From Streptomyces rapamycinicus NRRL 5491 (GTDB lineage Bacteria; Actinomycetota; Actinomycetes; Streptomycetales; Streptomycetaceae): 64,000 nt of DNA. The stretch is from positions 11,780,001 to 11,844,000 of the forward strand of contig NZ_CP085193.1 in the NCBI RefSeq assembly GCF_024298965.1. The letters run 5' to 3'. Within the stretch, counting starts at the first letter, position 1; each line of letters starts with the position of its first letter. Shown here in pieces: positions 1 to 64,000 of this stretch. Below the pieces are notes generated by a model. It had not been told where the DNA came from, made no database searches, and worked only from the letters and a program-made list of their open reading frames with translations. The translations under genes and the position numbers were made by a program.

Positions 1-1
1 G

Positions 2-52
2 CGGTTGCGTGAGCGGGAGGGCAACCCGATCCGCATCCTGCTGCGGCCCTGA
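2..52 (+). CDS. C-terminal tail of an unidentified protein (partial)
   Basis: Seventeen in-frame codons run from the window edge to a TGA at 50-52. The encoded tail ends in ...GNPIRILLRP. This is too short to assign a family. A GC-rich hairpin starts three bases after the stop, which supports this being a true gene end. Confidence 0.5.
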   Translation, partial: RLREREGNPIRILLRP

Positions 53-54
53 GC

Positions 55-84
55 GCGGGGCCCGGGCCAACGGCCGGGCCCCGC
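55..84. terminator. GC-rich hairpin terminator between convergent genes
   Basis: Perfect 11-bp stem gcggggcccgg (55-65) pairs with ccgggccccgc (74-84) around an 8-base loop. It sits between the stop of the leftmost + strand gene and the stop of the minus-strand nucleotidyltransferase, so it can serve both. There is no U-tract, as is usual in Streptomyces. Confidence 0.65.
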
Positions 85-109
85 CGTGGGCGGAGGCCGC
101 GGACCGCGC

Positions 110-910
110 TCAGGTCCCGGCCGACCGGGCGGTCTGATCGACCCGTGCGCGTACCCGGGCCAGGAAGGTCCGTACCTCGGCGGCGGGCAGCGGGAGCGCG
201 GAGGAGCGGGGGCGCTCGAAGCTGCGCACCGCGGCCTCGATGAGCGGCCGGAACTCCTCCTCGGCCAGGGCGGCTTCGCGCGCCGCCGCGCGCTTGGCCA
301 GCCAGCGGCCCGTACGGCAGAACACCACCGAGCGGCAGCCGTTGAGCACACGGTTGTCCGCGAGGTGACCTTCGCCGTCGCTGTGCTCACGGACGGAGGC
401 CCGGATCGCGGCGAGCAGATCGGGGCGGTCCGGTGCGGCGACCACCTCCCGGGCCGGGCGGCCGAACAGCGTGAGCCCGGTCTGGTGGGCGACGGAGCGG
501 TCGATGACGTACCAGAACGCCGGGGACCGCGCCGCGTCGAAGTCGGCCCGGTCGGGCAGCAGCGGGCCGGTGTTGAGGTCCAGGAGGTACCCGGCCGCAC
601 CGGAGGGACGGCGGACGAAGTCCGCTCCGTAGACCACCAGTTCCAGCCCCGCGGCCGGGCAGGGCAGCCGCGGGTGGGCGAGGGTCCCGGCCAGGTCGTG
701 CGGGGCCGATCCGGGCAGCGACGGCTCCACCACGACCGTCACATCGATGTCGCTGCGCCCATGCCGGTAGTCCCCGAGCGCGAGGGAACCGACCGCGAGG
801 ACACTCACCAGATGGGGCCCGCACACCGCGCGGGTGCGCCGGACGAGTTCTGCCAGATAGGGCCGCAGTTCGGTGGGGACGGACCGCGGATCCTCGCGCG
901 TGTGGGCCAC
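110..910 (-). CDS. Nucleotidyltransferase-fold protein, aminoglycoside adenylyltransferase-like
   Basis: 266 aa from a GTG start. The N-terminal half has the pol-beta nucleotidyltransferase signature: Gly41-Ser42 followed by SDID at 53-56, whose two Asp residues would bind Mg-NTP. The C-terminal half (about 150-260) is helical and resembles the DUF4111 region of ANT(3'')/ANT(9) enzymes, including a DNRVLNGCR stretch near 185-193. Such enzymes transfer AMP to an aminoglycoside hydroxyl, but many Streptomyces relatives have no proven resistance role, so the substrate is unknown. It lies 42 bp downstream of the stop of the Clp-N regulator on the same strand and may be co-transcribed with it. Confidence 0.75.
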   Translation of the reverse strand: MAHTREDPRSVPTELRPYLAELVRRTRAVCGPHLVSVLAVGSLALGDYRHGRSDIDVTVVVEPSLPGSAPHDLAGTLAHPRLPCPAAGLELVVYGADFVRRPSGAAGYLLDLNTGPLLPDRADFDAARSPAFWYVIDRSVAHQTGLTLFGRPAREVVAAPDRPDLLAAIRASVREHSDGEGHLADNRVLNGCRSVVFCRTGRWLAKRAAAREAALAEEEFRPLIEAAVRSFERPRSSALPLPAAEVRTFLARVRARVDQTARSAGT

Positions 911-952
911 GTGCCCAGTATCCCCGGTGTGTGGCGCGTGCGCGGCCGTGAC

Positions 953-1666
953 TCAGCCCGCCGTGTCCGGGAGCCGCGAAGAGGTGTCGGCGAAGGTCGC
1001 CGGATCCAGTCCGGCCTCGCCGAGCACCGTGGCGGCCACACCGCGGGCGATCTGAGCGAGCCCCAGGAGCAGGTGGTCGCAGTCGATGTGCGCCGAACCC
1101 GCCGTCCCGGCCCGCTCCTCCGCGATCGCGATGGCCTTGCGGGAGTAGGGGGTCCAGGCGATGCGTTCCGCCGCCTGCGACGCTCCCATGGTCAGCCGGC
1201 TACCGACGGCCTTGTGCACGTCTTCGGGTGGTACACCGGCGGCACGCAGGAGCCGTGTGGCGTTGTTGTCCTCTGCGGTCAGTCCCCAGAGCAGGTGTTC
1301 GGTGCCGATGTAGTTGTTGCGATGCTGTACCGCCGCCCGCTTGATGTGCGTCATGGCCTGGCGGAGGTCCTCGGACATGGTCTCGGGGTCGTAGCGCTTG
1401 TGTGGGGCGTGAAAGCGCTGCTGCACCGCTTGCCGGGTCACCCCGAGTGCCGCGCCGATGTCCGTCCAGGAGGAGCCGTGCATCCGGCAGTGCTCGACAT
1501 AGTCCTCCACCAAGTCATCGGCCAGGGCCTGCAGTTGGCCCGCCAGGCTCGCCGCCGTCGACAACAGTGCGAGCCAGTCGGGCTGCTCCTGTCCACCGGG
1601 GCGGTGTGCGGCATCGCAGGTCCGGTCCACTTCCGCGATGAGGTCGTCCAGATCAGGAAGAGGCAT
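953..1666 (-). CDS. ClpC2-type regulator: HTH plus two Clp N-terminal repeats
   Basis: 237 aa. Residues 1-60 are helical. Residues 66-86 (SSWTDIGAALGVTRQAVQQRF) form a helix-turn-helix. Two Clp N-type repeats follow, at about 100-160 (with YIGTEHLLWGL) and 167-230 (with HIDCDHLLLGL). There is no AAA+ module. This is the layout of mycobacterial ClpC2 (Rv2667-like), which carries a similar SWTDIG...QAxQxRF helix and a ClpC N-domain copy; those proteins bind ClpC1-targeting cyclic peptides and have been reported to control their own gene. The ATG at 1664-1666 lies 3 bases from a perfect 18-bp-arm palindrome, with no ribosome-binding site, so a leaderless mRNA is likely. Inference: a DNA-binding sensor of Clp-targeting compounds that represses itself and the divergent exporter, now broken. 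Confidence 0.8.
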   Translation of the reverse strand: MPLPDLDDLIAEVDRTCDAAHRPGGQEQPDWLALLSTAASLAGQLQALADDLVEDYVEHCRMHGSSWTDIGAALGVTRQAVQQRFHAPHKRYDPETMSEDLRQAMTHIKRAAVQHRNNYIGTEHLLWGLTAEDNNATRLLRAAGVPPEDVHKAVGSRLTMGASQAAERIAWTPYSRKAIAIAEERAGTAGSAHIDCDHLLLGLAQIARGVAATVLGEAGLDPATFADTSSRLPDTAG

Positions 1667-1669
1667 GAG

Positions 1670-1712
1670 GCAAGTACGCCTTGACAAAGTGAGATTGTCA
1701 AGGCGTACTTGC
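1670..1712. promoter_or_regulatory. 43-bp perfect inverted repeat: probable operator/promoter of the ClpC2-type gene
   Basis: Arms of 18 bp (1670-1687, core caagtacgccttgacaa, and 1695-1712) are exact reverse complements around the 7-base spacer agtgaga. Each arm contains TTGACA-like sequence. Read towards the minus-strand gene, TTGACA is followed about 17 bases later by CGTACT, which would place the transcription start near the ATG. The symmetric site therefore covers both divergent promoters and is a likely autoregulatory operator. Confidence 0.7.
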
Positions 1713-2671
1713 GTTTCTTGAGGCGGGGGCGGGCTGTGCCCGTGATCGGCCGGGAGCTGTCGGCCTCGCTCACCGGCATCCAGTGGATCACCGACGGGTA
1801 CACCCTGGTCTTCGCCGGTTTCCTGCATGAGCGGCGGAGCGCTGGGGGACAGGCTGGGAAACCGCCGGATCTTCTGCACCGGCGTGGTGGTGTTCACCGT
1901 GTCATCGGCCGCGTGCGCCTTCGCGCCGAGTGCCCCCTTCCTCGTCGCCGCCCGGGTGGTGGAGGGCCTCGGCGCGGCGTTGATCGTGCCCGGCTCGCTG
2001 GCCCTCCTCCAGCAGGCGTACCCGGCTCCGGCCGCCCGCTCGCGGGCCTTCGGGGTGTGGGGCTCCATCGCGGGGATCGCGGCGTCTGCGGGGCCGCTGC
2101 TGGGCGGGCTGCTGGTCTCCGCCGTGGGCTGGCGGTGGGTGTTCCTCATCAATCTGCCCGTCGGCGTCGCCTGCTCGTCACCGGTCTGGCGCTGTTCCCC
2201 GCGGTGGCGATGACCATGTTCGCGTCCATCCTCTCCGGGCGGCTGGCCCGCACGACCGGCGACCGTCCGCTGGTGTGCACCGGCATGCTGCTGGCGGCCC
2301 TGGGACTGGCGGGCTGGGTCGCGGCGGGAGCCGAGCCCGCCTACCCGCTGCTGGTGGTCCCGATGATGGCGGCGGGATTCGGCACCTCCTTCGCGCTCAC
2401 CGGCTCCGCCTCCACCGTCATGGGCGCCGCGCCCCCGGCGTACTCGGGGACCGCCTCCGCGCTGTTCAACACCACCCGCCAACTCGGCAGTGCCACCGGC
2501 GTGGCGCTCGGTGGCACCCTGCTCGTCACGGCCGCCGACTACGGCGAGGGGCTGCGCACCAGCATGGCCATCGGCGCCCTCGCCTATCTGACCGGCGCGG
2601 GTCTGGCATGGTTCTGCGTACCGCCCGAGCCCGGGAGCGAGGCACCTGACGCGGAGGCCCACGCGGGCTGA
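1713..2671 (+). pseudogene. Decayed DHA2-type 14-TM MFS drug exporter
   Basis: Three conserved segments lie in alternating frames. Segment 1 (about 1736-1829) encodes the TM1-TM2 region (VIGRELSASLTGIQWITDG...) but lacks the usual N-terminal LDATIVNVAL-type helix; its upstream end abuts the palindrome. Segment 2 (1827-2172) is shifted, apparently by loss of 2 bases, and encodes ALGDRLGNRR through VFLINLPVG, i.e. motif A, motif C and TM3-6. Segment 3 (about 2170-2671) returns to the first frame and encodes the last TMs, skipping an estimated 130-150 residues of the middle. No functional transporter can be made. It diverges from the ClpC2-type regulator, so it was probably that regulator's efflux target. 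Confidence 0.85.
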
Positions 2672-2693
2672 TCGAGGCGTGCGCGGTGGGCCG

Positions 2694-3200
2694 TCACGGC
2701 ACGTCGCCCGCGGTGTCGGGCTCCCACGCGTACACGGCGGTGACGGCCTTGACGAAGGCGCTGTGACGCTCCTCGATCAGGCTCGCCATCCACGACTCGA
2801 TCGGCTGACCCTCATCGAGGACACGTTGCACATTGATGAAGGTGACCGACAGCTCATGGGCCGCGTTCCGGACCGCCTCCGGGCCTACCACCTTGACCCG
2901 TAACTCGGCCGAGTGGAACCGCTGCTTCGCGGCCTCCATGGCCGCTGCCTCCGCCGTGGGCAGAACCAGGGCACCCTCGTACGCGTGGATGGTACCCAAG
3001 ATCAACTGATAGGCGTCGTGGCGGGCCTGCATGAGCCACCGCTCCGACTCCGCCCGCGCCTGGTCCCTCACCTGCTCGCGCGCCGCCTGTACGGTCTTCT
3101 CGCCGCCGATACGCGCCGCCCGTGCCGAAAAGCCGCCACCGATCAGGGCGCCGACAAGTGCCGCCACGCTGGCGAAGAACGCCGCGAGTCCCTGGTCCAT
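2694..3200 (-). CDS. Membrane-anchored hypothetical protein
   Basis: 168 aa, ATG start. Residues 6-25 (FFASVAALVGALIGGGFSA) form one glycine-rich transmembrane helix. The rest (about 35-165) is charged and predicted helical/coiled-coil, rich in Ala, Glu, Gln and Arg. Similar short proteins with one TM helix and a cytoplasmic helical domain are common in Streptomyces without known function. The stop faces the exporter remnant, 22 bp away. The next minus-strand gene ends 30 bp upstream of this start, so the two could be one unit. I do not recognise a named family. Confidence 0.65.
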   Translation of the reverse strand: MDQGLAAFFASVAALVGALIGGGFSARAARIGGEKTVQAAREQVRDQARAESERWLMQARHDAYQLILGTIHAYEGALVLPTAEAAAMEAAKQRFHSAELRVKVVGPEAVRNAAHELSVTFINVQRVLDEGQPIESWMASLIEERHSAFVKAVTAVYAWEPDTAGDVP

Positions 3201-3230
3201 AAGGTCTCTCCCCCCACCTCACCGGCTTGA

Positions 3231-3998
3231 CTACTCGGCTCCCCCGGCAAAGCCATAATGAAGCCCGCGCCCCGGGACCGGCAGCCCCGCGGGCAGCCGG
3301 GCACCGGAAAGTTCGGGTACGGTGACGGCGTCCCAGTCCACACCACCGTCCGCGAGGTGCGGGCCGAGGTCGGCCGAGCCCACCTCCGCGCCGTCCACAT
3401 AGGAGGTCAGGGTGGGTTCGCCACCGATGCCGCCCTCGGACAGGGCGAACCACTTGTCGCAGGCCCAGCGGATCTCAGCGGCGTCGGAGGCGACGATGGT
3501 CGCGCTGTGACGCACCGAGCCGCCCCATGCCTCGTCCTCCATGACATAGAAGCTGTACGCGTACTCCGCCGGGGGCTTGTCGCCGACACCGAGGAGCACG
3601 GCCAACTCGTCCAGTCCGGCCCCCGCGTGGCGGGTGGGGGCAGCCGCGCGTATCCGGGCGTACAGCTTCTCCGCCTCGATGTGCCGCCGTTCGACGGTGC
3701 TCTCGTCCTCCCTGTACCACTTCATGACGTCGGGGTTCATGTCCAGACACGCCTGCCAGTAGGAGATCTGCTGGGCAAGGCGCCCGGTCAGCAGGGTCAG
3801 AGCCTCGACATCATCGGGGTGTGCCGCCACGGCGGCGCGCAGCCAGGGCTCTTCGGGCCAGGTCGGTTCGCCGTCCCCGGGCTCGGCCGGGTCCGCTGCC
3901 GTCAGGCACAGCAACCGCCCCACCCGCAGGGCGGCCTGGGCATCGCCCGCGGCCGCCGCGCTCCGCAGCCGGATGAGGGTCTCGTCGGTGATCGTCAT
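3231..3998 (-). CDS. Hypothetical protein with Sel1/TPR-like N-terminus
   Basis: 255 aa, ATG start. Residues 5-75 contain short helical repeats of the kind seen in Sel1/TPR proteins (AAAAGDAQAALRVGRLL; LRAAVAAHPDDVEALTLLTGRL). The middle and C-terminal part (about 145-250) is rich in aromatic and acidic residues (YAYSFYVMEDEAWGG) and looks like a compact soluble domain. No catalytic motif or signal peptide is visible. It precedes the TM-anchored hypothetical gene on the same strand with a 30-bp gap. Function unknown. Confidence 0.6.
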   Translation of the reverse strand: MTITDETLIRLRSAAAAGDAQAALRVGRLLCLTAADPAEPGDGEPTWPEEPWLRAAVAAHPDDVEALTLLTGRLAQQISYWQACLDMNPDVMKWYREDESTVERRHIEAEKLYARIRAAAPTRHAGAGLDELAVLLGVGDKPPAEYAYSFYVMEDEAWGGSVRHSATIVASDAAEIRWACDKWFALSEGGIGGEPTLTSYVDGAEVGSADLGPHLADGGVDWDAVTVPELSGARLPAGLPVPGRGLHYGFAGGAE

Positions 3999-4050
3999 GG
4001 GACGACGCTACGCCCCGCCACGGTGCGCTCAGCGGGCCGTGCCCAGAAGG

Positions 4051-6282
4051 TCAGGCGGCCATGGCCGGCAATCCGGGCAACAGCTTCTCGAGCGTGATGG
4101 GGAAGTCCCGCACGCGCACTCCGGTGGCGTTGAACACCGCGTTGGCCACCGCCGCGCCGGATCCGCAGATGCCCACTTCACCGATGCCCTTCGCGCCGAG
4201 GTCATTGGCCTTGTCGTCGTACCCTTCCAGGACGAGGGCCTCGATGTCGGCGGGGATGTCGCCGTGGACCGGCACCAGATACCCCGCGAAGTCCCGGTTG
4301 ACGAAGGCGCCGGATCGCGGGTCGACGACGGCCTCCTCCTCGAGGGCCGCGCCGACGCCCCAGATCATGCCGCCGATCAGCTGCGAGCGGGCCGTCTTCG
4401 GATTGAACACACGGCCCACCGAGAACACGCTGAGCATCCGCCGCAGACGGATCTCGGCGGTGTCCGCGTCGACGCCCACTTCGGCGAAATGGGCACCGTA
4501 GGTGTTGATCGAGTAGTCCGAGTAGTTCGGATCGTCGCCCATGAAGCGCGTCTGGCCCTCCGCCTCCACACCGTCGGGATGGTGGCGCGCGACGATCTCG
4601 CGCAGCGCCTCGGACGCGCCACCGATGGCCACGTTGCCGTCGGAGAACACCGCCGCCGCGGGATCCTGTCCGTGCAGCGGGGAGCGGGTGTCGCCGCACG
4701 CCGCGTCCAGCAGCTTCGTGCGCAGGGCCGCGCACGCCCGGTGCAGCGCGGTGGACGAATTGGTGGCGCCCCACGAGCCGCCGGACCCCCAGCTGGAGGG
4801 GTGGTCCGAACGCCCGAGGTCGATCCGCACCCGTTCCAGCGGGAGCCCGAGTCCCTCGGCCCCGACCTGGGTGAGGATGGTGTAGGTGCCCGTCCCGATG
4901 TCGGTCATGTCGGTCTGGATGACGGCGGTGCCGTCCGGCTCCAACCGCACCCGTACCGTCGTCGGCCCCTGGAAGTGCCCCCGGATGGCGGCCGACATGC
5001 CGTAGCCGATCAGCCACCGTCCCTCGCGCACACTCGCGGGCGCGGCCGGACGGTTCTCCCAGCCGAACCGGCGGGCGCCTTCGCGCAGGCACTCCACCAG
5101 GTGCCGGTCGCTGTACGGCACGTTCCGCTCGGGATCCACGGTGGGCTCGTTGCGGATGCGCAGTTCGACCGGGTCCATCCCGAGCGCCTCGGCCAGCTCG
5201 TCCATCGCCGACTCGACCGAGAGCATGCCCGGCGCCTCGCCCGGCGCGCGGACGTCCGTCCCGCGCGGCAGGTCGAGGGCCGTCAGCCGGTGGCTGGTCA
5301 GCCGGTGGGGCGCGGCGTAGAGGCTGCGGACGGTGGCGGCGGTCTGCTCGGCGTACTCGACGTCGGGGTTGGTGTGCATGGTGACGTCGTGGGCGATCGC
5401 GGCCAGCCGTCCATCGTGCCCCGCGCCCAGCCGGACCCGCTGGTCCGACGTGGGGCGCATGCCCACGAGCTGGAAGACCTGCTGGCGGGTCAGCGTGACC
5501 TTGACCGGCCGGCCCAGTGCGCGGGCGGCGAGCGCCGCCAGGATCGTCTCGGAGTGGATGCCCAGCTTGGAGCCGAAGCCGCCGCCGACGAAGGGGGTGA
5601 CGATGTGCACCCGCTCGGGGTCCATCATCAGCGTGCCGGCGACCGAGTCCCGCGCCGCGTCGGTGATCTGGCAGCTCACGTAGACGACCAGGTCCTCGCC
5701 GCGCGGTGCCACCATGGACGCGTTCGGTTCGATCGGCATCGAGAACTCGTACGGGGTCGTGTACCGCTGGTCGACCTTGACCTCCGCACCGGCGAACCCG
5801 GCGTCGAAGTCGCCGACCGCGGTGTCGGTGGGGAGACCGGCGTTGACCGTCTTCGGGATGTAGGTGTCGTCCTCGAACTCGCCGAAGTCGAAACGGCCCC
5901 GCCCGGCGCGGTATTCGACCTCGACCAGATCGGCCGCGTCCCGGGCCTGCTCGAAGGTCTCGGCGACGACCAATGCCACCGGCTCGCCGTAGAAGTGGAT
6001 GTCCGGGCCGGTCAGCATCGGCTGCGCGCGCCAGTACTCGAAGGGAATGGACTCGTCGCGGGGGCCTTGCGCCGGGGTGTTGAGGTGGGTCATCACCAGC
6101 TGGACACCGGGCGCGCCTTCCGCGTCCTCGGTGTCGATCCGGGTGATGCGGCCCTTGCCGATCGTCGCGCCGACGATGAAGCCGTAGAGCGGCTGACCGG
6201 CCTCCCAGTGCTCGTAGGCGTAGGTGGCCCGGCCGGTGGCCTTCAGCGGGCCGTCGACGCGGTTCACAGCTTGCCCGATCAT
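4051..6282 (-). CDS. Molybdenum hydroxylase large subunit (xanthine dehydrogenase family, PaoC-like)
   Basis: 743 aa. Binds molybdopterin (probably the cytosine dinucleotide form) and carries the hydroxylation site for aldehydes or N-heterocycles. The N-terminal a/b-hammerhead domain runs to about 130; the first Moco-binding motif GGGFGSK is near 231-237. The C-terminal motif KGIGEVGICGSG near 700 contains the catalytic Glu. Length matches PaoC/YagR (about 730 aa) rather than the longer eukaryotic-type XdhB. It is the last gene of a three-gene operon, 9 bp after the FAD subunit. The physiological substrate cannot be read from sequence; an aldehyde oxidase role is an inference from the PaoABC-like subunit set. 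Confidence 0.9.
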   Translation of the reverse strand: MIGQAVNRVDGPLKATGRATYAYEHWEAGQPLYGFIVGATIGKGRITRIDTEDAEGAPGVQLVMTHLNTPAQGPRDESIPFEYWRAQPMLTGPDIHFYGEPVALVVAETFEQARDAADLVEVEYRAGRGRFDFGEFEDDTYIPKTVNAGLPTDTAVGDFDAGFAGAEVKVDQRYTTPYEFSMPIEPNASMVAPRGEDLVVYVSCQITDAARDSVAGTLMMDPERVHIVTPFVGGGFGSKLGIHSETILAALAARALGRPVKVTLTRQQVFQLVGMRPTSDQRVRLGAGHDGRLAAIAHDVTMHTNPDVEYAEQTAATVRSLYAAPHRLTSHRLTALDLPRGTDVRAPGEAPGMLSVESAMDELAEALGMDPVELRIRNEPTVDPERNVPYSDRHLVECLREGARRFGWENRPAAPASVREGRWLIGYGMSAAIRGHFQGPTTVRVRLEPDGTAVIQTDMTDIGTGTYTILTQVGAEGLGLPLERVRIDLGRSDHPSSWGSGGSWGATNSSTALHRACAALRTKLLDAACGDTRSPLHGQDPAAAVFSDGNVAIGGASEALREIVARHHPDGVEAEGQTRFMGDDPNYSDYSINTYGAHFAEVGVDADTAEIRLRRMLSVFSVGRVFNPKTARSQLIGGMIWGVGAALEEEAVVDPRSGAFVNRDFAGYLVPVHGDIPADIEALVLEGYDDKANDLGAKGIGEVGICGSGAAVANAVFNATGVRVRDFPITLEKLLPGLPAMAA

Positions 6283-6291
6283 CTCGCCTCC

Positions 6292-7275
6292 TCAGCTCGC
6301 CCCGGCCGCTTGCGCCAGCGTGCGGCACAGGGTGCGCTTGGCCAGTTCGACCTTGAAGTCGTTGTCACCCCGCCCGACCGCGCCGCGCAGCGCCGCCTCG
6401 GCGGCGGCGCGATAGGTGTCCATCGTGGCCGGACGGTCGGTCAGCGCGTCCTCCGCCTCGACGGACCGCCACGGCATGTGTGCCACACCGCCGAACGCCA
6501 CCCGCGCCTCCCGGACCGTCCCCTGGCGGACCGAGACGACCGCCGCCACCGAGACCAGCGCGAACTCGTACGACGCCCGGTCCCGCACCTTGCGGTAGAT
6601 CTGCCGGCCCGGCAGGGGCGGGGGCAGCACAACGCCCGTGATCATCTCGTCGTCGCCCAGCACGTTCTCGATATGCGGCGTATCGCCCGGCAGCCGGTAG
6701 AAGTCCGTGATGGCGACGCGGCGCACCGACCCATCGGCCCGGAGCAGCTCGATCTCCGCATCGAGCGCGGTCATCGCGACGGCCATGTCCGAGGGGTGGG
6801 TGGCGATGCAGGACTCGCTCGCGCCGAGGATCGCGTGGATCCGGTTGAACCCGCCGATCGCCGCGCACCCCGATCCGGGGTCGCGCTTGTTGCAGTCCGC
6901 GGCCGTGTCGTAGAAGTAGGGACAGCGCGTGCGCTGCACCAGGTTTCCCCCGGTGGACGCCTTGTTGCGCAGCTGCCCCGAGGCGCCCGACACCAGCGCC
7001 TCCGACAGCACCGGATAGCGGGTGCGCACGCGGGGATCGGCGGCCACATCGGAGTTCCGCGCCTGGGCGCCGACGCGCAGTCCACCGTCCGGCGGCTCCT
7101 CGATGTCCCGCAGCGGAAGCCGGCTGATGTCCACCAGGTGGCTGGGGTATTCGATGTCGAGCTTCATCAGGTCGAGCAGATTGGTGCCGCCGCTGATGAA
7201 CTTCGCGCCCGGCTGGGCAGCCGCGGCGACGGCGGCCCGGGTGTCCGTCGCCCGCTCATAGGTGAAGGACCTCAT
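6292..7275 (-). CDS. Molybdenum hydroxylase FAD/[4Fe-4S] medium subunit (PaoB-like)
   Basis: 327 aa from the ATG at 7273-7275, which overlaps the stop of the upstream gene as ATGA; longer open frame upstream of this ATG lacks homology. The FAD-binding motif [15 protein letters not shown] starts near residue 23. A cysteine set (CPYF, then [10 protein letters not shown] and a fourth Cys in ASESC, about 122-155) matches the extra [4Fe-4S] cluster of E. coli PaoB, which classical xanthine dehydrogenase FAD subunits lack. The C-terminal CO-dehydrogenase flavoprotein domain covers about 215-325. It passes electrons from the [2Fe-2S] subunit to FAD. Confidence 0.9.
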
Positions 7276-7844
7276 GTGGCGCCTCCCTCCGCGCTGTCGC
7301 GGATGGCCGCGACGATGTTCGGATAGGCGGCGCACCGGCAGATGTTGCCGCTCATCCGCTCGCGGATCTCGTCATCGGTCAACGCGACCCGGGGCGAGGA
7401 CACATCGGTGGTGACATGGCTGGGCCAGCCCGCCTTCACCTCGGCGAGCATGCCGACGGCCGAACAGATCTGGCCGGGGGTGCAGTAGCCGCACTGGAAG
7501 CCGTCGCATTCGACGAAGGCCCGTTGCATGGGGTGCAGATGGTCGGGGTCGCCCAGGCCTTCGATCGTCATGATCTCGTCGTCCTCGTGCATCACGGCGA
7601 GTGTCAGACAGGAGAGGACGCGTCGGCCGTTGATGAGCACCGTGCAGGCGCCGCACTGCCCGTGATCACACCCCTTCTTGGTCCCGCTCAGGCGCAGGTG
7701 TTCACGCAGCGCGTCGAGCAGCGAGGTCCGCGGATCCACCTCGAGCTGCCGCACCTGATCGTTGATGTTCAGCTTGATCGCCGAGGGCGGGGCCGGCTCA
7801 GCCTGGTCCCGCCTCATGGCGTGCGTATCCGAAGCGCTCATCAC
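7272..7844 (-). CDS. Molybdenum hydroxylase [2Fe-2S] small subunit (PaoA-like)
   Basis: 190 aa. An N-terminal plant-ferredoxin domain carries the first cluster ligands (CDHGQCGAC plus a Cys in VLSCLTL). The C-terminal domain carries the second cluster (CGYCTPGQ and NICRCAAY). The N-terminal 20 residues contain MRRDQ but no clear twin-arginine signal, so the complex is probably cytoplasmic, unlike E. coli PaoA, which is Tat-exported. It is the first gene of the operon; its stop overlaps the next start. M1 (7844) or M2 (7841) could be the start. Confidence 0.9.
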
Positions 7845-8147
7845 GGCCCGCCTTCCTCGCTAGGTGCAGGTGTCACCCCGGATGTGCGGCGCGACTGCCG
7901 GGCACGCTCCCTGCCTCCAGGCTCTCGCAAGAAGGCGGGCGTCGCACCGCGAGAATCCTGGTGACGGTGTGTTGTCGGCTGGTGACCAAATGTGTGCCGG
8001 TGGCGCCGTGTGCCGTGGCCGCCCGCGCCCCGGCGACCGCAGGTGTAAGAGGCGCGCCTCTCGGGCACCCGCGCCCGGAAGGATCACGTTTGATCAAGAG
8101 AGCGGGCCCGGTCCGGACACCTGGCCGGGACCGCGGAACGGAAGGCC
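7845..8147. other. 303-bp divergent intergenic region with direct and inverted repeats
   Basis: Separates the molybdenum hydroxylase operon from the ClpC-type gene, so it holds both promoters. No gene is seen. An 8-bp direct repeat CTGGTGAC occurs at 7958-7965 and 7979-7986 (21 bp apart, two helical turns). An inverted repeat GATCA-CGTT-TGATC lies at 8082-8095. No HspR-type CTTGAGT-N7-ACTCAAG element is present. Confidence 0.5.
7958..7986. repeat. Direct repeat CTGGTGAC spaced by 21 bp
   Basis: Two identical octamers begin 21 bases apart, placing them on the same face of the helix in a divergent promoter region. This arrangement suits a dimeric activator or repressor, but no regulator is linked to it here. 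Confidence 0.4.
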
Positions 8148-10697
8148 ATGAGCAGCGGTTTCATGGGTCCGGGGGACTTCGGTCCAGACCCGTTCGAGGA
8201 ATTCATGGCGCGATTCCTCGGCGGCGGACCGCGCCCCGGCCTCCGCCATATCGACATCGGCCGCCTGATGAGCGACCCCGCCCGGCAGCTCGTCGCCGAC
8301 GCGGCCACCTATGCCGCCGAGCACGGCAGCGCCGATCTGGACACCAAACATCTGCTGCGTGCCGCGCTGGCCGCCGAGCCGACCCGGGAGCTGCTGGCGG
8401 GGGCGGGCGCCGACACCGACGCGCTGGCCGCGGAGATCGACCGGATGAGCGGCGAGGGGCCGCGGCGCACCCAGCTGTCCGTCACCCCAGCGGTCAAGCG
8501 CGCCCTGCTGGACGCGCACGAACTGGCCCGTATGAACGGCGCCTCCTACATCGGCCCCGAGCATGTGCTCGGGGCGCTGGCCGCCAACCACGACTCCACG
8601 GCCGGCCGCATCCTCAACTCCCTGCCCTTCGACCCCGCGGCGGGCCGGGGCGGACCGCAGAGCGCACCGGGCCAGCCGCCGGTGAGCAGGGCGGCCGGGC
8701 AGCAGTCCGGCCGACGGCAGAACACGCCCACCCTCGACAAGTTCAGCCGCGATCTGACCGACCTCGCCCACGCGGGGCGGATCGACCCGGTCATCGGCCG
8801 CGAGCAGGAGATCGAGCAGACCGTCGAGGTGCTGTCCCGCAGGGGCAAGAACAACCCCGTACTGATCGGCGACGCCGGAGTCGGCAAGACCGCCATCGTC
8901 GAAGGGCTCGCCCAGCGCGTGGCCGAGGGAGACGTCCCCGACATCCTCCTGGGCCGCCGGGTGGTCGCCCTGGACATGTCCGCGGTCGTCGCCGGCACCC
9001 GCTACCGCGGCGACTTCGAGGAGCGGCTGAGCGGCATCATCGACGAGATCCGCACCCACTCCGAGGAGCTGATCGTCTTCATCGACGAGCTGCACACCGT
9101 GGTCGGCGCGGGCGCGAGCGGCGCCGAGGGCGGTTCCATGGACGCGGGCAACATGCTCAAGCCCGCCCTGGCCCGTGGCGAACTCCATGTCATCGGCGCC
9201 ACCACGCTGGAGGAGTACCGCCGCCACATCGAGAAGGACGCGGCGCTGGCCCGGCGCTTCCAGCCAGTCCTGGTCCCGGAGCCCTCCGCCGCCGACGCCG
9301 TGGAGATCCTGCGCGGTCTGCGCGACCGCTACGAGGCCCATCACCAGGTCCGCTTCACCGATGAGGCGCTGCTCGCCGCCGTGGAGCTGTCCGACCGCTA
9401 TCTCACCGACCGGTTCCTGCCCGACAAGGCCATCGACCTGGTGGACCAGGCCGGCGCCCGGGTGCGGCTGCGCTCGCGCACCAAGGGCACCGACACCCGA
9501 ATCCTGGAGCGCGAGGTCGAGCAGCTGACCCGGGACAAGGACCAGGCGGTGGCCGCGGAGGAGTACGAGCGGGCCACCGAACTGCGCGACCGCATAGCCG
9601 AGTTGAACCGCCGCATCGAGGCCGACGGCGGCACCGAACCCGACGACGGGCAGGGCCTCGAGGTCACCGCCGAGGACATCGCCGAGGTGGTCTCCCGCCA
9701 GACCGGGATCCCGGTCAGCAGCCTCACCCAGGAGGAGAAGCAGCGCCTGCTCGGCCTGGAGGAACACCTGTCCGAGCGGGTCATCGGGCAGGACGAGGCC
9801 GTCGGCGCCGTGGCCGAGGCGGTGCTGCGCTCCCGTGCCGGTCTTGCCGACCCCGGCCGTCCCATCGGCAGCTTCCTCTTCCTCGGTCCGACCGGCGTCG
9901 GCAAGACCGAACTCGCGCGGGCGCTGGCCGAGGCGTTGTTCGGCAGCGAGGACCTGATGGTCCGGCTGGACATGAGCGAGTACCAGGAGCGGCACACCGT
10001 CAGCCGGCTGGTCGGCGCGCCACCCGGATACGTCGGCCACGAGGAGGCCGGACAGCTCACCGAGGCGGTGCGCCGCCGCCCCTACGCGCTGCTCCTGTTC
10101 GACGAGATCGAGAAGGCGCATCCGGACGTGTTCAACACCCTGCTCCAGGTGCTCGACGACGGCCGGCTCACCGACGCCCACGGCCGTACGGTCGACTTCC
10201 GCAACACGGTCGTCGTGATGACCAGCAACCTCGGCTCCGAGGCCATCGGCGGGCGCGGCGCCCTCGGCTTCGGGACCGCGGACGCCGATACGGACGAGCA
10301 GGCCCGGCGCGAGCGCGTCCTGCGACCGCTGCGCGAGCACTTCCGCCCCGAGTTCCTCAACCGCGTCGACGAGATCGTGGTCTTCCGGCAGCTCACGGAC
10401 GAGCATCTGCGCCAGATCACCGATCTGCTGCTGGAGGAGACCCGCCGTCGGCTGCACGCCCAGAACGTCACCGTGGAGTTCGCCCCGGAGGCCGTCGACT
10501 GGATCGCGCGGCGCGGCCACGAACCCGCGTACGGTGCCCGGCCGCTGCGCCGCACCATCCAGCGGGAGGTGGACAACCGTCTGTCGCGACTGCTGCTGGA
10601 CGGCGAGATCTCGTCCGGCGACCGGGCCCGGGTGGAGGTCGCGGACGGACAGCTGGTGTTCCACACCGACACCGCCTCGAACGCCGGGCAACCGTGA
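8148..10697 (+). CDS. ClpC-type AAA+ unfoldase, Clp protease ATP-binding subunit
   Basis: 849 aa, ATG preceded by GGAACGGAAGG. Residues 1-45 are an unusual Gly/Pro/Phe-rich extension ([12 protein letters not shown]). The Clp N-domain covers about 46-165, followed by a linker. AAA-1 has GDAGVGKT near 242 and IVFIDELH near 308. A short UVR-like middle segment ([21 protein letters not shown] region, about 470-490) replaces the long ClpB coiled coil. AAA-2 has GPTGVGKT near 580, and a LGF loop near 704 suits ClpP docking. Together these make it ClpC-like rather than a ClpB disaggregase. Housekeeping ClpC usually lies elsewhere and lacks this extension, so this is probably a paralogue. No HspR or ClgR site was seen upstream. 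Confidence 0.85.
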
Positions 10698-10841
10698 CGC
10701 TCACGGTGTGCCGCGAACGCCCGGCGGTGCCCGGCCGCTCTTCCGCCGTATGGTGGGAAGAGTCCACCGGGGACGGCGCCTCGAACGGGGTGGCGGACCG
10801 GGGGAGCCGGCGCGCCGCAGGCGGAAAGGAGCGCATCGGAC

Positions 10842-11123
10842 ATGGACCAGCAGAACCCGCATCCTGACCGCACTCCCGGGCCTGCCGGATCTCCTGGGCC
10901 TCCCGGAGGCCCTTCGACTCCCGGATCTTCCGGACTCCGGCCGAGCGTGGGCGTGCCCCCGGGCGAGACCCCACCGGCCGAGGACGGCCTGTCGGAAGCG
11001 GGCCCCCGCGAGACGTACAACCCCACGAAGGGCTGGTCGAAGGGGCCCACGATCGTCATTTGGCTCTTTGTGGCGCTGTTCGCGACCTTCTGCATCGCGT
11101 TCGCGGTCGCCGTGCTGGGGTGA
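10842..11123 (+). CDS. DUF6480-type small membrane protein
   Basis: 93 aa, ATG with upstream GGAAAGGAG. The Pro/Gly/Thr-rich N-terminus (1-45) contains the family-like VPPGETPPAE segment. The C-terminus has one transmembrane helix (about 70-90, IVIWLFVALFATFCIAFAVAV). These proteins are widespread in Streptomyces and have no known function. The DUF6328-type gene follows 9 bp after its stop, so the two are probably co-transcribed. Confidence 0.75.
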   Translation: MDQQNPHPDRTPGPAGSPGPPGGPSTPGSSGLRPSVGVPPGETPPAEDGLSEAGPRETYNPTKGWSKGPTIVIWLFVALFATFCIAFAVAVLG

Positions 11124-11132
11124 CCTGAGCTG

Positions 11133-11648
11133 ATGCACGACGACCGCGACGCGCCCGGAAACCGTGGCCGTGAGGCTCGGTCCGGCCGTGTGGAGACTCG
11201 CGAGGAGCGGGCCGACCGCAAGTGGGCCGAGTTGCTCCAGGAGGTGAGGGTGACGCAGACGGGTGTGCAGATCCTGTTCGCGTTCCTGCTCACGGTCGCC
11301 TTCACCCCGCGCTTCCACGACCTGGGCCAGGTGGACCGGGCCATCTACGTCGTGACCGTCCTTCTGGGCGCGGCGGCCACCGGCGCGTTGATCGCACCCG
11401 TCTCCTTGCACCGGATCGTCACCGGCCGCCGGCTGAAGCCGGAAACGGTGGACTGGGCCTCCCGTTTCACCGTGGCCGGGCTGGTGCTTTTGCTGTGCAC
11501 GGTGGCGTCGGCGCTGCTGCTGATCCTGCGTGTCGTCGTGGTCGATGTCACCGCCTTCTGGCTGGCGGCCGCGGCCCTGCTCTGGTTCGTGATCTGCTGG
11601 TTCGTACCCGCGGCGTGGCTTTTCCACCGCTCGCGCAAGGAGCGCTGA
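11133..11648 (+). CDS. DUF6328-type four-helix membrane protein
   Basis: 171 aa. A charged N-terminus (1-40) precedes four transmembrane helices at about 45-65, 75-100, 110-135 and 140-162, with a basic tail HRSRKER. This matches the DUF6328 pattern (LLQEVRVTQTGVQILFAFLL at its first helix). Function unknown. The stop codon is part of a 10-bp tandem duplication ggagcgctga x2 (11639-11658), so the region just after the gene repeats its last codons. Confidence 0.75.
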   Translation: MHDDRDAPGNRGREARSGRVETREERADRKWAELLQEVRVTQTGVQILFAFLLTVAFTPRFHDLGQVDRAIYVVTVLLGAAATGALIAPVSLHRIVTGRRLKPETVDWASRFTVAGLVLLLCTVASALLLILRVVVVDVTAFWLAAAALLWFVICWFVPAAWLFHRSRKER

Positions 11649-11658
11649 GGAGCGCTGA
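11639..11658 (+). repeat. 10-bp tandem duplication covering a stop codon
   Basis: GGAGCGCTGA occurs twice without a gap. The first copy contains the DUF6328-type gene's TGA. This looks like a small replication-slippage product. Confidence 0.6.
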
Positions 11659-11701
11659 GGAGGCACGGTTTTCTCCGCAGGTGGAAGGGGACTCGTCCGC
11701 C

Positions 11702-13179
11702 ATGGATCACATGCAGGCTCCGATTCTGGCGGCCCTGGCTCGCTACCACGAGCGCGGGGCCCTCCCGTTCACTCCGCCCGGCACAAGCAGGGCAGGGGCG
11801 CCGACCCGGAGGTCGTCAAGGTTCTGGGGGACGAGGTGTTCCGCACCGACCTCCTCGCCTTCGGCGGCCTTGACGACCGGCTGGGGTCGGGCCGTGTGCT
11901 GGACCGCGCGGAGGAGTTGATGGCCGACGCGGTGCGCGCCGAGCACACCTTCTTCTCGACCTGCGGCAGCTCGCTCTCCGCCAAGGCCGCGATGCTGGCG
12001 GTGGCGGGCCCCCACGAGACCCTGCTGGTGGGCCGGGACGCGCACAAATCGGTGGTCTCCGGCCTGGTCATCTCCGGCGTCCGGCCGATCTGGGTGGAAC
12101 CCGAATGGGACGGTGCCCGCCATATCGCGCATCCGCCGTCGACCGCGTCGTTCGAGCGGGCATTCGATGAGCACCCGGAGGCCAGGGGAGCGCTGGTGAC
12201 CAGCCCCACTCCGTACGGATCCTGCGCCGACCTGGCGGGGATCGCCGAGGTCTGCCATCGGCGCGGCCGTCCGCTGATCGTCGACGAGGCCTGGGGAGCA
12301 CATCTGCCGTTCTGCTCCGAGCTGCCGAGCTGGGCCATGGACGCGGGTGCCGACGTCTGCGTGACCGGCATCCACAAGATGGGCAGCGGCCTGGAGCAGG
12401 GCTCGGTGTTCCATCTCCGGGGCGACCTGATCGAGCCGGCCGTCCTGAAGTCCCGCGCCGGTCTGCTCGGCACCACGAGTCCGTCCGTGCTCCTCTACGC
12501 GGGAATGGACGGGTGGCGCCGGCAGATGGTGCTGCACGGCGAGGAACCGCTCGGCGCGGCCCTGCGCCGGGCGCATGCGGTGCGCGACGAGATCGCGGCC
12601 GTAGACGGACTGCACGTGGACGGGCCCGCGGACTACGTGGGCCCCGGCCTGGGCAGTGACTTCGATCCGTTTCCGGTCGTCATCGACCTCACCGGTCTCG
12701 GGGTCAGTGGCTACCGCGCCGCCGACTGGCTCCGGGAACAGCACGACGTCAACGCCCATCTCGCCGACCACCGGCGGATCAGCACCCAGCTCACCCACGC
12801 CGACGACCCCTCGACGACCGGAGCGCTGCTGACGGCGCTGCGCGAGCCGGCCGCGCACGCGGAGGATCTGCGGCCCGCCCCCGAGGTGGCCGTGCCGACG
12901 CCGGACGAGCTGCGGATGGAACAGTCCTGCCTGCCGCGGGACGCCTACTTCGGCGCCACGGAGGATCTGCCCGTGGCCCGTGCGGCAGGCCGGGTGGCGG
13001 CCGAGATGATCACTCCCTACCCGCCGGGCATACCGGCCGTGCTGCCCGGCGAGGTACTGAAGCAGCCGGTCCTTGACTATCTGCGCTCCGGGCTGAAGGC
13101 CGGGATGAATCTCCCCGACGCGGCCGACCCCGGGCTGGACACCATCCGCGTCCTGGTCGAAGGGACCGGAGCCGACTGA
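11702..13179 (+). pseudogene. Orn/Lys/Arg decarboxylase-like PLP enzyme, interrupted by a 1-base deletion
   Basis: The reading starts at ATG 11702 with upstream GGTGGAAGGGG (MDHMQAPILAALARYHERG...). It runs to PPG near 11782, then leaves frame. Adding one C there restores PGHKQGRGADPEVVKVLGDEVF, and the conserved sequence then continues in the next frame to 13179. The product would be about 492 aa, a normal length for Streptomyces group III amino acid decarboxylases. The downstream frame keeps FFSTCGSSLS (PLP phosphate pocket), DEAWGAH (Asp for the PLP nitrogen) and GIHKMGSG (Schiff-base Lys). Because everything else is intact, this is a very recent mutation or a sequencing indel. An internal ATG at 11836 could only give a truncated protein. 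Confidence 0.85.
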
Positions 13180-13310
13180 GTCGTCGCATGCCGTGGCACG
13201 GTCCGGTGGCGTTGTCCGCGCCGCGATTGCGGAAGGTGGTGAGGGGCACCCGGCCCACGAAGGCGAAGCCGAAGCCCACCACGACAGAGGCGGACGGAGC
13301 ACAAGGAACG

Positions 13311-14324
13311 GTGAGCGACACGCACCCCGCGACGACGACCCGGCCGATGCCCCTGCCCACGGCGCGGGGAGAGGTGTCCGGCGCGCTCGTCGACGCCCTC
13401 GTACGCGAGCCCGGCGGGGCGACGCCGCCCGGCGGCCGGTCGCTCCGGGCGGCCGATCCGTACGGCGACGATCTGCAACTCGCGCTCTATGTGTGCTACG
13501 AACTCCACTACCAGGGCTTCTCCGGTGTGGACGACGCATGGGAGTGGGATATCGAGCTGCTCCGGACGCGGCAGACGCTGGAGCGGCGCTTCCTGGACGC
13601 GCTGCGCTCCGACGCCACCACGCACGACGACCCGGACGCCGCCGTGTCCGGGCTGCTGGTGGAGCCCACCGACGGGACGGGCGTGTCGCACTTCCTCCGG
13701 GACGAGGGCGAGCGGTGGCAGATGCGCGAGTACATCGCGCATCGGTCGCTCTACCAGCTCAAGGAGGCCGACCCGCATGTATGGGTGCTGCCACGGCTTC
13801 GGGGCCGGGCCAAGGCGGCGATGGCGGCCGTGGAGTACGACGAGTTCGGGGCCGGGCACGGGGACCGGGTGCACGCGGAGCTGTTCGCCGCTCTGATGGC
13901 CGACCTGGGCCTGGACCCGACGTACAACCACTATCTGGACGCCGCGTCGGCGCGGATGCTGGCGGTGGTCAACATGATGTCGCTGCTGGGACTGCACAGG
14001 GCGCTGCGCGGCGCCCTGGTGGGCCACTTCGCCACCGTCGAGATCACCTCCCCGCCCGCCTCCGACCGGCTGGCCCGGGCCCTGCGACGACTGGGCGCGG
14101 GCGAGGCGGCGGTGTTCTTCTACACCGAACACGTGGAGGCCGACGCCGTACACGAGCAGGTCGTACGCCATGAGGTGATCGACGACCTCCTGAAGCGCGA
14201 ACCCGGGCTCGCCGCGGACGTGGCGTTCGGCGTCGATGCCACCGTGTTCCTGGAGGACCGCTTCACCGATGAGGTCCTGGACACCTGGCGGAAGGGCCGG
14301 TCCTCACTCCGCGTCCCGCTGTGA
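13311..14324 (+). CDS. Iron-containing redox enzyme of the heme-oxygenase-like (HDO) superfamily
   Basis: 337 aa from GTG 13311, with ACAAGGA upstream; longer frame to 13188 lacks a good site. Residues 60-80 contain YELHYQGF, then [17 protein letters not shown] (about 183-200) and [13 protein letters not shown] (about 275-287). These supply the Glu/His set that binds two irons in HDO enzymes. Family members oxidise or fragment small amines, amino acids or fatty acids; the substrate here is unknown. Its 3' end overlaps the convergent exporter by 21 bp. Confidence 0.75.
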
Positions 14325-15845
14325 CCCCGGCTGCCCCGCCTCCTCGGACTCCGGCTCGGGTGCCACCACCGGTGAGGTGCGGCCCGGCAGTGCGAGCAGC
14401 GCCACGGCCGCGCCGGTCAGGGCGGCCGCCACGCCGACGCCCATCGTGACGGACTGGGCGTCGGTGAAGGCCGAGCGGGCCGCGTCGGCCAGTGCCGCGC
14501 CGTCCGCGCGGTCCCGGGCGTGCGACAGGGTGGCGCCGAGCGAGGACATCGCGTCCTCGGGCAGACCGTCCGGCAGCTTGCCCCGGTAGACGGTGGCGAG
14601 CAGGCCGCCCAGCCCGGCCACGCCCAGGGCGATGCCGAGTTGCTGATGGGTGTCGTTGAGCGCGGAGCCCATACCGGCCCGCTCGGGCGGCACCGCCCCC
14701 AGCACCGTGCTGGTCGCCGAGGGCCCCGCGATACCGGATCCGAGGCCCGCCAGCCCCAGCCCGATGGACACCGCCGCGGAGCCGCCGCTCTCGGAGAGCG
14801 AGGCCAGCACCGCGAATCCGGCCGCGGTGACGGTGAATCCGGTGACGATGCAGGCCCGCGCCCCGAGTCTGGCCGGGGCCCGGCCGCCCACCGCCGAGCC
14901 CGCGACGACCCCCGCGGCGAGCGGCACCGCGGCGAGCCCGGTCTCGAACGCGCTGTAGCCGAGCACCAGTTGCAGATACTGGCTCAGCACGAAGAGGGTG
15001 CTGCCCGTGGCGATCGTCATCACCGCCACCGCGAAACCCGCCCCGGCGAACCGCCGGTCGCGGTAGAGCCGCAGATCGACCATCGGCGTCGCGGAGCGCC
15101 GCTGCCGTACGCCGAAGCCGACCAGCGCCAGCACCGCCACCGCCGCCCCGGCCACCACCGCGGGCGCGGTGTACCCGTACGCCGGGGCCTCGATCAGGGC
15201 CCAGACCAGGCCGGTCATGCCCGCGGTGACCAGGACGGTGCCGTACGGATCCAGTCCCCGGCCGTCGGCCGCCCGGGTCTCGGGCACCAGCCGTACGACC
15301 CCGAACAGGGCCACCGTCACCACGGGGACGTTGATCAGGAAGACCGCCGCCCAGCTCCACGCGTCCACCAGGGCGCCCCCGAGCAGGGGCCCCGCCGCCA
15401 TGCCGACGGAGGCGACCGCGCTCCACAGCGCGAAGGCCCGCGGGCGCTCCCGCTCGGGGAAGACCACGACGAGTACCGCGAGCGTCGCGGGCATCACCAG
15501 CGCCGCGCCCACCCCCATGAGCGCCCGCGCCGCGATCAGCCACCACACCGACGGGGCCGCCGCGGCCAGCGCCGACGCCGCCCCGAAGACCAGCAGCCCC
15601 ACGACGAGGGCGCGCCGCCTGCCGTAGCGGTCGGAGAGCACCCCCGCGGTGATGAGGAGCCCGGCGAAGACCACGACATAGGCGTCGATCACCGCCTGGA
15701 GCTGGTCCGTCGAGGCGTCGAAGGCATCGCCGATGGCGGGCACCGCGACATGCAGGACGGTGTTGTCGACGACGATCACGAGCAGGGCGGCACACAGGGC
15801 CACCAGGATCGCCCACCGGCGCGGATGGCCTTCCTCGTCGCTCAT
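14304..15845 (-). CDS. MFS exporter, DHA2 family (14 TM)
   Basis: 513 aa, ATG. The N-terminus has TM1 with [14 protein letters not shown], the DHA2 equivalent of the LDxTIVNVALP motif, then [14 protein letters not shown] (motif A) at about 68-81 and [10 protein letters not shown] (motif C) near 148. Hydrophobicity fits 14 helices. A proton-driven exporter of drugs or metabolites. It diverges from a tetR gene across a perfect palindrome and is almost certainly that regulator's target. Its last 21 bp overlap the convergent HDO-type gene. Confidence 0.9.
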
Positions 15846-15859
15846 GACTCTCCCTCGTT

Positions 15860-15896
15860 CTCCTACAGTGTTGGATTACCTCCAACACTGTAGGAG
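15860..15896. promoter_or_regulatory. Perfect 16-bp-arm palindromic TetR operator
   Basis: Arms 15860-15875 (core tcctacagtgttgga) and 15881-15896 are exact reverse complements around ttacc. The site lies between the exporter and tetR starts, 14 bp from the exporter ATG and 39 bp from the tetR GTG. That is the expected position for simultaneous repression of both genes. Confidence 0.8.
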
Positions 15897-15935
15897 CGGT
15901 GGAGCGGTGACCGCAAAGAGGTAGGCTGCGGGCTC

Positions 15936-16688
15936 GTGAGCACGAAGCCGGACGGGAACAGGGGAACGGACGCGGACCAGGGGAAGAAGGTGCTGGACAA
16001 CGCACCGGGAGCGGTGTGGTTCCGTACCGGGAAGACCGCCCGCCCACGGCCTCAGCTGTCACATGAGCGAATCGTCACCACCGCCGTCGAGCTGCTGGAC
16101 CGCGACGGTGTGCGGAAGCTGAGCATGCGCCGGCTCGCCGAGCGGCTCGGCGCCCACGCGACCAGCCTCTACTGGCACGTGGCCACCAAGGACGACGTCC
16201 TGGACCTCGCTCTCGACGCGGTCTTCGCCGGACTCGACCTCCCCGAGCTGCACAGCGCCTCATGGCAGGACGACGTCGAGGCGTTCATGACCGGCCTGCG
16301 CTCGGTCCTGCTGCGCCACCCATGGGCCGGCGCCCTGGCCAACTCCCGCCCCCTCATGGGACCCAACGCCCTGCGCTGCTCGGAGTTCGCCTACACCGCG
16401 CTCACCACCGGCGGCTTCGAAGGGGTCCACCTGTCGTCCGCCGCGGCCACCATCACCCACTATGTGATCGGCTCCGCCTCCTCCGAAGCCGTGTGGCGGC
16501 AGCGCTCCGACGAGGCGGCGACCCGCTCGGCCGTGGACGCCCACATCCGCGCCCACATCGACGAATACCCGACCCTCGCCGGCCACTTCCCGCTCCTGGA
16601 GGAGGACGACTGGGACTCCCACTTCCACCGCGGTATGCGCCTGCTGCTGGCCGGTCTGGCCTCCCCCGACGCTCGGGAGCGGTCATGA
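15936..16688 (+). CDS. TetR/AcrR family repressor
   Basis: 250 aa, GTG start. An N-terminal extension of about 40 residues precedes the helix-turn-helix (about 48-94; LSMRRLAERLGAHATSLYWHV is its recognition region, split across 65-86). The C-terminal ligand domain (100-245) resembles TetR_C_1. It likely binds the palindrome at 15860-15896 and represses the divergent exporter and itself. Its stop overlaps the start of the acyl-CoA dehydrogenase gene (ATGA), so the two are translationally coupled. Confidence 0.88.
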   Translation: MSTKPDGNRGTDADQGKKVLDNAPGAVWFRTGKTARPRPQLSHERIVTTAVELLDRDGVRKLSMRRLAERLGAHATSLYWHVATKDDVLDLALDAVFAGLDLPELHSASWQDDVEAFMTGLRSVLLRHPWAGALANSRPLMGPNALRCSEFAYTALTTGGFEGVHLSSAAATITHYVIGSASSEAVWRQRSDEAATRSAVDAHIRAHIDEYPTLAGHFPLLEEDDWDSHFHRGMRLLLAGLASPDARERS

Positions 16689-17737
16689 CCGCCTCGACCG
16701 CGACGCTGATCGGAGCGGCCCGGCGCCTCGCCCGCGAGGTGCTGGCACCCGGCGCCGAGGCCGCCGACCGCGAGGGCGTCTCCCCGGCCGTGATCGGCGA
16801 GGTCAAGAGGTCCGGGGTGCTCGGGGTGAGCGGCCCGGCGGCGTACGGCGGGGCGCAGGCGCCGGACGCGGTGGCCCGCGAGATCGCCGAAATCCTCGCC
16901 GGGGCGTGCTGCTCCACCTACTTCGTCCAGGCCCAGCACCACAGCCCGGTCAGGATGCTCGCCGCCGCCGGCTCCCCGGCGCGCGAACGGCTGCTGCGGC
17001 CGCTGTGCGACGGCACGCTGCTGTCCGGTATCGCCTTCTCCCATCTGCGGGCCTTCCCCCGCACGCCGGTGCGGGTCACCCGGGTCCCGGGCGGCCGGCG
17101 CTTCGACGGCCGGGTGCCGTGGTACACCGGCTGGGGCCTGAACGATGTGATGCTGCTCGCCGGGGTCACCGACGACGGCGAGGCGCTGTTCGCCGTCGCG
17201 GACGCCCGTGAGCAGCCCGGTCTGCGTCCCACACCGCGGCTCGAACTCGCCGCGCTGACCGGCACCCGCACGGTCGGCCTGGAGCTGGACGGCCTGCTGG
17301 TGCCCGAGGAGGCGGTGGTCTGGAGCCGCCCCTACGAGGAGTGGGCGGTCGCGGACCGGCCGAAGAACACCAACCCCAGCCCGGCCGTGTTCGGCGTGGC
17401 CGGCGCCGCCCTGGATCTGCTGGAGACCGCCGGGGACGCGGAGGCGAAGGAGACGGCGCAGGTGCTGGGCGAGCGGCTGCGCGAGGTGCGCCGGGAGGCG
17501 TACGCGCTGGTGGACGAGGTTCCCCCGGGCGAGCGCCTGGCGGACCGGCTCGTGGTGAAGACCCGGGCCTACGACGTGCTGCGCGCCGCCACCACCGCGG
17601 CGATCGTGGCGGGCGGCGGCCGGGCCTTCGGCCTCGGCAGCCCCGCCCAGCGGCTGGCCCGGGAGGGCCTGTTCCTGCTGGTGCAGGGCCAGACCACGGA
17701 CGTCCGCAGCGCCCATCTGCGGGCCCTGCGCGGCTGA
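16685..17737 (+). CDS. Acyl-CoA dehydrogenase family flavoprotein
   Basis: 350 aa, start coupled to the tetR stop. The N-terminal helical domain (1-115), central beta domain (SGIAFSHLRAFPRTPVRV, then VPWYTGWGLND near 143) and C-terminal helices (230-350, ending HLRAL) follow the ACAD/DszC-like monooxygenase fold. A catalytic Glu of true acyl-CoA dehydrogenases is not obvious, so a flavin-dependent oxidation or monooxygenation of a small molecule is possible. Co-expression with a drug-type TetR and exporter suggests modification of the same compound. Confidence 0.75.
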   Translation: MTASTATLIGAARRLAREVLAPGAEAADREGVSPAVIGEVKRSGVLGVSGPAAYGGAQAPDAVAREIAEILAGACCSTYFVQAQHHSPVRMLAAAGSPARERLLRPLCDGTLLSGIAFSHLRAFPRTPVRVTRVPGGRRFDGRVPWYTGWGLNDVMLLAGVTDDGEALFAVADAREQPGLRPTPRLELAALTGTRTVGLELDGLLVPEEAVVWSRPYEEWAVADRPKNTNPSPAVFGVAGAALDLLETAGDAEAKETAQVLGERLREVRREAYALVDEVPPGERLADRLVVKTRAYDVLRAATTAAIVAGGGRAFGLGSPAQRLAREGLFLLVQGQTTDVRSAHLRALRG

Positions 17738-17741
17738 CCGG

Positions 17742-17761
17742 CCCGCCTGTCCTTCGGCGGG
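17742..17761. terminator. Short hairpin after the acyl-CoA dehydrogenase gene
   Basis: CCCGCC (17742-17747) pairs with GGCGGG (17756-17761) around an 8-base loop, 4 bp after the stop and 24 bp before the convergent isomerase stop. Confidence 0.45.
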
Positions 17762-17785
17762 ACTCCTGCGCCCGGCCGCCGGGTC

Positions 17786-18643
17786 TCACACCGCGAGTTC
17801 CTTGCGGATGCGGTTCAGCATGAAGGCGGAGGACTCCCGCGCCCGTTCCTCCCAGGCGAAGACGCAGGACGTGGCGACACCGTCGAAGTTCAGCTCGCGG
17901 AGGGTGCCGAAGAAGGTGTCCCAGTCGACCTCGCCCTGGCCGACGTCCAGGTGCTGGTGGATACGGGCCGGGGTGCCGGGCGGGTTGAGGATGTAACGCA
18001 GCCCGGAGGAGCCCTTGTGGTTGAAGGAGTCCGCGATGTGCACATGCTGGAGCTTGTCGCCCGCGTAAGCCATCATCGCCGCGATGTCCGCCGTCGGCTC
18101 GGCGCCGGAGAGGTGGAAGGTGTGCGGAGCGCAGTACAGGTAGTTCACGTTGATGGCGCGGACCAGGTCGACCGCGGGGGTGTTCTCCTCGCAGAAGTCG
18201 TCCGGGTGGGCCTCCAGGTTGAGGGCGATGGCCTCGCGTTCGAAGAGCGGCAGCAGCTCCTCCAGCGAACGCCAGAAGGCGGCCTCGCTCTCGGCGGCGC
18301 GCTCGGGGCGGCCGTTGAACTCCGAGTTCATCAGCGGGCATTCGAGGTCGGCGGTGATCTCGATCATCCGCTGCCAGTAGCGGAAGGCGGTCTGCCGCTC
18401 GGTCTCGTCGGGCGAGGACCACTTGTACAGCGGCAGCACGGAGGAGAGCTGGACACCGTGCGTGCGCAGGGCCCGCTTCAGCTCCGCGACGCGCTCGTCG
18501 CCCGCCCGCGGGTGGAGGAAGAACGGCATGAAGTCGTCGCGCGGGGACAACTCGATGTACTCGTAGCCGAGTTCGGCGACCGTGCGCACCATCTCGTCGA
18601 GCGGCAGCGCGCGGAGCATATAGGGGTCGAGTGCGATTTTCAC
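17786..18643 (-). CDS. Sugar phosphate isomerase/epimerase (TIM barrel)
   Basis: 285 aa from a GTG (18641-18643) that overlaps the stop of the upstream Gfo/Idh gene (GTGA). AP-endonuclease-2-like xylose isomerase fold. Likely metal ligands lie in LNLEAHPDD (Glu, about 143-151), CAPHTFHLSG (His, about 175-184) and HVHIADS (His, about 204-210), plus a C-terminal Glu in the CVFAWEE region. Family members isomerise or epimerise keto-sugars and inositol derivatives; pairing with a Gfo/Idh dehydrogenase supports cyclitol or sugar-acid catabolism. Because the upstream gene and its promoter region are truncated, expression may now be lost. Confidence 0.8.
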   Translation of the reverse strand: MKIALDPYMLRALPLDEMVRTVAELGYEYIELSPRDDFMPFFLHPRAGDERVAELKRALRTHGVQLSSVLPLYKWSSPDETERQTAFRYWQRMIEITADLECPLMNSEFNGRPERAAESEAAFWRSLEELLPLFEREAIALNLEAHPDDFCEENTPAVDLVRAINVNYLYCAPHTFHLSGAEPTADIAAMMAYAGDKLQHVHIADSFNHKGSSGLRYILNPPGTPARIHQHLDVGQGEVDWDTFFGTLRELNFDGVATSCVFAWEERARESSAFMLNRIRKELAV

Positions 18644-19472
18644 GAGGCGGCTCCGTGGAACGCGGGTCGGGGCTTCATATCGACGGTGACGATCTGGCCG
18701 CCCGACTCCAGGGACTGGACGGCGGCATCGGTGATGACGGTGGCGGCGTAGCCGTCCCAGGACGACGGGCCGGTGGGTTCGGCGCCCGCCGCGACCGAGG
18801 CGATCCACTCGCGGAACTCGGTGTCGAAGGCATCGCCGAACCGGCCCTTCCAGTCCTGGAGCACGCCGGTGCCGTGCCGCCCGGCGGCGCGGATGCCGAC
18901 GGCCGCCGGATCCGGCAGTCTGACCAGGCCGTCCTCGCCCACGGTCTCGCGCTGGATGTCGTAGCCGTACTGGCAGTTGACGAAGACCTCCAGGTCGATC
19001 CGGACACCGTTCGCCGTCTCGAAGAGCATGATCTGAGGGTCCTTGAGGTGGCCGAACCGCTTGCCGGTGGCGCGCGGGGTGGTCACCTGGACTGAGCTGA
19101 TCTCGTCGTCGAGCAGCCAGCGCAGTACGTCGATCTCGTGGACGGCCGTGTCCTGGGCCGCCATCGCGGAGACGTAGGACTCCGGCACGGTCGGGTTGCG
19201 GTGTGCGCAGTGCACGATGAGCGGAGTGCCGACGGCGCCCGAGGTGAGCACGTCCTTCATCTGGCGGTATCCGGCGTCGAAGCGGCGCATGAAACCGACC
19301 TGCACGAGGCGGCGGCCGTGGGCGCGCTCGCCCTCCACGACGCGCAGACAGTCCCCGGCGGTGGTGGCGAGCGGTTTCTCGCAGAACACCGGCTTGCCCT
19401 CCGCGATGGCGTTCAGCACATGCTCCGCGTGGGTGGAGCCCCAGGAGGTGACGAGGACGGCGTCCACTTCGT
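18640..19472 (-). pseudogene. Gfo/Idh/MocA oxidoreductase lacking its NAD-binding N-terminus
   Basis: About 277 codons of good homology begin at EVDAVLVTSWGSTHAEHVL and continue through GKPVFCEKPLA (the EKP catalytic-Lys motif), GFMRRFD and the C-terminal domain to AFHGAAS. The first 60-70 residues, including the GxGxxG Rossmann motif, are absent. Open frame upstream of 19472 on this strand is only the antisense of an aminotransferase fragment. The protein therefore cannot bind NAD normally. The break coincides with the 5' end of the aminotransferase remnant on the other strand. Confidence 0.8.
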
Positions 19473-19692
19473 CAACTGCGCCGGAGCCATCGGCAGGCGC
19501 ACCCCGTCCGGCGACGAGATCCGCACCGACGAGGACTTCGCCGCCCATCTGCTGGAGTCGCGGCGGGTGGCGGTGATCCACGGAGCCGCGTACGGCGCAC
19601 CGGGGTACTTCCGTATCTCCTTCGCGACCTCCCACGACATCCTCACCGCGGCGTGCGAGGGCATCGCCCGTGCCTGTGCGGACCTTTCCTGA
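19460..19692 (+). pseudogene. C-terminal remnant of an aspartate/tyrosine-type aminotransferase
   Basis: About 75 codons encode FVNCAGAIGRRTPSGDE, DFAAHLLESRRVAVIHGAAYG and YFRISFATS. These are the C-terminal domain motifs of fold-type I aminotransferases; the Arg in YFRIS binds the substrate carboxylate. The N-terminal three quarters, with the PLP Lys, are missing. Open frame upstream is antisense of the Gfo/Idh gene. The RraA-type gene follows 17 bp after the stop, so the two formed an operon. Confidence 0.8.
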
Positions 19693-19709
19693 ACACATCG
19701 AGGAGCCAC

Positions 19710-20384
19710 ATGCTGCGCGTCACCACCCGGTTCGACCGGCCCGACCCCGCCCTCGTCGACCAGCTGAGCGGGTACTCCGCCGCCACTGTCCACGAGGCCC
19801 AGGGCCGCCTCGGGGCCCTGGACTCCACCATCAAGCCGATCGATCCCGCCATGCCGGTCTGCGGCCCCGCCTTCACCGTGCGCTGCGCGCCACGGGACAA
19901 CATCATGCTCCAGGTGGCCATCGCCAACGCCCGCCCCGGCGATGTCATCGTGGTCTCCGCGGGCCAGTACGCCGAGGCGGGCTCCTTCGGCGATGTGCTG
20001 GCCAACGCGTGTGTGGCCAAGGGGCTCGGCGGTCTCGTCACCGACACCGGTGTCCGCGACACCCAGGAGCTGCGGAAGCTGGGCTTCCCGGTGTTCTCGT
20101 ACAGCGTCAGCATGAAGGGCACGGTCAAGGAGACCGTCGGCCCGATGGCCGAACCCGTCCTGATCGGCGGCGAGATCGTCCGCCCGGGAGACGTGGTGCG
20201 CGCGGACGCCGACGGGGTCGTGGTGGTGCGCCGCGAGGACCTGAAGGACGTCATAGCCAAGTCCCGGGCCCGCGTCGACGCGGAAGACGCGTATATCGCC
20301 GCCTACCGCGCGGGGAAGAGCGTGATCGAGGTCAGCCGGCTGGCGGCGGTGCTCGAGGCCAAGGGGCTCGTCATCGACGAGTAG
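19710..20384 (+). CDS. RraA-like aldolase/decarboxylase (HMG/CHA aldolase family)
   Basis: 224 aa, ATG with GAGGAG 4 bases upstream. The RraA fold has GDVIVVSAGQYAEAGSFGDVLA (split at 92-113) and GLVTDTGVRD (about 126-135), the G-x(20)-RD metal and pyruvate-binding motif of 4-hydroxy-4-methyl-2-oxoglutarate / 4-carboxy-4-hydroxy-2-oxoadipate aldolases. A C-terminal helix (205-224) is present. It would cleave a branched 2-oxo acid to pyruvate, or decarboxylate oxaloacetate. It is the second gene of an operon whose first gene is now a fragment. Confidence 0.8.
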   Translation: MLRVTTRFDRPDPALVDQLSGYSAATVHEAQGRLGALDSTIKPIDPAMPVCGPAFTVRCAPRDNIMLQVAIANARPGDVIVVSAGQYAEAGSFGDVLANACVAKGLGGLVTDTGVRDTQELRKLGFPVFSYSVSMKGTVKETVGPMAEPVLIGGEIVRPGDVVRADADGVVVVRREDLKDVIAKSRARVDAEDAYIAAYRAGKSVIEVSRLAAVLEAKGLVIDE

Positions 20385-20433
20385 CGCCGGGCGGCGCGCG
20401 GCAGATCCACAGCTTCGCGAACGGATCGTGCGG

Positions 20434-20721
20434 CTACAGCTTCTCGAAGGGATCGTGGTTCGCGAGCAGCTGCTCCACCCGCGCCTGATCGACCCGGCTG
20501 ACGATCTGCCCGGCCTCCTGCCGGTCCCGGATCACCTTGGCGAGGGTGAAGGCGGAGGTCACCAGGTAGAGCACGGAGATGGCGAGGAAGCCGCGCACCC
20601 AGGCGTCGGCGCTCAGCTGGAAGATGCCGACGGCGGTGGCGGCCATGGCGACGGCGAAGGAGGCGACCGCCTGACCGTAGAACGCGGCCGTGCTCTGCTG
20701 CTTGACCGGTGTCTCACTCAT
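20434..20721 (-). CDS. YiaA/YiaB-family small inner membrane protein
   Basis: 95 aa, ATG. Two hydrophobic helices (about 17-37 and 42-62) with the family-like AFYGQAVASFAVA and AWVRGFLAISVLYLVTSAF segments, followed by a charged cytoplasmic tail. Function unknown. It is convergent with the RraA-like gene, 50 bp apart. Confidence 0.8.
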   Translation of the reverse strand: MSETPVKQQSTAAFYGQAVASFAVAMAATAVGIFQLSADAWVRGFLAISVLYLVTSAFTLAKVIRDRQEAGQIVSRVDQARVEQLLANHDPFEKL

Positions 20722-20798
20722 GCGGACAAGGATGGGCGGATGCGGTCGGCTCCGTATCCGTCCGGATACTCAGGTACGTACTCAGACATCGGGCGCCG

Positions 20799-21389
20799 TC
20801 AGCGCGGTTGGCGCAGCCCCTCGACGAGGAGTGCGACCAGTCGTCGTGCGTCATAGCCGGGGTCGTGCTCGGCGCCGATGCAGAGGTTCCCGACGCCGCG
20901 CATGAGCTCGTACGCCTTCAGGCCGGGTCGGATCTCCCCGGCGTCGGCCGCCGCGTCGAGCAGCTGGGTGCACACGGGCAGGAGACGGTCGATGAAGTAC
21001 GAGTGCAGCGTGTCGAAGCTCGTGTTGTCGGACCGCAGCACGGCGGCGAGGCCGTGCTTGGTGACCAGGAAGTCGACAAAGAGATTGATCCACTGGCCCA
21101 GTGCGGCATGCGGTGTCGCGCTGCTCGCCAGCAGGGCCGGACCGGCCTCGGCGCAGGCCTCGACCTGATGCCGGTAGACGGCGATGATCAGGTCCGCCCG
21201 GGTCGGGAAGTGGCGGTAGATCGTGCCCACTCCGACACCGGCCTTGGCCGCGATGTCGCGCACCGGCGCTTCCACGCCCGAGGCGACGAATACCGAGGCG
21301 GCAGCGTCGAGCAGGGTCTCCTGATTGCGCCGGGCGTCCGCCCGCTTGGACCGGGCCGAGGGCCCCGCGCCCCTGTCGCCGTCGTTCAC
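20799..21389 (-). CDS. TetR/AcrR family regulator
   Basis: 196 aa from GTG. The helix-turn-helix spans about 20-66 (VRDIAAKAGVGVGTIYRHFPTR is the recognition region near 43-64). The C-terminal domain is of the kind found in regulators of oxidoreductases. It diverges from an aldo/keto reductase; a 15-bp palindrome at 21423-21437 lies 34 bp upstream of its start. Probably represses the reductase and itself. Confidence 0.88.
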   Translation of the reverse strand: MNDGDRGAGPSARSKRADARRNQETLLDAAASVFVASGVEAPVRDIAAKAGVGVGTIYRHFPTRADLIIAVYRHQVEACAEAGPALLASSATPHAALGQWINLFVDFLVTKHGLAAVLRSDNTSFDTLHSYFIDRLLPVCTQLLDAAADAGEIRPGLKAYELMRGVGNLCIGAEHDPGYDARRLVALLVEGLRQPR

Positions 21390-21422
21390 CGCGCCGCTCC
21401 CTCCACTGCCGGACTTGCCAAG

Positions 21423-21437
21423 CGGAACAGTGTTCCG
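21423..21437. promoter_or_regulatory. Palindromic operator CGGAACA-g-TGTTCCG
   Basis: Perfect 7-bp arms around one base. A second half-site (ggttccg) starts near 21454. It lies in the 167-bp region between the divergent tetR and aldo/keto reductase genes. Confidence 0.65.
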
Positions 21438-21556
21438 TATCTTTACCGGAGCCAGGTTCCGTTTGCTTATGATGCCAGAGTGGGGGCCCGGCGACCAAAC
21501 CGCGCATTGCCGCCGCGCAATGCCACCACGCTTCCCCGCAGTGGAGGAACACGGTC

Positions 21557-22576
21557 ATGCAGTACCGCACCTTGGGCCGCACCGGTGTGCAGGTCAGCTC
21601 CCTCGCGCTCGGCGCGATGAACTTCGGCAGGATCGGGCGCACCAGCCAGGACGAGGCCACCGCCCTCGTCGACGCCGCTCTCGAGGCGGGGATCAACCTC
21701 ATCGACACCGCCGACATGTACAGCGCCGGTGAGTCGGAGGAGATGGTCGGCAAGGCCATCGCCGGCCGCCGCGACGACGTCGTGCTGGCCACGAAGGCGG
21801 GGATGCCCATGGGCGACAAGCCCAACCACGGGGGCAGCTCACGCCGCTGGCTGGTCACCGAGCTGGACAACAGCCTGCGCCGGCTCGGCGTCGACCACGT
21901 CGACCTCTACCAGATCCACCGGTGGGACCCGGCCACCAGCGACGAGGAGACGCTGTCGGCGCTCACCGACCTCCAGCGCACGGGGAAGATCCGCTACTTC
22001 GGCTCCTCGACCTTTCCCGCCTACCGCGTCGTACAGGCCCAGTGGGCCGCCCGCGAGCACCGCCTGCGCCGCTATGTCACCGAACAGCCCAGCTACTCGA
22101 TACTGCAGCGCGGAATCGAGCGCGACGTACTGCCCGTCGCCGAGGAGTACGGGCTCGGGGCGCTGGTGTGGAGCCCGCTGGCCTCCGGCTGGCTGTCGGG
22201 CGCCATCCGTGCGGGCCGGTCCATCACCACCAGCCGCTCGGCGATGATGCCGGAGCGCTTCGATGTCACCATCCCCTCCAACCGGGCCAGGCTCGACGCC
22301 GTCGAGCAGCTGGCCAAGGTCGCCGACGAGGCCGGTCTGACCATGATCCAGCTGGCGCTCGGATTCGTCACCGCGCACCCCGCCGTGACCAGCGCGCTCA
22401 TCGGCCCCCGCACACTGGACCATCTGCGCACACAGCTCGCCGCCGCCGACATCCTGCTCTCCGCCGATGTGCTCGACGCGATCGACGCGATCGTGGCCCC
22501 CGGCACCGACCTCGCCGCGCACGAGAAGCACGACACTCCGCCCGCGCTGCTCGACCCGTCACTGCGGCGCCGCTGA
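21557..22576 (+). CDS. Aldo/keto reductase
   Basis: 339 aa, ATG with GTGGAGG upstream. TIM-barrel NADPH-dependent reductase. The catalytic tetrad is visible: Asp and Tyr in NLIDTADMY (about 49-57), Lys in VVLATKAG (about 75-82) and His in YQIHRWD (about 117-123). The C-terminal NADPH-binding part has ALIGPRTLDHL. It reduces carbonyls of unknown substrate. Its tail overlaps the convergent membrane protein gene by 18 bp. A paralogue with the same layout lies at 37530-38570. Confidence 0.9.
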   Translation: MQYRTLGRTGVQVSSLALGAMNFGRIGRTSQDEATALVDAALEAGINLIDTADMYSAGESEEMVGKAIAGRRDDVVLATKAGMPMGDKPNHGGSSRRWLVTELDNSLRRLGVDHVDLYQIHRWDPATSDEETLSALTDLQRTGKIRYFGSSTFPAYRVVQAQWAAREHRLRRYVTEQPSYSILQRGIERDVLPVAEEYGLGALVWSPLASGWLSGAIRAGRSITTSRSAMMPERFDVTIPSNRARLDAVEQLAKVADEAGLTMIQLALGFVTAHPAVTSALIGPRTLDHLRTQLAAADILLSADVLDAIDAIVAPGTDLAAHEKHDTPPALLDPSLRRR

Positions 22577-23242
22577 CGGATCCGGCGCCACCTCCGTCCG
22601 GGCCCGGGTGAGCGCGGCGACCGCTCCACGTGGATCGTCCGCGTGGAACCGGAGCGTACGGGCGACGCCCCGGCGCCCGAGGGGCCGTACGAACGGCACC
22701 GGCTCCGTCAGCTCCACCGTCACCGTGGTCTGGCTGCCCACCGCGAGGTCGAGCACCCCGTCCGGGCCCAGCCGCACCAGCCGTCCGTCCGGATAGCGCC
22801 GGTCGACCCGGGCGGCGGCGATGGTGGCGGCCGGAACCCGCAGGTCGAACAGTGCGCCGTAGCGGATGCGCAGCGAGCCGTCGGACCCCACGACATGCGG
22901 CCGGACCACACAGGCCGCGTGCAGGGCGAGGACCAGCACCACCCCGTACACATCGATGACGAGCAGGATCGCGTGCACCACCGGCCAGGGGATCACCAGG
23001 GCCAGCCCCACCGTCTCGATGACCGACACGAAGATCATCGCGTACATCATGGCCGTCTGGGGTCCGGTGTACGGGACGGCCAGCGCCCCCTCGGGGACCT
23101 GGTGGCGGCGGCGCAGCACCCACAGCCCGAGGCTGTGCAGGGACCGCGCCTCGTGCCGGAGGAGCCGGCGCGCGACCAGCGGGATCACGGACTCCGCCAC
23201 GCCTTTCGCCCACACCGCCGCCCGTGCGAACCGCCGGTTCAT
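22559..23242 (-). CDS. Integral membrane protein with PH-like C-terminal domain
   Basis: 227 aa, ATG overlapping the merR stop (ATGA). Two hydrophobic helices lie at about 63-85 and 88-110. The C-terminal half (about 115-215) has alternating beta-strand pattern (SLRIRYGALFDLRVPAATI) like bacterial PH domains. Likely part of the same regulated unit as the MerR gene. Function unknown. Confidence 0.65.
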   Translation of the reverse strand: MNRRFARAAVWAKGVAESVIPLVARRLLRHEARSLHSLGLWVLRRRHQVPEGALAVPYTGPQTAMMYAMIFVSVIETVGLALVIPWPVVHAILLVIDVYGVVLVLALHAACVVRPHVVGSDGSLRIRYGALFDLRVPAATIAAARVDRRYPDGRLVRLGPDGVLDLAVGSQTTVTVELTEPVPFVRPLGRRGVARTLRFHADDPRGAVAALTRARTEVAPDPSAAPQ

Positions 23243-23979
23243 GACGCCCTCCTGCCCCGTCGGACGGCCAGCTGCTCCATCACCCGGCGCACCACCTCGG
23301 CCTGGGCAGGCGAGTAGTCGTCGAGCAGCGCCTGCTCGAAGCCGGTCGCCGTCGGGCCGCCGTCCGGGATGGCCGCCAGCACCCCGTCCGGTACGGCGGC
23401 GGACAGCTCCTCGGCCAGCGGCGCGATCCGGGGATCGTCCGCCGTGGCCCCCTCCAGTTCGTCCAGCCGCTCGTACAGCGGGAGCACGGCGCGGTCCTCG
23501 GCCAGCGGCCGCAGCGCCGCGTACACCGCGTCCCCGCCGATGATCCCCTCGAGCAGCATCAGGTGCTCGCGGTCCTTGGCGGCGGTCGGCGAGGAGGTGG
23601 CGGGGGCCACCTTCAGGAGCTCGGCGAGCGCGGGGGAGAGCGGTGCGTCCGCTGTGAGCGGGCCCTCCAGCAGCGCCGCCAGCACCTGGCGGCGCCGCTG
23701 GATCTCGTGTTCCTGACGGGCGAGATCGGCGTCCAGCTCGCCCAGCACCTCGGCCAGCTCACGCCCGGCGTCGTCCGCGAGGACGTCCCGCACCTCGTCC
23801 AGGGCGAGCCCGAGCTCGGTCAGCCGCCGGATCCGGGCCAGCAGAACGGCGTCCCGGAGGGTGTAGACCCGGTATCCGTTGGCGCGCCGCTTGGGCTCGG
23901 GCAGCAGACCGATGTGGTGGTAGTGCCGCACGGTCCGGGATGTGACTCCGACGAGCGCGGCGATTTCTCCGATGCGCAT
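23239..23979 (-). CDS. MerR family regulator with C-terminal effector-type domain
   Basis: 246 aa, ATG. N-terminal MerR winged helix (RIGEIAALVGVTSRTVRHYHHIG, split across 2-24), then YRVYTLRDAVLLARIRRLTELGL and a coiled-coil dimer helix (to about 105). The remaining 140 residues are a helical domain without a recognised ligand motif. No metal-binding cysteines are present, so it is a drug or metabolite sensor rather than a metal sensor. It is translationally coupled to the downstream membrane protein gene. Confidence 0.85.
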   Translation of the reverse strand: MRIGEIAALVGVTSRTVRHYHHIGLLPEPKRRANGYRVYTLRDAVLLARIRRLTELGLALDEVRDVLADDAGRELAEVLGELDADLARQEHEIQRRRQVLAALLEGPLTADAPLSPALAELLKVAPATSSPTAAKDREHLMLLEGIIGGDAVYAALRPLAEDRAVLPLYERLDELEGATADDPRIAPLAEELSAAVPDGVLAAIPDGGPTATGFEQALLDDYSPAQAEVVRRVMEQLAVRRGRRAS

Positions 23980-24012
23980 ACGGCCAGTAGAAACCCTGCC
24001 GTTGCGACAAGG

Positions 24013-25085
24013 TCAAGCGTGTCCGCCCGGTGGCCCCTCGACGGCGCCGATATCGGGACGGCCGCGGTAGAGCGGGGCGCCACGGTAGTCACGGCCACCG
24101 TTGTCCGGGATGACGGTGCCGGTGCCGATCAGCGGTGAGCCCGGCCGGGGAGCGAAGCCCAGCGCGGTGTCCAGCCGCGGTCCGCTGTCGGCCGTGCCGT
24201 ACGGCCCCGACACCTCCGGGTTCACCAGCAGCGGGTCGCCCGTGCGCGCGGTGGGGTCGGTTTCGGGAACGGTCAATGAGGCACCGCCGTAGAAGTTGTT
24301 GGCGTAGGCGATGGTCGGGCTGGCGGTCAGGCTCGCGCCGGCGATCGCCGAGGAGAAGGCGTTGTCGTGCAGGTCGTAGCGCGCGTTCAGGGAGGAGCCG
24401 TAGCCGTAGACCAGGTACCGGCTCGCCGGGTTGTGCACCGTGTTGTTGTAGACCTCGGCCGAAGCGGCCCGGTCGGAGTGCAGATAGAGCGGATACCGGG
24501 AATTCCCGCTGAGGATGTTGTAGCGCACCACGACATCGCCGAAGGAGAACTGGCACAGCAGAATGCCATCGCCGTTGTCGTGTACGAAGTTGTACTGGAT
24601 CCGCACCCGTGTGGTGCCCTTGTCGGCGTCGATGCCGTTGGAGTCGGCGCCCCCGGCCTTCTGCTCCGTCCGGTACACCTCGTTGCGCTGGATCACCACA
24701 TCGTCCGCGTAGTACGCCTCGATGCCCGATGTCCCCGCCTCGTCCACCATTGTGGTCGACCACGGCGCCGCGCACATTGGTCAGATACATCGCGTTGCAG
24801 CCGTAAGCCGTCCCGCCCTGGGAGATGAAGTTGTTCCGGATCGTGATGTCCGTATGCGGGGTGAAGGCGGTGTCATCGGGTGAGGTCCGGGTGCCCCAGC
24901 CGGTCGGCACCGCGACGGGGGCGCCGTTCGCGTCCTTCGCGTCGCCGGTGTACTGCTTGACGACGATGCCCGCGAACGAGGTGTCGCGCACCGTGGAGTT
25001 CCGCACCTGGATGTCGTGGAGCACGGTCGCGGCGGACGGCAGCGTGGCCGAGAAAGCGCTGTCACACGGGGTGTCAAGAGTCCGG
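24013..25085 (-). pseudogene. Right-handed parallel beta-helix (pectate-lyase-like) protein, frameshifted and 5'-truncated
   Basis: Two frames join near 24750. The upstream frame (from about 25085) encodes HDIQVRNSTVRDTSFAGIVV, ITIRNNFISQGG and LTNVRGAVVDHN. The downstream frame resumes at VDEAGTSGIEAYYADDVVI and runs through IQYNFVHDNGDGI and YNNTVHNP to GAVEGPPGGHA. At the join (CACAATGGTGGACGAG) two bases appear missing relative to a DHNVVDEAG reading. Sequence before 25085 has no beta-helix character and no signal peptide, although relatives are secreted, so the 5' end is probably lost too. Relatives bind or cleave polysaccharides. Confidence 0.75.
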
Positions 25086-25206
25086 CCCGCCCTTCGCGTC
25101 CCTCCGGCGGCGACCCGTGTAGGGGCCAACGGGACGGTAGCGTAAGGAGGTCCCGATACGGTCAGGTGCGGCGAGAGCGCACATCCGGGAACAGTGAGGG
25201 AGCCTT

Positions 25207-26217
25207 ATGCGGCAAGAGATCAGCCCCGAGCCCATCCTTGAGGTCGGGCTCGGCTTCATGGCGTCGAAGGCGCTGCTCACCGCGGTGGAACTGGATCTCT
25301 TCTCCCGGCTCGCCGAAGCTCCCCGCACCGGCGGTGACCTGGCCGGGGCGCTCGGGCTGCACTCGCGCGGCGCCGCCGACTTCCTCGACGCGCTGGTGGC
25401 CCTCGGATTCCTGGAGCGGTCCGAGGGCGTGTACCGCAACAGCCCGTCCGCCGACACCTTTCTCGACCGGGGGAAGGCCACCTATGCGGGCGGCATCCTG
25501 GAGATGGCCAACAGTCGGCTGTATCCCTTCTGGGGGTCGCTCACCGAGGCGCTGCAGACCGGGAAGCCGCAGAACGAGCACAAGCACGGCGGCGACGTCT
25601 TCGACGCCATTTACCACGATCAGGAGGGTCTTGAGCGATTCCTGCACGGAATGACCGGGCTCAGCATGGGCAAGGCGATGGTGATAGCCCAGCGGTTCCC
25701 CTGGGCCGACTACCGGACCGTGCTGGACGTCGGCGGAGCGGTGGGCTGCGTCCCGGTGGCGGTGGCCCAGCGCCACGCCCATATGAGCGGCGGTGTCTTC
25801 GAACTGCCCCGGGTGCGGCCCGTCTTCGAGAAGTACGTGGCGTCCTTCGGCCTGGGGGACCGGCTCACCTTCCACGGCGGCGACTTCTTCACCGATGACC
25901 TGCCCGGCGCCGATGTCATCGTGCTGGGCCAGATCCTGCACGGCTGGGGCCTGGAGGAGAAGCGGCTGCTGCTGAAGAAGGCGTACGACGCGCTGCCCGA
26001 CGGGGGAGCGGTCCTCGTCTACGACGCCATCATCGACGACGACCGCAAGGAGAACACCTTCGGTCTGCTGGCCAGCCTGAACATGCTCATCGAGACCCGG
26101 TCCGGCTTCGAGTACACGGCCGCCGACGGCCGGGCCTGGCTGGCGGAGACGGGATTCAGCAGCAGCCGGATCGAACCGCTGACGGACGGCTACTCCATGC
26201 TGGTGGGCATCAAATAG
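25207..26217 (+). CDS. SAM-dependent O-methyltransferase (plant/TcmO-type, acetylserotonin OMT family)
   Basis: 336 aa, ATG with GAGGGAG upstream. An N-terminal winged-helix dimerisation domain (15-100) precedes the catalytic domain, with VLDVGGAVGCVPVAVAQ (motif I, about 175-191), LTFHGGDFF and LGQILHGWGLEEKR (about 237-250), where the His-Gly-Trp segment aligns with the catalytic-His region. A small-molecule O-methyltransferase of secondary metabolism type, but no biosynthetic core enzyme adjoins it, so the substrate is unknown. It is convergent with another methyltransferase across a strong terminator. Confidence 0.88.
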   Translation: MRQEISPEPILEVGLGFMASKALLTAVELDLFSRLAEAPRTGGDLAGALGLHSRGAADFLDALVALGFLERSEGVYRNSPSADTFLDRGKATYAGGILEMANSRLYPFWGSLTEALQTGKPQNEHKHGGDVFDAIYHDQEGLERFLHGMTGLSMGKAMVIAQRFPWADYRTVLDVGGAVGCVPVAVAQRHAHMSGGVFELPRVRPVFEKYVASFGLGDRLTFHGGDFFTDDLPGADVIVLGQILHGWGLEEKRLLLKKAYDALPDGGAVLVYDAIIDDDRKENTFGLLASLNMLIETRSGFEYTAADGRAWLAETGFSSSRIEPLTDGYSMLVGIK

Positions 26218-26236
26218 CGGTCACCCGACCGGCCCG

Positions 26237-26265
26237 CCCGGCGCCGGGACCAACCCGGCGCCGGG
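26237..26265. terminator. Bidirectional GC hairpin between two methyltransferase genes
   Basis: CCCGGCGCCGGG occurs at 26237-26248 and again at 26254-26265. The repeat is self-complementary, so the copies pair as a 12-bp stem with a 5-base loop. It lies between two convergent stops. Confidence 0.75.
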
Positions 26266-26274
26266 CCGGAGCCA

Positions 26275-27093
26275 CTAGAAGCGGTAACGCAGGATCCGGC
26301 CCACATCCCGGAAACCGGGCAGACGCGCCATCACCCGCATGCTCATCCGGCCGGAGGCCGGCATCTTCTCCACCCCCGGCATGTCCACGCTGCGCACCGC
26401 GTCGAGGCAGGTCAGCCCCGGATGCCAGGTCTCGACCTCATGAGGGTCGTCCAGACCCCAGTGGAGGGTGGCGCCCGCGTTGCGCACCGCGGGGACCATC
26501 TTCTGGAGCCGGATGCCCAGCGGCCCGTAGACGTCGAAGAGCAGCTGCCCGCTGGGGAACCGCTCGGTGATCCGCTGGATCAGCCGCTTGCCCTCCTCCT
26601 TGCGCAGATACATCGTCAGCCCCTCGGCGACGACCACGGTGGGCCGGTCGTCCGGCACCTCGCGCAGCCATGCCTCATCGGTCACCGAGGCGCCGACCAT
26701 CTCGTAGTTCCCCGACGGCTCGGGAAGCAGCCGCCGGCGCAGATCGATCACCTCGGGGTAGTCGATGTCGAGCCAGCGCACCGACGCCGGCGGGTCGAGA
26801 CGCTGTACCCGGGTGTCGAGACCACACGCGAGGTGCAGCACGGTCGCCTTCTGATGCTCGGCCAGGAATTCCATGGCCCAGTCGTCGAGCTGTTTCGCCC
26901 GCAGGGCGATGCCGACCGCCGTCGTGTCCGTCATCCCCGTTTTGCCGAAGTCGTAGGCCACGCGCTCCACGGCCTCCCGGGCCGCGTGGTCGTGCAGGAC
27001 GGAGTCCGGTGAACGGCTGTCCACGGCCCTGCCGTACAGCGTGGCGAGCAAGGTCTCCTGAGCGCCGCTGAGAGTGATCTTTTCGCGATCCAT
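26275..27093 (-). CDS. Leucine carboxyl methyltransferase-fold SAM methyltransferase
   Basis: 272 aa from ATG 27091-27093; the longer open frame upstream crosses an inverted repeat and lacks homology. LCM/PPM family layout: LSGAQETLLATLYGRA at the N-terminus, VLHLACGLDTRVQRL (SAM motif I, about 94-108), WLDIDYPEVIDLRR (about 117-130) and VVVAEGLTMYL (about 160-170). Bacterial members methylate polyketides or other small acids. Its promoter region holds a perfect inverted repeat (27129-27150). Substrate unknown. Confidence 0.85.
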   Translation of the reverse strand: MDREKITLSGAQETLLATLYGRAVDSRSPDSVLHDHAAREAVERVAYDFGKTGMTDTTAVGIALRAKQLDDWAMEFLAEHQKATVLHLACGLDTRVQRLDPPASVRWLDIDYPEVIDLRRRLLPEPSGNYEMVGASVTDEAWLREVPDDRPTVVVAEGLTMYLRKEEGKRLIQRITERFPSGQLLFDVYGPLGIRLQKMVPAVRNAGATLHWGLDDPHEVETWHPGLTCLDAVRSVDMPGVEKMPASGRMSMRVMARLPGFRDVGRILRYRF

Positions 27094-27128
27094 GGTTCCT
27101 CGTCGATGTGGGGGTACCGGACGGACCA

Positions 27129-27150
27129 TTCCGTACGGTTGCGTACGGAA
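27129..27150. promoter_or_regulatory. Inverted repeat TTCCGTACG-gttg-CGTACGGAA
   Basis: Perfect 9-bp arms 36 bp upstream of the LCM-type methyltransferase ATG. Further CCGTACGG copies lie nearby (about 27167-27174). Likely an operator, or part of the promoter region. Confidence 0.5.
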
Positions 27151-27261
27151 CGGGCAGAACCCGTGTCCGTACGGTCCCACGTTCCCCCCGGCAAAGGCGA
27201 CCGGCCTCTGGGCCATTCGAGTTCATCCGGCCAACATCGGGCGGACGGGTGCCGGTGAGCG

Positions 27262-28473
27262 TCAGTGGCCCTCGCCGTCGTCCCGCGTCAGCCACAGATC
27301 GGGGCCGAAGACCTCGTAGTGGATCGCGGAGGGGTGCACACCCCGCTCCAGCAGCTGGGTCCGCACCGACCGCATGAAGGGCATCGGCCCGCACAGATAC
27401 GCCTGGACGCCGTCCGGGATCTCGACGCCGGACAGGTCGACGCGGCCGGTGCGCTCGGCAGGCCAGTCGCCCTCGGGCCGCTCGTACCACGTGTGGGCGG
27501 TGCCCCGCGCCAGCTTGGTGACCAGCCGCTCCTGGTCGGCGCGCAGCGCGTGGTCGGCGGGGGAGCGGTCGGCGTGGACGGCGATGACCGGGGCCTGGTG
27601 TCCGCCGGCCGTCAGCTCCTCCAGCATGGCCACCATCGGGGTGCAGCCGATCCCGGCGGAGGCGAGCAGCAGCGGTGTGTCCGTGGCGTCGAGCACGACG
27701 TCACCGTAGGGCGCGGAGACGGTCAGCTCATCGCCCTCGTGGACATGGCCGTGGAGGTGGCCGGAGACCTCACCGGCCGGTCCCTCGCCCGTGTCCTCGC
27801 GCTTGACGGAGAAGGAGCGCACCGTGGCGCCGGGGCCGTTGGTCAGACTGTACTGGCGGATCTGCCGCGCCCCGTCGGCCAGTTCCACCTGCACCGAGAC
27901 ATACTGGCCCGCCCTGAACGCCGGGGCGGGACGGCCGTCAGCCGGCCGGATACGGAAGGTGACCACATCGGCCGTCTCCCGGATCCGCTCGGCCACCTCC
28001 CACGGCCGCCAGGTCCCGCCGACGAGCACGCCCTGCTCCGCGTACAGCCGCCGCTCGATCTCGGTCAGGGCGTTGGCCATCAGCCAGTAGACCTCGTCCC
28101 AGGCGGCGGTCACCTCCTCGGTGGCCGCGTCGCCGAGCACCTCCGCGATGGCGGCGGACAGATGACGGTGCACCACCGGATACTGCGCGGCGCTCACCCC
28201 GAGCGAGGCGTGCTTATGGGCGATCCGGCTCAGCAGGGCGTCGGGGCGGGTGCCCGGCCGCTCCACCAGGGCGGTGGCGAACGCGGCGATGGCGCCCGCG
28301 AGGGCCTGCCGTTGGGTGCCCGCGGCCTGGTTGGCCCGGTTGAACAGATTCCGCAGCAGTTCCGGGTGGGCCTCGAAGAGCTTCCGGTAGAACAGCTCGG
28401 TGATGGTGCCGATGGCCTCACCGACGGCGGGAAGCGTGGCGCGGACGGTCTCGGCGGACTTCTGGGAGAGCAT
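27262..28473 (-). CDS. hmpA: Flavohemoglobin, nitric oxide dioxygenase
   Basis: 403 aa from ATG 28471-28473 (MLSQKSAETV), the normal family length. Two in-frame ATGs further upstream (28515, 28530) would place the NsrR operator inside the gene, so they are less likely. Globin domain 1-140: Tyr-B10 in LFYRKLF (about 27-33) and the proximal His in AHKHASLGV (about 82-90). FAD domain: RQYSLTNG (about 205-212). NAD domain: GIGCTPM, and YEVFGPD near the C-terminus. It oxidises NO to nitrate with O2 and NADH. It lies 122 bp downstream of nsrR, with its own NsrR-type site. Confidence 0.93.
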   Translation of the reverse strand: MLSQKSAETVRATLPAVGEAIGTITELFYRKLFEAHPELLRNLFNRANQAAGTQRQALAGAIAAFATALVERPGTRPDALLSRIAHKHASLGVSAAQYPVVHRHLSAAIAEVLGDAATEEVTAAWDEVYWLMANALTEIERRLYAEQGVLVGGTWRPWEVAERIRETADVVTFRIRPADGRPAPAFRAGQYVSVQVELADGARQIRQYSLTNGPGATVRSFSVKREDTGEGPAGEVSGHLHGHVHEGDELTVSAPYGDVVLDATDTPLLLASAGIGCTPMVAMLEELTAGGHQAPVIAVHADRSPADHALRADQERLVTKLARGTAHTWYERPEGDWPAERTGRVDLSGVEIPDGVQAYLCGPMPFMRSVRTQLLERGVHPSAIHYEVFGPDLWLTRDDGEGH

Positions 28474-28483
28474 GAGCGGGCCT

Positions 28484-28506
28484 AACTGGTATCTCAGATT
28501 CGCATT
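28484..28506 (-). promoter_or_regulatory. NsrR-type operator of hmpA
   Basis: On the minus strand: AATGCGAATCT-g-AGATACCAGTT, an 11-1-11 imperfect palindrome. It shares the core GCGAATCTGAGAT pattern with the site in front of nsrR and resembles Streptomyces NsrR sites. It sits 10 bp before the ATG, overlapping the likely -10 region. Confidence 0.8.
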
Positions 28507-28595
28507 CAACGGCATGGGTGAACCGGGCATGGTGGCCTCCGTGCCGGCACGGCTCGGCGGGACGGGATCCGGGCTCCGTAACCCGGACGACGGCC

Positions 28596-29045
28596 TCACG
28601 GGGACAGCCCGGGTGCGCGCCCGACCAGCCCCAGCAGCACCGGGCCCGTCGGGGACGCCACCAGATCGTCGACCGTGAGGGGATCGAGCGAGGTGAGGAA
28701 CGCCTCCTGCGCCCGGCGCAGCGCCATCCGCAGCCGGCAGCCCTGCCGCAGTGGACACGGCATGTCCCCCTCGCAGTCGACGACATCGCCGACCCCCTCG
28801 AGGTCCCGGACCAGCTGGCCGACCGAGGCGGTGCGCCCGGTCGCGGTGAGCGTCAGCCCGCCGCCCCGTCCGCGCCGCGTCTCGATCAGGCCCAGGTGCT
28901 GCAGCCGGGCCGCCACCTTGGCCAGATGGCTGTAGGGCACCTGCATCTCCCCGGCGACCTGCCGGGCGGTGCAGGGCTCCGCGTCGGTGACCGCCAGCCG
29001 CATGATCGTGCGGAGTGCCGGGTCCGTTGACTTCGTCAGCCGCAT
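28596..29045 (-). CDS. nsrR: NsrR, [4Fe-4S] nitric-oxide-sensing Rrf2 repressor
   Basis: 149 aa, ATG. Rrf2 winged helix (1-80), with CTARQVAGEMQVPYSHLAKV (25-44) as the helix-turn-helix region. Cluster cysteines follow the C-x5-C-x5-C pattern of NsrR (CEGDMPCPLRQGC, about 92-104). In Streptomyces NsrR controls only hmpA genes and itself. Matching operators stand before both genes here, so NO nitrosylation of the cluster should release hmpA transcription. Confidence 0.93.
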   Translation of the reverse strand: MRLTKSTDPALRTIMRLAVTDAEPCTARQVAGEMQVPYSHLAKVAARLQHLGLIETRRGRGGGLTLTATGRTASVGQLVRDLEGVGDVVDCEGDMPCPLRQGCRLRMALRRAQEAFLTSLDPLTVDDLVASPTGPVLLGLVGRAPGLSP

Positions 29046-29061
29046 GGCGGCAGATTACGTT

Positions 29062-29084
29062 AATACGAATCTGAGATGCAATTT
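29062..29084 (+). promoter_or_regulatory. NsrR-type operator of nsrR
   Basis: AATACGAATCT-g-AGATGCAATTT, an 11-1-11 palindrome with 7-8 symmetric positions per arm, 16 bp upstream of the nsrR ATG. It shares ACGAATCTGAGAT with the hmpA site apart from one base. It indicates autoregulation. Confidence 0.8.
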
Positions 29085-29102
29085 ATAGCGGTGCGGCGCC
29101 GG

Positions 29103-30317
29103 TCAGGCCTCACCGGGCGGCCGCCCGCGCAGCGCCCGCGTCACCGACCAGGCGACGGAGACCATGGGCACGGCCACCACCGCCCCGACCACCCCCGCCA
29201 CGATGCTTCCGGCGATGACCGAAATCGCCACCACCACCGGATGGAGACGCACCGCCCAGCTCATCACCAGCGGATGCAGCACATGGCCCTCGAACTGACC
29301 GACCGCCACGATCAGCAGCAGCACCACGGCCGCGATGGCCGGACCCCGCCCGGCCAGGGCCACCACCGTCGCCACCGCCAGCGCGATCGGCGAACCGATC
29401 AGCGGGACGAACGTCGCGAAGAACACCAGCAGCGTCAGCGGCAGGGCCAGCGGCACCCGCAGCAGGAACAGGGCGATGCCGACCAGCGTCGCGTTGGAGG
29501 CCGCCACGACGATGATGCCCCGGGTGTACCCGGCGAAGGTGGTCCACGCCGCCCGCGCCGCCCGGTCCCACGGGGACCGGGCACGCTCGGGGAGCTGGCC
29601 CCGGAACCACTGCCACATCCGGTCGCCGGAATGGATGAAGAAGATGGAACAGAACAGGGCCAGGAACACCGCCGTGCCCGCCTCCACGACCCGTCCCGCA
29701 CTGCTGAGCGCCCTGCTGATCAGCGCCGCGCGATGGCGTGACACAAAGGCGGTGACCTTGTCGTGGGCCCCCGACAGCGCACCGTGCCGCACATGGAACG
29801 GCGGCCCCTCCAGCCACCGCTCGATCCGCCCGATCCCGCCGCGCAACTCGCCCACCAGCCGGCCCGCCTCCGCGGCCGCCGCGTTCCCCACCAGCGCCAG
29901 CAGCCCCAACACCGCGAACAGCGTGCCGAACACCGCGAGTGCCACCGCCAGCGGCCTGGGACACACCCGCGCCAGCAGATCGGCCAGCGGCCGCAGCAAG
30001 GCGGTGGCCACCAGCGCCAGGAACACCGCGATCGCGACGAGCTCGAACCGGCCCAGCACCGTGAACGCCAGATAGACGGCCACCCCGATGACCATCAGAC
30101 GCCATGCGTACGCGGCGGCCAGCCGCAGCCCGGGATGGACCCGTCCCTTCTCGTCCCCCGCCCGGCGCACCGCCGCCGTCAGGGCCGCGGATCCGGAGCG
30201 GCGGGCCCGCGCCACCGCCCGTGAGGCCCGCCCCGCCGGTCCGCCGGTCACGCCACGCCGAGGGCGTACGCCCCGCCCTCCCGGCCGCTCGGGCGGGGGA
30301 GGAGAGTCGCTGCTCAC
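29103..30317 (-). CDS. AI-2E family (PF01594-type) membrane permease
   Basis: 404 aa, GTG. A basic, Pro/Arg-rich N-terminal cytoplasmic segment (1-65) is followed by about eight transmembrane helices from 72 on. The family's long soluble loop (about 150-205) separates helices 3 and 4. A conserved FVPLIGSPIAL stretch lies near 315-325. Members include AI-2 exporters and Na+/H+ antiporters; the transported ion or molecule here is unknown. Its stop is 18 bp from the nsrR operator, but it is transcribed towards it. Confidence 0.88.
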   Translation of the reverse strand: MSSDSPPPPERPGGRGVRPRRGVTGGPAGRASRAVARARRSGSAALTAAVRRAGDEKGRVHPGLRLAAAYAWRLMVIGVAVYLAFTVLGRFELVAIAVFLALVATALLRPLADLLARVCPRPLAVALAVFGTLFAVLGLLALVGNAAAAEAGRLVGELRGGIGRIERWLEGPPFHVRHGALSGAHDKVTAFVSRHRAALISRALSSAGRVVEAGTAVFLALFCSIFFIHSGDRMWQWFRGQLPERARSPWDRAARAAWTTFAGYTRGIIVVAASNATLVGIALFLLRVPLALPLTLLVFFATFVPLIGSPIALAVATVVALAGRGPAIAAVVLLLIVAVGQFEGHVLHPLVMSWAVRLHPVVVAISVIAGSIVAGVVGAVVAVPMVSVAWSVTRALRGRPPGEA

Positions 30318-30555
30318 GTCGGCGCCACCGCCTTCTGCGTCCCGGTCCTGCGCGGCGGAAGAGGATGGTGATTCATCCCGCTGCGTACAGATTCAATCAG
30401 GGTGGCCGTCCGGGCGCCGGACACCTCTCCCCGGCGCGGCGGGCCGTCCTCTCCCCGGCTCCGCGGCCGTCCTCGCCCCCTGCCGTTCCGCACCCCGGCC
30501 TGCCTAAGATCGCCCTGGTCACCCGCTCGTCAAGGCACTCTGCAAGGAGCCGCTC
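30318..30555. other. 238-bp divergent intergenic region
   Basis: Lies between the GTG of the AI-2E family gene and the cysteine-desulfurase-like gene. It has a slightly AT-richer patch (about 30365-30400) that could hold promoters. I see no clear inverted repeat or small gene. Confidence 0.4.
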
Positions 30556-31776
30556 ATGACATACGACATCACCGCCATCCGTGCGCAGTTCCCCGCGCTG
30601 AAGGCCGGGTCGGCCCATTTCGACGGCCCGGGAGGCACCCAGACCCCGCTCCCCGTCATCGAGGCCGTCTCCGACGCGCTGGCCAACCCCCTGGCCAACC
30701 GCGGCCACCTCACCGCGGGGGAGCGCAACGCCGAGGCACTGGTCCAGTCGGCCCGGCAGGCCATGGCCGATCTGCTCGGCGCCGACCCGGCCGGGATCGT
30801 CTTCGGGCGCAGCGCCACCGCCCTCATCTACGACTTCTCCCGCACCCTCGCCAAAACCTGGTCGCCGGGCGACGAGGTGGTGGTGTCCCGGCTGGACCAC
30901 GACTCCAACATCCGCCCCTGGGTCCAGGCCGCCGAGGCCGCCGGGGCCACCGTGCGCTGGGCCGACTTCGACCCCGCCACCGGCGAGCTGACCCCCGATG
31001 ACATCAGTGCCCAGCTCGGCGACCGCACCCGGCTGGTCGCGGTCACCGCCGCCTCGAACCTGATCGGCACCCGCCCGGACATCCCGGAGATCTCCCGGCG
31101 GGTGCACGCGGCCGGGGCGCTGCTCCACGTGGACGGCGTGCACTACGCCGCCCACGCCCATGTCGACATCCGGCGGCTCGGAGCGGACTTCTTCGTCTGC
31201 TCCCCCTACAAGTTCCTCGGCCCCCACCTCGGCGTGCTGGCGGGCAGCCCCGGGCTCTTGGAGACCCTGACCCCGGACAAGCTGCTTCCCTCGACGAACG
31301 CCGTTCCCGAGCGCTTCGAATTCGGCACCCTGCCCTATGAGTTCCTCGCCGGGACCCGCGCCGCCGTCGACTTCCTCGCCACCCTGGACCCCGGCGCCGA
31401 AGGCAGCCGCAGGGAGCGGCTGGCGTCGTCGTTCGCGGCCCTCGATGAGCACGAGGCCACGCTGCGCGGGCGCATCGACGAGGGCCTGGCCGCACTGGAC
31501 CCGCTCACCATCCACTCGCGGGCCGCGGACCGCACCCCGACCGTGCTGCTGACCATCGACGGCCATGACACCACCGACGCCTACCGCTACCTCGCCGGCC
31601 GTGGCGTCGACGCCCCCTCCGGCTCGTTCTACGCGGTGGAGGCATCCCGCAGGCTGGGCCTGGGCGACACCGGAGGGCTGCGCATCGGCCTGGCCCCCTA
31701 CACCAGCACCGAGGACGTGGACCGGCTGCTGGAGGCGCTCTCGGACTTCCTGCGCACTCCTGCCCCGCGCGGCTGA
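30556..31776 (+). CDS. Cysteine-desulfurase-like PLP enzyme (class V aminotransferase fold)
   Basis: 406 aa, ATG with CAAGGAG upstream. Fold-type I domain: FDGPGGTQTPLPV near the N-terminus (21-33), HVDGVHYAAH with the PLP-contacting Asp and His (about 192-201), and the Schiff-base Lys in VCSPYKFLGPH (about 215-225). The active-site cysteine loop of IscS/SufS is not evident, so this is the cysteine-desulfurase-like subfamily whose reaction (desulfurase, lyase or epimerase) is often undefined. It stands alone, with no Fe-S assembly gene adjacent. Confidence 0.85.
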   Translation: MTYDITAIRAQFPALKAGSAHFDGPGGTQTPLPVIEAVSDALANPLANRGHLTAGERNAEALVQSARQAMADLLGADPAGIVFGRSATALIYDFSRTLAKTWSPGDEVVVSRLDHDSNIRPWVQAAEAAGATVRWADFDPATGELTPDDISAQLGDRTRLVAVTAASNLIGTRPDIPEISRRVHAAGALLHVDGVHYAAHAHVDIRRLGADFFVCSPYKFLGPHLGVLAGSPGLLETLTPDKLLPSTNAVPERFEFGTLPYEFLAGTRAAVDFLATLDPGAEGSRRERLASSFAALDEHEATLRGRIDEGLAALDPLTIHSRAADRTPTVLLTIDGHDTTDAYRYLAGRGVDAPSGSFYAVEASRRLGLGDTGGLRIGLAPYTSTEDVDRLLEALSDFLRTPAPRG

Positions 31777-31830
31777 CCCACCACCCGGCGCTCACAGCCC
31801 GCGCTCACCGCCCGGCGCTCAGGGCCGGTC

Positions 31831-32400
31831 TCACTTCTCGGCGGCGTCCCCTTCGAGGAGCCCCGCCACGAGTCCGCGGGCATGCGCGGCGTCGAGCCCG
31901 GCGGGGCGGAAGAGTATGCGGTACATCAGAGGCGCCACGACGTGGTCGACGACCGTTTCGACACCGGGGGTGTCCTCCCCGCGCCCGGCCGCACGGGTCA
32001 GGATGACATCGACCTGGTCGGCGGCGTAGGCCGAGCACTGGCCGGCGTTGCTGCCGTCCGGGTCGCCGAGCAGGGCGTCGCGGATGTAGGCACGTCCGGC
32101 CGGGGAGGCCATCTCGTCGAGGAACTGCTCGGCCCAGGCGGTCAGATCGGACTCCAGACCGCCGTGGTCCTGGGGCGTGGTCTCGGGCCGCAGGCGCTCG
32201 ACCGCCACGTCCGACAGCAGTTGGGTGAGGTCTCCCCAGCGGCGGTAGATCGTGGAGGGGGTGACGCCCGCGCGCTGGGCGATCAGCGGCACCGTGAGAC
32301 CGTCGCGACCCACCTCCGCCTCCAGTTCGCGCGCGGCGGTGTGCACCGATGCCTGGACCCGGGCGCTGCGCCCCCCGGGGCGCACCATCTGCTTGCTCAT
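31831..32400 (-). CDS. TetR/AcrR regulator of the amidase/MBL region
   Basis: 189 aa, ATG. The helix-turn-helix is at about 35-65 (VPLIAQRAGVTPSTIYRRWG). The C-terminal domain resembles TetR_C_11-type regulators (RAYIRDALLGDP). A palindrome AAGCAA-atccg-TTGCTT lies 13 bp before its start. Closely similar GCAAA-N4-TTGC sequences lie in front of the MBL and AtzG-like genes 1.7 kb away, so it probably controls itself and both divergent transcripts. Short C-rich repeats (31784-31825) lie after its stop. Confidence 0.88.
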   Translation of the reverse strand: MSKQMVRPGGRSARVQASVHTAARELEAEVGRDGLTVPLIAQRAGVTPSTIYRRWGDLTQLLSDVAVERLRPETTPQDHGGLESDLTAWAEQFLDEMASPAGRAYIRDALLGDPDGSNAGQCSAYAADQVDVILTRAAGRGEDTPGVETVVDHVVAPLMYRILFRPAGLDAAHARGLVAGLLEGDAAEK

Positions 32401-32413
32401 TCATCCCACCTTA

Positions 32414-32430
32414 AAGCAAATCCGTTGCTT
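32414..32430. promoter_or_regulatory. Operator AAGCAA-atccg-TTGCTT
   Basis: Perfect 6-bp arms around five bases, 13 bp upstream of the tetR ATG. Core GCAAA-N4-TTGC is shared with 34159-34171. Confidence 0.75.
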
Positions 32431-32489
32431 CTGGGGAGGCGGTGCGCCCCGGGGTCGCTCATGCGCTCCGGGGCCGCTCAGCGGACGTG

Positions 32490-33881
32490 TCAGGCCGCGG
32501 GAGCCACCTCGCGGGCGGGCCGCGTCCGCTCGTAGGCGTGACCGACCCGCAGGAGCACGCTCTCCCCGAGCGGCCGCCCGAGCAACTGCATGCCGATCGG
32601 CAGGCCGCCGGTGTCGTGGCCGACCGGGACGGACAGCGACGGCACTCCGGTGAGGTTGGCGGGGGCCGACAGGCGCACATAGGCGTCCGAGACGGCTTCG
32701 ACGGTGCCGTCCGGCCAGGTGATCGCCTCCTGGCCGGACGGCACCGCGGTCGCCGGAACCGTCGGGGCGGCGATCACGTCGACGTCCTCCATCACGCGCG
32801 CCCACTCCCGCCGCATCAGGGTGCGGGAGCGCTGGGCGCGCAGATAGTCCCCGGCGGGCATCAGCTCGCCCGCCTCCAGCAGAATGCGCACATCCGCCTG
32901 GTACAGCTCCGGTGCCGTGCGCAGGGTGCGCTCGTGATAGGCGGTGGCCTCCGGCACCATCAGGCCCCACTGAGTGGCCTGGATGTAGCGGGTCATGGGG
33001 ATCTCGACCTCGACGAGGCGGGCGCCGAGTGCCTCGAGCCGGTCGACGGCCCGCCGGACCGCGGCTTCCACCTCCGCGTCGACGTGCTCGAAGTAGTAGT
33101 TGCGCGGCACGCCGACGCGCAGTCCCGTCAGGTCCTCTGCCGCGCCCGGCCGGTAGTCCCGCGCGGGGACGGCCAGGGAGGCGGGGTCTCGGGGGTCGTG
33201 CCCGGCGAGGACCGCCAGGACCAGGGCCTGGTCCTCGACGGTTCGGGTGAGGGGGCCGACGTGGTCCAGCGACCACGACAGGGAGGTGACGCCGTGGCGG
33301 GGGACGAGGCCGTACGTGGGCTTGAGGCCGACGACCCCGTTGAGCGCGGCGGGGACGCGGATGGATCCGCCGGTGTCGGTGCCCAGGGCGAAGGCTGCGG
33401 TGCCCGCGGCGACGGCCACGGCGGATCCGCCGCTGGAGCCGCCCGCGACCCGGCCGGTGTCCCAGGCGTTGCGGGTCTGCGGAGTGGTCAGCCCGTAGGC
33501 GAACTCATGGGTGTGGGTCTTGCCGACCAGGACCGCGCCGGACGCGCTCAGCCGGGCGGCGACCGTGCTGTCCGCCCGCGCGCGGTGGTCGGCGCGGACC
33601 CGGGAGCTCGCCGTGGTGGCCACACCCGCGACGTCGATCAGGTCCTTCAGGCCCATCGGGATGCCGTGCAGCGGGCCGCGGAGGCGGCCGGCCGCGACGT
33701 CGTCCGCGGCCTCGCGGGCCGCCCGGCGCGCCCGCTCCGCCGTCACCGTGGCGTAGGCGTTCAGCTGGGGTTCCAGCCGCTCGACGCGGTCCAGGACGGA
33801 GTCCACCAGCTCGACGGGGGACAGCAGGCCGGTCCGGATCGCGTCGGCGGCCGCGGTGAGGGACAGCTCATACGGCCGCAT
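32490..33881 (-). CDS. Amidase signature enzyme (AtzF/GatA-like amidohydrolase)
   Basis: 463 aa from ATG 33879-33881. Amidase signature catalytic triad: Lys in PMGLKDLIDVAG (about 80), cis-Ser in the GGSSGGSAVAVAAG stretch (about 152-165) and nucleophile Ser in TDTGGSIRVPAA (about 175-186). It hydrolyses an amide or urea-type bond. Its start overlaps the end of a small AtzG-like gene by 14 bp, as seen for AtzE/AtzF-type hydrolases that need such a partner. Substrate unknown; amides or allophanate-like compounds are possible. Confidence 0.88.
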   Translation of the reverse strand: MRPYELSLTAAADAIRTGLLSPVELVDSVLDRVERLEPQLNAYATVTAERARRAAREAADDVAAGRLRGPLHGIPMGLKDLIDVAGVATTASSRVRADHRARADSTVAARLSASGAVLVGKTHTHEFAYGLTTPQTRNAWDTGRVAGGSSGGSAVAVAAGTAAFALGTDTGGSIRVPAALNGVVGLKPTYGLVPRHGVTSLSWSLDHVGPLTRTVEDQALVLAVLAGHDPRDPASLAVPARDYRPGAAEDLTGLRVGVPRNYYFEHVDAEVEAAVRRAVDRLEALGARLVEVEIPMTRYIQATQWGLMVPEATAYHERTLRTAPELYQADVRILLEAGELMPAGDYLRAQRSRTLMRREWARVMEDVDVIAAPTVPATAVPSGQEAITWPDGTVEAVSDAYVRLSAPANLTGVPSLSVPVGHDTGGLPIGMQLLGRPLGESVLLRVGHAYERTRPAREVAPAA

Positions 33882-34077
33882 CGTGGTGCTCCTCTCCCAC
33901 GCGGTAGGCGGGGGCGGGCGGGGCGTCGCCGAAGTCCAGCTCGCGCAGGACGGCGACGACGGCGTGGATGTGGTTGGCGGTGGCCGCCGCGGCGGCATGG
34001 CGCTCGGGCGGCAGCGGGAGCCCGGCGCGCGCGGCCCAGCGGGCCGCCTCCGGAGGGGTGAGTTCAGCGGCGGACAA
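33868..34077 (-). CDS. AtzG-like (DUF4089-type) small amidase partner
   Basis: 69 aa, ATG. All-helical, with AARAGLPLPPERHAAAAATA and ANHIHAVVAVLRELDF, the pattern of AtzG/GatC-like subunits that wrap AtzE-type amidases. Followed by PAPAYR near the C-terminus, as in DUF4089 proteins. It overlaps the amidase start by 14 bp, so the two are translated together. Its promoter faces the MBL gene across shared operators. Confidence 0.75.
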   Translation of the reverse strand: MSAAELTPPEAARWAARAGLPLPPERHAAAAATANHIHAVVAVLRELDFGDAPPAPAYRVGEEHHDAAV

Positions 34078-34113
34078 GGTGTCTCCCTCAACGAGATCTC
34101 ATCGAGATAAAAG

Positions 34114-34130
34114 CTAACTGTTTGCGTTAG
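34114..34130. promoter_or_regulatory. Operator-like palindrome CTAAC-tgtttgc-GTTAG
   Basis: Perfect 5-bp arms, 37 bp upstream of the AtzG-like start. Its reverse strand contains CGCAAACAG, matching the neighbouring site at 34159 in opposite orientation. Confidence 0.65.
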
Positions 34131-34158
34131 CCGACTGTAGAGCCTACGGTGGCTTAAG

Positions 34159-34171
34159 GCAAACAGATTGC
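34159..34171. promoter_or_regulatory. Operator GCAA-acaga-TTGC
   Basis: Imperfectly extended palindrome 18 bp upstream of the MBL ATG. It shares GCAAA-N4-TTGC with the tetR operator at 32414-32430, which supports co-regulation. Confidence 0.7.
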
Positions 34172-34189
34172 GTTTAGAGAGAGCGGGTC

Positions 34190-35095
34190 ATGCACACACC
34201 CCAGGCCATCGACATCCCCTTCTGGACCGTCGGCGACATCGCCGTCCACCGCGTCGACGAGGTGCTCCTGCCGCCGCAGACCGGGCCGTGGCTGCTGCCC
34301 GACGCCACCACGGACGTGGTCTCGCGTCAGGACTGGCTGCGCCCCGACTTCGCCGACCAGGACGGCACCCTGCGCATCGCCAGCCACAGCTTCGCCTTCG
34401 AAGTGGGCGGGGCGCGGGTCCTGGTCGACACCGGCATCGGCAACGGCAAGACGCGCGCCAACCCGGCCTGGCACGGTCTGCGGACCGACTACCTGGAGCG
34501 CCTGGCCGCCGCCGGGTTCCCCCGGGAATCCATCGACCTGGTGATCCTCACCCATCTGCACACCGACCACGTCGGCTGGAACACCCACGAGGTGGACGGC
34601 GCCTGGGTGCCCACCTTCCCCCACGCGCGCTACCTCACCTCCCGCACCGAGCGGGAGTTCTGGGCGGCCTACGACATGGACGAGCCGCGCACCCAGATGT
34701 TCCTCGACTCCGTGATCCCGGTCGAGGACGCGGGGCGGCTCGACCTGGTCGACGTCCCGGACGAGGGCACCGAGGCCATCCCCGGACTGCGGCTGATCCC
34801 CACGCCCGGGCACACCCCCGGCCATATCGCCCTCCAGCTCGACAGCCGCGGCGAGCGGGCGCTGATCACCGGCGACTGCGTCCACCACCCCGTCCAGCTC
34901 GCCCACCCCGCCATCGGCTCGTGTGTCGACATCGCCCCCGAGCAGTCCGAGGCCACCCGCCACAAGCTCTTCGGCGCCCTCGCCGACACGGGCACCCTGC
35001 TGCTCGGCACCCACTTCCCGCCGCCCACCGCCGGTCATGTGATCACCCACGAGAACGCCTACCGGCTCTCGCCCGTGCTCCCCGGCGCGCGCTGA
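34190..35095 (+). CDS. Metallo-beta-lactamase-fold hydrolase
   Basis: 301 aa, ATG preceded by AGAGAGAGCGGG. Zinc ligands: HLHTDHVGW (HxHxDH, about 122-130), HTPGHIALQL (about 206-215), the Asp in ITGDCVHHP (about 226-234) and His in LLGTHFPPP (about 273-281). This two-zinc pattern matches AHL-lactonase-like and related MBL hydrolases. No signal peptide, so cytoplasmic. Shared operators with an amidase suggest sequential ring or amide opening of one imported compound. Confidence 0.88.
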   Translation: MHTPQAIDIPFWTVGDIAVHRVDEVLLPPQTGPWLLPDATTDVVSRQDWLRPDFADQDGTLRIASHSFAFEVGGARVLVDTGIGNGKTRANPAWHGLRTDYLERLAAAGFPRESIDLVILTHLHTDHVGWNTHEVDGAWVPTFPHARYLTSRTEREFWAAYDMDEPRTQMFLDSVIPVEDAGRLDLVDVPDEGTEAIPGLRLIPTPGHTPGHIALQLDSRGERALITGDCVHHPVQLAHPAIGSCVDIAPEQSEATRHKLFGALADTGTLLLGTHFPPPTAGHVITHENAYRLSPVLPGAR

Positions 35096-35218
35096 CGCGC
35101 CCCTCCGCGGGTGGTGGTGTTCGCCTGGATGTTCCCGTAGGGGCGGTATTGGGGCCGGGGCGGTGCGACGGGCAGGCTCGTGGGTGCTGTGCCTGTTCCG
35201 TATGGGGAGGGGTCTCCT

Positions 35219-36409
35219 TTGGCCGGTGTGTTGCCGCGTGGCGATCGGCTGCCGTCGTTGACGGGGCTTCGCTTTCTGCTGGCCGGTGTGGTGTTGGCGG
35301 GCCATGTGCTGACGCTGGGCAGATTCTTCGAGGACCAGGGGGTCTACGAGGCCGCCGACGCCTCGTCCATGGCGAGTGCGGCGGCGGTCTCCTCGTTCTT
35401 CCTGCTCAGCGGTTTCGTACTGGCGTGGAACGCCTCTCCGGCCGACACCGCCGTCCGGTTCTGGCGCCGCCGGCTGGTGAAGATCTTCCCCAACCATGTG
35501 GTGACCTGGTCGCTGATGCTGGGCCTGCTCATGGCGACGGGCACCGCCGCGCTGCTTCCGGTGCCGGACCCGGGGCTGGGGGAGGCGGTCCGGAATCTGC
35601 TGCTGGTGCACGCCTGGGTGCCGGACATGGCCGATTTCAGCAGCGTCAATCCGGTGACCTGGTCCATCTCCTGCGAGGCGTTCTTCTACCTCCTCTTCCC
35701 CCTGCTGATCCGGCCGGTGCGCGCGCTCCCGGAACGGCTGCTCCGGCCGGTGATCGCCCTGGTGGCTGTGCTGGTGGTGACGATGCCGCTGGTGGCGACG
35801 GCCGTCACCGACGAGGCGGCTCCCGGGAGCTGGTCGCCGCTCTCGACGGAGCGCTGGTGGCTGATCTACTTCTTCCCGCCGGTGCGGCTGCTGGAGTTCG
35901 TCCTCGGACTGGTGCTCGCCCGGGCGGTCCGGCTCGGCCGCTGGCCGACGCTGCGTCCGCGGTGGCCGCTGCTCGCCCTGGCGGGAGTCTTCGCGGCACG
36001 GACGGAACTGCCGGAGGAGTACCTGTGGGGAGCCGCGACCTGTCTGCCGATGGCCGCCCTCATCCCGGCCATCGCCACCCGTGACATCGAAGGGCGGGAG
36101 AGCCTGCTCGGCCGCCGTGGCCTGGTGGTGCTGGGCGAGGCGTCGTTCGCGCTGTACATGGTCCACTTCCCGCTGCTGTACGAGATCCGGGTGCTGCTGG
36201 ACCGGCGGACGTTCGACACGGTCACCGCCGCGCTGCTGTCCTTGGCGGTGTCGGCGTTCTGTGTGGCGGTGTCGCTGCTGCTGTGGCGCGGTGTCGAGGT
36301 GCCGATGATGCGCCACTTCGCCCGCCCCCGCGGCCGTTCCGCGCCGACCGCCGGCCCCGCGCCCGGCGACCGGACCGCACCGCTGCGCCAGCAGGACCCC
36401 GCGCCATGA
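35219..36409 (+). CDS. Membrane acyltransferase (acyltransferase-3 family)
   Basis: About 396 aa from TTG 35219, which has GGGGAGGGG 8-10 bases upstream; GTG 35180 is the alternative (409 aa). Around ten transmembrane helices. Family motifs: LTGLRFLLAGVVLAGH (catalytic His in the first helix), FFLLSGFVLAW and SISCEAFFYLLFPLL. Members O-acylate sugars of macrolides, LPS or glycolipids with acetyl-CoA or longer donors. The C-terminal 35 residues are Pro/Ala-rich and cytoplasmic. Acceptor unknown. Confidence 0.85.
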   Translation: MAGVLPRGDRLPSLTGLRFLLAGVVLAGHVLTLGRFFEDQGVYEAADASSMASAAAVSSFFLLSGFVLAWNASPADTAVRFWRRRLVKIFPNHVVTWSLMLGLLMATGTAALLPVPDPGLGEAVRNLLLVHAWVPDMADFSSVNPVTWSISCEAFFYLLFPLLIRPVRALPERLLRPVIALVAVLVVTMPLVATAVTDEAAPGSWSPLSTERWWLIYFFPPVRLLEFVLGLVLARAVRLGRWPTLRPRWPLLALAGVFAARTELPEEYLWGAATCLPMAALIPAIATRDIEGRESLLGRRGLVVLGEASFALYMVHFPLLYEIRVLLDRRTFDTVTAALLSLAVSAFCVAVSLLLWRGVEVPMMRHFARPRGRSAPTAGPAPGDRTAPLRQQDPAP

Positions 36410-36432
36410 CCCAGGCGGCCCGTTCGCATCGC

Positions 36433-37533
36433 TCAGCCTGACGACGTGGCGACGCGTACGCGGTGGCTCTCGCCGTCGGAGAGGAACGACGCCAGTCCCC
36501 GGCCCTCCTCTCCGACGGCCGTACGGTCGGCCGAGGAGAGGCGGCCCAGCGGGGTGACGACCACGGTGGCGGCGTCGACCCTCCAGGTCGCGGCGACGCG
36601 GCCGTCCACCAGCACCACGCGCTCCCCGGCGACCGACAGGCCGCGGTGGGCGCCGTCGATGATCCGGCCGCGGTCGTGGTACCCGAGGAGCGCGTTGTCG
36701 AACGCGGGCAGGAACCGCACCGGCGCGGGGGTGTCGGGGTCGGGACGTGGCGCGTCGGGCAGGTCGAACAGCTCCCGGCCGCGTTCATCGCGGAAGGTGA
36801 CCAGTTCCTCCCGTATCGCCGCCACCGCGGCCGGGAGCCCGGCCAGACCGCACCAGGCGCGCAGATCGGCCGAGGCCGCGGGGCCGAAGGCGGCCAGATA
36901 GCGCCGTACCAGCGCCTGCCCGACCGGGTCGGAGCCGTCGGGAGCGGGCGGGTCCACCTGCCGGCCCAGCCAGGAGGAGAGCAGGACGTTACGCACCCCT
37001 CCCCGGGAACGCCACAGGCCGCGCGGCGGTGTCTGCGCCACCGGGACGAGGGCGGCGATCAGCATTTCGCCCAGTGCCCGCGGTGCCGGGGCGGGCCAGC
37101 GGTCGGCCAGCGCCCGCACCAGCTCGGCCATCGAGCGGGGCTCGCCGTCGGCCATCACCGCCCGGCCCGCGGCGGCGAGTTCGTCGAGGTCCATCCCCGC
37201 CAGCTCGCGGCGGTAGGTCCCGAGCACCCGCTGGCGCAGCATGGCGTCGTGGCGGGCGCGCCAGGCCACGACGTCATCGGCGGTGAGGAGGTGGACGGTG
37301 CGGCGCATGAGGTGGGTGCGCACCACGCTTCGCCCGGTCAGCAGGTCGGAGAGGGCGCCCGGGTCGAACGCGCGCAGCCGTGACCAGAGCCCGGTGAACG
37401 GCTCCTGCGGTTCCTGCGCCTGCATGCCGCACAGATGCGCGACGGCGTCGCGGACCGGTAGGCCCGCGCGATCGAGCAGCAACTGCCGGGCGAGCGTCGC
37501 ACGGCCCAGCGCCCGGTTGCCGAGAACGGTCAT
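36433..37533 (-). CDS. AlkZ-like winged-helix DNA-binding protein (HTH_42 family)
   Basis: 366 aa, ATG. Repeated winged-helix domains. The QAQEPQEPF stretch (about 38-46) contains the QxQ pattern that is catalytic in AlkZ, a DNA glycosylase that removes crosslinks made by Streptomyces genotoxins such as azinomycin. Other conserved pieces are VRTHLMRRTVHLL (about 70-82) and RFLPAFDNALLGY (about 275-287). Many single-copy homologues are of unknown substrate. It is downstream of, and coupled by ATGA to, an aldo/keto reductase gene. Confidence 0.8.
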   Translation of the reverse strand: MTVLGNRALGRATLARQLLLDRAGLPVRDAVAHLCGMQAQEPQEPFTGLWSRLRAFDPGALSDLLTGRSVVRTHLMRRTVHLLTADDVVAWRARHDAMLRQRVLGTYRRELAGMDLDELAAAGRAVMADGEPRSMAELVRALADRWPAPAPRALGEMLIAALVPVAQTPPRGLWRSRGGVRNVLLSSWLGRQVDPPAPDGSDPVGQALVRRYLAAFGPAASADLRAWCGLAGLPAAVAAIREELVTFRDERGRELFDLPDAPRPDPDTPAPVRFLPAFDNALLGYHDRGRIIDGAHRGLSVAGERVVLVDGRVAATWRVDAATVVVTPLGRLSSADRTAVGEEGRGLASFLSDGESHRVRVATSSG

Positions 37534-38570
37534 CGTGCCACCGCGGCGCGCTCGTCGGCCGATCGCCGCCGTAGCGCCGGGCGCTGGACGGACGGCGGGG
37601 TGTAGGACACATCGAGCGGGCCGATGTCGGTTCCGGGCGCCACGATCCGGTCGATCCGGTCGAGGACCTCGTCATCGAGGGTGACCGCGGCCCCGGCCAG
37701 GAGATCCTCCAGCTGGTCCATGGTGCGTGGCCCGATGATGGCCGAGGTGACGCCGGGATGGGTGATGGCGAAGGCCATCGCCAGGTGGGTCAGCGACAGA
37801 CCGGCCTCCTCGGCCAGCGGGATGAGCCGCTCCACGGCGTCGAGTTTGCGCTCGTCGGTCAGATGCCGGGGCACCCACTTCATCCGCGCGTTCCGCACCG
37901 TGGGCCCGCCCTTGCGGTAGCGGCCGGTGAGCAGGCCCATCGCCAGCGGACTCCACACCAGCACGCCCATGCCGTAGCGCCGGCAGACCGGCAGGACCTC
38001 CCGCTCGACGGCGCGGTTGAGGATGGAGTACGGGGGCTGCTCGGTGCGGAAGCGGTGCAGTCCGCGCCGGTCGGCGACCCACTGCGCCTCGACGATCTCC
38101 GAGGCCGGGAGGCTGGAGGACCCGATGGCGCGCACCTTGCCGCCGCGCACCAGATCGGTCAGGGCGGAGAGCGTCTCCTCGATGTCGGTGTGCGGGTCGG
38201 GATGGTGTACCTGATAGAGGTCGATGTGGTCGGTCCCGAGACGCCGCAGCGACTGCTCGACCTCGGCGATGATCCAGCGCCGGGAGCTGCCGCCACGGTT
38301 GGGGCCCTCACCCATCGTGCCGTTGACCTTGGTGGCCAGCACGATGTCGTCACGCCGCCCCTTCAGCGCCTTGCCCACGATGTCCTCGGACTCCCCGCGG
38401 GGTCCGTACACATCGGCGGTGTCGATGAAGTTGATCCCCGAGTCCAGCGCCCGGTGGATGATCCGGACACAGTCGTCGTGATCGGGGTTGCCCGCCTGGC
38501 CGAACATCATCGTGCCCAGGCAGTAGGGGCTGACCCGGATACCGGTCCGCCCCAGCTCACGCGTCTTCAC
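37530..38570 (-). CDS. Aldo/keto reductase (second copy type in the window)
   Basis: 346 aa from GTG 38568-38570 with GGAACGG upstream; the longer frame to 38636 is not homologous. Catalytic residues: Asp/Tyr in FIDTADVYGP (about 49-58), Lys in LATKVNG (about 79-85) and His in YQVHHPD (about 120-126). C-terminal AIIGPRTMDQL binds NADPH. Clearly related to the reductase at 21557-22576, but with different surroundings. Coupled to the AlkZ-like gene by a 4-bp overlap. Confidence 0.88.
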   Translation of the reverse strand: MKTRELGRTGIRVSPYCLGTMMFGQAGNPDHDDCVRIIHRALDSGINFIDTADVYGPRGESEDIVGKALKGRRDDIVLATKVNGTMGEGPNRGGSSRRWIIAEVEQSLRRLGTDHIDLYQVHHPDPHTDIEETLSALTDLVRGGKVRAIGSSSLPASEIVEAQWVADRRGLHRFRTEQPPYSILNRAVEREVLPVCRRYGMGVLVWSPLAMGLLTGRYRKGGPTVRNARMKWVPRHLTDERKLDAVERLIPLAEEAGLSLTHLAMAFAITHPGVTSAIIGPRTMDQLEDLLAGAAVTLDDEVLDRIDRIVAPGTDIGPLDVSYTPPSVQRPALRRRSADERAAVAR

Positions 38571-38667
38571 AGTCGCGCCGTTCCCTTCGGTTCCTTGGCT
38601 CTTGGGTTCCGGAGCCGCGCCGGTGACGGCCGTCACCGGCGCGGCTCCGAGCAGATCCGGTCGTCGG

Positions 38668-39246
38668 TCAGCCGGACTTCTGCCCGTCGAGCGACTCGCG
38701 GATGATGTCCGCGTGCCCGGCGTGCTGGGCGGTCTCGGCGATGACGTGCATCAGCACCCGGCGCACGCTGTGCACCGCCCCCGGCTCGTTCCAGGGCGCC
38801 TCCGGCAGCGGATGTGTCGCCGACAGATCGGGGACGGTGGTGATGATCTCCTCGCTCCGGGCGGCGACCTCCTCATAGCGCTTGAGGATCCCGGCCAGCG
38901 TCTCACCGGGCAGCATCTGGAAGTTGTTCTGGTTGTCGATCGCCCACTGCGGGACCTCACGTGCGGTACCGGCCGCGAGGTCGGCCCAGGTGACACCGTC
39001 GGGCAGGTCGAAACGCAGCGCCGAAGGGCCTTCGAGTACGAAGCGCAGCCATCCTTCCTCGACGGCCGCGACGTGCTTGATCAGCCCGCCCAGGCACAGT
39101 GTGCTGGCCGTCGGACGCTCGCCGGCCTGCTCGTCGCCGAGCCCGTGCACCGTCTTGGTGAGGGCGGATCGCGCGGTGGCGAGCTCGGCGAGCAGATCGG
39201 CCCGCTCGCTGTCGAGCCCGGAGGAGGGCGTGGTGGTGGCGGTCAC
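38668..39246 (-). CDS. DinB family protein
   Basis: 192 aa from GTG 39244-39246 with AGAAGGA 11-12 bases upstream; ATG options further upstream cross a promoter region. Four-helix bundle. Metal-ligand His residues lie in LIKHVAAVEEGW (about 56-67) and in HVIAETAQHAGHADIIRE (about 167-184). DinB proteins in actinobacteria include mycothiol- and bacillithiol-dependent transferases, so a thiol-linked detoxification role is possible, but nothing specific shows it. It diverges from a WYL regulator. Confidence 0.82.
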   Translation of the reverse strand: MTATTTPSSGLDSERADLLAELATARSALTKTVHGLGDEQAGERPTASTLCLGGLIKHVAAVEEGWLRFVLEGPSALRFDLPDGVTWADLAAGTAREVPQWAIDNQNNFQMLPGETLAGILKRYEEVAARSEEIITTVPDLSATHPLPEAPWNEPGAVHSVRRVLMHVIAETAQHAGHADIIRESLDGQKSG

Positions 39247-39349
39247 GGTGATCGGGTCCTTCTGGTCGTACTGGTTGCTCTCTGACGGAGACAACAGTCG
39301 CAGGGGAAGCGGACAGGTTGTGGCCGCTACCCGGGGCAGAATGGGAGTC

Positions 39350-40378
39350 ATGCCGAAGACCTCAGCGCGACTGCTCTCACTGCTCTCGCTGCTCCAGGCG
39401 CGCCGGGACTGGCCTGGGCAGCTGCTGGCCGAGCGGCTGGACGTCAGCCCGCGCACCGTGCGCCGCGATGTCGACCGACTGCGCGAGCTCGGCTACCCCA
39501 TCGTGGCCACCAAGGGCCCCGACGGGGGCTATCGGCTCGGCGCCGGTACGGAACTGCCGCCGCTGCTGTTCGACGACGACCAGGCCGTGGCCGTCACCGT
39601 GGCACTGCAGACCGCCACCGCCACCGGGGCGGGGATCGAGGAGGCGGCGGCCCGTGCGCTGAGCACCGTCCGGCAGGTGATGCCCGCACGGCTGCGCCAT
39701 CGCGTCGACGCCCTCCAGGTCACCGCCGTCGACGGCGCGGGAACCAGGCCGAACCCGCAGGTCGGCCCGCAGGTGCTCTTGACCCTCGGCGCGGCCGTCC
39801 GCGCCCGCGAGGTGCTGCGCTTCGACTACGCCCCCGTGTCCGCACCGGGTGCCTCCGGCGCCGGCCCCGCCGCCGCTCCGCCGCGCCGGGTGGAGCCACA
39901 CCACCTCGTCACCCGGGGCGGGCGCTGGTATCTCGTCGCCTGGGACCTCGACCGCGACGACTGGCGCACCTTCCGCGTCGACCGGATCACCCCGCGCACC
40001 CCGACGGGCCCCCGCTTCACCCCGCGCGATGTGCCAGGAGGGGATGTGGCGGCCTTCGTCGCGAGCAGGTTCCAGGGCTCCGACGGCTCGGGCGGCTGGC
40101 CGTGCCGGGGCGAGGTCATCCTCGCCCTGCCCGCCTCCGTCGTGTCCACCTACACCCGGGACGGAGTCGTCGAGGAACTCGGCCCGGACCGGTGCCGACT
40201 CGTCCTGGGCGCGTGGTCATGGCCCGGACTGGCCGCCACCATCGGCAGGTTCGACGCCGACATCGAGGTCATCGGGCCCCCCGAGCTGAGCGAAGCCTTC
40301 GCGCGGCTGGCCCGCCGCTTCGCCGACGCCGCGGCCGAGGCACCCAGCGGATCCACGACGCCACCCCCGAGCCGCTGA
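39350..40378 (+). CDS. YafY-type HTH/WYL-domain regulator
   Basis: 342 aa; ATG 39350 fits the usual MPKTSARLL start (39341 would add three residues). DeoR-like winged helix (1-60: LLAERLDVSPRTVRRDVDRL), then a WYL domain (about 140-240) with PHHLVTRGGRWYLVAWDLDR in place of the WYL signature, and a WCX C-terminal extension (270-325). WYL regulators sense nucleic acid or nucleotide signals. Divergent from dinB with about 100 bp between, so it likely controls that gene. A Pro/Ala-rich insert lies near 165-175. Confidence 0.87.
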   Translation: MPKTSARLLSLLSLLQARRDWPGQLLAERLDVSPRTVRRDVDRLRELGYPIVATKGPDGGYRLGAGTELPPLLFDDDQAVAVTVALQTATATGAGIEEAAARALSTVRQVMPARLRHRVDALQVTAVDGAGTRPNPQVGPQVLLTLGAAVRAREVLRFDYAPVSAPGASGAGPAAAPPRRVEPHHLVTRGGRWYLVAWDLDRDDWRTFRVDRITPRTPTGPRFTPRDVPGGDVAAFVASRFQGSDGSGGWPCRGEVILALPASVVSTYTRDGVVEELGPDRCRLVLGAWSWPGLAATIGRFDADIEVIGPPELSEAFARLARRFADAAAEAPSGSTTPPPSR

Positions 40379-40427
40379 ACGACGCGCGCCGCCCATCCGC
40401 TGAGCGCCGCGCGCCGCTCCTCGTGCC

Positions 40428-41183
40428 TCAGGGCGCGGCGTCGAGATCCACCTCGAGGCTCTCGGTCCCGGTCCAGAACCCGTCGTCCGCGTCCTGCAGC
40501 CGGGACGCCGCGTGCCTCAGATGGAGCAGCGCCGCGTCGCGTGCCGCCTCGGCGTCGCGGGCCTCGATGGCGGCCAGGATGGCGTGGTGCTCCTGCCGGA
40601 CCGCCTCGAGGAAGTCGCCGCGGCGCGCCTCGTTCGCACGCGTGACGCGGATTCCGCCGCGCAGCACCTCGCCGAGATAGCGCAGCGTGGAGAGCATCAC
40701 CGCGTTTCCGGTCGATTCGGCGATGGAGCGGTGGAAGGCGAGATCCTCGTCCACGCCGTCGCCACCGGCCGTCACCGCCGTGTCGATGGCCTCCAGAGCC
40801 TGACGCATCCGGGCGAGGTCGGCCGGGGTGGCCCGGGTGGCCGCGAGGTACGCCGCCTCGCCCTCGATGGGGCGGCGCACCTCCACGATCTGCCGCACCT
40901 TGGACTTGGTGTCCTCGGCGGTCTCGGCCTCCAGATCCAGTGGCCGGGTGCGGCGCGGCATCACGAACACGCCGAGCCCCTGACGGGGTTCGACCAGGCC
41001 CGCGTTGCGCAGCCGGGACACGGCCTCGCGTACGACGGTCCGGCTGACGCCCAGCTGCTTGACCAGCGCCACTTCGGTCGGGAGCTTGTCGCCCTCGGCC
41101 AGCCGTCCGGACTCGATCTCTTCCGAGAGTATCGCCGCGACCCGATCCGCGAGCCGCACGGGACCGCTCACCTTGGAGAACAT
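40428..41183 (-). CDS. GntR/FadR family regulator, probably of the tetronate operon
   Basis: 251 aa from ATG 41181-41183. Winged helix 15-80, with KLPTEVALVKQLGVSRTVVREA (split across 33-54) and GLGVFVMPR. The FCD effector domain (95-235) has His residues in AFHRSIAEST (about 149-158) and EHHAILAAIEARD (about 197-209) that bind a metal and organic acid. FadR-type regulators sense sugar acids. It lies immediately downstream of denD on the same strand, behind a palindromic element. Regulation of the tetronate operon is inferred from position. Confidence 0.85.
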   Translation of the reverse strand: MFSKVSGPVRLADRVAAILSEEIESGRLAEGDKLPTEVALVKQLGVSRTVVREAVSRLRNAGLVEPRQGLGVFVMPRRTRPLDLEAETAEDTKSKVRQIVEVRRPIEGEAAYLAATRATPADLARMRQALEAIDTAVTAGGDGVDEDLAFHRSIAESTGNAVMLSTLRYLGEVLRGGIRVTRANEARRGDFLEAVRQEHHAILAAIEARDAEAARDAALLHLRHAASRLQDADDGFWTGTESLEVDLDAAP

Positions 41184-41274
41184 GGTCTTCAGTTTATCGG
41201 CACCTCCCCGGTCGCCCCGGCCGCTACGGCGCCTCCGGCGGATCTCTCCCCATACCCGCCCCTTCCCGTAACCA

Positions 41275-41316
41275 GGGGCTTCGCCCCTGGACCCCGGGGT
41301 CCAGGGGCGAAGCCCC
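41275..41316. terminator. 42-bp perfect palindrome (terminator / intergenic repeat element)
   Basis: Positions 41275-41295 and 41296-41316 are exact reverse complements with no spacer, and each arm also holds a GGGGC-TTC-GCCCC hairpin. This GGGGCTTCGCCCCTGG-type element is frequent between Streptomyces operons. It would end transcription from denD or from the other side. Confidence 0.8.
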
Positions 41317-41350
41317 CCCCACGCGGCGAAAGCCCCCCCCACGCGGCGGA
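41311..41350. repeat. Two 20-bp tandem units rich in C8
   Basis: AGCCCCCCCCACGCGGCGAA is followed directly by the same sequence with one change at position 19. The eight-C runs make this spot prone to slippage and sequencing error. It joins the palindrome on its left. Confidence 0.75.
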
Positions 41351-41356
41351 GCCGCG
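41342..41356. terminator. Small hairpin CGCGGC-gga-GCCGCG
   Basis: 6-bp GC stem directly after the tandem repeat, 72 bp beyond the denD stop. It probably acts with the large palindrome as the denD terminator. Confidence 0.5.
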
Positions 41357-41427
41357 TATCGATGCTGCTGGGGGTGGGGCGGGTAGGGGAGCAGCTCGCC
41401 GCAGGCGTCAAGATGCGTCGGACGCTC

Positions 41428-42444
41428 CTAAGAGTGCGCAGCGTTCACGACCGCGTCGGCGTGGTCTTCGGCGTAGGCGCGCACCACCGAGGCGAAATCC
41501 GGGTCGGGGGCCAGCCCGAGCGCGGCGGCGCGTGCGTTGTCGAACACGGCGGGCCAGGAGCCGACGAGGGCCTCCACATCGGGGTCGGGCGCGATCGTCA
41601 CCAGGTCGGCGACGGCGTCGCCGGCCACCTGCCGCAGCGTGTTCAGCATGTCGGCGACCGAGACCGTGAGCGCCGGAAGGTTGACCGGCACCCCGCCGTC
41701 GATCCGGCCCGGCCCGGTGCCGCGCTCGGCCTCCGCGACGCGGAGGAGGCCCTCCACGGTGCGCCGTGGCGAGGCCAGTGCCACCTTCAGCCCGGGGTGG
41801 ACCGGGCAGGTGGCCGGGAGGCCCGCGAGCGGTTCGCGGATGATGCCGGACAGAAAGCCGGAGACGGCCGCGTTCGGTTTGCCCGGCCGTACCGACACGG
41901 TCATCAGACGGGCGACGCGCCCGTCCAGGAAACCGCGGCGGGTGTAGTCCGCGATCAACTGCTCGCAGACGAGCTTCTGGATGCCGTAGCTCGACCGCGG
42001 TGTGGGCAGGGTGGACTCGCTGACGACCGGTGGCAGCGGCAGCGCGGGATCGGAACCGTAGACGGCGACGCTGCTGGAGAACACCACCCGCGGTACCGGC
42101 CCGCCGGCGGCCGACTGGGCCCGTGCGGCCTCCAGCACCGCGCGTGTGGTGTCCACATTGGCGCTCATCCCGAGGTCGAAGTCGGCCTCGCACTCGGCCG
42201 AGACCGCGGAGGCGAGATGGATCAGCAGATCCACCGGCTCCGCGAACACCTCGTCAAGACGGTCGGCCAGATCGCCCTGGACGATGTCCACGAGGGGGTC
42301 GTCCGCCGCCGGAACAGGCGGCACCACGCGGTCGGCGAGCACCAGTCGGTCGATCGGCGCACCGCGGAACGTCCGTGACGTGAGCAGTGCGGCGGCGACC
42401 CGCCGGCCCAGGAAGCCGAAGCCGCCCGTGATGACGATCCTCAT
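41428..42444 (-). CDS. denD: D-erythronate dehydrogenase
   Basis: 338 aa, ATG. Extended SDR fold: [11 protein letters not shown] near the N-terminus (NAD-binding), [11 protein letters not shown] (about 72-82), FSSSVAVYG (about 119-127) and the catalytic Tyr/Lys pair [10 protein letters not shown] (about 150-159). DenD oxidises D-erythronate at C2 to 2-oxo-tetronate. The assignment rests mainly on being in one operon with otnI, otnK, otnC and ltnD. It overlaps the otnI stop by 4 bp and is the last enzyme gene of the operon. Confidence 0.88.
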
Positions 42445-43232
42445 GCGTTGTCTCCTCGGTAGTCATGGCGCCAGCCGAGCCCCTCGCTCGTACCGGCGCG
42501 GGGGATGTACTCACAGCCGATCCACCCGTCGAAGCCCAGGTCGTCGATGACGCCGAACAGATGGCGGATGTTCAGCTCGCCCCGGTCGGGCTCATGGCGA
42601 TCGGGTACGCCCGCGATCTGCAGATGGCCGACCCGGCCGGTCGGCAGGTCACGGCGGAGGGTCGTGGTGAGGTCGCCCTCGACGATCTGGCAGTGGTAGA
42701 GGTCGAGCTGCACCTTGAGGTTCGGGGCCCCCACCTCCCGTACCACGGTGTGCGCTTCGGACTGCCGGTTCAGGAAGTAGCCGGGCATGTCACGGCCGTT
42801 GATCGGCTCGATCAGGATGTCGACGCCCGCCGCGGCGGCCCGTTCCGCGGCCCAGGCGAGGTTGGCCAGATAGGTGTCGCGGTGCTCGGCCGGATCGCCC
42901 GAGCCCACCAGCCCGGCCATCACATGCACTCGTGGGCAGCCGAGCTCCGCCGCGTATTCCAGGGCCCGGCCGATCCCGGAGCGCGCCTCCGCCTCGCGGC
43001 CGGGCAGCGCCGCGATCCCGCGCTCCCCGGACTCCCAGGCGCCGGGGGGCGCGTTGAAGAGCACCTGCCTCAGACCGTGGTCGTCGAGCCCGCGGCGCAG
43101 TTCGGTGGCGTCGTACGGGTAGGGGAAGAGGTACTCGACGGCCTCGAAGCCGTCCGCCGACGCCGCGGCGAAGCGGTCGAGGAAGTCGTGTTCGGTGTAC
43201 ATCATGGACAGGTTCGCGGCGAACCTCGGCAT
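42441..43232 (-). CDS. otnI: 2-oxo-tetronate isomerase (hydroxypyruvate-isomerase family)
   Basis: 263 aa, ATG. TIM barrel of the Hyi/OtnI type: [20 protein letters not shown] at the start, [16 protein letters not shown] (metal Glu, about 140-155), [12 protein letters not shown] (Asp/His, about 172-183) and [16 protein letters not shown] (Glu, about 240-255). It converts 2-oxo-tetronate to 3-oxo-tetronate, linking the erythronate branch to the kinase. The ATGA overlap with denD supports coupled translation. Confidence 0.9.
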
Positions 43233-43265
43233 GCTGGCTCCTGCGTTCGGGCCGGGACGTCCCGG

Positions 43266-44573
43266 TCAGCGGTTGACGACCTGCTTCTTGGTGGTGAGCA
43301 CCGCGGCGGCTCCCACGACCAGGGTGAACGCCAGGACGTACATCGGGATCGACGCCGAGCCGGTGGCGTCCTTGAGCGCGCCGATCATGTAGGGGCTGAC
43401 GAAACCGGCGAGGTTGCCCACCGAGTTGATGATGGCAAGGCCCGCTGCCGCCGCGGTGCCGCCCAGGAACGCGGTGGGCAGCGACCAGAACAGCGGAGCG
43501 CAGGTCAGCACCCCGGCCGCGGCGATGGACAGCGCGGTCAGGGACAGCGCCGTCGACCCGTTCCACACGGCGGACAGCGAGAACCCGACGGCGCCCATGA
43601 GGCTCGGGATGACCAGGTGCCAGCGTCGCTCGCGGCGCTTGTCCGCCGAGCGCCCGAACAGGTTCATCGCGACGAGCGCGGCCACGAACGGCACGGCGCT
43701 GAGCACGCCGATCGCCACGTTGCCCTCGATGCCGGTGGACTCGACGAACGTGGGCATCCAGAAGGTCAGGGCGTACTGGCCCATCACGAAGCAGAAGTAG
43801 ATGAGGCACATCAGCCACACCCTGGGCTCACGGAAGGCGTCCCGGACCCGGCCGTGCACCGTCCGGTGCGCGCTGTCGTCGGCGACCGCCCGTTCGACGA
43901 CGGCCTTCTCCTCATCGGTCAGCCACTTCGCCTCCCGCACGCCGTCGTCCAGGTAGAAGAGCGTGACGACACCGACGAGGAGCGCGGGGACCGCCTCCAG
44001 CAGGAACATCCACTGCCAGCCCTGCCAGCCGTTCACACCCTGGAAACTGTCAATGATCCAGCCGGAGAGCGGGTTGCCGAAGATGCCCGCCACCGGGATG
44101 GCCGACATGAACATCGCGATCACCCGGGCCCGGCGGTGCGAGGGGAACCAGTAGGTGCAGTAGAGGATCACCCCGGGGTAGAACCCCGCCTCGGCGGCAC
44201 CGAGCAGAAACCTCAGCACATAGAAGGTCGCCTCGTTGGTGACGAACATGAACGCCGCCGAGACCAGGCCCCAGCTGATCATGATGCGGGCGATCCAGGT
44301 GCGGGCTCCGACGCGTTGCAGCATCAGGTTCGAGGGCACCTCCAGGAGGAAGTAGCCGATGAAGAACAGGCCCGCCCCCAGTCCGTACGCCGCCTCGCTG
44401 AACCCGAGGTCGTCGGACATCTGGAGCTTCGCGAAGCCGACGTTGACCCGGTCCAGGTAGGAGGCCACGTAGCACAGGATGAGGAAGGGGACGATGCGGC
44501 GTACGACCTTGCGGTAGACGGTGTTCTCGCGGGCAAGCGCGGGCGTCTCGGCCGCCATTGCGGGCATGGGCAT
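43266..44573 (-). CDS. MFS transporter, anion:cation symporter type (probable tetronate uptake)
   Basis: 435 aa; several Met near the start (44573, 44567, 44558) make the exact N-terminus uncertain. Twelve TM helices; the N-terminal YLDRVNVGFAKLQM motif and FFIGYFLLEVPSNL are typical of the ACS subfamily that imports sugar acids with protons (tartrate, gluconate, glucarate porters). It lies inside the tetronate operon between otnC and otnI, so it is the likely importer of L-threonate and D-erythronate. Confidence 0.88.
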   Translation of the reverse strand: MPMPAMAAETPALARENTVYRKVVRRIVPFLILCYVASYLDRVNVGFAKLQMSDDLGFSEAAYGLGAGLFFIGYFLLEVPSNLMLQRVGARTWIARIMISWGLVSAAFMFVTNEATFYVLRFLLGAAEAGFYPGVILYCTYWFPSHRRARVIAMFMSAIPVAGIFGNPLSGWIIDSFQGVNGWQGWQWMFLLEAVPALLVGVVTLFYLDDGVREAKWLTDEEKAVVERAVADDSAHRTVHGRVRDAFREPRVWLMCLIYFCFVMGQYALTFWMPTFVESTGIEGNVAIGVLSAVPFVAALVAMNLFGRSADKRRERRWHLVIPSLMGAVGFSLSAVWNGSTALSLTALSIAAAGVLTCAPLFWSLPTAFLGGTAAAAGLAIINSVGNLAGFVSPYMIGALKDATGSASIPMYVLAFTLVVGAAAVLTTKKQVVNR

Positions 44574-44658
44574 GACGGAATCCTTTTGCGGCTCAGGGAT
44601 TCTGCGATGGGGACGGGGACGGGGGAGAGGGAGGGAACGGGGACGGGGGAGCGGCAGG

Positions 44659-45333
44659 TCACCAAGTGGCGTCGAACGTGGTCCTCAGTTCGTCGATCGC
44701 GTCGGTGGTGAGAGGCCCCGGTCGACGGTCGGTCAGGAGCCAGAGACGTGCCGTCTCCTCGAGTTCTTCGAGGACGGCGAGGGCGGCGGCCGCGTTCGGG
44801 CCCCAGACCACGGGGCCGAGCCGGTCGAGCAGGACGGCCCTGATCGGCGTGTGGCCCGCCAGGTGGTCGGCGATCCGGGCGGTCACCAGGTCGGCCACGC
44901 GCGGGTCGCCGGGCCGGTGGTAGGGGATGAGCGGAACGTGCCCCACCTTCATCACGAAGTACGGCGTGATGGGCGGGAGTACGTCGTCCTGGCTCCACAC
45001 CCCGGCCAGGGTGAGCGCGACCAGGTGGGTGGAGTGGGTGTGGATGATGAACCGGGCCGTGGGGTCGGCCGCGTAGATACGCCGATGGAGCGTCAGGGTC
45101 TTGCTCGCGCGGTCGCCCGCGCGCTGCTCGCCCCGGGCGTCGACCAGCGCGAGGCGGTCGCGTTCGAGGAAGCCCAGGGCGGCGTCGGTGGGCGTGATCA
45201 GATGGCCGTCGCCGATCCGGGCGCTGATGTTCCCGGCGCTGGCGTGCACATAGCCCCGGTTGAACAGGCTCGTGCCCACCCGGACGATCTCGTCGCGTGC
45301 CTCGTCCACGGCGGTGTCGAGGAGCTCGGTCAT
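44659..45333 (-). CDS. otnC: 3-oxo-tetronate 4-phosphate decarboxylase (class II aldolase family)
   Basis: 224 aa from ATG 45331-45333, overlapping the otnK stop by 4 bp. Class II aldolase/adducin fold: HASAGNISAR (about 30-39) for substrate phosphate, the zinc ligands in IIHTHSTHLVAL (about 97-108) and a later His in VGHVPLIPYH (about 131-140). It decarboxylates 3-oxo-tetronate 4-phosphate to dihydroxyacetone phosphate, the exit into glycolysis. Confidence 0.9.
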   Translation of the reverse strand: MTELLDTAVDEARDEIVRVGTSLFNRGYVHASAGNISARIGDGHLITPTDAALGFLERDRLALVDARGEQRAGDRASKTLTLHRRIYAADPTARFIIHTHSTHLVALTLAGVWSQDDVLPPITPYFVMKVGHVPLIPYHRPGDPRVADLVTARIADHLAGHTPIRAVLLDRLGPVVWGPNAAAALAVLEELEETARLWLLTDRRPGPLTTDAIDELRTTFDATW

Positions 45334-46610
45334 GAGACCTCCCGGTCGAGCAGGGCGAAGGAGTCGGTGAAGAACCCGGGACCGCCGAAGTTGCCGGACT
45401 TCAGCGTGATGTGGAGCGTGTCCCCGCCGGGCAGCGCCGCCGCGCACCAGGGCACACCGGGGTCGATCTGCGGTCCGATACGCAGTCCGGTGATGCCGAG
45501 CGCCCGGACGACCGCTCCCGAGGTCTCGCCGCCCGCGACGACGAGTTGACGCACACCGCGCTCCACCAGGCCCGCGGCCACACGGGCCAGGGTCCGCTCC
45601 ACGAGCTCGCCGGCCTCGGCGGCGCCGAGCCGGGTCTGGACGGTGCGGACCGCCTCGGGCGCCTCGGTGGAGTAGCAGAGGACGGGCCCGTCGGCCAGCC
45701 GCGCCTCGGCGAAGGCGAGCGCCTCGCCGGACACGTCCGCACCGGCCGCGACCCGCAGCGGATCCACGCTGAACGCGGGACGGCCGGTGCGCAGGAACTC
45801 CTGGACCTGCTGGTTGGTGGCGGCGGAGACCGATCCGGAGATGACGGCCCGGTGGCCGCCGGGCGGTGGCAGCTGTGCGGCGGCGTGGGACGGTGTGAAC
45901 CCCCAGTTCGCGGGCAGCCCGATGGCCAGCCCCGAACCGGCGGTCACCAGGGGCATCCCCTGGACCGCCGCGCCGAGGCGCACCAGGTCGTCGTTGGAGA
46001 CGGCGTCGACGATGGCGATTCCGGCACCCTGTTCGCGTAGTTCGTCGATCCGGGCCCGGACCGCCGTGGCATCGCGGCCGACCACCGTGTGGTCGATCAG
46101 GCCGACCGGTCGCGCGGTCTGCGCGCCGAGCACCGAGACCAGATCGGGGTCGGTCATCGGGGTGAGCGGGTGATGGCGCATACCGCTCGCGCTGAGCAGC
46201 ACGTCGCCGACGAAGAGATGACCCTTGAAGACCGTGCGCCCGTTGTCGGGGAACGCGGGCGTGGCGATGGTGAAGTCGGTGCCGAGCGCGTCCATCAGGG
46301 CCTCGGTGACCGGCCCGATATTGCCGGCGGGCGTCGAGTCGAAGGTGGAGCAGTACTTGAAGTAGATCTGCTCGGCGCCCGCGGACCGCAGCCAGGCGAG
46401 GGCCCGCAGCGACGCGTCGACGGCGTCGGCGGCCGGAACCGTCCGTGACTTGAGCGCGATGACCACGGCGTCCGCGTCCACCGGCCGCTCGGCGCCGGGC
46501 GGCGGTACGTCGATCAGCTGGACCACGCGCATGCCCGCCCGCACCAGGTTGTTGGCCAGGTCCGTGGCGCCGGTGAAGTCGTCGGCGACGCAGCCGAGTC
46601 GGATGCCCAT
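45330..46610 (-). CDS. otnK: 3-oxo-tetronate kinase (four-carbon acid sugar kinase family)
   Basis: 426 aa from ATG 46608-46610, one base after the ltnD stop. DUF1537 family. N-terminal substrate domain: LGCVADDFTGATDLANNL (5-22) and FKYCSTFDSTPAGNIGPV (about 90-107). C-terminal nucleotide domain: VVAGGETSGAVVRALGI (about 365-381) and the final LKSGNFGGPGFF (about 405-416). It phosphorylates 3-oxo-tetronate at O4. Both dehydrogenase branches converge on this enzyme. Confidence 0.93.
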   Translation of the reverse strand: MGIRLGCVADDFTGATDLANNLVRAGMRVVQLIDVPPPGAERPVDADAVVIALKSRTVPAADAVDASLRALAWLRSAGAEQIYFKYCSTFDSTPAGNIGPVTEALMDALGTDFTIATPAFPDNGRTVFKGHLFVGDVLLSASGMRHHPLTPMTDPDLVSVLGAQTARPVGLIDHTVVGRDATAVRARIDELREQGAGIAIVDAVSNDDLVRLGAAVQGMPLVTAGSGLAIGLPANWGFTPSHAAAQLPPPGGHRAVISGSVSAATNQQVQEFLRTGRPAFSVDPLRVAAGADVSGEALAFAEARLADGPVLCYSTEAPEAVRTVQTRLGAAEAGELVERTLARVAAGLVERGVRQLVVAGGETSGAVVRALGITGLRIGPQIDPGVPWCAAALPGGDTLHITLKSGNFGGPGFFTDSFALLDREVS

Positions 46611-46611
46611 G

Positions 46612-47529
46612 TCAGGCCCCCGCCGGCTGGGGCAGATCGACCCCGGGGAAGATCTTGATGACCGCGCTGTCGTCCTCGGCGCCCAGGCCGGACGCCGACG
46701 CCTGGAGGAACATCTGGTGAGCGGTGGCGGCCAGGGGGAGCGGAAACCTCTCCGGCCTCGCCGAATCGAGGACGAGCTCCAGGTCCTTGACGAAGATGTC
46801 GACCGCGGAGAGGGGTGTGTAGTCCCCGGCGAGCACATGCGCCATCCGGTTCTCGAACATCCACGAGTTGCCCGCGCTGTGCGTGATGACCTCGTAGAGC
46901 GCCTCGGCCGGGACACCGGCCTTCAGGCCCAGCGCCATGGCCTCGGCCGCCGCGGCGATGTGCACACCCGCGAGCAGCTGGTTCACGATCTTGACCTTCG
47001 AACCGAGACCGGGCTGCTCGCCCAGCCGGTAGACCGTGCTGCTCATGGCCTCCAGCACCGGGTCGGCGACCGCGTACGCCGCGGCGGGGCCCGACGTCAT
47101 CATGGTCAGCTCACCGGCCGCCGCACGTGCGGCGCCACCGGAGATGGGGGCGTCCAGGTAGAGCGCACCGCGCTCGGCCAGACGTCCCCCGAGCTCCGTC
47201 GACCAGCCCGGGTCGACCGTGGAGCACATCACGAAGACGGCCCCCGGGCGGAGCCGGTCGGCGGCCCCGTCGGCGCCGAACAGCACCGACTCCACCTGCG
47301 CCGCGTTGACCACGACACCGACCACGACGTCCACCGCGGCCGCCAGGTCGCCGGGGGAGGCGTACGCCGTGCCGCCGTCGCGGGCGAAGCCCTCGGCCAC
47401 CTCCGGCCGCAGATCGTGGACCCCGACGTCGTAGCCCGCCGTCCGCAGGCTGCGCGCCATGCCGAGTCCCATGGCCCCGAGCCCCACCACGCCCACGCGC
47501 GGCCGCACCGGCCTGTCCTGGTCGCTCAT
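46612..47529 (-). CDS. ltnD: L-threonate dehydrogenase (beta-hydroxyacid dehydrogenase family)
   Basis: 305 aa, ATG. Rossmann motif VGVVGLGAMGLGMARSL (about 12-28), substrate motif DAPISGGAARAAAGELT (about 125-141) and the catalytic Lys in GSKVKIVNQLLAGVH (about 176-190). It oxidises L-threonate at C2/C3 to the 3-oxo (via 2-oxo) tetronate used by OtnK. First gene of the operon, with a palindrome 92 bp upstream. Confidence 0.9.
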   Translation of the reverse strand: MSDQDRPVRPRVGVVGLGAMGLGMARSLRTAGYDVGVHDLRPEVAEGFARDGGTAYASPGDLAAAVDVVVGVVVNAAQVESVLFGADGAADRLRPGAVFVMCSTVDPGWSTELGGRLAERGALYLDAPISGGAARAAAGELTMMTSGPAAAYAVADPVLEAMSSTVYRLGEQPGLGSKVKIVNQLLAGVHIAAAAEAMALGLKAGVPAEALYEVITHSAGNSWMFENRMAHVLAGDYTPLSAVDIFVKDLELVLDSARPERFPLPLAATAHQMFLQASASGLGAEDDSAVIKIFPGVDLPQPAGA

Positions 47530-47621
47530 GCCCCTCCTCGTCCCTGCTGTGTGTATGGGGGAGCGCCGCTGCTTGCTGTGGTGTCAGGGGCGCGAGCGGC
47601 CCCGGCCGCCTGCGGCGATCG

Positions 47622-47636
47622 GGTCATATGATGACC
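47622..47636. promoter_or_regulatory. Palindrome GGTCAT-atg-ATGACC upstream of the tetronate operon
   Basis: Perfect 6-bp arms in a locally AT-rich patch, in the 222-bp region between ltnD and the MBL-fold gene. Position fits an operator for the linked GntR/FadR regulator (family sites are short GT...AC palindromes). No copy was seen in front of the gntR gene. Confidence 0.55.
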
Positions 47637-47751
47637 TGAAGACAAGGCTCCCGCATACCGTGACGTCCGTCACATAGGAGGGATGGGTCGGGTGGGACGT
47701 GGCACGGCCGGGCGTGGCGTGTCCGGCTCCGGCCGGTAAGGCCGCGCGGAC

Positions 47752-48393
47752 TCAGCCGATGTCGACGGAGGTGCCCGCGGCCAGCCCGTGGTAGCGGGCG
47801 CCCGTGCCGGGGCCGTTGTCGCCCAGGAACCCGCCGAGCATCGTCTTGCCGACGTCATTGAGGGCGCCGTCGTGGATGGCGAAGGCGTCCCGTGGGGCCA
47901 CTTCCCGTACGTAGTCGATCAGCTGCCCGGTGGTCGACCAGGGGCCGTGCACGGGCAGCAGCAGGGTGTCGACGGCGGCATCGGGGACGGTGAGCGCGTC
48001 TCCGGGGTGGAACAGGGCGTCGTCGACGAGGAAGCCGACGTTGCCGACCGGCGGGATGTCGGGGTGGATGGGCGCGTGCCACGTGCCGTAGACCTTCACC
48101 TCGAATCCCGCCGCGGTGAAGGACTCGCCCTCGCCGACGGTGGTGACCCGGGTGCCGAGGCCGTCCAGTTGCTTGGCGACGGAGGTGTTGGTCCAGATCC
48201 GCAGGGCCGGGTTGTTCTCCGCGGCCTTGCGGAGCGCCTCCTCGGAGAAGTGGTCGAAGTGCTCGTGGGTCACCAGGACCGCGTCCGCGCCGTCCAGGGC
48301 TTGCGGTTCGGTGAGGCCGCCCGGGTCCACGACCAGGCGGCGGTCGTCCTTGTCGATGCGGACGCAGGCATGGCCGAACTTGGTGAGCTGCAT
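47752..48393 (-). CDS. MBL-fold metal-dependent hydrolase
   Basis: 213 aa from ATG 48391-48393, with AAGGAG upstream. UPF0173-like fold: the zinc motif THEHFDHFSE (about 46-55), LFHPGDALTV (about 126-135, His/Asp) and a late HDGALNDVG (about 172-180). The N-terminus MQLTKFGHACVRI is typical. Unknown substrate. It diverges from a marR gene across two palindromes, so it is the likely target of that regulator. Confidence 0.86.
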   Translation of the reverse strand: MQLTKFGHACVRIDKDDRRLVVDPGGLTEPQALDGADAVLVTHEHFDHFSEEALRKAAENNPALRIWTNTSVAKQLDGLGTRVTTVGEGESFTAAGFEVKVYGTWHAPIHPDIPPVGNVGFLVDDALFHPGDALTVPDAAVDTLLLPVHGPWSTTGQLIDYVREVAPRDAFAIHDGALNDVGKTMLGGFLGDNGPGTGARYHGLAAGTSVDIG

Positions 48394-48429
48394 CGTGGGT
48401 CTCCTTGTTCCATGTTCCACGGCAAAACC

Positions 48430-48446
48430 GCACAACCAGATTGTGC
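48430..48446. promoter_or_regulatory. Operator GCACAA-ccaga-TTGTGC
   Basis: Perfect 6-bp arms around five bases, 36 bp upstream of the MBL gene start. It shares the ACAAC half-site with the second palindrome. Confidence 0.65.
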
Positions 48447-48454
48447 AACTAAAC

Positions 48455-48473
48455 TGTACAACATGGTTGTACA
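48455..48473. promoter_or_regulatory. Operator TGTACAAC-atg-GTTGTACA
   Basis: Perfect 8-bp arms, 32 bp upstream of the marR ATG. Typical size and placement for a MarR dimer site. With 48430-48446 it forms a pair of sites covering both divergent promoters. Confidence 0.75.
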
Positions 48474-48505
48474 ACCTGGCTTCATGATCTGAGTAGGGTG
48501 GGGCC

Positions 48506-48931
48506 ATGGAAGACGACGCACTGGCTGAAGACCTGCGGCAGGCGGTCGGCGAACTCGTCCGCGCCGTACGGGCCGCCGACACCATGCCCTCCGGGGGAGC
48601 CGCCATCCTCGGCCACCTCGACCGCGGTGGCCCGCAGACCACGGCCGACCTCGCGCACCGGCGCGGAGTGACCCACCAGTCGGCCGCCAAATCCGTCAAG
48701 GAACTGCTCGGCGACGGCTTGGTGCGCACCGAGCCCCACCCCAGTGACGGCCGCAAGCTCCTGCTGCACATCACCGATGCCGGCCGCACCCGCCTCCAGC
48801 GGGAGCGCGCCCTGCGCGCCGGCTGGCTGGGCGCCGCCATCAGCGACACGCTCACCCCCGACGAACAGCGGCAACTGCGGGACTGCGTACCCCTGCTGAC
48901 CCGTCTGACCGCCCGCATCACCGAAAGGTGA
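48506..48931 (+). CDS. MarR family repressor
   Basis: 141 aa, ATG. Winged helix with TTADLAHRRGVTHQSAAKSV (about 45-64) as the recognition helix region and the wing HPSDGRKLLLHIT (about 78-90). N- and C-terminal helices form the dimer. It very likely binds the two palindromes just upstream and represses itself and the divergent MBL-fold hydrolase. Confidence 0.88.
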   Translation: MEDDALAEDLRQAVGELVRAVRAADTMPSGGAAILGHLDRGGPQTTADLAHRRGVTHQSAAKSVKELLGDGLVRTEPHPSDGRKLLLHITDAGRTRLQRERALRAGWLGAAISDTLTPDEQRQLRDCVPLLTRLTARITER

Positions 48932-49102
48932 CCGGGGGGATGCGCCGGGTTCGGCATCTTCTGGGGATGAATGAGTTATATCCCGGAGGGAGATGCCAGG
49001 CATAAGCACATCGGGATTTCCGAGCGCGCTGTGCGGTGGCTAGCGTGAACCCCGACGCCGCCAATGGCGGATTCGAGCAAGCGGGTGGATCGGGGGAGTG
49101 GG

Positions 49103-50458
49103 ATGCGGCTGCTCGTGAAGCGGTCATCCGATCAGGTCAAGGGGCAGATCGCCGTTCCGACCTCGAAATACCACGCGCATCGCGCCCTGATCCTGGCGTC
49201 GCTCGCTCCCGGGACCAGCCGCATCGTAGGGCTGTCGAACGCGCAGCACATCCGGCACACCATCACCGCGCTGCGCGGCCTCGGTACGCGTATCGAGGTG
49301 GACGGGGACGACTTCCTCGTGCACGGGGGCCCGTACCGTCCGCTGCGGTCGCAGGTCTCGGTGGGCAGCGCGGGTACGGCGCTGTATTTCCTCACCGGGC
49401 TCGCCTCTCTCGCGAGCGCGCCGGTGACCATCGTGGGGCAGAAGTCCTTCCCCCGACGTCTGATGGGCCCGCTGCTACAGGCCCTGTCCGATCTCGGTAT
49501 CGACCTCGATTCGCCCACCGGCGGCCCGCCGATTTCCGTACGGCCGCGCCGCCCGAAAGGGGGTCATACGCGTATTGAGGGCATTCTTTCGCAGTGGATT
49601 TCCGGATTGCTCATGGTGGCGCCTTTCGCGACCGGGCCGAGCACCATCACGGTGGAGGGCGAGTTCAACGAACGCTCCTATGTGGATCTGACGGTCCGGA
49701 TGATGCGGCGGTTCGGGCTGCGGGTCGATGTCTCCGAGAACGGGCGGCGGTTCGACATCGAGCCCGGCCAATGCCCCACCCCGGCAACCGTGGTGCTGCC
49801 CCCCGATGTCGGCGCGGCGGCCTTCGGCCTGGCCGCGACGGCGCTGCACCCGGCCGATGTGCTGTTCCGGGGGCTGCCCGCGCTCCCCGTGGACCAGGTG
49901 GACCACCCCGAGGCGGATCTGCTGGACATCGTCGCCGGGATGGGCCTGCCGATGGCGGCAGACCCGGCGACCGGCATGGTGCGCGTCCGCCACGACGGGA
50001 TCACACTGCGCCCCGCCCGGGCCGACTGCCGGGCGGCGCCCGACATCCTGCCCGCGCTGGCCGTGCTCGGGGCGCTGGCGGACGGCACCACCGTGTTGGA
50101 CAACGTGGCCCACGTCAGGCTCAAGGAGTCGGACCGGGTGGCGGCGATGCTGCAGCTCACCAGGATGGGCGCCCGGATCGAGCAGCGCGGGCAGCGACTG
50201 CTCTGCCACGGTGTCGAGCGGCTGACCGGTGCCGAGCTGTCGTCGTTCAACGACCACCGCGTGCTGATGGCGCTGGCCGTCGCGGGCACGGCGGCCGACG
50301 GCGAGACCCGGCTCACCTACCCGAACGCCTACCGCGGCTCCTATCCGTGCTTCCTCGAGGAGATGAACGGCATCGGTCTGGGCATGTCGGTGGAACGGGA
50401 CCGGGCGCCGGACCGGAGCCGCACCCGGACTCCCGCCCTCGCCGCGCCCGCGAAGTGA
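49103..50458 (+). CDS. EPSP-synthase-fold enolpyruvyltransferase, non-canonical (NikO/PolA-like?)
   Basis: 451 aa from ATG 49103, which has GGGGGAGTGG 3-10 bases before it; ATG 49064 lacks a site. It keeps many family residues: SKYHAHRALI (Lys and Arg of the PEP site, near 20-29), GSAGTA, LSQWISGLL (Gln), SYVDLTVRMM (Tyr), APDILPALAV (catalytic Asp), VRLKESDR (Glu, Arg) and FNDHRVLMAL (Arg). It differs from AroA at shikimate-binding positions: Ser after the first Lys is Tyr, GNAGTAMRP is GSAGTALYF, and the C-terminal Lys (SKSYP/AKTFP) is missing from AYRGSYPCF. A different hydroxyl acceptor is therefore likely. The enzymes NikO and PolA (UMP enolpyruvyltransferases) are candidates for its nearest relatives; this is my recollection, not a search. 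It stands alone beside a convergent lysR gene. Confidence 0.7.
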   Translation: MRLLVKRSSDQVKGQIAVPTSKYHAHRALILASLAPGTSRIVGLSNAQHIRHTITALRGLGTRIEVDGDDFLVHGGPYRPLRSQVSVGSAGTALYFLTGLASLASAPVTIVGQKSFPRRLMGPLLQALSDLGIDLDSPTGGPPISVRPRRPKGGHTRIEGILSQWISGLLMVAPFATGPSTITVEGEFNERSYVDLTVRMMRRFGLRVDVSENGRRFDIEPGQCPTPATVVLPPDVGAAAFGLAATALHPADVLFRGLPALPVDQVDHPEADLLDIVAGMGLPMAADPATGMVRVRHDGITLRPARADCRAAPDILPALAVLGALADGTTVLDNVAHVRLKESDRVAAMLQLTRMGARIEQRGQRLLCHGVERLTGAELSSFNDHRVLMALAVAGTAADGETRLTYPNAYRGSYPCFLEEMNGIGLGMSVERDRAPDRSRTRTPALAAPAK

Positions 50459-51427
50459 TCACCCGTCATGCCGTGAGCCGCGCGCAGGACCGGTGCCGTC
50501 GTGCGGCCGGTCCGGAAGGTCGGTGGCGCACAGGCGCAGGACCCGCTCGCGCAGCCATCGGTGGGCGGGATCGACGGTGTTCCTGGGATGCCAGTACATC
50601 GACTCGACGAGCCGTGGCAGCGGCACGTCGAGCGCCACGGTCCGAAGACCGATACCCGGGCCGAGCTGGTCGAACAGGCGCCGCTGTATCACCGCGACCA
50701 TACGGGTGCCGGGGAGCAGACAGGCCGCGTTGGTGAAGTTGTCGGTGGCGGCGACGGCCCTGAGGGGCAGGTTGAGTTGAGCGAGTACGGTGTCGGCGAT
50801 CGTGGGCTGCGGGCCCCCGATCTGGACGTACGGCAGGGTGCAGAGCTGATCGGCGGTCAGGACGTCACCGACCTCGGGGTGGTCCTGGTCCACCACGGCC
50901 ACGAACTCATCGGTGAACAACGTGGCGCTGGAGAACGTCTCCAGCTCCTTGTCCTGGATCATGGGCGGCCAGATGACCAGATCGCACTGGCCTCTGCGGA
51001 GTTGGTCGACCATGCCGTGGTTCAGCGGGGCGACCTTGATCTGCACATGGGGGTAGGCGGTGTCGATCTCCCGCAGCAGCGGCCGCAGCAGAACGATGGC
51101 CACGTAGTCGCTCGCCGTCACGGTGAACACCCGGCGGTCGGTGGTCGGGTCGAAGGCCGCGTTGGCACCCACCACCTCCCTGATCGCCTCCAGCATCTCC
51201 GTGACCGGCTGGACCAGCGACTCCGCGAAGGGAGTCAGCACCATGCGACGGCCGTCCCTGACCAGCAGCGGCTCGTTGAAGTGGCGGCGGAGCTTGGCGA
51301 GCGAGGTGCTCATCGACGGCTGGGTGACCTCGACGCGCTCCGCCGCCTTGGTCACACTCCGCTCCATCAGCAGGGCGTGCAGCGGGACCAGGAGGTCCAT
51401 GTTGAAGTTGCTGAGGGACGGTGGCAT
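50459..51427 (-). CDS. LysR family regulator (NodD/LinR-like)
   Basis: 322 aa, ATG. Winged helix 5-65, with SVTKAAERVEVTQPSMSTSL (about 24-43). The effector domain (95-300) has PYVQIGGP and VAVVDQDHP; the FNMDLLVPLHALL start is typical of the NodD-like branch that senses aromatic compounds. It is convergent with the enolpyruvyltransferase gene with no base between the two stop codons, so they are not co-transcribed. Its target is not obvious. Confidence 0.87.
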   Translation of the reverse strand: MPPSLSNFNMDLLVPLHALLMERSVTKAAERVEVTQPSMSTSLAKLRRHFNEPLLVRDGRRMVLTPFAESLVQPVTEMLEAIREVVGANAAFDPTTDRRVFTVTASDYVAIVLLRPLLREIDTAYPHVQIKVAPLNHGMVDQLRRGQCDLVIWPPMIQDKELETFSSATLFTDEFVAVVDQDHPEVGDVLTADQLCTLPYVQIGGPQPTIADTVLAQLNLPLRAVAATDNFTNAACLLPGTRMVAVIQRRLFDQLGPGIGLRTVALDVPLPRLVESMYWHPRNTVDPAHRWLRERVLRLCATDLPDRPHDGTGPARGSRHDG

Positions 51428-51532
51428 CGCTCTGAGTCCTCGTCATGATCTGGCCTGGAACGGGCAGCCGAGGCGAGTCCTGTCCGAGCAGGAATCCGGT
51501 TCGCGGCGCGTGACGACGGAACCGTACTACGG

Positions 51533-51570
51533 ATGGCACCCCGGCGCAGACGCCTGCGCCGGGGTGCCAT
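51533..51570. terminator. 17-bp-stem terminator hairpin
   Basis: 51533-51549 and 51554-51570 are exact reverse complements around the loop acgc. It lies 32 bp after the stop of the minus-strand secreted protein gene and before the lysR promoter. A strong, isolated factor-independent terminator. Confidence 0.8.
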
Positions 51571-51601
51571 TCCGGTGATGAGCCGACGAGGAGTCAGGGC
51601 A

Positions 51602-51967
51602 TCAGGACGACAGGACCAGCTTGGCCTTGTGGCCGCTGACCGACCGCACCCCGATGCTCAGGTTGTTGAGCCTGACGGTGCCGCCCGGGCTGGTGCTGCC
51701 GCTCAGGCGCGCGCCGCCCGTGGTGGTGGCCGCCATCTTCACGGACCGGGAGCTGATGTGGGTGATCCGCAGCTTCCCGAACCCGAACCGGTGGCTGTCG
51801 ACCTTGATGCTCGTGGGCCTCGACACGGTGACCTTGCACCGCCCGTCGTAACAGGGCCCGTGGGCGGCGGCCTGCGCCACCGGCGACATCAGGCCGAGTC
51901 CCAGCGTGCCCGCCAGAGTCGTCGTCACCGCGGCCGTCGCGGTCCTCCAGCGCATACCGGTACTCAT
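51602..51967 (-). CDS. Small secreted protein
   Basis: 121 aa, ATG with AGGAGG upstream. A Sec signal peptide (1-34: basic MRWR, hydrophobic TTTLAGTLGLGLMSP, AxA cleavage near VAQAAA) precedes an 87-residue mature domain with CYDGRCKVTV (two Cys, likely a disulphide) and beta-strand pattern. Related small extracellular proteins are common in Streptomyces. Function unknown. A strong terminator follows. Confidence 0.75.
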   Translation of the reverse strand: MSTGMRWRTATAAVTTTLAGTLGLGLMSPVAQAAAHGPCYDGRCKVTVSRPTSIKVDSHRFGFGKLRITHISSRSVKMAATTTGGARLSGSTSPGGTVRLNNLSIGVRSVSGHKAKLVLSS

Positions 51968-52086
51968 CAGTGGAACCTCCTGGGTCGGGAACGCGTGCGC
52001 CGCATTTCTAACCCGCGGGTCCCGGGACCGCTCCCGAGGAGACCCCGCGAATGCGGTGGCGGGCGCGTGGCCGGACCGGGCTCTGG

Positions 52087-53136
52087 TCACCCCCATGCGA
52101 CCCGGGCGGCGACCGGCAGGTGGTCGCTGCCGGTTGCGGGCAGGGTGCGGATGTCGCCGACGGTTGCCGAGCGGGCCATGACCTGGTCGATCCGGGCCAG
52201 CGGGAAACCCGCGGGGAAGCTGAAGGCGAAGCCCCGCTCCGCCACGTTCATCCGCGAGGTCAGCGGGGCCAGCCCACGGTCGTCGACCGTGCCGTTGAGA
52301 TCGCCCAGCAGGATCACCCGATCGCGCTTCTCGGCGGCGATGGCCTCGCCCAGCAGACCGGCGCTCTCATCACGCCAGGAGGACGCGAGGCCACTGGCCC
52401 GGATGCGCACCGACGGCAGGTGTGCGACATACGCCGCGATCTCGCCGTGCGGGGTGCGGATGGTGGTCCGCAGTCCGCGATTCCACCCCTCCGCGATGCC
52501 CTGGGGTTTGATGTCCAACGGCCGGGCATCGGTGAGCGGATGCCTCGACCAGAGGCCGACGGTGCCCCGGACGGCGTGGTACGGGTAGTCCGGGGCGAGG
52601 GTCTTCTCGTAGACCGGCAGCGCCGTGGGCACCAGCTCCTCCAGCGCGATGAGATCGGGCTCGGCGCCGGCCAGGGCGCGGGCCGTACCCGCCGGATCGG
52701 CGTTCACATCGCTGACGTTGTGCTGCACCACCACCAGGCCACGCGGGCCGGGCTCCGCCCCGGGCAGGAACAGTCCGCCGAAGAGATACGTCCACGCCGC
52801 CACCGGCAGCAGCAGTGCCACCAGCGCGAGGGCCGAACGGCGCAGCAGCGCCAGGGCGAGCAGCACCACGACCACCACGCCGAGCCACGGCAGAAACGCC
52901 TCCAGCAAACTGCCCACGTGGCCAACGGAGTTGGGCACCGTCCGGTGGAATGCCAGCAGCCCGGCCGTCAGCACCGCCGGCGCGGCGAGCACCCGCCCCC
53001 GCGTCCAGGGCGACCCGCCCCGCGCGTCCCCCGCCGCGTCACCCCACCGGGCCCACCGCGCCACCCGGTGCCCGGCCCGCCGGACCGCCCCCGCCCGCAC
53101 CGGCGCCGTCGTACCGCTGTCCACCTGCTCCACCAT
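52087..53136 (-). CDS. Membrane-anchored endonuclease/exonuclease/phosphatase family protein
   Basis: 349 aa from ATG 53134-53136 (53169 is an alternative). Three TM helices at about 45-65, 72-92 and 95-118 are followed by an extracellular EEP domain: VVQHNVSD (Asn, about 136-143), LIALEELVP (catalytic Glu, about 162-170), VILLGDLNGTVDDRG (Asp/Asn, about 271-285) and TGSDHLPVAARV (His, about 335-346). Such proteins cleave phosphodiesters or phospholipids outside the cell. Substrate unknown. Confidence 0.83.
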   Translation of the reverse strand: MVEQVDSGTTAPVRAGAVRRAGHRVARWARWGDAAGDARGGSPWTRGRVLAAPAVLTAGLLAFHRTVPNSVGHVGSLLEAFLPWLGVVVVVLLALALLRRSALALVALLLPVAAWTYLFGGLFLPGAEPGPRGLVVVQHNVSDVNADPAGTARALAGAEPDLIALEELVPTALPVYEKTLAPDYPYHAVRGTVGLWSRHPLTDARPLDIKPQGIAEGWNRGLRTTIRTPHGEIAAYVAHLPSVRIRASGLASSWRDESAGLLGEAIAAEKRDRVILLGDLNGTVDDRGLAPLTSRMNVAERGFAFSFPAGFPLARIDQVMARSATVGDIRTLPATGSDHLPVAARVAWG

Positions 53137-53271
53137 GGCTTCCCATCCGTGTGATCCCGCCCCCCCCAAGACGGGCCACCAGGCGGATCGGTTTCCGTGC
53201 GCGAGGGCGGCGGCACGGGCCGCCGGATATTCCGGTGACGGTGGCCCACCCGCTCCCTAGGATCGGGTCCT

Positions 53272-54222
53272 GTGCTCACCCGTCCCTCCTTCATCAGCGA
53301 CGAAGCGATCGCGCATGCCATCGCCGCGCATTGGCTGCCGGAAGCCGCCGAGGTCGCGTATCTGCCCTGGGGTTTCGGCGCACACCACTGGCGGGTGGCC
53401 GGTGGCGGCAGGACCCTGTTCGTGACGTTGGACCAGCTGGAGCCGCGGCATACCGAGGCGACGCTGGAGGCCGCCTACGCGGGGGCGGCGGCACTGGCCG
53501 CAGCCGGTGTGGACGTGGTGTGCGCGCCGTTGCCCGCCCGGTCGTCCGGCCGGTTCACCGTCGGCGTCGAGGCGGGCGCGCTCAGCGTGACGCCCTGGCT
53601 GGACGGACGGAGCCCCACCGAGGAGGAGGCGAGCCGATTCCCGCACGTCCGCGAGGTCGAGGCCGCGCTGGCCACGCTGCACCGCGCCACACCGCCACCC
53701 GGTCTGCGGCACTGGACTCCTCAGGTCGGCCCCGGGTTCGCGGAGGAGCTGCGGGCCCGGACCGCCCGGCCCTGGACATCCGGCCCGCTGGCGGAGGAGG
53801 CGCGGGCCGCGATCGCCGCACACGATGCCGCGATCATCCGCTGGACGGACCGCTACCTCCACCTCGCGGACCTCGCCCACTCCCGCCGGGGCCAATGGGT
53901 GACAACCCATGGCGAGCCGCACAACGACAACCAGGTCGTGGGCGCGTGCGGGCTGAAGCTCGTCGACTGGGAGTCGCTGGCCCTCGCGCCACGCGAGCGG
54001 GACTACGCCGATCTGCTCGCGGCCGGTGCGGGTGACCGGCTGCGCCCCGACCCGGCGATGGCCGAGCTGTTCGCGCTCGACTGGCGCCTTTCCGAGATCG
54101 CCGAGTACGCGCGCTGGTTCGCCGCCCCGCACACCGGCACGGACGACGACCACACCGCCCTGGAGGGGCTGTACGAGGAGCTGCGGCAGGTCACCGCGCC
54201 AGGGCGGCCCGGGCCACCGTGA
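53272..54222 (+). CDS. Aminoglycoside-phosphotransferase-fold kinase
   Basis: 316 aa, GTG. Kinase-like fold with the catalytic loop WVTTHGEPHNDNQVV (Brenner-type HGxxxxDN, about 208-222; a Glu replaces the usual Asp after HG) and the metal site KLVDWESLAL (about 229-238). The nucleotide-binding Lys in the N-lobe is not clear. It could phosphorylate an antibiotic or a small metabolite. It overlaps the convergent fructosamine kinase gene by 32 bp; the two folds are related but the sequences differ. Confidence 0.8.
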   Translation: MLTRPSFISDEAIAHAIAAHWLPEAAEVAYLPWGFGAHHWRVAGGGRTLFVTLDQLEPRHTEATLEAAYAGAAALAAAGVDVVCAPLPARSSGRFTVGVEAGALSVTPWLDGRSPTEEEASRFPHVREVEAALATLHRATPPPGLRHWTPQVGPGFAEELRARTARPWTSGPLAEEARAAIAAHDAAIIRWTDRYLHLADLAHSRRGQWVTTHGEPHNDNQVVGACGLKLVDWESLALAPRERDYADLLAAGAGDRLRPDPAMAELFALDWRLSEIAEYARWFAAPHTGTDDDHTALEGLYEELRQVTAPGRPGPP

Positions 54223-55072
54223 CCGCCTGCCCGGCGTAGCCGCGGCCGAACAGCACGGTGTGCACCAGCAGCGGGAAGAGCTGGTGCAGTCCGACCCGGT
54301 CGGCCCAGCCGTCGGCGAGCGGCGCCACCTCCTGGTAGCCGTCCAGCACCTGATCGAGATGCGGACAGCCGAACAGGTGGAGCATCGCCAGATCGGTCTC
54401 CCGGTGGCCACCGTGCGCGGCCGGGTCGATCAGCCAGACCTGCCCGTCGGCGCCCCACAGGACGTTGCCGTTCCACAGGTCGCCGTGCAGCCGGGCGGGT
54501 GGCTCGGCGGGTCCGGCCAACTCGGGCAGCCGGTCACATGCGCGTTCGATCACCTCGGCCTCGCCGTGGCGCACCGAGCCGTCGTCGACGGCGCGCCGCA
54601 GATAGGGCAGCACCCGGTGTTCGGCGTACCAGCGCGGCCAGTCGGCGCCCGTGACATTGCGCATCGGGGCCATGCCGATGTACGCGTCCGTGGGGCCGTC
54701 GGGCGGCGGGGCGCCGAACGCGGGCGCGCTGACGGCGTGCAAGCCGGCCAGGTCGCGGCCGAACCGGGCCGCCGCCCGGACGCTCGGCCGGCCGACCGGC
54801 ACCTGGTCGGTGACCAGCCAGTGCCGGTCGTGGCCGTGCACCGCCGGGACGCGGACCGCACCGGCGTCGGCCAGCCAGCGCAGCCCCGCCGCCTCGGCCT
54901 CCACCGCGCCGGGATCGTCACCCCGCTTGACCATCACCGTCCGCCCGCCGTCGAGGGTGACTTCGGTGAGCATGGCGGACAGCGGCCGCCTGCGGGTCGC
55001 CGGACGGCCGGTGAGACGGGCGGCCGCGGCACCGGGATCCTCGCCCGTCCCGGCCCCGGCACGGGCGCTCAT
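54191..55072 (-). CDS. Fructosamine/ribulosamine kinase family protein
   Basis: 293 aa, ATG overlapping the LMW-phosphatase stop by 4 bp. FN3K family: RTVMVKRGDDPG with the ATP-binding Lys (about 40-51), WLVTDQVPVGRPS, ARLHGDLWNGNVLW (catalytic loop, about 191-204) and VWLIDPAAHGGHRETDLAML (Mg site, 210-229). Bacterial members phosphorylate ribulosamines or erythrulosamines on glycated proteins so that they fall off. The adjoining low-Mr phosphatase gene supports that role. Confidence 0.88.
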   Translation of the reverse strand: MSARAGAGTGEDPGAAAARLTGRPATRRRPLSAMLTEVTLDGGRTVMVKRGDDPGAVEAEAAGLRWLADAGAVRVPAVHGHDRHWLVTDQVPVGRPSVRAAARFGRDLAGLHAVSAPAFGAPPPDGPTDAYIGMAPMRNVTGADWPRWYAEHRVLPYLRRAVDDGSVRHGEAEVIERACDRLPELAGPAEPPARLHGDLWNGNVLWGADGQVWLIDPAAHGGHRETDLAMLHLFGCPHLDQVLDGYQEVAPLADGWADRVGLHQLFPLLVHTVLFGRGYAGQAVTVARAALAR

Positions 55073-55539
55073 GAACCGAGGCGCTCGCGCACCCAGGCCA
55101 GCAGGCCGGGCACCGAGGCTTCGATCATGGTCAGCACCTCGTCGAACCCCTCCGGGCCGCCGTAGTACGGGTCGGGCACGTCCAGGTCACCGGTGGCGTC
55201 CGGATCGAAGGACCGCAACATCCTGACCCGGGACGGATCGTCGACCAGCCGGCGCAGCGCCTTCTCGTGGCCGCGGTCCATCGCCAGGAACAGCTCGGCG
55301 TCCCGGTGCTCGGCACCGACCTGGGCCGCGACATGCCCGACCGGATAGCCGTGCCGTGCGAGCAGTTCGCCGGCCCGTTCGTCGATGGGCTCACCGGCGT
55401 GCCAGGGGCCGATACCGGCGCTGCTGACCCGTACCGCGCCGTCGAGTCCCGCCCGGCGCAGATGCTCGGCGAAGACCAGCGCGGCGGACGGCGACCGGCA
55501 GATGTTCCCGCTGCAGACAAAGCAGATGTGCACGGCCAC
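55069..55539 (-). CDS. Low-molecular-weight protein-tyrosine-phosphatase family protein
   Basis: 156 aa, ATG. The active-site loop VCSGNICRSPSAA (CX5R, about 8-20) and the acid loop VPDPYYGG (Asp, about 123-130) are intact. Coupled by ATGA to the fructosamine-kinase-family gene. In several bacteria this gene pair is conserved, and the phosphatase has been shown to act on ribulosamine 5-phosphates from ribose-5-phosphate glycation, preparing the substrate for the kinase; phosphotyrosine activity is the alternative. Confidence 0.9.
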   Translation of the reverse strand: MAVHICFVCSGNICRSPSAALVFAEHLRRAGLDGAVRVSSAGIGPWHAGEPIDERAGELLARHGYPVGHVAAQVGAEHRDAELFLAMDRGHEKALRRLVDDPSRVRMLRSFDPDATGDLDVPDPYYGGPEGFDEVLTMIEASVPGLLAWVRERLGS

Positions 55540-55599
55540 CAGGGTAGGGCCTGACTCCGCGGTGGCGCAGGGGGCGGGCCGCCCGGGGAAGACTCCCGC

Positions 55600-55764
55600 T
55601 CACCCCGCCCACGGCTTGTCCACCAGCGGTGTCCGGAGCCACCCCACGCCTCCGGTGCTCTCATCGGGCCTCAGCTCCAGCATGTGGCCACCGGGCCGAT
55701 CCGAGGCCCGCGCGATCGCGCTCACCAGCCGCTCGGCGAGATCGGGGCCCTCGGCGTGGTCCAT
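55600..55764 (-). CDS. Short conserved-looking ORF or C-terminal gene remnant
   Basis: 54 aa if it starts at ATG 55764 (MDHAEGPDLAERLVSAIARA..., ending LVDKPWAG). Strong third-position GC bias, and the same frame stays open and protein-like upstream to about 55850 (RYSPLHGGDEVRQDVRAG), where it meets the end of the GDSL gene. It could therefore be the tail of a longer gene cut by a rearrangement. I do not recognise the family. The rest of 55540-55847 shows nothing else. Confidence 0.4.
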   Translation of the reverse strand: MDHAEGPDLAERLVSAIARASDRPGGHMLELRPDESTGGVGWLRTPLVDKPWAG

Positions 55765-55847
55765 GCCGTCGACCGGCGCTCCGGCCCGTACGTCCTGGCG
55801 GACCTCGTCACCGCCGTGGAGGGGGCTGTACCGGACGGAGCCCCGCG

Positions 55848-57035
55848 TCAGGCGCCGTGGTCCGCGAACGGACCATCGGCGGCGAAGGCCAGCGCGGCGA
55901 AGCGTTCCCCGATACGGCGGTGGGTGGCCGCGTCCGGGTGGATCTCGTCGGGCAGCGGCAGCTCCACGGCATCGGCCTCGCCGTAGAGGTCGCGGCCGTC
56001 CAGGTAGTGGAGGTGGGGGTCGTCGGCCGCCCGCTGCTTGACGATCCGGGACAGCTCATCCCGGATGACGCCCAGCGTCAGCTTCCCGGCGGCGCGCTCG
56101 GCGGGGTCGCCGGTGGCCAGGAACCGCAGCTTTCCGGCGCTGAGCGCGCCGAAGTCGAAGGACGCGGGGCCGGGGGTGTCCTCGTGGATGGGGCACAGGA
56201 TGGAGGAGACGACCAGCAGGGGTGTGGTCGGATGCCCCTCGCGGAGCGTGTCGAGGAAGCCGTGCACCGCCGGGCCGAAGGCACGCAGCCGCATCAGGTC
56301 GGCGTTGACCAGATTGATGCCGATCTTGACGCTGAGCAGATCGGCGGGGGTGTCCCGCATCGTCCGTGCGGTGAACGGGTCGAGCAGGGCGCTGCCGCCC
56401 AGACCCAGATTGATCAGTTCCACACCGCCGAGGGAGGCGGCGAGCGCGGGCCAGATGGCGGTGGGGCTCGCGGCGTCGGAGCCGTGGCTGATCGAACTGC
56501 CGTGGTGCAGCCACACCCTGCGGCCCCGGTCCGGTACGGGCTCGACGGGGGCGTCGGTGCGCAGGGCGACGAGCTCGGTGGTCTCGTTGTGCGGCAGCCA
56601 GATCTCGATGTCCTTGACGCCGTCGGGCAGGTCGGCGAAGCGGAGGGTACCGGCCGGGCCGGGGTGGGTCTCGGCGGTCCCGGCCGCCATGTCGATGGCC
56701 AGGGTATTGCCGCCGGCCACCGTGGACTGGGCGGTCGGACGGCCGTCGACCAGCAGGTCGTAGACGCCGTCCGGGCGGGGCGGGATGCCCGCGTAGACCC
56801 GCTTGGTGGGCAGCGTGTCCAGTTCGACGGCGGTGGCCCGGGTACGGAACACCAGCCGTACGCCGGACGGCTGGGCCTCCGCCATGGCGAGCTGCCCGTC
56901 GGCACACTGGGCGCGGGCCCAGGCGGGCAGCCGGTGCGGGAGCAGCCCGTGCGCGGTGCGCTCCAGGTCGAGGACGCCCCGCAGGATGTCGGCGGTGATG
57001 GGCGTGGTGATCCAGTGGTGCTCGGTGGTGTGCAT
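55848..57035 (-). CDS. SGNH/GDSL hydrolase (carbohydrate-esterase type)
   Basis: 395 aa from ATG 57033-57035. An N-terminal beta-sandwich-like domain (1-165) is followed by the SGNH domain: VWLHHGSSISHGSD (Ser, block I, about 176-189), LGLGGSALL (Gly, block II), KIGINLVNADL (Asn, block III) and LPDEIHPDAATHRR (Asp/His, block V, about 365-378). No signal peptide, so intracellular. Probably removes acyl groups from sugars or small molecules. A 15-bp direct repeat lies 14 bp upstream. Confidence 0.85.
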   Translation of the reverse strand: MHTTEHHWITTPITADILRGVLDLERTAHGLLPHRLPAWARAQCADGQLAMAEAQPSGVRLVFRTRATAVELDTLPTKRVYAGIPPRPDGVYDLLVDGRPTAQSTVAGGNTLAIDMAAGTAETHPGPAGTLRFADLPDGVKDIEIWLPHNETTELVALRTDAPVEPVPDRGRRVWLHHGSSISHGSDAASPTAIWPALAASLGGVELINLGLGGSALLDPFTARTMRDTPADLLSVKIGINLVNADLMRLRAFGPAVHGFLDTLREGHPTTPLLVVSSILCPIHEDTPGPASFDFGALSAGKLRFLATGDPAERAAGKLTLGVIRDELSRIVKQRAADDPHLHYLDGRDLYGEADAVELPLPDEIHPDAATHRRIGERFAALAFAADGPFADHGA

Positions 57036-57049
57036 CGTTCCAGCCTGTT

Positions 57050-57083
57050 GATCAGGGATGTATGCGTCGATCAGGGATGTATG
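57050..57083. repeat. Direct repeat gatcagggatgtatg, period 19
   Basis: The same 15 bases occur at 57050-57064 and 57069-57083, just upstream of the GDSL start, probably in its promoter. It may bind a regulator such as the adjacent TetR, whose stop is 41 bp further on. Confidence 0.6.
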
Positions 57084-57123
57084 TACGGATCGCGCGGACA
57101 CGCGATGAGCGATGCGCGCCTCG

Positions 57124-57699
57124 TCAGGGCGCGGGCCAGTTCCGCAGCAGGGCGTCGAGGGCGTCCAGGGTCCGCGACCAGCTCTCCTGGCTGTCCGGGG
57201 CGCTGTGGCTGAACCCGCCCGCCATCTCGAGGCTGACGTAGCCGTGGAAGACGCTGCCCAGCAGCCGGACCGCATGCGTCTGGTCGGGTTCGGTCAGGTC
57301 GTAGCCGCGCAGAATCGCCCGGGTCATCTGTGCGTGCCTGACCCCGGCGCTGGCGGCCGCGGCCTCCGGGTCGAGCCTGAGCCGGGCCGCGGTGTAGCGG
57401 CCGGGGTGCTCGCGGGCGTAGTCGCGGTAGACGTTGGCGAAGGCGGTCAGGGCGTCCTTCCCGGCCCGTCCCGCCAGGGCGTCGGCGGCCCGGTCGGCGA
57501 GCTCCTCCAGGGCGAGCAGGGCGATTCTGGTCTTGAGGTCCTGGGAGTTCTTCAGGTGCGAGTAGAGACTCGCGACCTTGACGTCGAACCGTTTGGCCAG
57601 CGCCGAGACGGTCACCTGGTCGAAGCCGACCTCATCGGCGAGCTCCGCCCCCGCCCGGGACAGGCGTTCCGTGGTCAGTCCTGCCCGTGCCATACCCAT
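57124..57699 (-). CDS. TetR/AcrR regulator with WHG-type C-terminal domain
   Basis: 191 aa; starts at 57699 (MGMARAG) or 57693. The helix-turn-helix is at about 28-52 (VTVSALAKRFDVKVASLYSHL). The C-terminal domain has DPEAAAASAG and GSVFHGYVSLEMAGGF, as in the TetR_C_33 (WHG) group. It diverges from the FBP gene across a perfect 9-bp-arm palindrome and probably represses that gene; the GDSL gene downstream on its own strand may be co-transcribed. Confidence 0.87.
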   Translation of the reverse strand: MGMARAGLTTERLSRAGAELADEVGFDQVTVSALAKRFDVKVASLYSHLKNSQDLKTRIALLALEELADRAADALAGRAGKDALTAFANVYRDYAREHPGRYTAARLRLDPEAAAASAGVRHAQMTRAILRGYDLTEPDQTHAVRLLGSVFHGYVSLEMAGGFSHSAPDSQESWSRTLDALDALLRNWPAP

Positions 57700-57727
57700 C
57701 CTCTCCTCAGCCAGAATCGATTATGCG

Positions 57728-57750
57728 TTTGCCTAAGTCCTTTAGGCAAA
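57728..57750. promoter_or_regulatory. Operator TTTGCCTAA-gtcct-TTAGGCAAA
   Basis: Perfect 9-bp arms, 28 bp upstream of the tetR start and 14 bp upstream of the FBP gene start, so it covers both divergent promoters. AT-rich against the GC-rich surroundings. Confidence 0.8.
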
Positions 57751-57764
57751 TTAGCGTGCGGCTC

Positions 57765-58256
57765 ATGAAGCCGATGACTGAGCAAGAGATCCGTGCCGCG
57801 TTCGTGAACTGCACCAAGGGCGAGACCAAGCGCCTGTCCATCCCTCGCGACCTGGCCGACCGGCCCTGGGACGACCTGGACTACCTCGGCTGGCGAGATC
57901 CGCAGGCCCCCGACCGTGCCTATCTGGTCACCGTGCTGGACGGCCGCCCGATCGCCCTCGCGCTGCGCTGCCCCGGCCCCGCCTCCTGGCAGGCGCGGCG
58001 CAGCATGTGCTCGATGTGCCTGACCGCCCACACGGGCGGGGTGTCCCTGATGGTGGCGCCGAAGGCGGGGAAGGCCAGGCAGCAGGGCAACTCGGTGGGC
58101 GCCTACATATGCAGCGACCTCGCCTGCTCGCTGTATGTGCGGGGCAAGAAGGACGCGGGCGCCGGATCACGCCCGCAGGAGTCGCTCACCCTGGAGCAGA
58201 AGATCGACCGGACCGTGGCCAACGTCGCCGCGTTCCTCGCCAAGGTGACCGCGTAG
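57765..58256 (+). CDS. FBP-type treble-clef zinc-finger protein
   Basis: 163 aa from ATG 57765 (second Met 57774). The C-terminal FBP domain, named after an elongation-factor-G-binding/fibronectin-binding protein region, has SMCSMCLTAHTG (first Cys pair, about 83-86) and YICSDLACSLYVRGKK (second pair, about 111-126), the zinc knuckles. The N-terminus (1-75) matches the family's TEQEIRAAFVNCTKGE and RAYLVTVLDG. Homologues such as FusB-type proteins bind EF-G and rescue ribosomes from fusidic acid. Control by a TetR would fit an inducible protective role, but this is inference. Confidence 0.8.
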   Translation: MKPMTEQEIRAAFVNCTKGETKRLSIPRDLADRPWDDLDYLGWRDPQAPDRAYLVTVLDGRPIALALRCPGPASWQARRSMCSMCLTAHTGGVSLMVAPKAGKARQQGNSVGAYICSDLACSLYVRGKKDAGAGSRPQESLTLEQKIDRTVANVAAFLAKVTA

Positions 58257-58464
58257 CTCGTATCGCCGGGGGCATGCCACGGCCCGTGAGACAGCGGTGG
58301 TGCCCCGCACGCCACGGCGTGCGGGGCAGCGAACGGGGCGGACGCCAGCCGCAGTTGGTGGCGCGCCCAATCGGGGCTCGGAGTACCCGAAGTGCGCCGG
58401 ACCCTTTCAATGTCAACTACCGGCGGCGGGAGTACCTTTGGGGAACCCTCCCACCTGACGAGTG

Positions 58465-59352
58465 TCAGCGGCGGCCCAGTACCTCGGCCACGCGGATGAA
58501 CCCGTCCGTGCCATGGCCCAGCCCGATGGCGCGGCGGGTCATGCCCTCGGCCGCGCGCATCACCCCCGCGTCGATGCCGTGCCCCTCGGAGGTGTGGACG
58601 ATATGGGCCATGGACGATACTCCCGAGGTCATCGGGTTGCCCTCGCCGGAGAAGGTACCGCCGTCCATCTCCTCCGCGGTCTCTTCGAAGAGCGGTGGAA
58701 GGATCGCGCCGATGCCCTTGGCGAAGGGTGCCAACTCCCGGGCACTGATCCCCTCCGCCCGCGCCACGGCCAGGGCGTGCGCATAGCCCGCCATCGCCGT
58801 CCAGAAGATGTCGAGCAGCGCGATGTCGTACGCCGCCGCCCGGCCGATCTCCTCGCCGAGGTGGGTATGGGTACCGGCCAGCGCCTCCAGTACGGGCCGG
58901 TGCTCCTGGTAGAGCTCCGCCGGACCGCTGTGGATGAACACCGAGGCGGGCGTTCCCATGGTGGTCGTCGGCGTCATGATCGCACCGTCGAGGTAGCGGA
59001 TGCCGTGCCCGGCCGCCCAGTCCGCGGTGTCCCGGGCCCGGTCCGGAGTGTCCGCGCTCAGGTTCAGCACAGTGCGTCCCTTGAGCGCGTCGGTGACCGC
59101 ATCGCGCCGCAGGATCGCGTCCGACGCGTCGTAGTTCACCACACACACCACGGTCAACGCGCTCGCGGCGACGGCCTCTTCCGCCGAGGACGCGCCAACC
59201 GCGCCCCGCTCGATCAGCTCCCGATCCCTGCCCGGCGTCCGGTTCCAGACCGTGATCCGCAGCCCGGCGTCCAGGAAAGCGTCGGCCAGGGCGCGGCCCA
59301 TCGGCCCCAGACCGAGCACCGTGACGGCAGACTGTTCGGAGTACATGGACAT
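58465..59352 (-). CDS. NAD(P)-dependent 6PGDH-like reductase (imine-reductase type)
   Basis: 295 aa, ATG. Rossmann motif VTVLGLGPMGRALADAFL (about 10-27), then VWNRTPGRD, where Asn/Arg prefer NADPH. The C-terminal helical domain has LLDIFWTAMAGYAHALAV (about 179-196), where the Lys of hydroxyacid dehydrogenases is replaced by Asp (YDIALLD). This points to imine-reductase-like chemistry rather than hydroxyacid oxidation. It diverges from an hxlR gene with 55 bp between them, so it is the likely HxlR target. Confidence 0.85.
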   Translation of the reverse strand: MSMYSEQSAVTVLGLGPMGRALADAFLDAGLRITVWNRTPGRDRELIERGAVGASSAEEAVAASALTVVCVVNYDASDAILRRDAVTDALKGRTVLNLSADTPDRARDTADWAAGHGIRYLDGAIMTPTTTMGTPASVFIHSGPAELYQEHRPVLEALAGTHTHLGEEIGRAAAYDIALLDIFWTAMAGYAHALAVARAEGISARELAPFAKGIGAILPPLFEETAEEMDGGTFSGEGNPMTSGVSSMAHIVHTSEGHGIDAGVMRAAEGMTRRAIGLGHGTDGFIRVAEVLGRR

Positions 59353-59407
59353 GACTCAACCCCCATATGGATATACGCGTACATAGCGCGAAGGAAAAAG
59401 AGCGAAG

Positions 59408-59758
59408 ATGACACGCAGCCGTGCTCAGGACACCAATGTCTGCGGAGTGACCGCCGCGATCTCCGTGATCGACGGCAAGTGGAAGACCGCCCTGCTCTGG
59501 GCGCTGGAGTCCGGACCGCATCGCCCCGGTGAGCTACGCCGGCGGTTGCCGGGTCTCAGCGAGAAGGTTCTGACTCAGGCGCTCCGTGAGATGGAGACGG
59601 ACGGGCTGGTGCACCGGGAAGTCCACGATGTGCTGCCACTGAAGACCGTGTACTCCCTCACCGCGTTCGGCCGCGACCTCTCCCAGGCGTTGGCCCCGCT
59701 GTCCGATTGGGGACACCGTCGCCTGGAGAAGCTGGCCGAGGCCCAGTCGGCACCCTGA
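59408..59758 (+). CDS. HxlR family transcriptional regulator
   Basis: 116 aa, ATG with AAAGAGCGAAG upstream. Winged helix with the conserved CGVTAAISVIDGKWKTALL start (Cys12, redox or electrophile sensing in relatives), LPGLSEKVLTQALREMETDGLV (split across 48-69) and the wing HDVLPLKTVYSLT. It likely controls the divergent reductase. An HxlR-type palindrome also lies 83 bp past its stop. Confidence 0.88.
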   Translation: MTRSRAQDTNVCGVTAAISVIDGKWKTALLWALESGPHRPGELRRRLPGLSEKVLTQALREMETDGLVHREVHDVLPLKTVYSLTAFGRDLSQALAPLSDWGHRRLEKLAEAQSAP

Positions 59759-59841
59759 CGCAACGCCACCTCCGTGTCATCCGGTCCGGCGGCCCTCCGA
59801 CCGCCCACCACCAGATTCGCCGGACGGCGCGTCGGTGCCAA

Positions 59842-59863
59842 GTACCCACAAATAAGTGGGTAC
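59842..59863. promoter_or_regulatory. Inverted repeat GTACCCAC-aaataa-GTGGGTAC
   Basis: Perfect 8-bp arms with an AT-only spacer. It looks like an HxlR-type operator rather than a terminator. The following 115 bp hold no clear gene on the + strand, so the site may be orphaned. Confidence 0.6.
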
Positions 59864-59978
59864 CGCGGATGACACGGGTCAGCCGGGTCGCATCGGCCGG
59901 CGTTATGTGCGCATGGACGCGCTGTGCGTTGATGAGGACGGGGTGTTCCGGGCCTTCGACGCCGGACGGGGGCGACCT

Positions 59979-60284
59979 CTACTCGGCCACTCCCTCAACC
60001 AGGAGGAGCCGCCGTTCCAGGGCCGTCTCGCGGAGCTCGAGCGCTTCGGCGTACTCAGAGGACGCGTACCACTCCTTGGCCCGGTCCGCGTCCGGGAACT
60101 CGACGACGACCACCCGCTGAGCAGCGGGCCAGATACCCTCCATGGCTTCGGGCGCGGCACCGCGGACGATATAGCGACCGCCGTAGCGACGGATGGAAGC
60201 CTCCGCCCTCGTCCGGTAAGTGTCGGCCAGTTCCTCGTCCAGTACCTCAACCTCAGAGATCACGTAAGCAGGCATGCCGGTCAT
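59979..60284 (-). CDS. DUF1330 family protein
   Basis: 101 aa from ATG 60284, or 98 aa from ATG 60275 (MPAYVISEVEVLD, the more typical family start). Dimeric alpha/beta-barrel fold of small monooxygenase-like proteins: GGRYIVRGAAPEAMEG, VVVVEFPDADRAKEWYAS (about 68-85) and a C-terminal helix. Function unknown. It diverges from the exporter-marR operon across an inverted repeat and may share its regulation. Confidence 0.83.
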   Translation of the reverse strand: MTGMPAYVISEVEVLDEELADTYRTRAEASIRRYGGRYIVRGAAPEAMEGIWPAAQRVVVVEFPDADRAKEWYASSEYAEALELRETALERRLLLVEGVAE

Positions 60285-60320
60285 GGTGCCAGGCTTGGCG
60301 CTGGGACCAATCGGGATTAG

Positions 60321-60344
60321 GTTGGTTGATGTCAAGCAACCAAC
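60321..60344. promoter_or_regulatory. Operator GTTGGTTG-atgtcaag-CAACCAAC
   Basis: Perfect 8-bp arms with a TTGATGTCAA-like centre, a typical MarR site. It lies 36 bp from the DUF1330 start and 22 bp before the exporter GTG. It would let the operon's own MarR control both directions. Confidence 0.75.
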
Positions 60345-60365
60345 TCCCGACGGGAGTGATGCTCG

Positions 60366-62318
60366 GTGGGTTGGACGACCGAGCGGCGTACGGCCGGAGC
60401 CGAAAGGGCCGTACGGCCCGATGACGACAGTGGTCCGGGGCCGCGCTACAAGTGGATCGCGCTGTCCAATACCACGCTGGGCGTCCTGATCGCGACGATC
60501 AACATCTCGATCATGCTGATCGCGCTGCCGGACATCTTCCGCGGCATCGGAGTGGATCCGCTGCGCCCGGGGAACACCAGCCTGCTGCTGTGGCTGATCA
60601 TGAGCTATATGGTCGTCACCGCCGTGCTCGTGGTGAGCTTCGGACGGCTGGGGGACATGTTCGGCCGGGTGCGGATGTACAACCTGGGGTTCGCGGTCTT
60701 CACCGTGTTCTCCGTGCTGCTCTCCGTGACCTGGATGCACGGCACGTCCGGCGCGCTGTGGCTGATCGGGATGCGAGTGCTGCAGGGCGTGGGCGGCGCC
60801 ATGCTGATGGCCAACTCCAACGCCATCCTCACCGACGCCTTCCCCGCCGATCAGCGCGGTCTCGCCCTGGGGCTGAACCAGGTGGCGGGCATCGCCGGAT
60901 CCTTCATCGGGCTGATCCTGGGTGGACTGCTCGGCCCGCTCAACTGGCACCTGGTGTTCCTGGTCTCCGTCCCCATCGGGCTGTTCGGCACGGTCTGGGC
61001 GTATCTGAAGCTGCGGGACACCGGTGTGCGCACCCCGGCCCGGCTGGACTGGTGGGGCAATCTCACCTTCGCCATCGGCCTGATCGCCGTGTTGTCCGGT
61101 ATCACCTACGGCATCCAGCCCTACGGCGGTCACACCATGGGCTGGGGCAACCCCTGGGTGATCGCCGCGATCGCCGGGGGAGTGGCGGTACTGGGCGTGT
61201 TCTGCCTGATCGAGAACCGGGTCGCGCAGCCCATGTTCCACCTGGGCCTGTTCCGCATCCGCGCGTTCACCGCCGGGAACGTGGCCAGTCTGCTGGCGGC
61301 GCTGGGGCGCGGTGGCCTGATGTTCATCCTGATCATCTGGTTGCAGGGCATCTGGCTGCCCCGCCACGGCTACGGCTTCGAGGAGACCCCGCTCTGGGCG
61401 GGCATCTACATGCTGCCGCTGACCATCGGGTTCCTGATCGCGGGCCCGTTCTCCGGCTGGGCCTCCGACCGGTTCGGCGCCCGTACGTTCGCCACCGGCG
61501 GGATGCTCCTGGCCGCCGCCACCTTCGTGGCCCTGGAGGAGCTGCCGGTGGACTTCGGCTATCCGGTGTTCGCCGCGATCCTGCTGGTCAACGGGATCGC
61601 CATGGGGCTGTTCAGCTCGCCGAACCGGGCGGCCATCATGAACAGCCTGCCGCCCGATCAGCGTGGAGTCGGCGCCGGGATCAGCACCACCTTCCAGAAC
61701 TCGGCCACCGTCCTGTCCATCGGCATCTTCTTCTCCCTGATGATCGCCGGGCTCGCCGGTTCGCTCCCCGGCGCCCTCACCCACGGCCTGACCGCGGAGG
61801 GGGTCCCGGCCGGTGATGCGGCGAGGGTCGCCGCCCTGCCGCCGGTCGGGGTGCTGTTCGCCTCGCTGCTCGGCTACAACCCGGTGAAAACCCTGCTGGG
61901 GCCGCAGGTGCTCGACCATCTTCCCGCCCACCACGCCGCCTATCTCACCGGGCGCGGCTTCTTCCCGGCGCTGATCTCCCCGCCGTTCTCCCAGGGCCTG
62001 TCCGCCGCGTTCGACTTCGCCATCGCGGCATGTCTGGTGGCGGCGGTGGCGTCGCTGCTGCGGGGCGGGCGGTATGTGCACGGGGGCGGGCCGAAGGCGG
62101 GCCCCGGCGCACCGGCGGTGGTGGCGGCCGCCCCGGGCGGCGACGCGGGCACGGAGAGCGCCGAGAGCGCCGAGAACGTCACCGGAGACACGTCTCACCA
62201 CCCGGCGCCCGCGTCCCGGCAGGAGGCGTCCCCTCCGGAGTCCGGGCCACCGCCCCCGTCGCCGCCACCATCGCCACCCGGCCAAGGACCGGGACCATCC
62301 TCAGAGGAGCCGAGATGA
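60366..62318 (+). CDS. MFS exporter, DHA2 family (14 TM) with long C-terminal tail
   Basis: 650 aa from GTG 60366, preceded by CGGGAG. N-terminal SNTTLGVLIATINISIMLIAL (an LDxTIVNVALP variant), GRLGDMFGRVRMYNLG (motif A, about 94-109) and SFIGLILGGLLGPLNW (motif C, about 179-194). About 14 TM helices to residue 565. The C-terminal 85 residues are Pro/Ser/Glu-rich and cytoplasmic. An efflux pump of the kind self-regulated by MarR; its stop overlaps the marR start (ATGA). Confidence 0.9.
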   Translation: MGWTTERRTAGAERAVRPDDDSGPGPRYKWIALSNTTLGVLIATINISIMLIALPDIFRGIGVDPLRPGNTSLLLWLIMSYMVVTAVLVVSFGRLGDMFGRVRMYNLGFAVFTVFSVLLSVTWMHGTSGALWLIGMRVLQGVGGAMLMANSNAILTDAFPADQRGLALGLNQVAGIAGSFIGLILGGLLGPLNWHLVFLVSVPIGLFGTVWAYLKLRDTGVRTPARLDWWGNLTFAIGLIAVLSGITYGIQPYGGHTMGWGNPWVIAAIAGGVAVLGVFCLIENRVAQPMFHLGLFRIRAFTAGNVASLLAALGRGGLMFILIIWLQGIWLPRHGYGFEETPLWAGIYMLPLTIGFLIAGPFSGWASDRFGARTFATGGMLLAAATFVALEELPVDFGYPVFAAILLVNGIAMGLFSSPNRAAIMNSLPPDQRGVGAGISTTFQNSATVLSIGIFFSLMIAGLAGSLPGALTHGLTAEGVPAGDAARVAALPPVGVLFASLLGYNPVKTLLGPQVLDHLPAHHAAYLTGRGFFPALISPPFSQGLSAAFDFAIAACLVAAVASLLRGGRYVHGGGPKAGPGAPAVVAAAPGGDAGTESAESAENVTGDTSHHPAPASRQEASPPESGPPPPSPPPSPPGQGPGPSSEEPR

Positions 62319-62839
62319 CCGCGCTCGACCCCACCACCCCCGGGCCCGTTACCCCGGAATCCGTAACCCCGAATCCCGCCGCCCCGGAATCGGCGGAGCT
62401 GGCCGAGCGGCTCCGTACCGCCCTCCAGCATCTGCTCCCCGCCCTGCGGGGCGCCCGGAGCGAACACGGCGATCTCACCCCCAGCCGCCAGGCGGCCCTC
62501 GGAGCGCTCGCCACCCATGGCTCGATGCGCATCAGCACCCTCGCGACCCGGCTGGGCATCGCCCTGCCGACCACGTCCCGCATGGTCGAACTGCTCGACG
62601 CCGCCGACTGGATCGAGCGCACCCCCGACCCCGAGGACCGCCGGGCCAGCCTGATCGCCCTCACCGACACCGGCCGTGAACTCCTCGGCGCCGTGCGCCG
62701 AGAGGCCGCCACCCGGCTCGCCACGCGAATCGAGAAGCTGAGCCCCGAGGAGCGACAGACGCTGTCCGCCGCGCTGCCCGCCCTGGAGTCCCTGGCCGCC
62801 GACGGCTCCGCGGCGGCCGCCGATCCGGAGCGGCGGTAG
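62315..62839 (+). CDS. MarR family repressor of the exporter operon
   Basis: 174 aa from ATG 62315 with AGAGGAG upstream. A Pro-rich N-terminal tail (1-25) precedes the winged helix: ISTLATRLGIALPTTSRMVE (about 69-88) and the wing TPDPEDRRASLIALT (about 99-113). Translationally coupled to the exporter. It likely binds 60321-60344 and is released by the exported compound. Confidence 0.88.
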   Translation: MTALDPTTPGPVTPESVTPNPAAPESAELAERLRTALQHLLPALRGARSEHGDLTPSRQAALGALATHGSMRISTLATRLGIALPTTSRMVELLDAADWIERTPDPEDRRASLIALTDTGRELLGAVRREAATRLATRIEKLSPEERQTLSAALPALESLAADGSAAAADPERR

Positions 62840-62908
62840 ACGCCCGACGCCAGTAGTACGCGGTGACGCGCAGCGGCCCCGCCTCGGATGGCCTCGCCGC
62901 CGCCGGGG

Positions 62909-63652
62909 CTACCGGCTCGGCGGGATTCGGTACACGGAGACGTGGGAGCGCGACTCGGCGGTGAATTCGCCGCCGCACCAGTCCGCGTGCCTGCTCTCCA
63001 ACTCGAATCCCGCCAGCTGGGCCATCAGGTCGAGTTCGGCCGGCCAGATGTAGCGGTGCGGGCTGCGGGTCAGCCGGGCCTGCCGGGTGTCGTCGAACCG
63101 GAAGTGGTGTGAGACGACGTGCTGGCGCAGTACGTCGTAGGTGTCCAACCCGATGTAACCGGGCTCGGCTTGCCACACGGTGGCCGTCTGGCCCGGCGGG
63201 AGCTTGCGCAGCTCGGGCACCCAGAGCTCGATCACGAACCGGCCACCCGGCTCGAGGTGGCGGGCGGCGTTGCGGAAGCACTCGACCTGCTCGGCCTGGG
63301 TGAGCAGATTGGAGATGGTGTTGTAGACGAGATAGACGAGGGTGAAGCCCCCGGGAGCCACGGACGTCGCCATGTCGCCCACGATGACCGGGATCGCCGC
63401 TTCGTCGGCCCTGGTGCGCAGTTGCCGGACCATCGGACGCGACAGCTCGATACCGGTGACGGGAACGCCTCGTTCGGCGAGCGGAATGGCCACCCGGCCG
63501 GTGCCGATGGCGAACTCGAGCGCCGCTCCGCCGCCTGCGAGCTCGGCCAGGCGGTCCACGGTCGGCCTCAGGATCTCGGGCGCGAACATGCCCGTGCCGG
63601 GCGTGTCATAGCGCTGCGCGGCGTCGATGTCCCAGATCTCCTCCTGGTTCAT
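62909..63652 (-). CDS. Class I SAM-dependent methyltransferase
   Basis: 247 aa from ATG 63650-63652. Rossmann SAM domain: ALEFAIGTGRVAIPLAERG (about 44-62, motif I), VTGIELSRPMVRQL (about 65-78), IPVIVGDMATS (about 86-96) and VYLVYNTISNLLTQ (about 105-118). The C-terminal half has beta-strands and few motifs. A small-molecule methyltransferase of unknown substrate. The stop is 70 bp from the convergent marR stop. Confidence 0.85.
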   Translation of the reverse strand: MNQEEIWDIDAAQRYDTPGTGMFAPEILRPTVDRLAELAGGGAALEFAIGTGRVAIPLAERGVPVTGIELSRPMVRQLRTRADEAAIPVIVGDMATSVAPGGFTLVYLVYNTISNLLTQAEQVECFRNAARHLEPGGRFVIELWVPELRKLPPGQTATVWQAEPGYIGLDTYDVLRQHVVSHHFRFDDTRQARLTRSPHRYIWPAELDLMAQLAGFELESRHADWCGGEFTAESRSHVSVYRIPPSR

Positions 63653-63838
63653 GCCGTCACCCTTCACCGCCGGGGCACGCGATGTCCAACGAATTTGCCC
63701 CCGGGGCCCGGGTCCGGCCTCGCCCATGTGGTCGGCACCGCGCTTGACCTTCACATCATTCCCACACAACACCGTTGGCGCGCTGGGCTGTCGCGGGCAC
63801 CCGGACGGGGTCGCCTGCTGAGGAAGGGGCCCTCCGTC

Positions 63839-64000
63839 GTGATCGTAGTAGCGGTCTCAGTGCTGCCCACGCTGGTTTTGATGTTGCTGGTCATGGACCG
63901 TGTCGAGGACTGGCTGTCCGGGTCCTCCCCGGCCCCGCCGCACGCACGCGAGCGGCGTCATCTGCGGTTGATCCCCGGCGCGGCGCGGAAATCGGGCTCC
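63839..64000 (+). CDS. Small membrane protein, partial (runs off the window)
   Basis: 54 codons from GTG 63839 with GAGGAAGGGG 10-20 bases before it. N-terminal hydrophobic helix (VVAVSVLPTLVLMLLVM, about 4-20), then VEDWL, a basic Pro-rich region and HLRLIPG. This matches a short one-TM protein family common in Streptomyces, of unknown function. Open to the window end. Confidence 0.65.
   Translation, partial: MIVVAVSVLPTLVLMLLVMDRVEDWLSGSSPAPPHARERRHLRLIPGAARKSGS

What the first reader, a model, noticed from the sequence alone, without database searches (positions are those of the whole stretch)
953..1712. ClpC2-type sensor gene with a 43-bp perfect palindrome at its start
The encoded protein has an HTH followed by two Clp N-repeats and no ATPase module, the layout of mycobacterial ClpC2. 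That protein is known to bind ClpC1-targeting cyclic peptides and to protect cells. Here the ATG lies 3 bp from a palindrome with 18-bp exact arms that embeds TTGACA elements, suggesting a leaderless, self-repressed promoter. Streptomyces make several Clp-targeting peptides (cyclomarin, ecumicin, rufomycin), so this may be a self-protection or competition-sensing switch not described outside mycobacteria.
Basis: partly seen in the sequence, partly recalled or inferred. Interest (0 to 1): 0.75.

Follow-up and report, generated by a model that had tools for sequence, protein, structure and literature searches.

The report
Self-repressed ClpC2-like sensor gene
A Streptomyces gene makes a small protein that probably switches itself off by gripping a doubled DNA mark at its own start, and its sensing half resembles the docking part of a protein-shredding machine but with a changed pocket; the mark follows the DNA-gripping half through related genes, which hints at how this kind of switch is built.

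Summary
In detail: a 237-aa HTH + two-Clp_N protein without ATPase (953-1666, minus) has 18-nt exact arms ending 3 nt from its ATG. The mechanism is largely published for mycobacterial ClpC2 (autorepressor, doubled operator, probably leaderless). New here: (1) the 'palindrome' is a pair of ClpC2-type operators; its TTGAC, GTCAA and TTG blocks sit at the same distances from the ATG as in ordinary Streptomyces ClpC2-type genes, and 48 of 50 upstream regions of this clade keep a dyad (5 of them weakly). (2) The protein is a separate long-stem clade; the cyclomarin contacts F80 and E89 are replaced in 53 of 53 proteins and F2 has no clear counterpart, while the genome also holds an ordinary ClpC2-type gene. 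Cyclomarin sensing is therefore not supported; the ligand is open. (3) Tandem operators of this kind precede genes with the same HTH but no Clp_N (9 of 10 loci of one class, the tenth unreadable; 4 of 4 genomes of an HTH-DUF3887 class; 0 such sites in 760,821 bp of background). This suggests that the N-terminal HTH reads the operator, not the C-terminal arginines proposed for mycobacterial ClpC2. No binding was measured. Verdict: new variant of a known kind.

The parts
953..1666 (-). CDS, 237 aa: N-terminal HTH/dimer region plus two Clp_N repeats, no ATPase
1481..1576 (-). codons 31-62, long helix with the predicted dimer salt-bridge residues D50 and R61 (ClpC2 D46/R57)
   Evidence: AlphaFold helix 31-62; alignment to 8ADA; D50 in 50 of 51, R61 in 51 of 51
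1412..1468 (-). codons 67-85, helix-turn-helix; predicted recognition helix 78-85 (RQAVQQRF)
   Evidence: R78 Q79 A80 Q83 R84 invariant in 51 of 51
1199..1372 (-). codons about 99-156, first Clp_N repeat
   Evidence: borders approximate
974..1156 (-). codons about 171-231, second Clp_N repeat; begins at W171, the counterpart of ClpC1 F80
   Evidence: borders approximate
1670..1685 (-). proximal operator half of the dyad, GTCAAG-GCGTA-CTTGC (gene orientation), 3 nt from ATG
   Evidence: binding not measured
1697..1712 (-). distal operator half of the dyad, GCAAG-TACGC-CTTGAC (gene orientation)
   Evidence: binding not measured
1696..1701 (-). putative -35 TTGACA, at -35 to -30 from the A of ATG
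   Evidence: position; function inferred; no promoter-like hit in the scan
1673..1678 (-). putative weak -10 CGTACT, 17-nt spacer
   Evidence: own reading; inferred

Best explanation
The gene encodes a ClpC2-type autorepressor of a distinct clade. A dimer held by its N-terminal helices binds, through the N-terminal HTH, two operators about 27 bp apart (centre to centre) that cover the promoter of its own leaderless transcript. The C-terminal Clp_N pair, a copy of the docking domain of ClpC, binds a hydrophobic peptide-like ligand or ClpC client; binding loosens the repressor, the protein accumulates, and it soaks up the ligand before it reaches ClpC. Shown by comparison: domain layout, operator architecture and register, conservation, link of operator to HTH, changed pocket. 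Inferred: DNA binding, leaderless start, derepression, sponge action. Unknown: the ligand, which is probably not cyclomarin.
For: Published ClpC2 precedent: self-repression, doubled operator CGTCAAC-n5-GTTGACG, putative leaderless start, sponge (PMC10030653). Same register: a matrix from 20 ordinary ClpC2-type upstream regions scores this clade at +9.4 on average at zero offset; the best of 24 other offsets is -6.5; background mean -30.7 over 109,995 60-mers. TTGAC-n11-GTCAA-n7-TTG is present in 43 of 50, dyad kept in 48 of 50. No conserved neighbour gene: apart from the gene itself and frames overlapping it, clusters reach at most 10 of 56 loci; one perfect core site in the genome, as for a self-contained switch. 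HTH and dimer residues nearly invariant. Operator follows the HTH: class D (no Clp_N) 9 of 10 loci, the tenth having only 396 nt upstream; class F (HTH-DUF3887) 4 of 4 genomes; background 0 sites in 760,821 bp. dN below dS in 7 of 7 comparisons.
Against: No binding, transcript or phenotype data exist for this clade. The -10 box is poor and the promoter scan finds nothing. In mycobacteria a mutant of two C-terminal arginines bound DNA less efficiently, which argues for some C-terminal contribution. The clade's outer half-sites are GCAAG rather than GTCAA, so its own sites are not matched by the pattern used for classes A, B, D and F. Two of 50 relatives lost the dyad and five are weak. One of 18 core sites precedes an unrelated XRE-type gene, and HTH-only class E has a site in 1 of 3 loci. 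At least 12 of 67 loci are partial matches, so the gene is often lost.
Confidence: 0.7

Rival explanations
1. It is a cyclomarin/rufomycin-type self-protection or competition sensor.
For: Layout of ClpC2, which binds cyclomarin; W171 (50 of 51) and Y92 (51 of 51) could line an aromatic pocket; one indole-prenyltransferase family hit (Trp_DMAT, 36.7 bits, above its cut-off of 25) in the genome, with 0 of 14 control genomes hit.
Against: E89 lost and F80 replaced in 53 of 53, no clear F2; an ordinary ClpC2-type gene (L002) is kept in the same genome, and all 11 ordinary proteins aligned, L002 among them, have F at F2 and F80; the prenyltransferase hit is about 4.8 Mb from the window and was not studied further. 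In M. tuberculosis only the cyclomarin analogue, not ilamycin or an ecumicin analogue, raised ClpC2 (passages).
Confidence: 0.12
2. The dyad acts as RNA: a 5' hairpin or a terminator.
For: The terminator scan lists it as an 18-pair stem with a T-rich tail on the + strand.
Against: The half-sites are conserved as sequence while pairs at the five spacer positions break in 8-15 of 43 relatives; paired cells are 678 of 774 against a shuffle mean of 657.2 (maximum 670), a small excess; the register to the ATG leaves little room for a leader; the core recurs before other genes with the same HTH.
Confidence: 0.05
3. Another regulator binds the operator and the HTH-Clp_N protein is only a sponge.
For: One of the 18 exact core sites precedes a small XRE-type regulator rather than this HTH family (L161, own reading of the protein).
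Against: 17 of the 18 sites lie before genes or operons coding for the same HTH family; mycobacterial ClpC2 binds its operator directly in gel shifts.
Confidence: 0.08
4. The C-terminal Clp_N arginines, not the HTH, read the DNA, as proposed for mycobacterial ClpC2.
For: R185A/R189A binds DNA less efficiently; the equivalent mutant in M. smegmatis shows 2.0-fold derepression.
Against: The R185 counterpart is R in 0 of 53 and the R189 counterpart in 6 of 53 of this clade (counterparts placed by my numbering offset of 92 from F172/F80 and E181/E89) although the operator is kept, while the R185 counterpart is R in 11 of 11 ordinary proteins; classes D and F have operator and HTH but no Clp_N. The 8ADA structure ends at residue 72, before the predicted recognition helix.
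Confidence: 0.12

Closest known systems
Mycobacterial ClpC2 (Rv2667; Taylor 2023, PMC10030653)
   Same: HTH/dimer region plus Clp_N pair without ATPase; D46-R57 salt-bridge counterpart kept; doubled n5 operator next to the ATG; leaderless layout
   Different: Cyclomarin contacts F80 and E89 replaced and F2 without clear counterpart; C-terminal arginines lost; half-sites CTTGACA/GCAAG instead of GTTGACG; accessory gene, full length in 16 of 295 Streptomyces genomes
Ordinary ClpC2-type genes of Streptomyces (classes A and B here, e.g. L002, L032)
   Same: Domain layout and operator blocks at the same distances from the ATG
   Different: 33-37% identity; GTCAA-n5-TTGAC operators; F2 and F80 kept in 11 of 11 and E89 in 9 of 11 aligned
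RelI antitoxin and its HTH-DUF3887 and HTH-DUF2812 relatives (PMC13284704, passages seen)
   Same: The same HTH domain family
   Different: No Clp_N; RelI is a toxin partner, with no inverted repeats found upstream by its authors
Streptomyces 'ClpC2' Clp-ATPase (PMC9765437, passages seen)
   Same: Name; it is a Clp family protein
   Different: A Clp-ATPase working with ClpP; not this protein

Membership tests
ClpC2 (Rv2667-type) | Two Clp_N repeats, no AAA module | tested here: met
ClpC2 (Rv2667-type) | N-terminal dimer region homologous to 8ADA, with the D46-R57 pair | tested here: met
   E 3.9e-5 to 8ADA; D50 in 50 of 51, R61 in 51 of 51; dimerisation itself not tested
ClpC2 (Rv2667-type) | Doubled n5 operator directly before the ATG | tested here: met
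   outer half-site letters differ
ClpC2 (Rv2667-type) | Cyclomarin contacts F2, F80, E89 | tested here: not met
   53 proteins; invariant Y92 nearby
ClpC2 (Rv2667-type) | C-terminal arginines R185/R189 | tested here: not met
   R in 0 and 6 of 53
ClpC2 (Rv2667-type) | Falls inside the ordinary ClpC2 clade | tested here: not met
   clade C, 14 rows, one branch with 100/100 support and stem length 2.09; class A on another branch (99/100). No mycobacterial ClpC2 was in the tree by name; long-branch warnings apply
ClpC2 (Rv2667-type) | Binds its operator and is released by ligand | not testable with these tools
   bench experiment needed
Streptomyces ClpC2 Clp-ATPase | AAA+ ATPase modules | tested here: not met
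RelS-RelI toxin-antitoxin | RelS toxin partner gene next door | not tested
   RelS was not searched for; no neighbour gene is shared by more than 10 of 56 loci

The most novel reading that the evidence does not exclude
ClpC2 is one branch of a modular regulator family in which one HTH, reading one kind of tandem operator over a leaderless or near-leaderless promoter, has been joined to at least three sensor parts (Clp_N, DUF3887, and an unassigned domain encoded behind a small membrane protein). The window's clade carries a re-tooled Clp_N pocket for a ligand other than cyclomarin, so Streptomyces holds several parallel sensors that mimic the ClpC docking domain, and release in all of them passes from sensor part to HTH.
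Probability: 0.5. Interest if true: 0.72.

Novelty: new variant of a known kind. Interest (0 to 1): 0.55.

Why it matters
It makes an open point about ClpC2 directly testable: which part reads the DNA, and how a peptide in the Clp pocket releases it. It also gives a named set of Streptomyces relatives with a changed pocket, useful for finding natural ligands of ClpC docking domains, a current antibiotic target.

Tried and rejected
Divergent MFS gene as a second target: rejected; it looks like a remnant, with matches to EmrB positions 60-169 and 304-409 only in the two pieces scanned, and no neighbour is widely conserved. A wider regulon: not supported; one perfect core site in the genome; the one-mismatch site precedes an XRE-like gene by my own reading; hits at up to 2 mismatches are 7 against 6 for the reversed control. 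The 38-bp operator+ATG pattern with up to 1 mismatch hits only this gene in the genome; the genome's ordinary ClpC2-type gene is missed, by my reading because its spacer is 12 nt. Terminator or RNA reading: see rivals. A search for paper text on PDB 8B9O gave only an unrelated paper. HTH-only relatives (class E: L219, L222, L007) have a site in 1 of 3 loci, 343 nt before the HTH, so not every relative of the HTH has the operator. One search repeated and added nothing.

Rows dropped: one search took 55 of the 67 loci; the 12 partial matches L147-L158 were not examined. Searches used 49 of those 55 plus the window (L117, L119, L121, L139, L141, L145 left out for missing N-terminus, start or upstream DNA). 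The matrix includes L067 and L068, whose starts are uncertain. Class A/B counts 28 loci; L002 and L225 are one gene. L231 and L237 are one gene and counted once for class F. The A/B locus without a site is L217, which has a near miss. The XRE-type and small-membrane-protein readings rest on sequence looks; the membrane protein had no Pfam hit above cut-off.

Full report
What is there. On the minus strand, 953-1666 encodes 237 aa. Pfam gives Clp_N twice and no ATPase module, with weak HTH hits at about 58-87. The AlphaFold model (51-row alignment of the window protein and 50 relatives; mean pLDDT 81.5, pTM 0.69) has a long helix 31-62, helices 67-74 and 78-85 that form the HTH, then the Clp_N pair. 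Its best PDB match is a ClpC1 N-domain (6ucr, TM 0.80 by target length); the C-terminal domain of M. smegmatis ClpC2 (8b9o, 0.78) is at rank 32; 8AD9 and 8ADA are not among the 50 rows shown. The inverted repeat has 18-nt exact arms around a 7-nt asymmetric centre and ends 3 nt from the ATG.

What the repeat is. In gene orientation it reads GCAAG-TACGC-CTTGAC, 11 nt, GTCAAG-GCGTA-CTTGC, CTC, ATG. Each arm has the CAA(C/G)-n5-(C/G)TTG heart of the published ClpC2 operator CGTCAAC-n5-GTTGACG. In 11 ordinary ClpC2-type genes of Streptomyces the blocks TTGAC (-35 to -31), GTCAA (-19 to -15) and TTG (-7 to -5) are the consensus at the same places relative to the ATG; the genome's own ordinary gene, L002, has a 12-nt instead of 11-nt spacer between the inner blocks, by my reading. 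A matrix from 20 such upstream regions scores 50 upstream regions of this clade at +9.4 on average at zero offset, against -6.5 at the best of 24 other offsets (the offset test used those with 100 nt of upstream DNA); 44 of 50 exceed the 99.9th percentile of 109,995 background 60-mers, 11 exceed their maximum, and the window's score is reached by 0.011% of the background. So the 'palindrome' is best read as a pair of ClpC2-type operators that mirror each other.

Conservation. A scan of named genomes gave 67 loci, 65 in Streptomyces and one each in Actinocorallia and Actinomadura. Of 50 usable upstream regions including the window, 43 pair at 11 or more of 18 positions in the exact register (38 at 14 or more; random stretches 69 and 2 of 11,000), 5 pair at 14-18 with a small shift, and two sister loci, L128 and L134, lost it. 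GCAAG and CTTGAC are kept as sequence, while pairs at the five spacer positions break in 8-15 of 43, the pattern of a protein-read DNA site rather than an RNA stem. In a sample of 295 Streptomyces genomes, 16 have a full-length copy, the own genome included, and 4 more have only parts (G267, G194, G049, G242). Apart from the gene and frames overlapping it, no neighbour is shared by more than 10 of 56 loci. dN is below dS in 7 of 7 comparisons, and in each is lower in the first 95 codons (0.045-0.17) than in the rest (0.12-0.35). The Streptomyces origin of the window is inferred from these relatives.

What is already known. Taylor 2023 (PMC10030653; I read the outline, passages, Results parts 1 and 2 of 3, section 11 and the Discussion, not the supplement) showed that mycobacterial ClpC2 represses itself from a pseudopalindrome 1-2 nt before the ORF, repeated upstream in many of the organisms, that the promoter position suggests leaderless transcripts, and that cyclomarin lifts repression. 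The legend of their operator alignment names seven actinobacteria, none of them Streptomyces. A 2026 paper (passages only) found that an ecumicin analogue and ilamycin bind ClpC2 but that only the cyclomarin analogue raises it in M. tuberculosis. In Streptomyces papers 'ClpC2' names a Clp-ATPase (passages), so the name is ambiguous.

How this one differs. The clade is one branch with 100/100 support and a stem of 2.09 changes per column; the tree tool warns of long branches elsewhere in the tree. In 53 proteins, ClpC1 F80 is replaced (W in 52, R in 1), E89 is never E, and F2 falls opposite a gap in 52 and D in 1; in 11 ordinary Streptomyces proteins F2 and F80 are F in 11 and E89 is E in 9. 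An ungapped reading of my own puts P94 opposite F2, and an invariant Y92 lies two residues before it. PDB titles show that F2Y and F80Y mutants of ClpC1 were solved with cyclomarin bound, so aromatic swaps need not abolish binding. Cyclomarin binding is thus made unlikely, not excluded. The positions matching the C-terminal arginines proposed to bind DNA in ClpC2 are R in 0 of 53 and 6 of 53.

Who reads the operator. The core CTTGACA-n9-TGTCAAG occurs at 18 places in 17 of 295 Streptomyces genomes; the reversed control pattern occurs at 3 places in 2 genomes. Ten precede the window's clade. Six precede an operon of a small, probably membrane, protein and, as second gene, a protein with the same HTH but no recognised Clp_N (class D). 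One precedes an HTH-DUF3887 gene (class F). One precedes a small XRE-type regulator. In a wider class D set, 9 of 10 loci carry GTCAA(C/G)-n5-(C/G)TTGAC sites, two per locus in 8 by the strict pattern and in all 9 by the relaxed one; the tenth has only 396 nt upstream. Class F has two relaxed sites in each of 4 distinct genomes and no strict one in the loci tested for it (L163 and L231; L236-L238 scanned with the relaxed pattern). Classes A/B have relaxed sites in 27 of 28 loci and strict ones in 19 of 28. The background, flanks of this clade's loci, holds 0 of either in 760,821 bp. Against this, HTH-only class E has a site in 1 of 3 loci, and this clade's own sites, with GCAAG outer halves, do not fit that pattern and are tied in by core and register instead. 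The 38-bp operator-ATG pattern hits 59 places in 56 of 121 genomes, with 0 in the reversed control; 30 of the 59 were opened and all 30 begin a ClpC2-like ORF by its first residues, L176 being partly masked, and 27 of 30 hold the letters TEH of the Clp_N repeat; of the other 29, two (G038, G042) are class D and two (G002, G088) are this clade by their places, and 25 were not opened in that call.

Since the operator stays when the Clp_N part is absent, and the operator stays when the C-terminal arginines are lost, the simplest reading is that the N-terminal HTH reads the DNA. The 8ADA structure of ClpC2 ends at residue 72, whose alignment partner is V76 of the window protein, just before the predicted recognition helix. 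Taylor's result that a C-terminal-domain variant and the R57A dimer mutant lack high-affinity binding, read there as a need for dimers, fits loss of the HTH as well for the former. The published arginine mutant, with less efficient binding and 2.0-fold derepression of its M. smegmatis equivalent, still argues for some C-terminal role.

Print status. Searches for ClpC2 with cyclomarin, ClpC2 with Streptomyces, Clp N-terminal domain with self-resistance, ClpC2 with helix-turn-helix, Rv2667 with operator, DUF3887/DUF2812 with helix-turn-helix, and ClpC2 with leaderless or autorepress showed no paper, by titles and abstract starts and the passages named above, that links this operator to the HTH across fusions. 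The RelS-RelI paper (passages) describes the HTH family and its DUF fusions but, in the passages seen, no operator. The library lacks most subscription journals.

Limits. No binding, transcript or ligand data for this clade. The -10 element is weak and the promoter scan found none. The class D C-terminal domain has no Pfam match above its cut-off, so its identity with the DUF2812 fusions of the RelI paper is not shown. Class D sites sit 500-630 nt before the HTH codons because another gene lies in between, against about 215-240 nt in class F.

Noticed in passing
window 8148-10697 (+): 849-aa Clp ATPase with Clp_N, AAA and UVR motifs (ClpC-like layout; best NCBIfam score to ClpB, below its cut-off), about 6.5 kb from the finding; a related copy lies at G000:C1:1427338.
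   Followed up: partly
window 1827-2668 (+): EmrB-type MFS efflux gene remnant next to the operator: the two pieces match profile positions 60-169 and 304-409 only, so the middle seems missing.
   Followed up: partly
window 110-910 (-): AadA-like nucleotidyltransferase downstream of the finding; Pfam AadA_C above its cut-off, NCBIfam hits far below theirs.
   Followed up: no
L170, L173, L169, L168, L165, L166: Two-gene operon in Streptomyces: small, probably membrane, protein plus HTH protein with an unassigned C-terminal domain, under a ClpC2-type tandem operator.
   Followed up: partly
L163, L236, L237, L238: HTH-DUF3887 genes under tandem operators with GTAAAG or GTCAAG half-sites (DUF3887 tested by Pfam on L163 only).
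   Followed up: partly
L161; L038 (own genome 12362112): Small XRE-type regulators preceded by the same or a one-mismatch CTTGACA-n9-TGTCAAG core, perhaps convergent.
   Followed up: no
L147-L158: Twelve partial matches to the window's gene in other Streptomyces, suggesting frequent decay or loss; not examined one by one.
   Followed up: no
L123, L124: Streptomyces sp. NRRL S-646 carries two copies of the window's gene, one with a shifted dyad.
   Followed up: no
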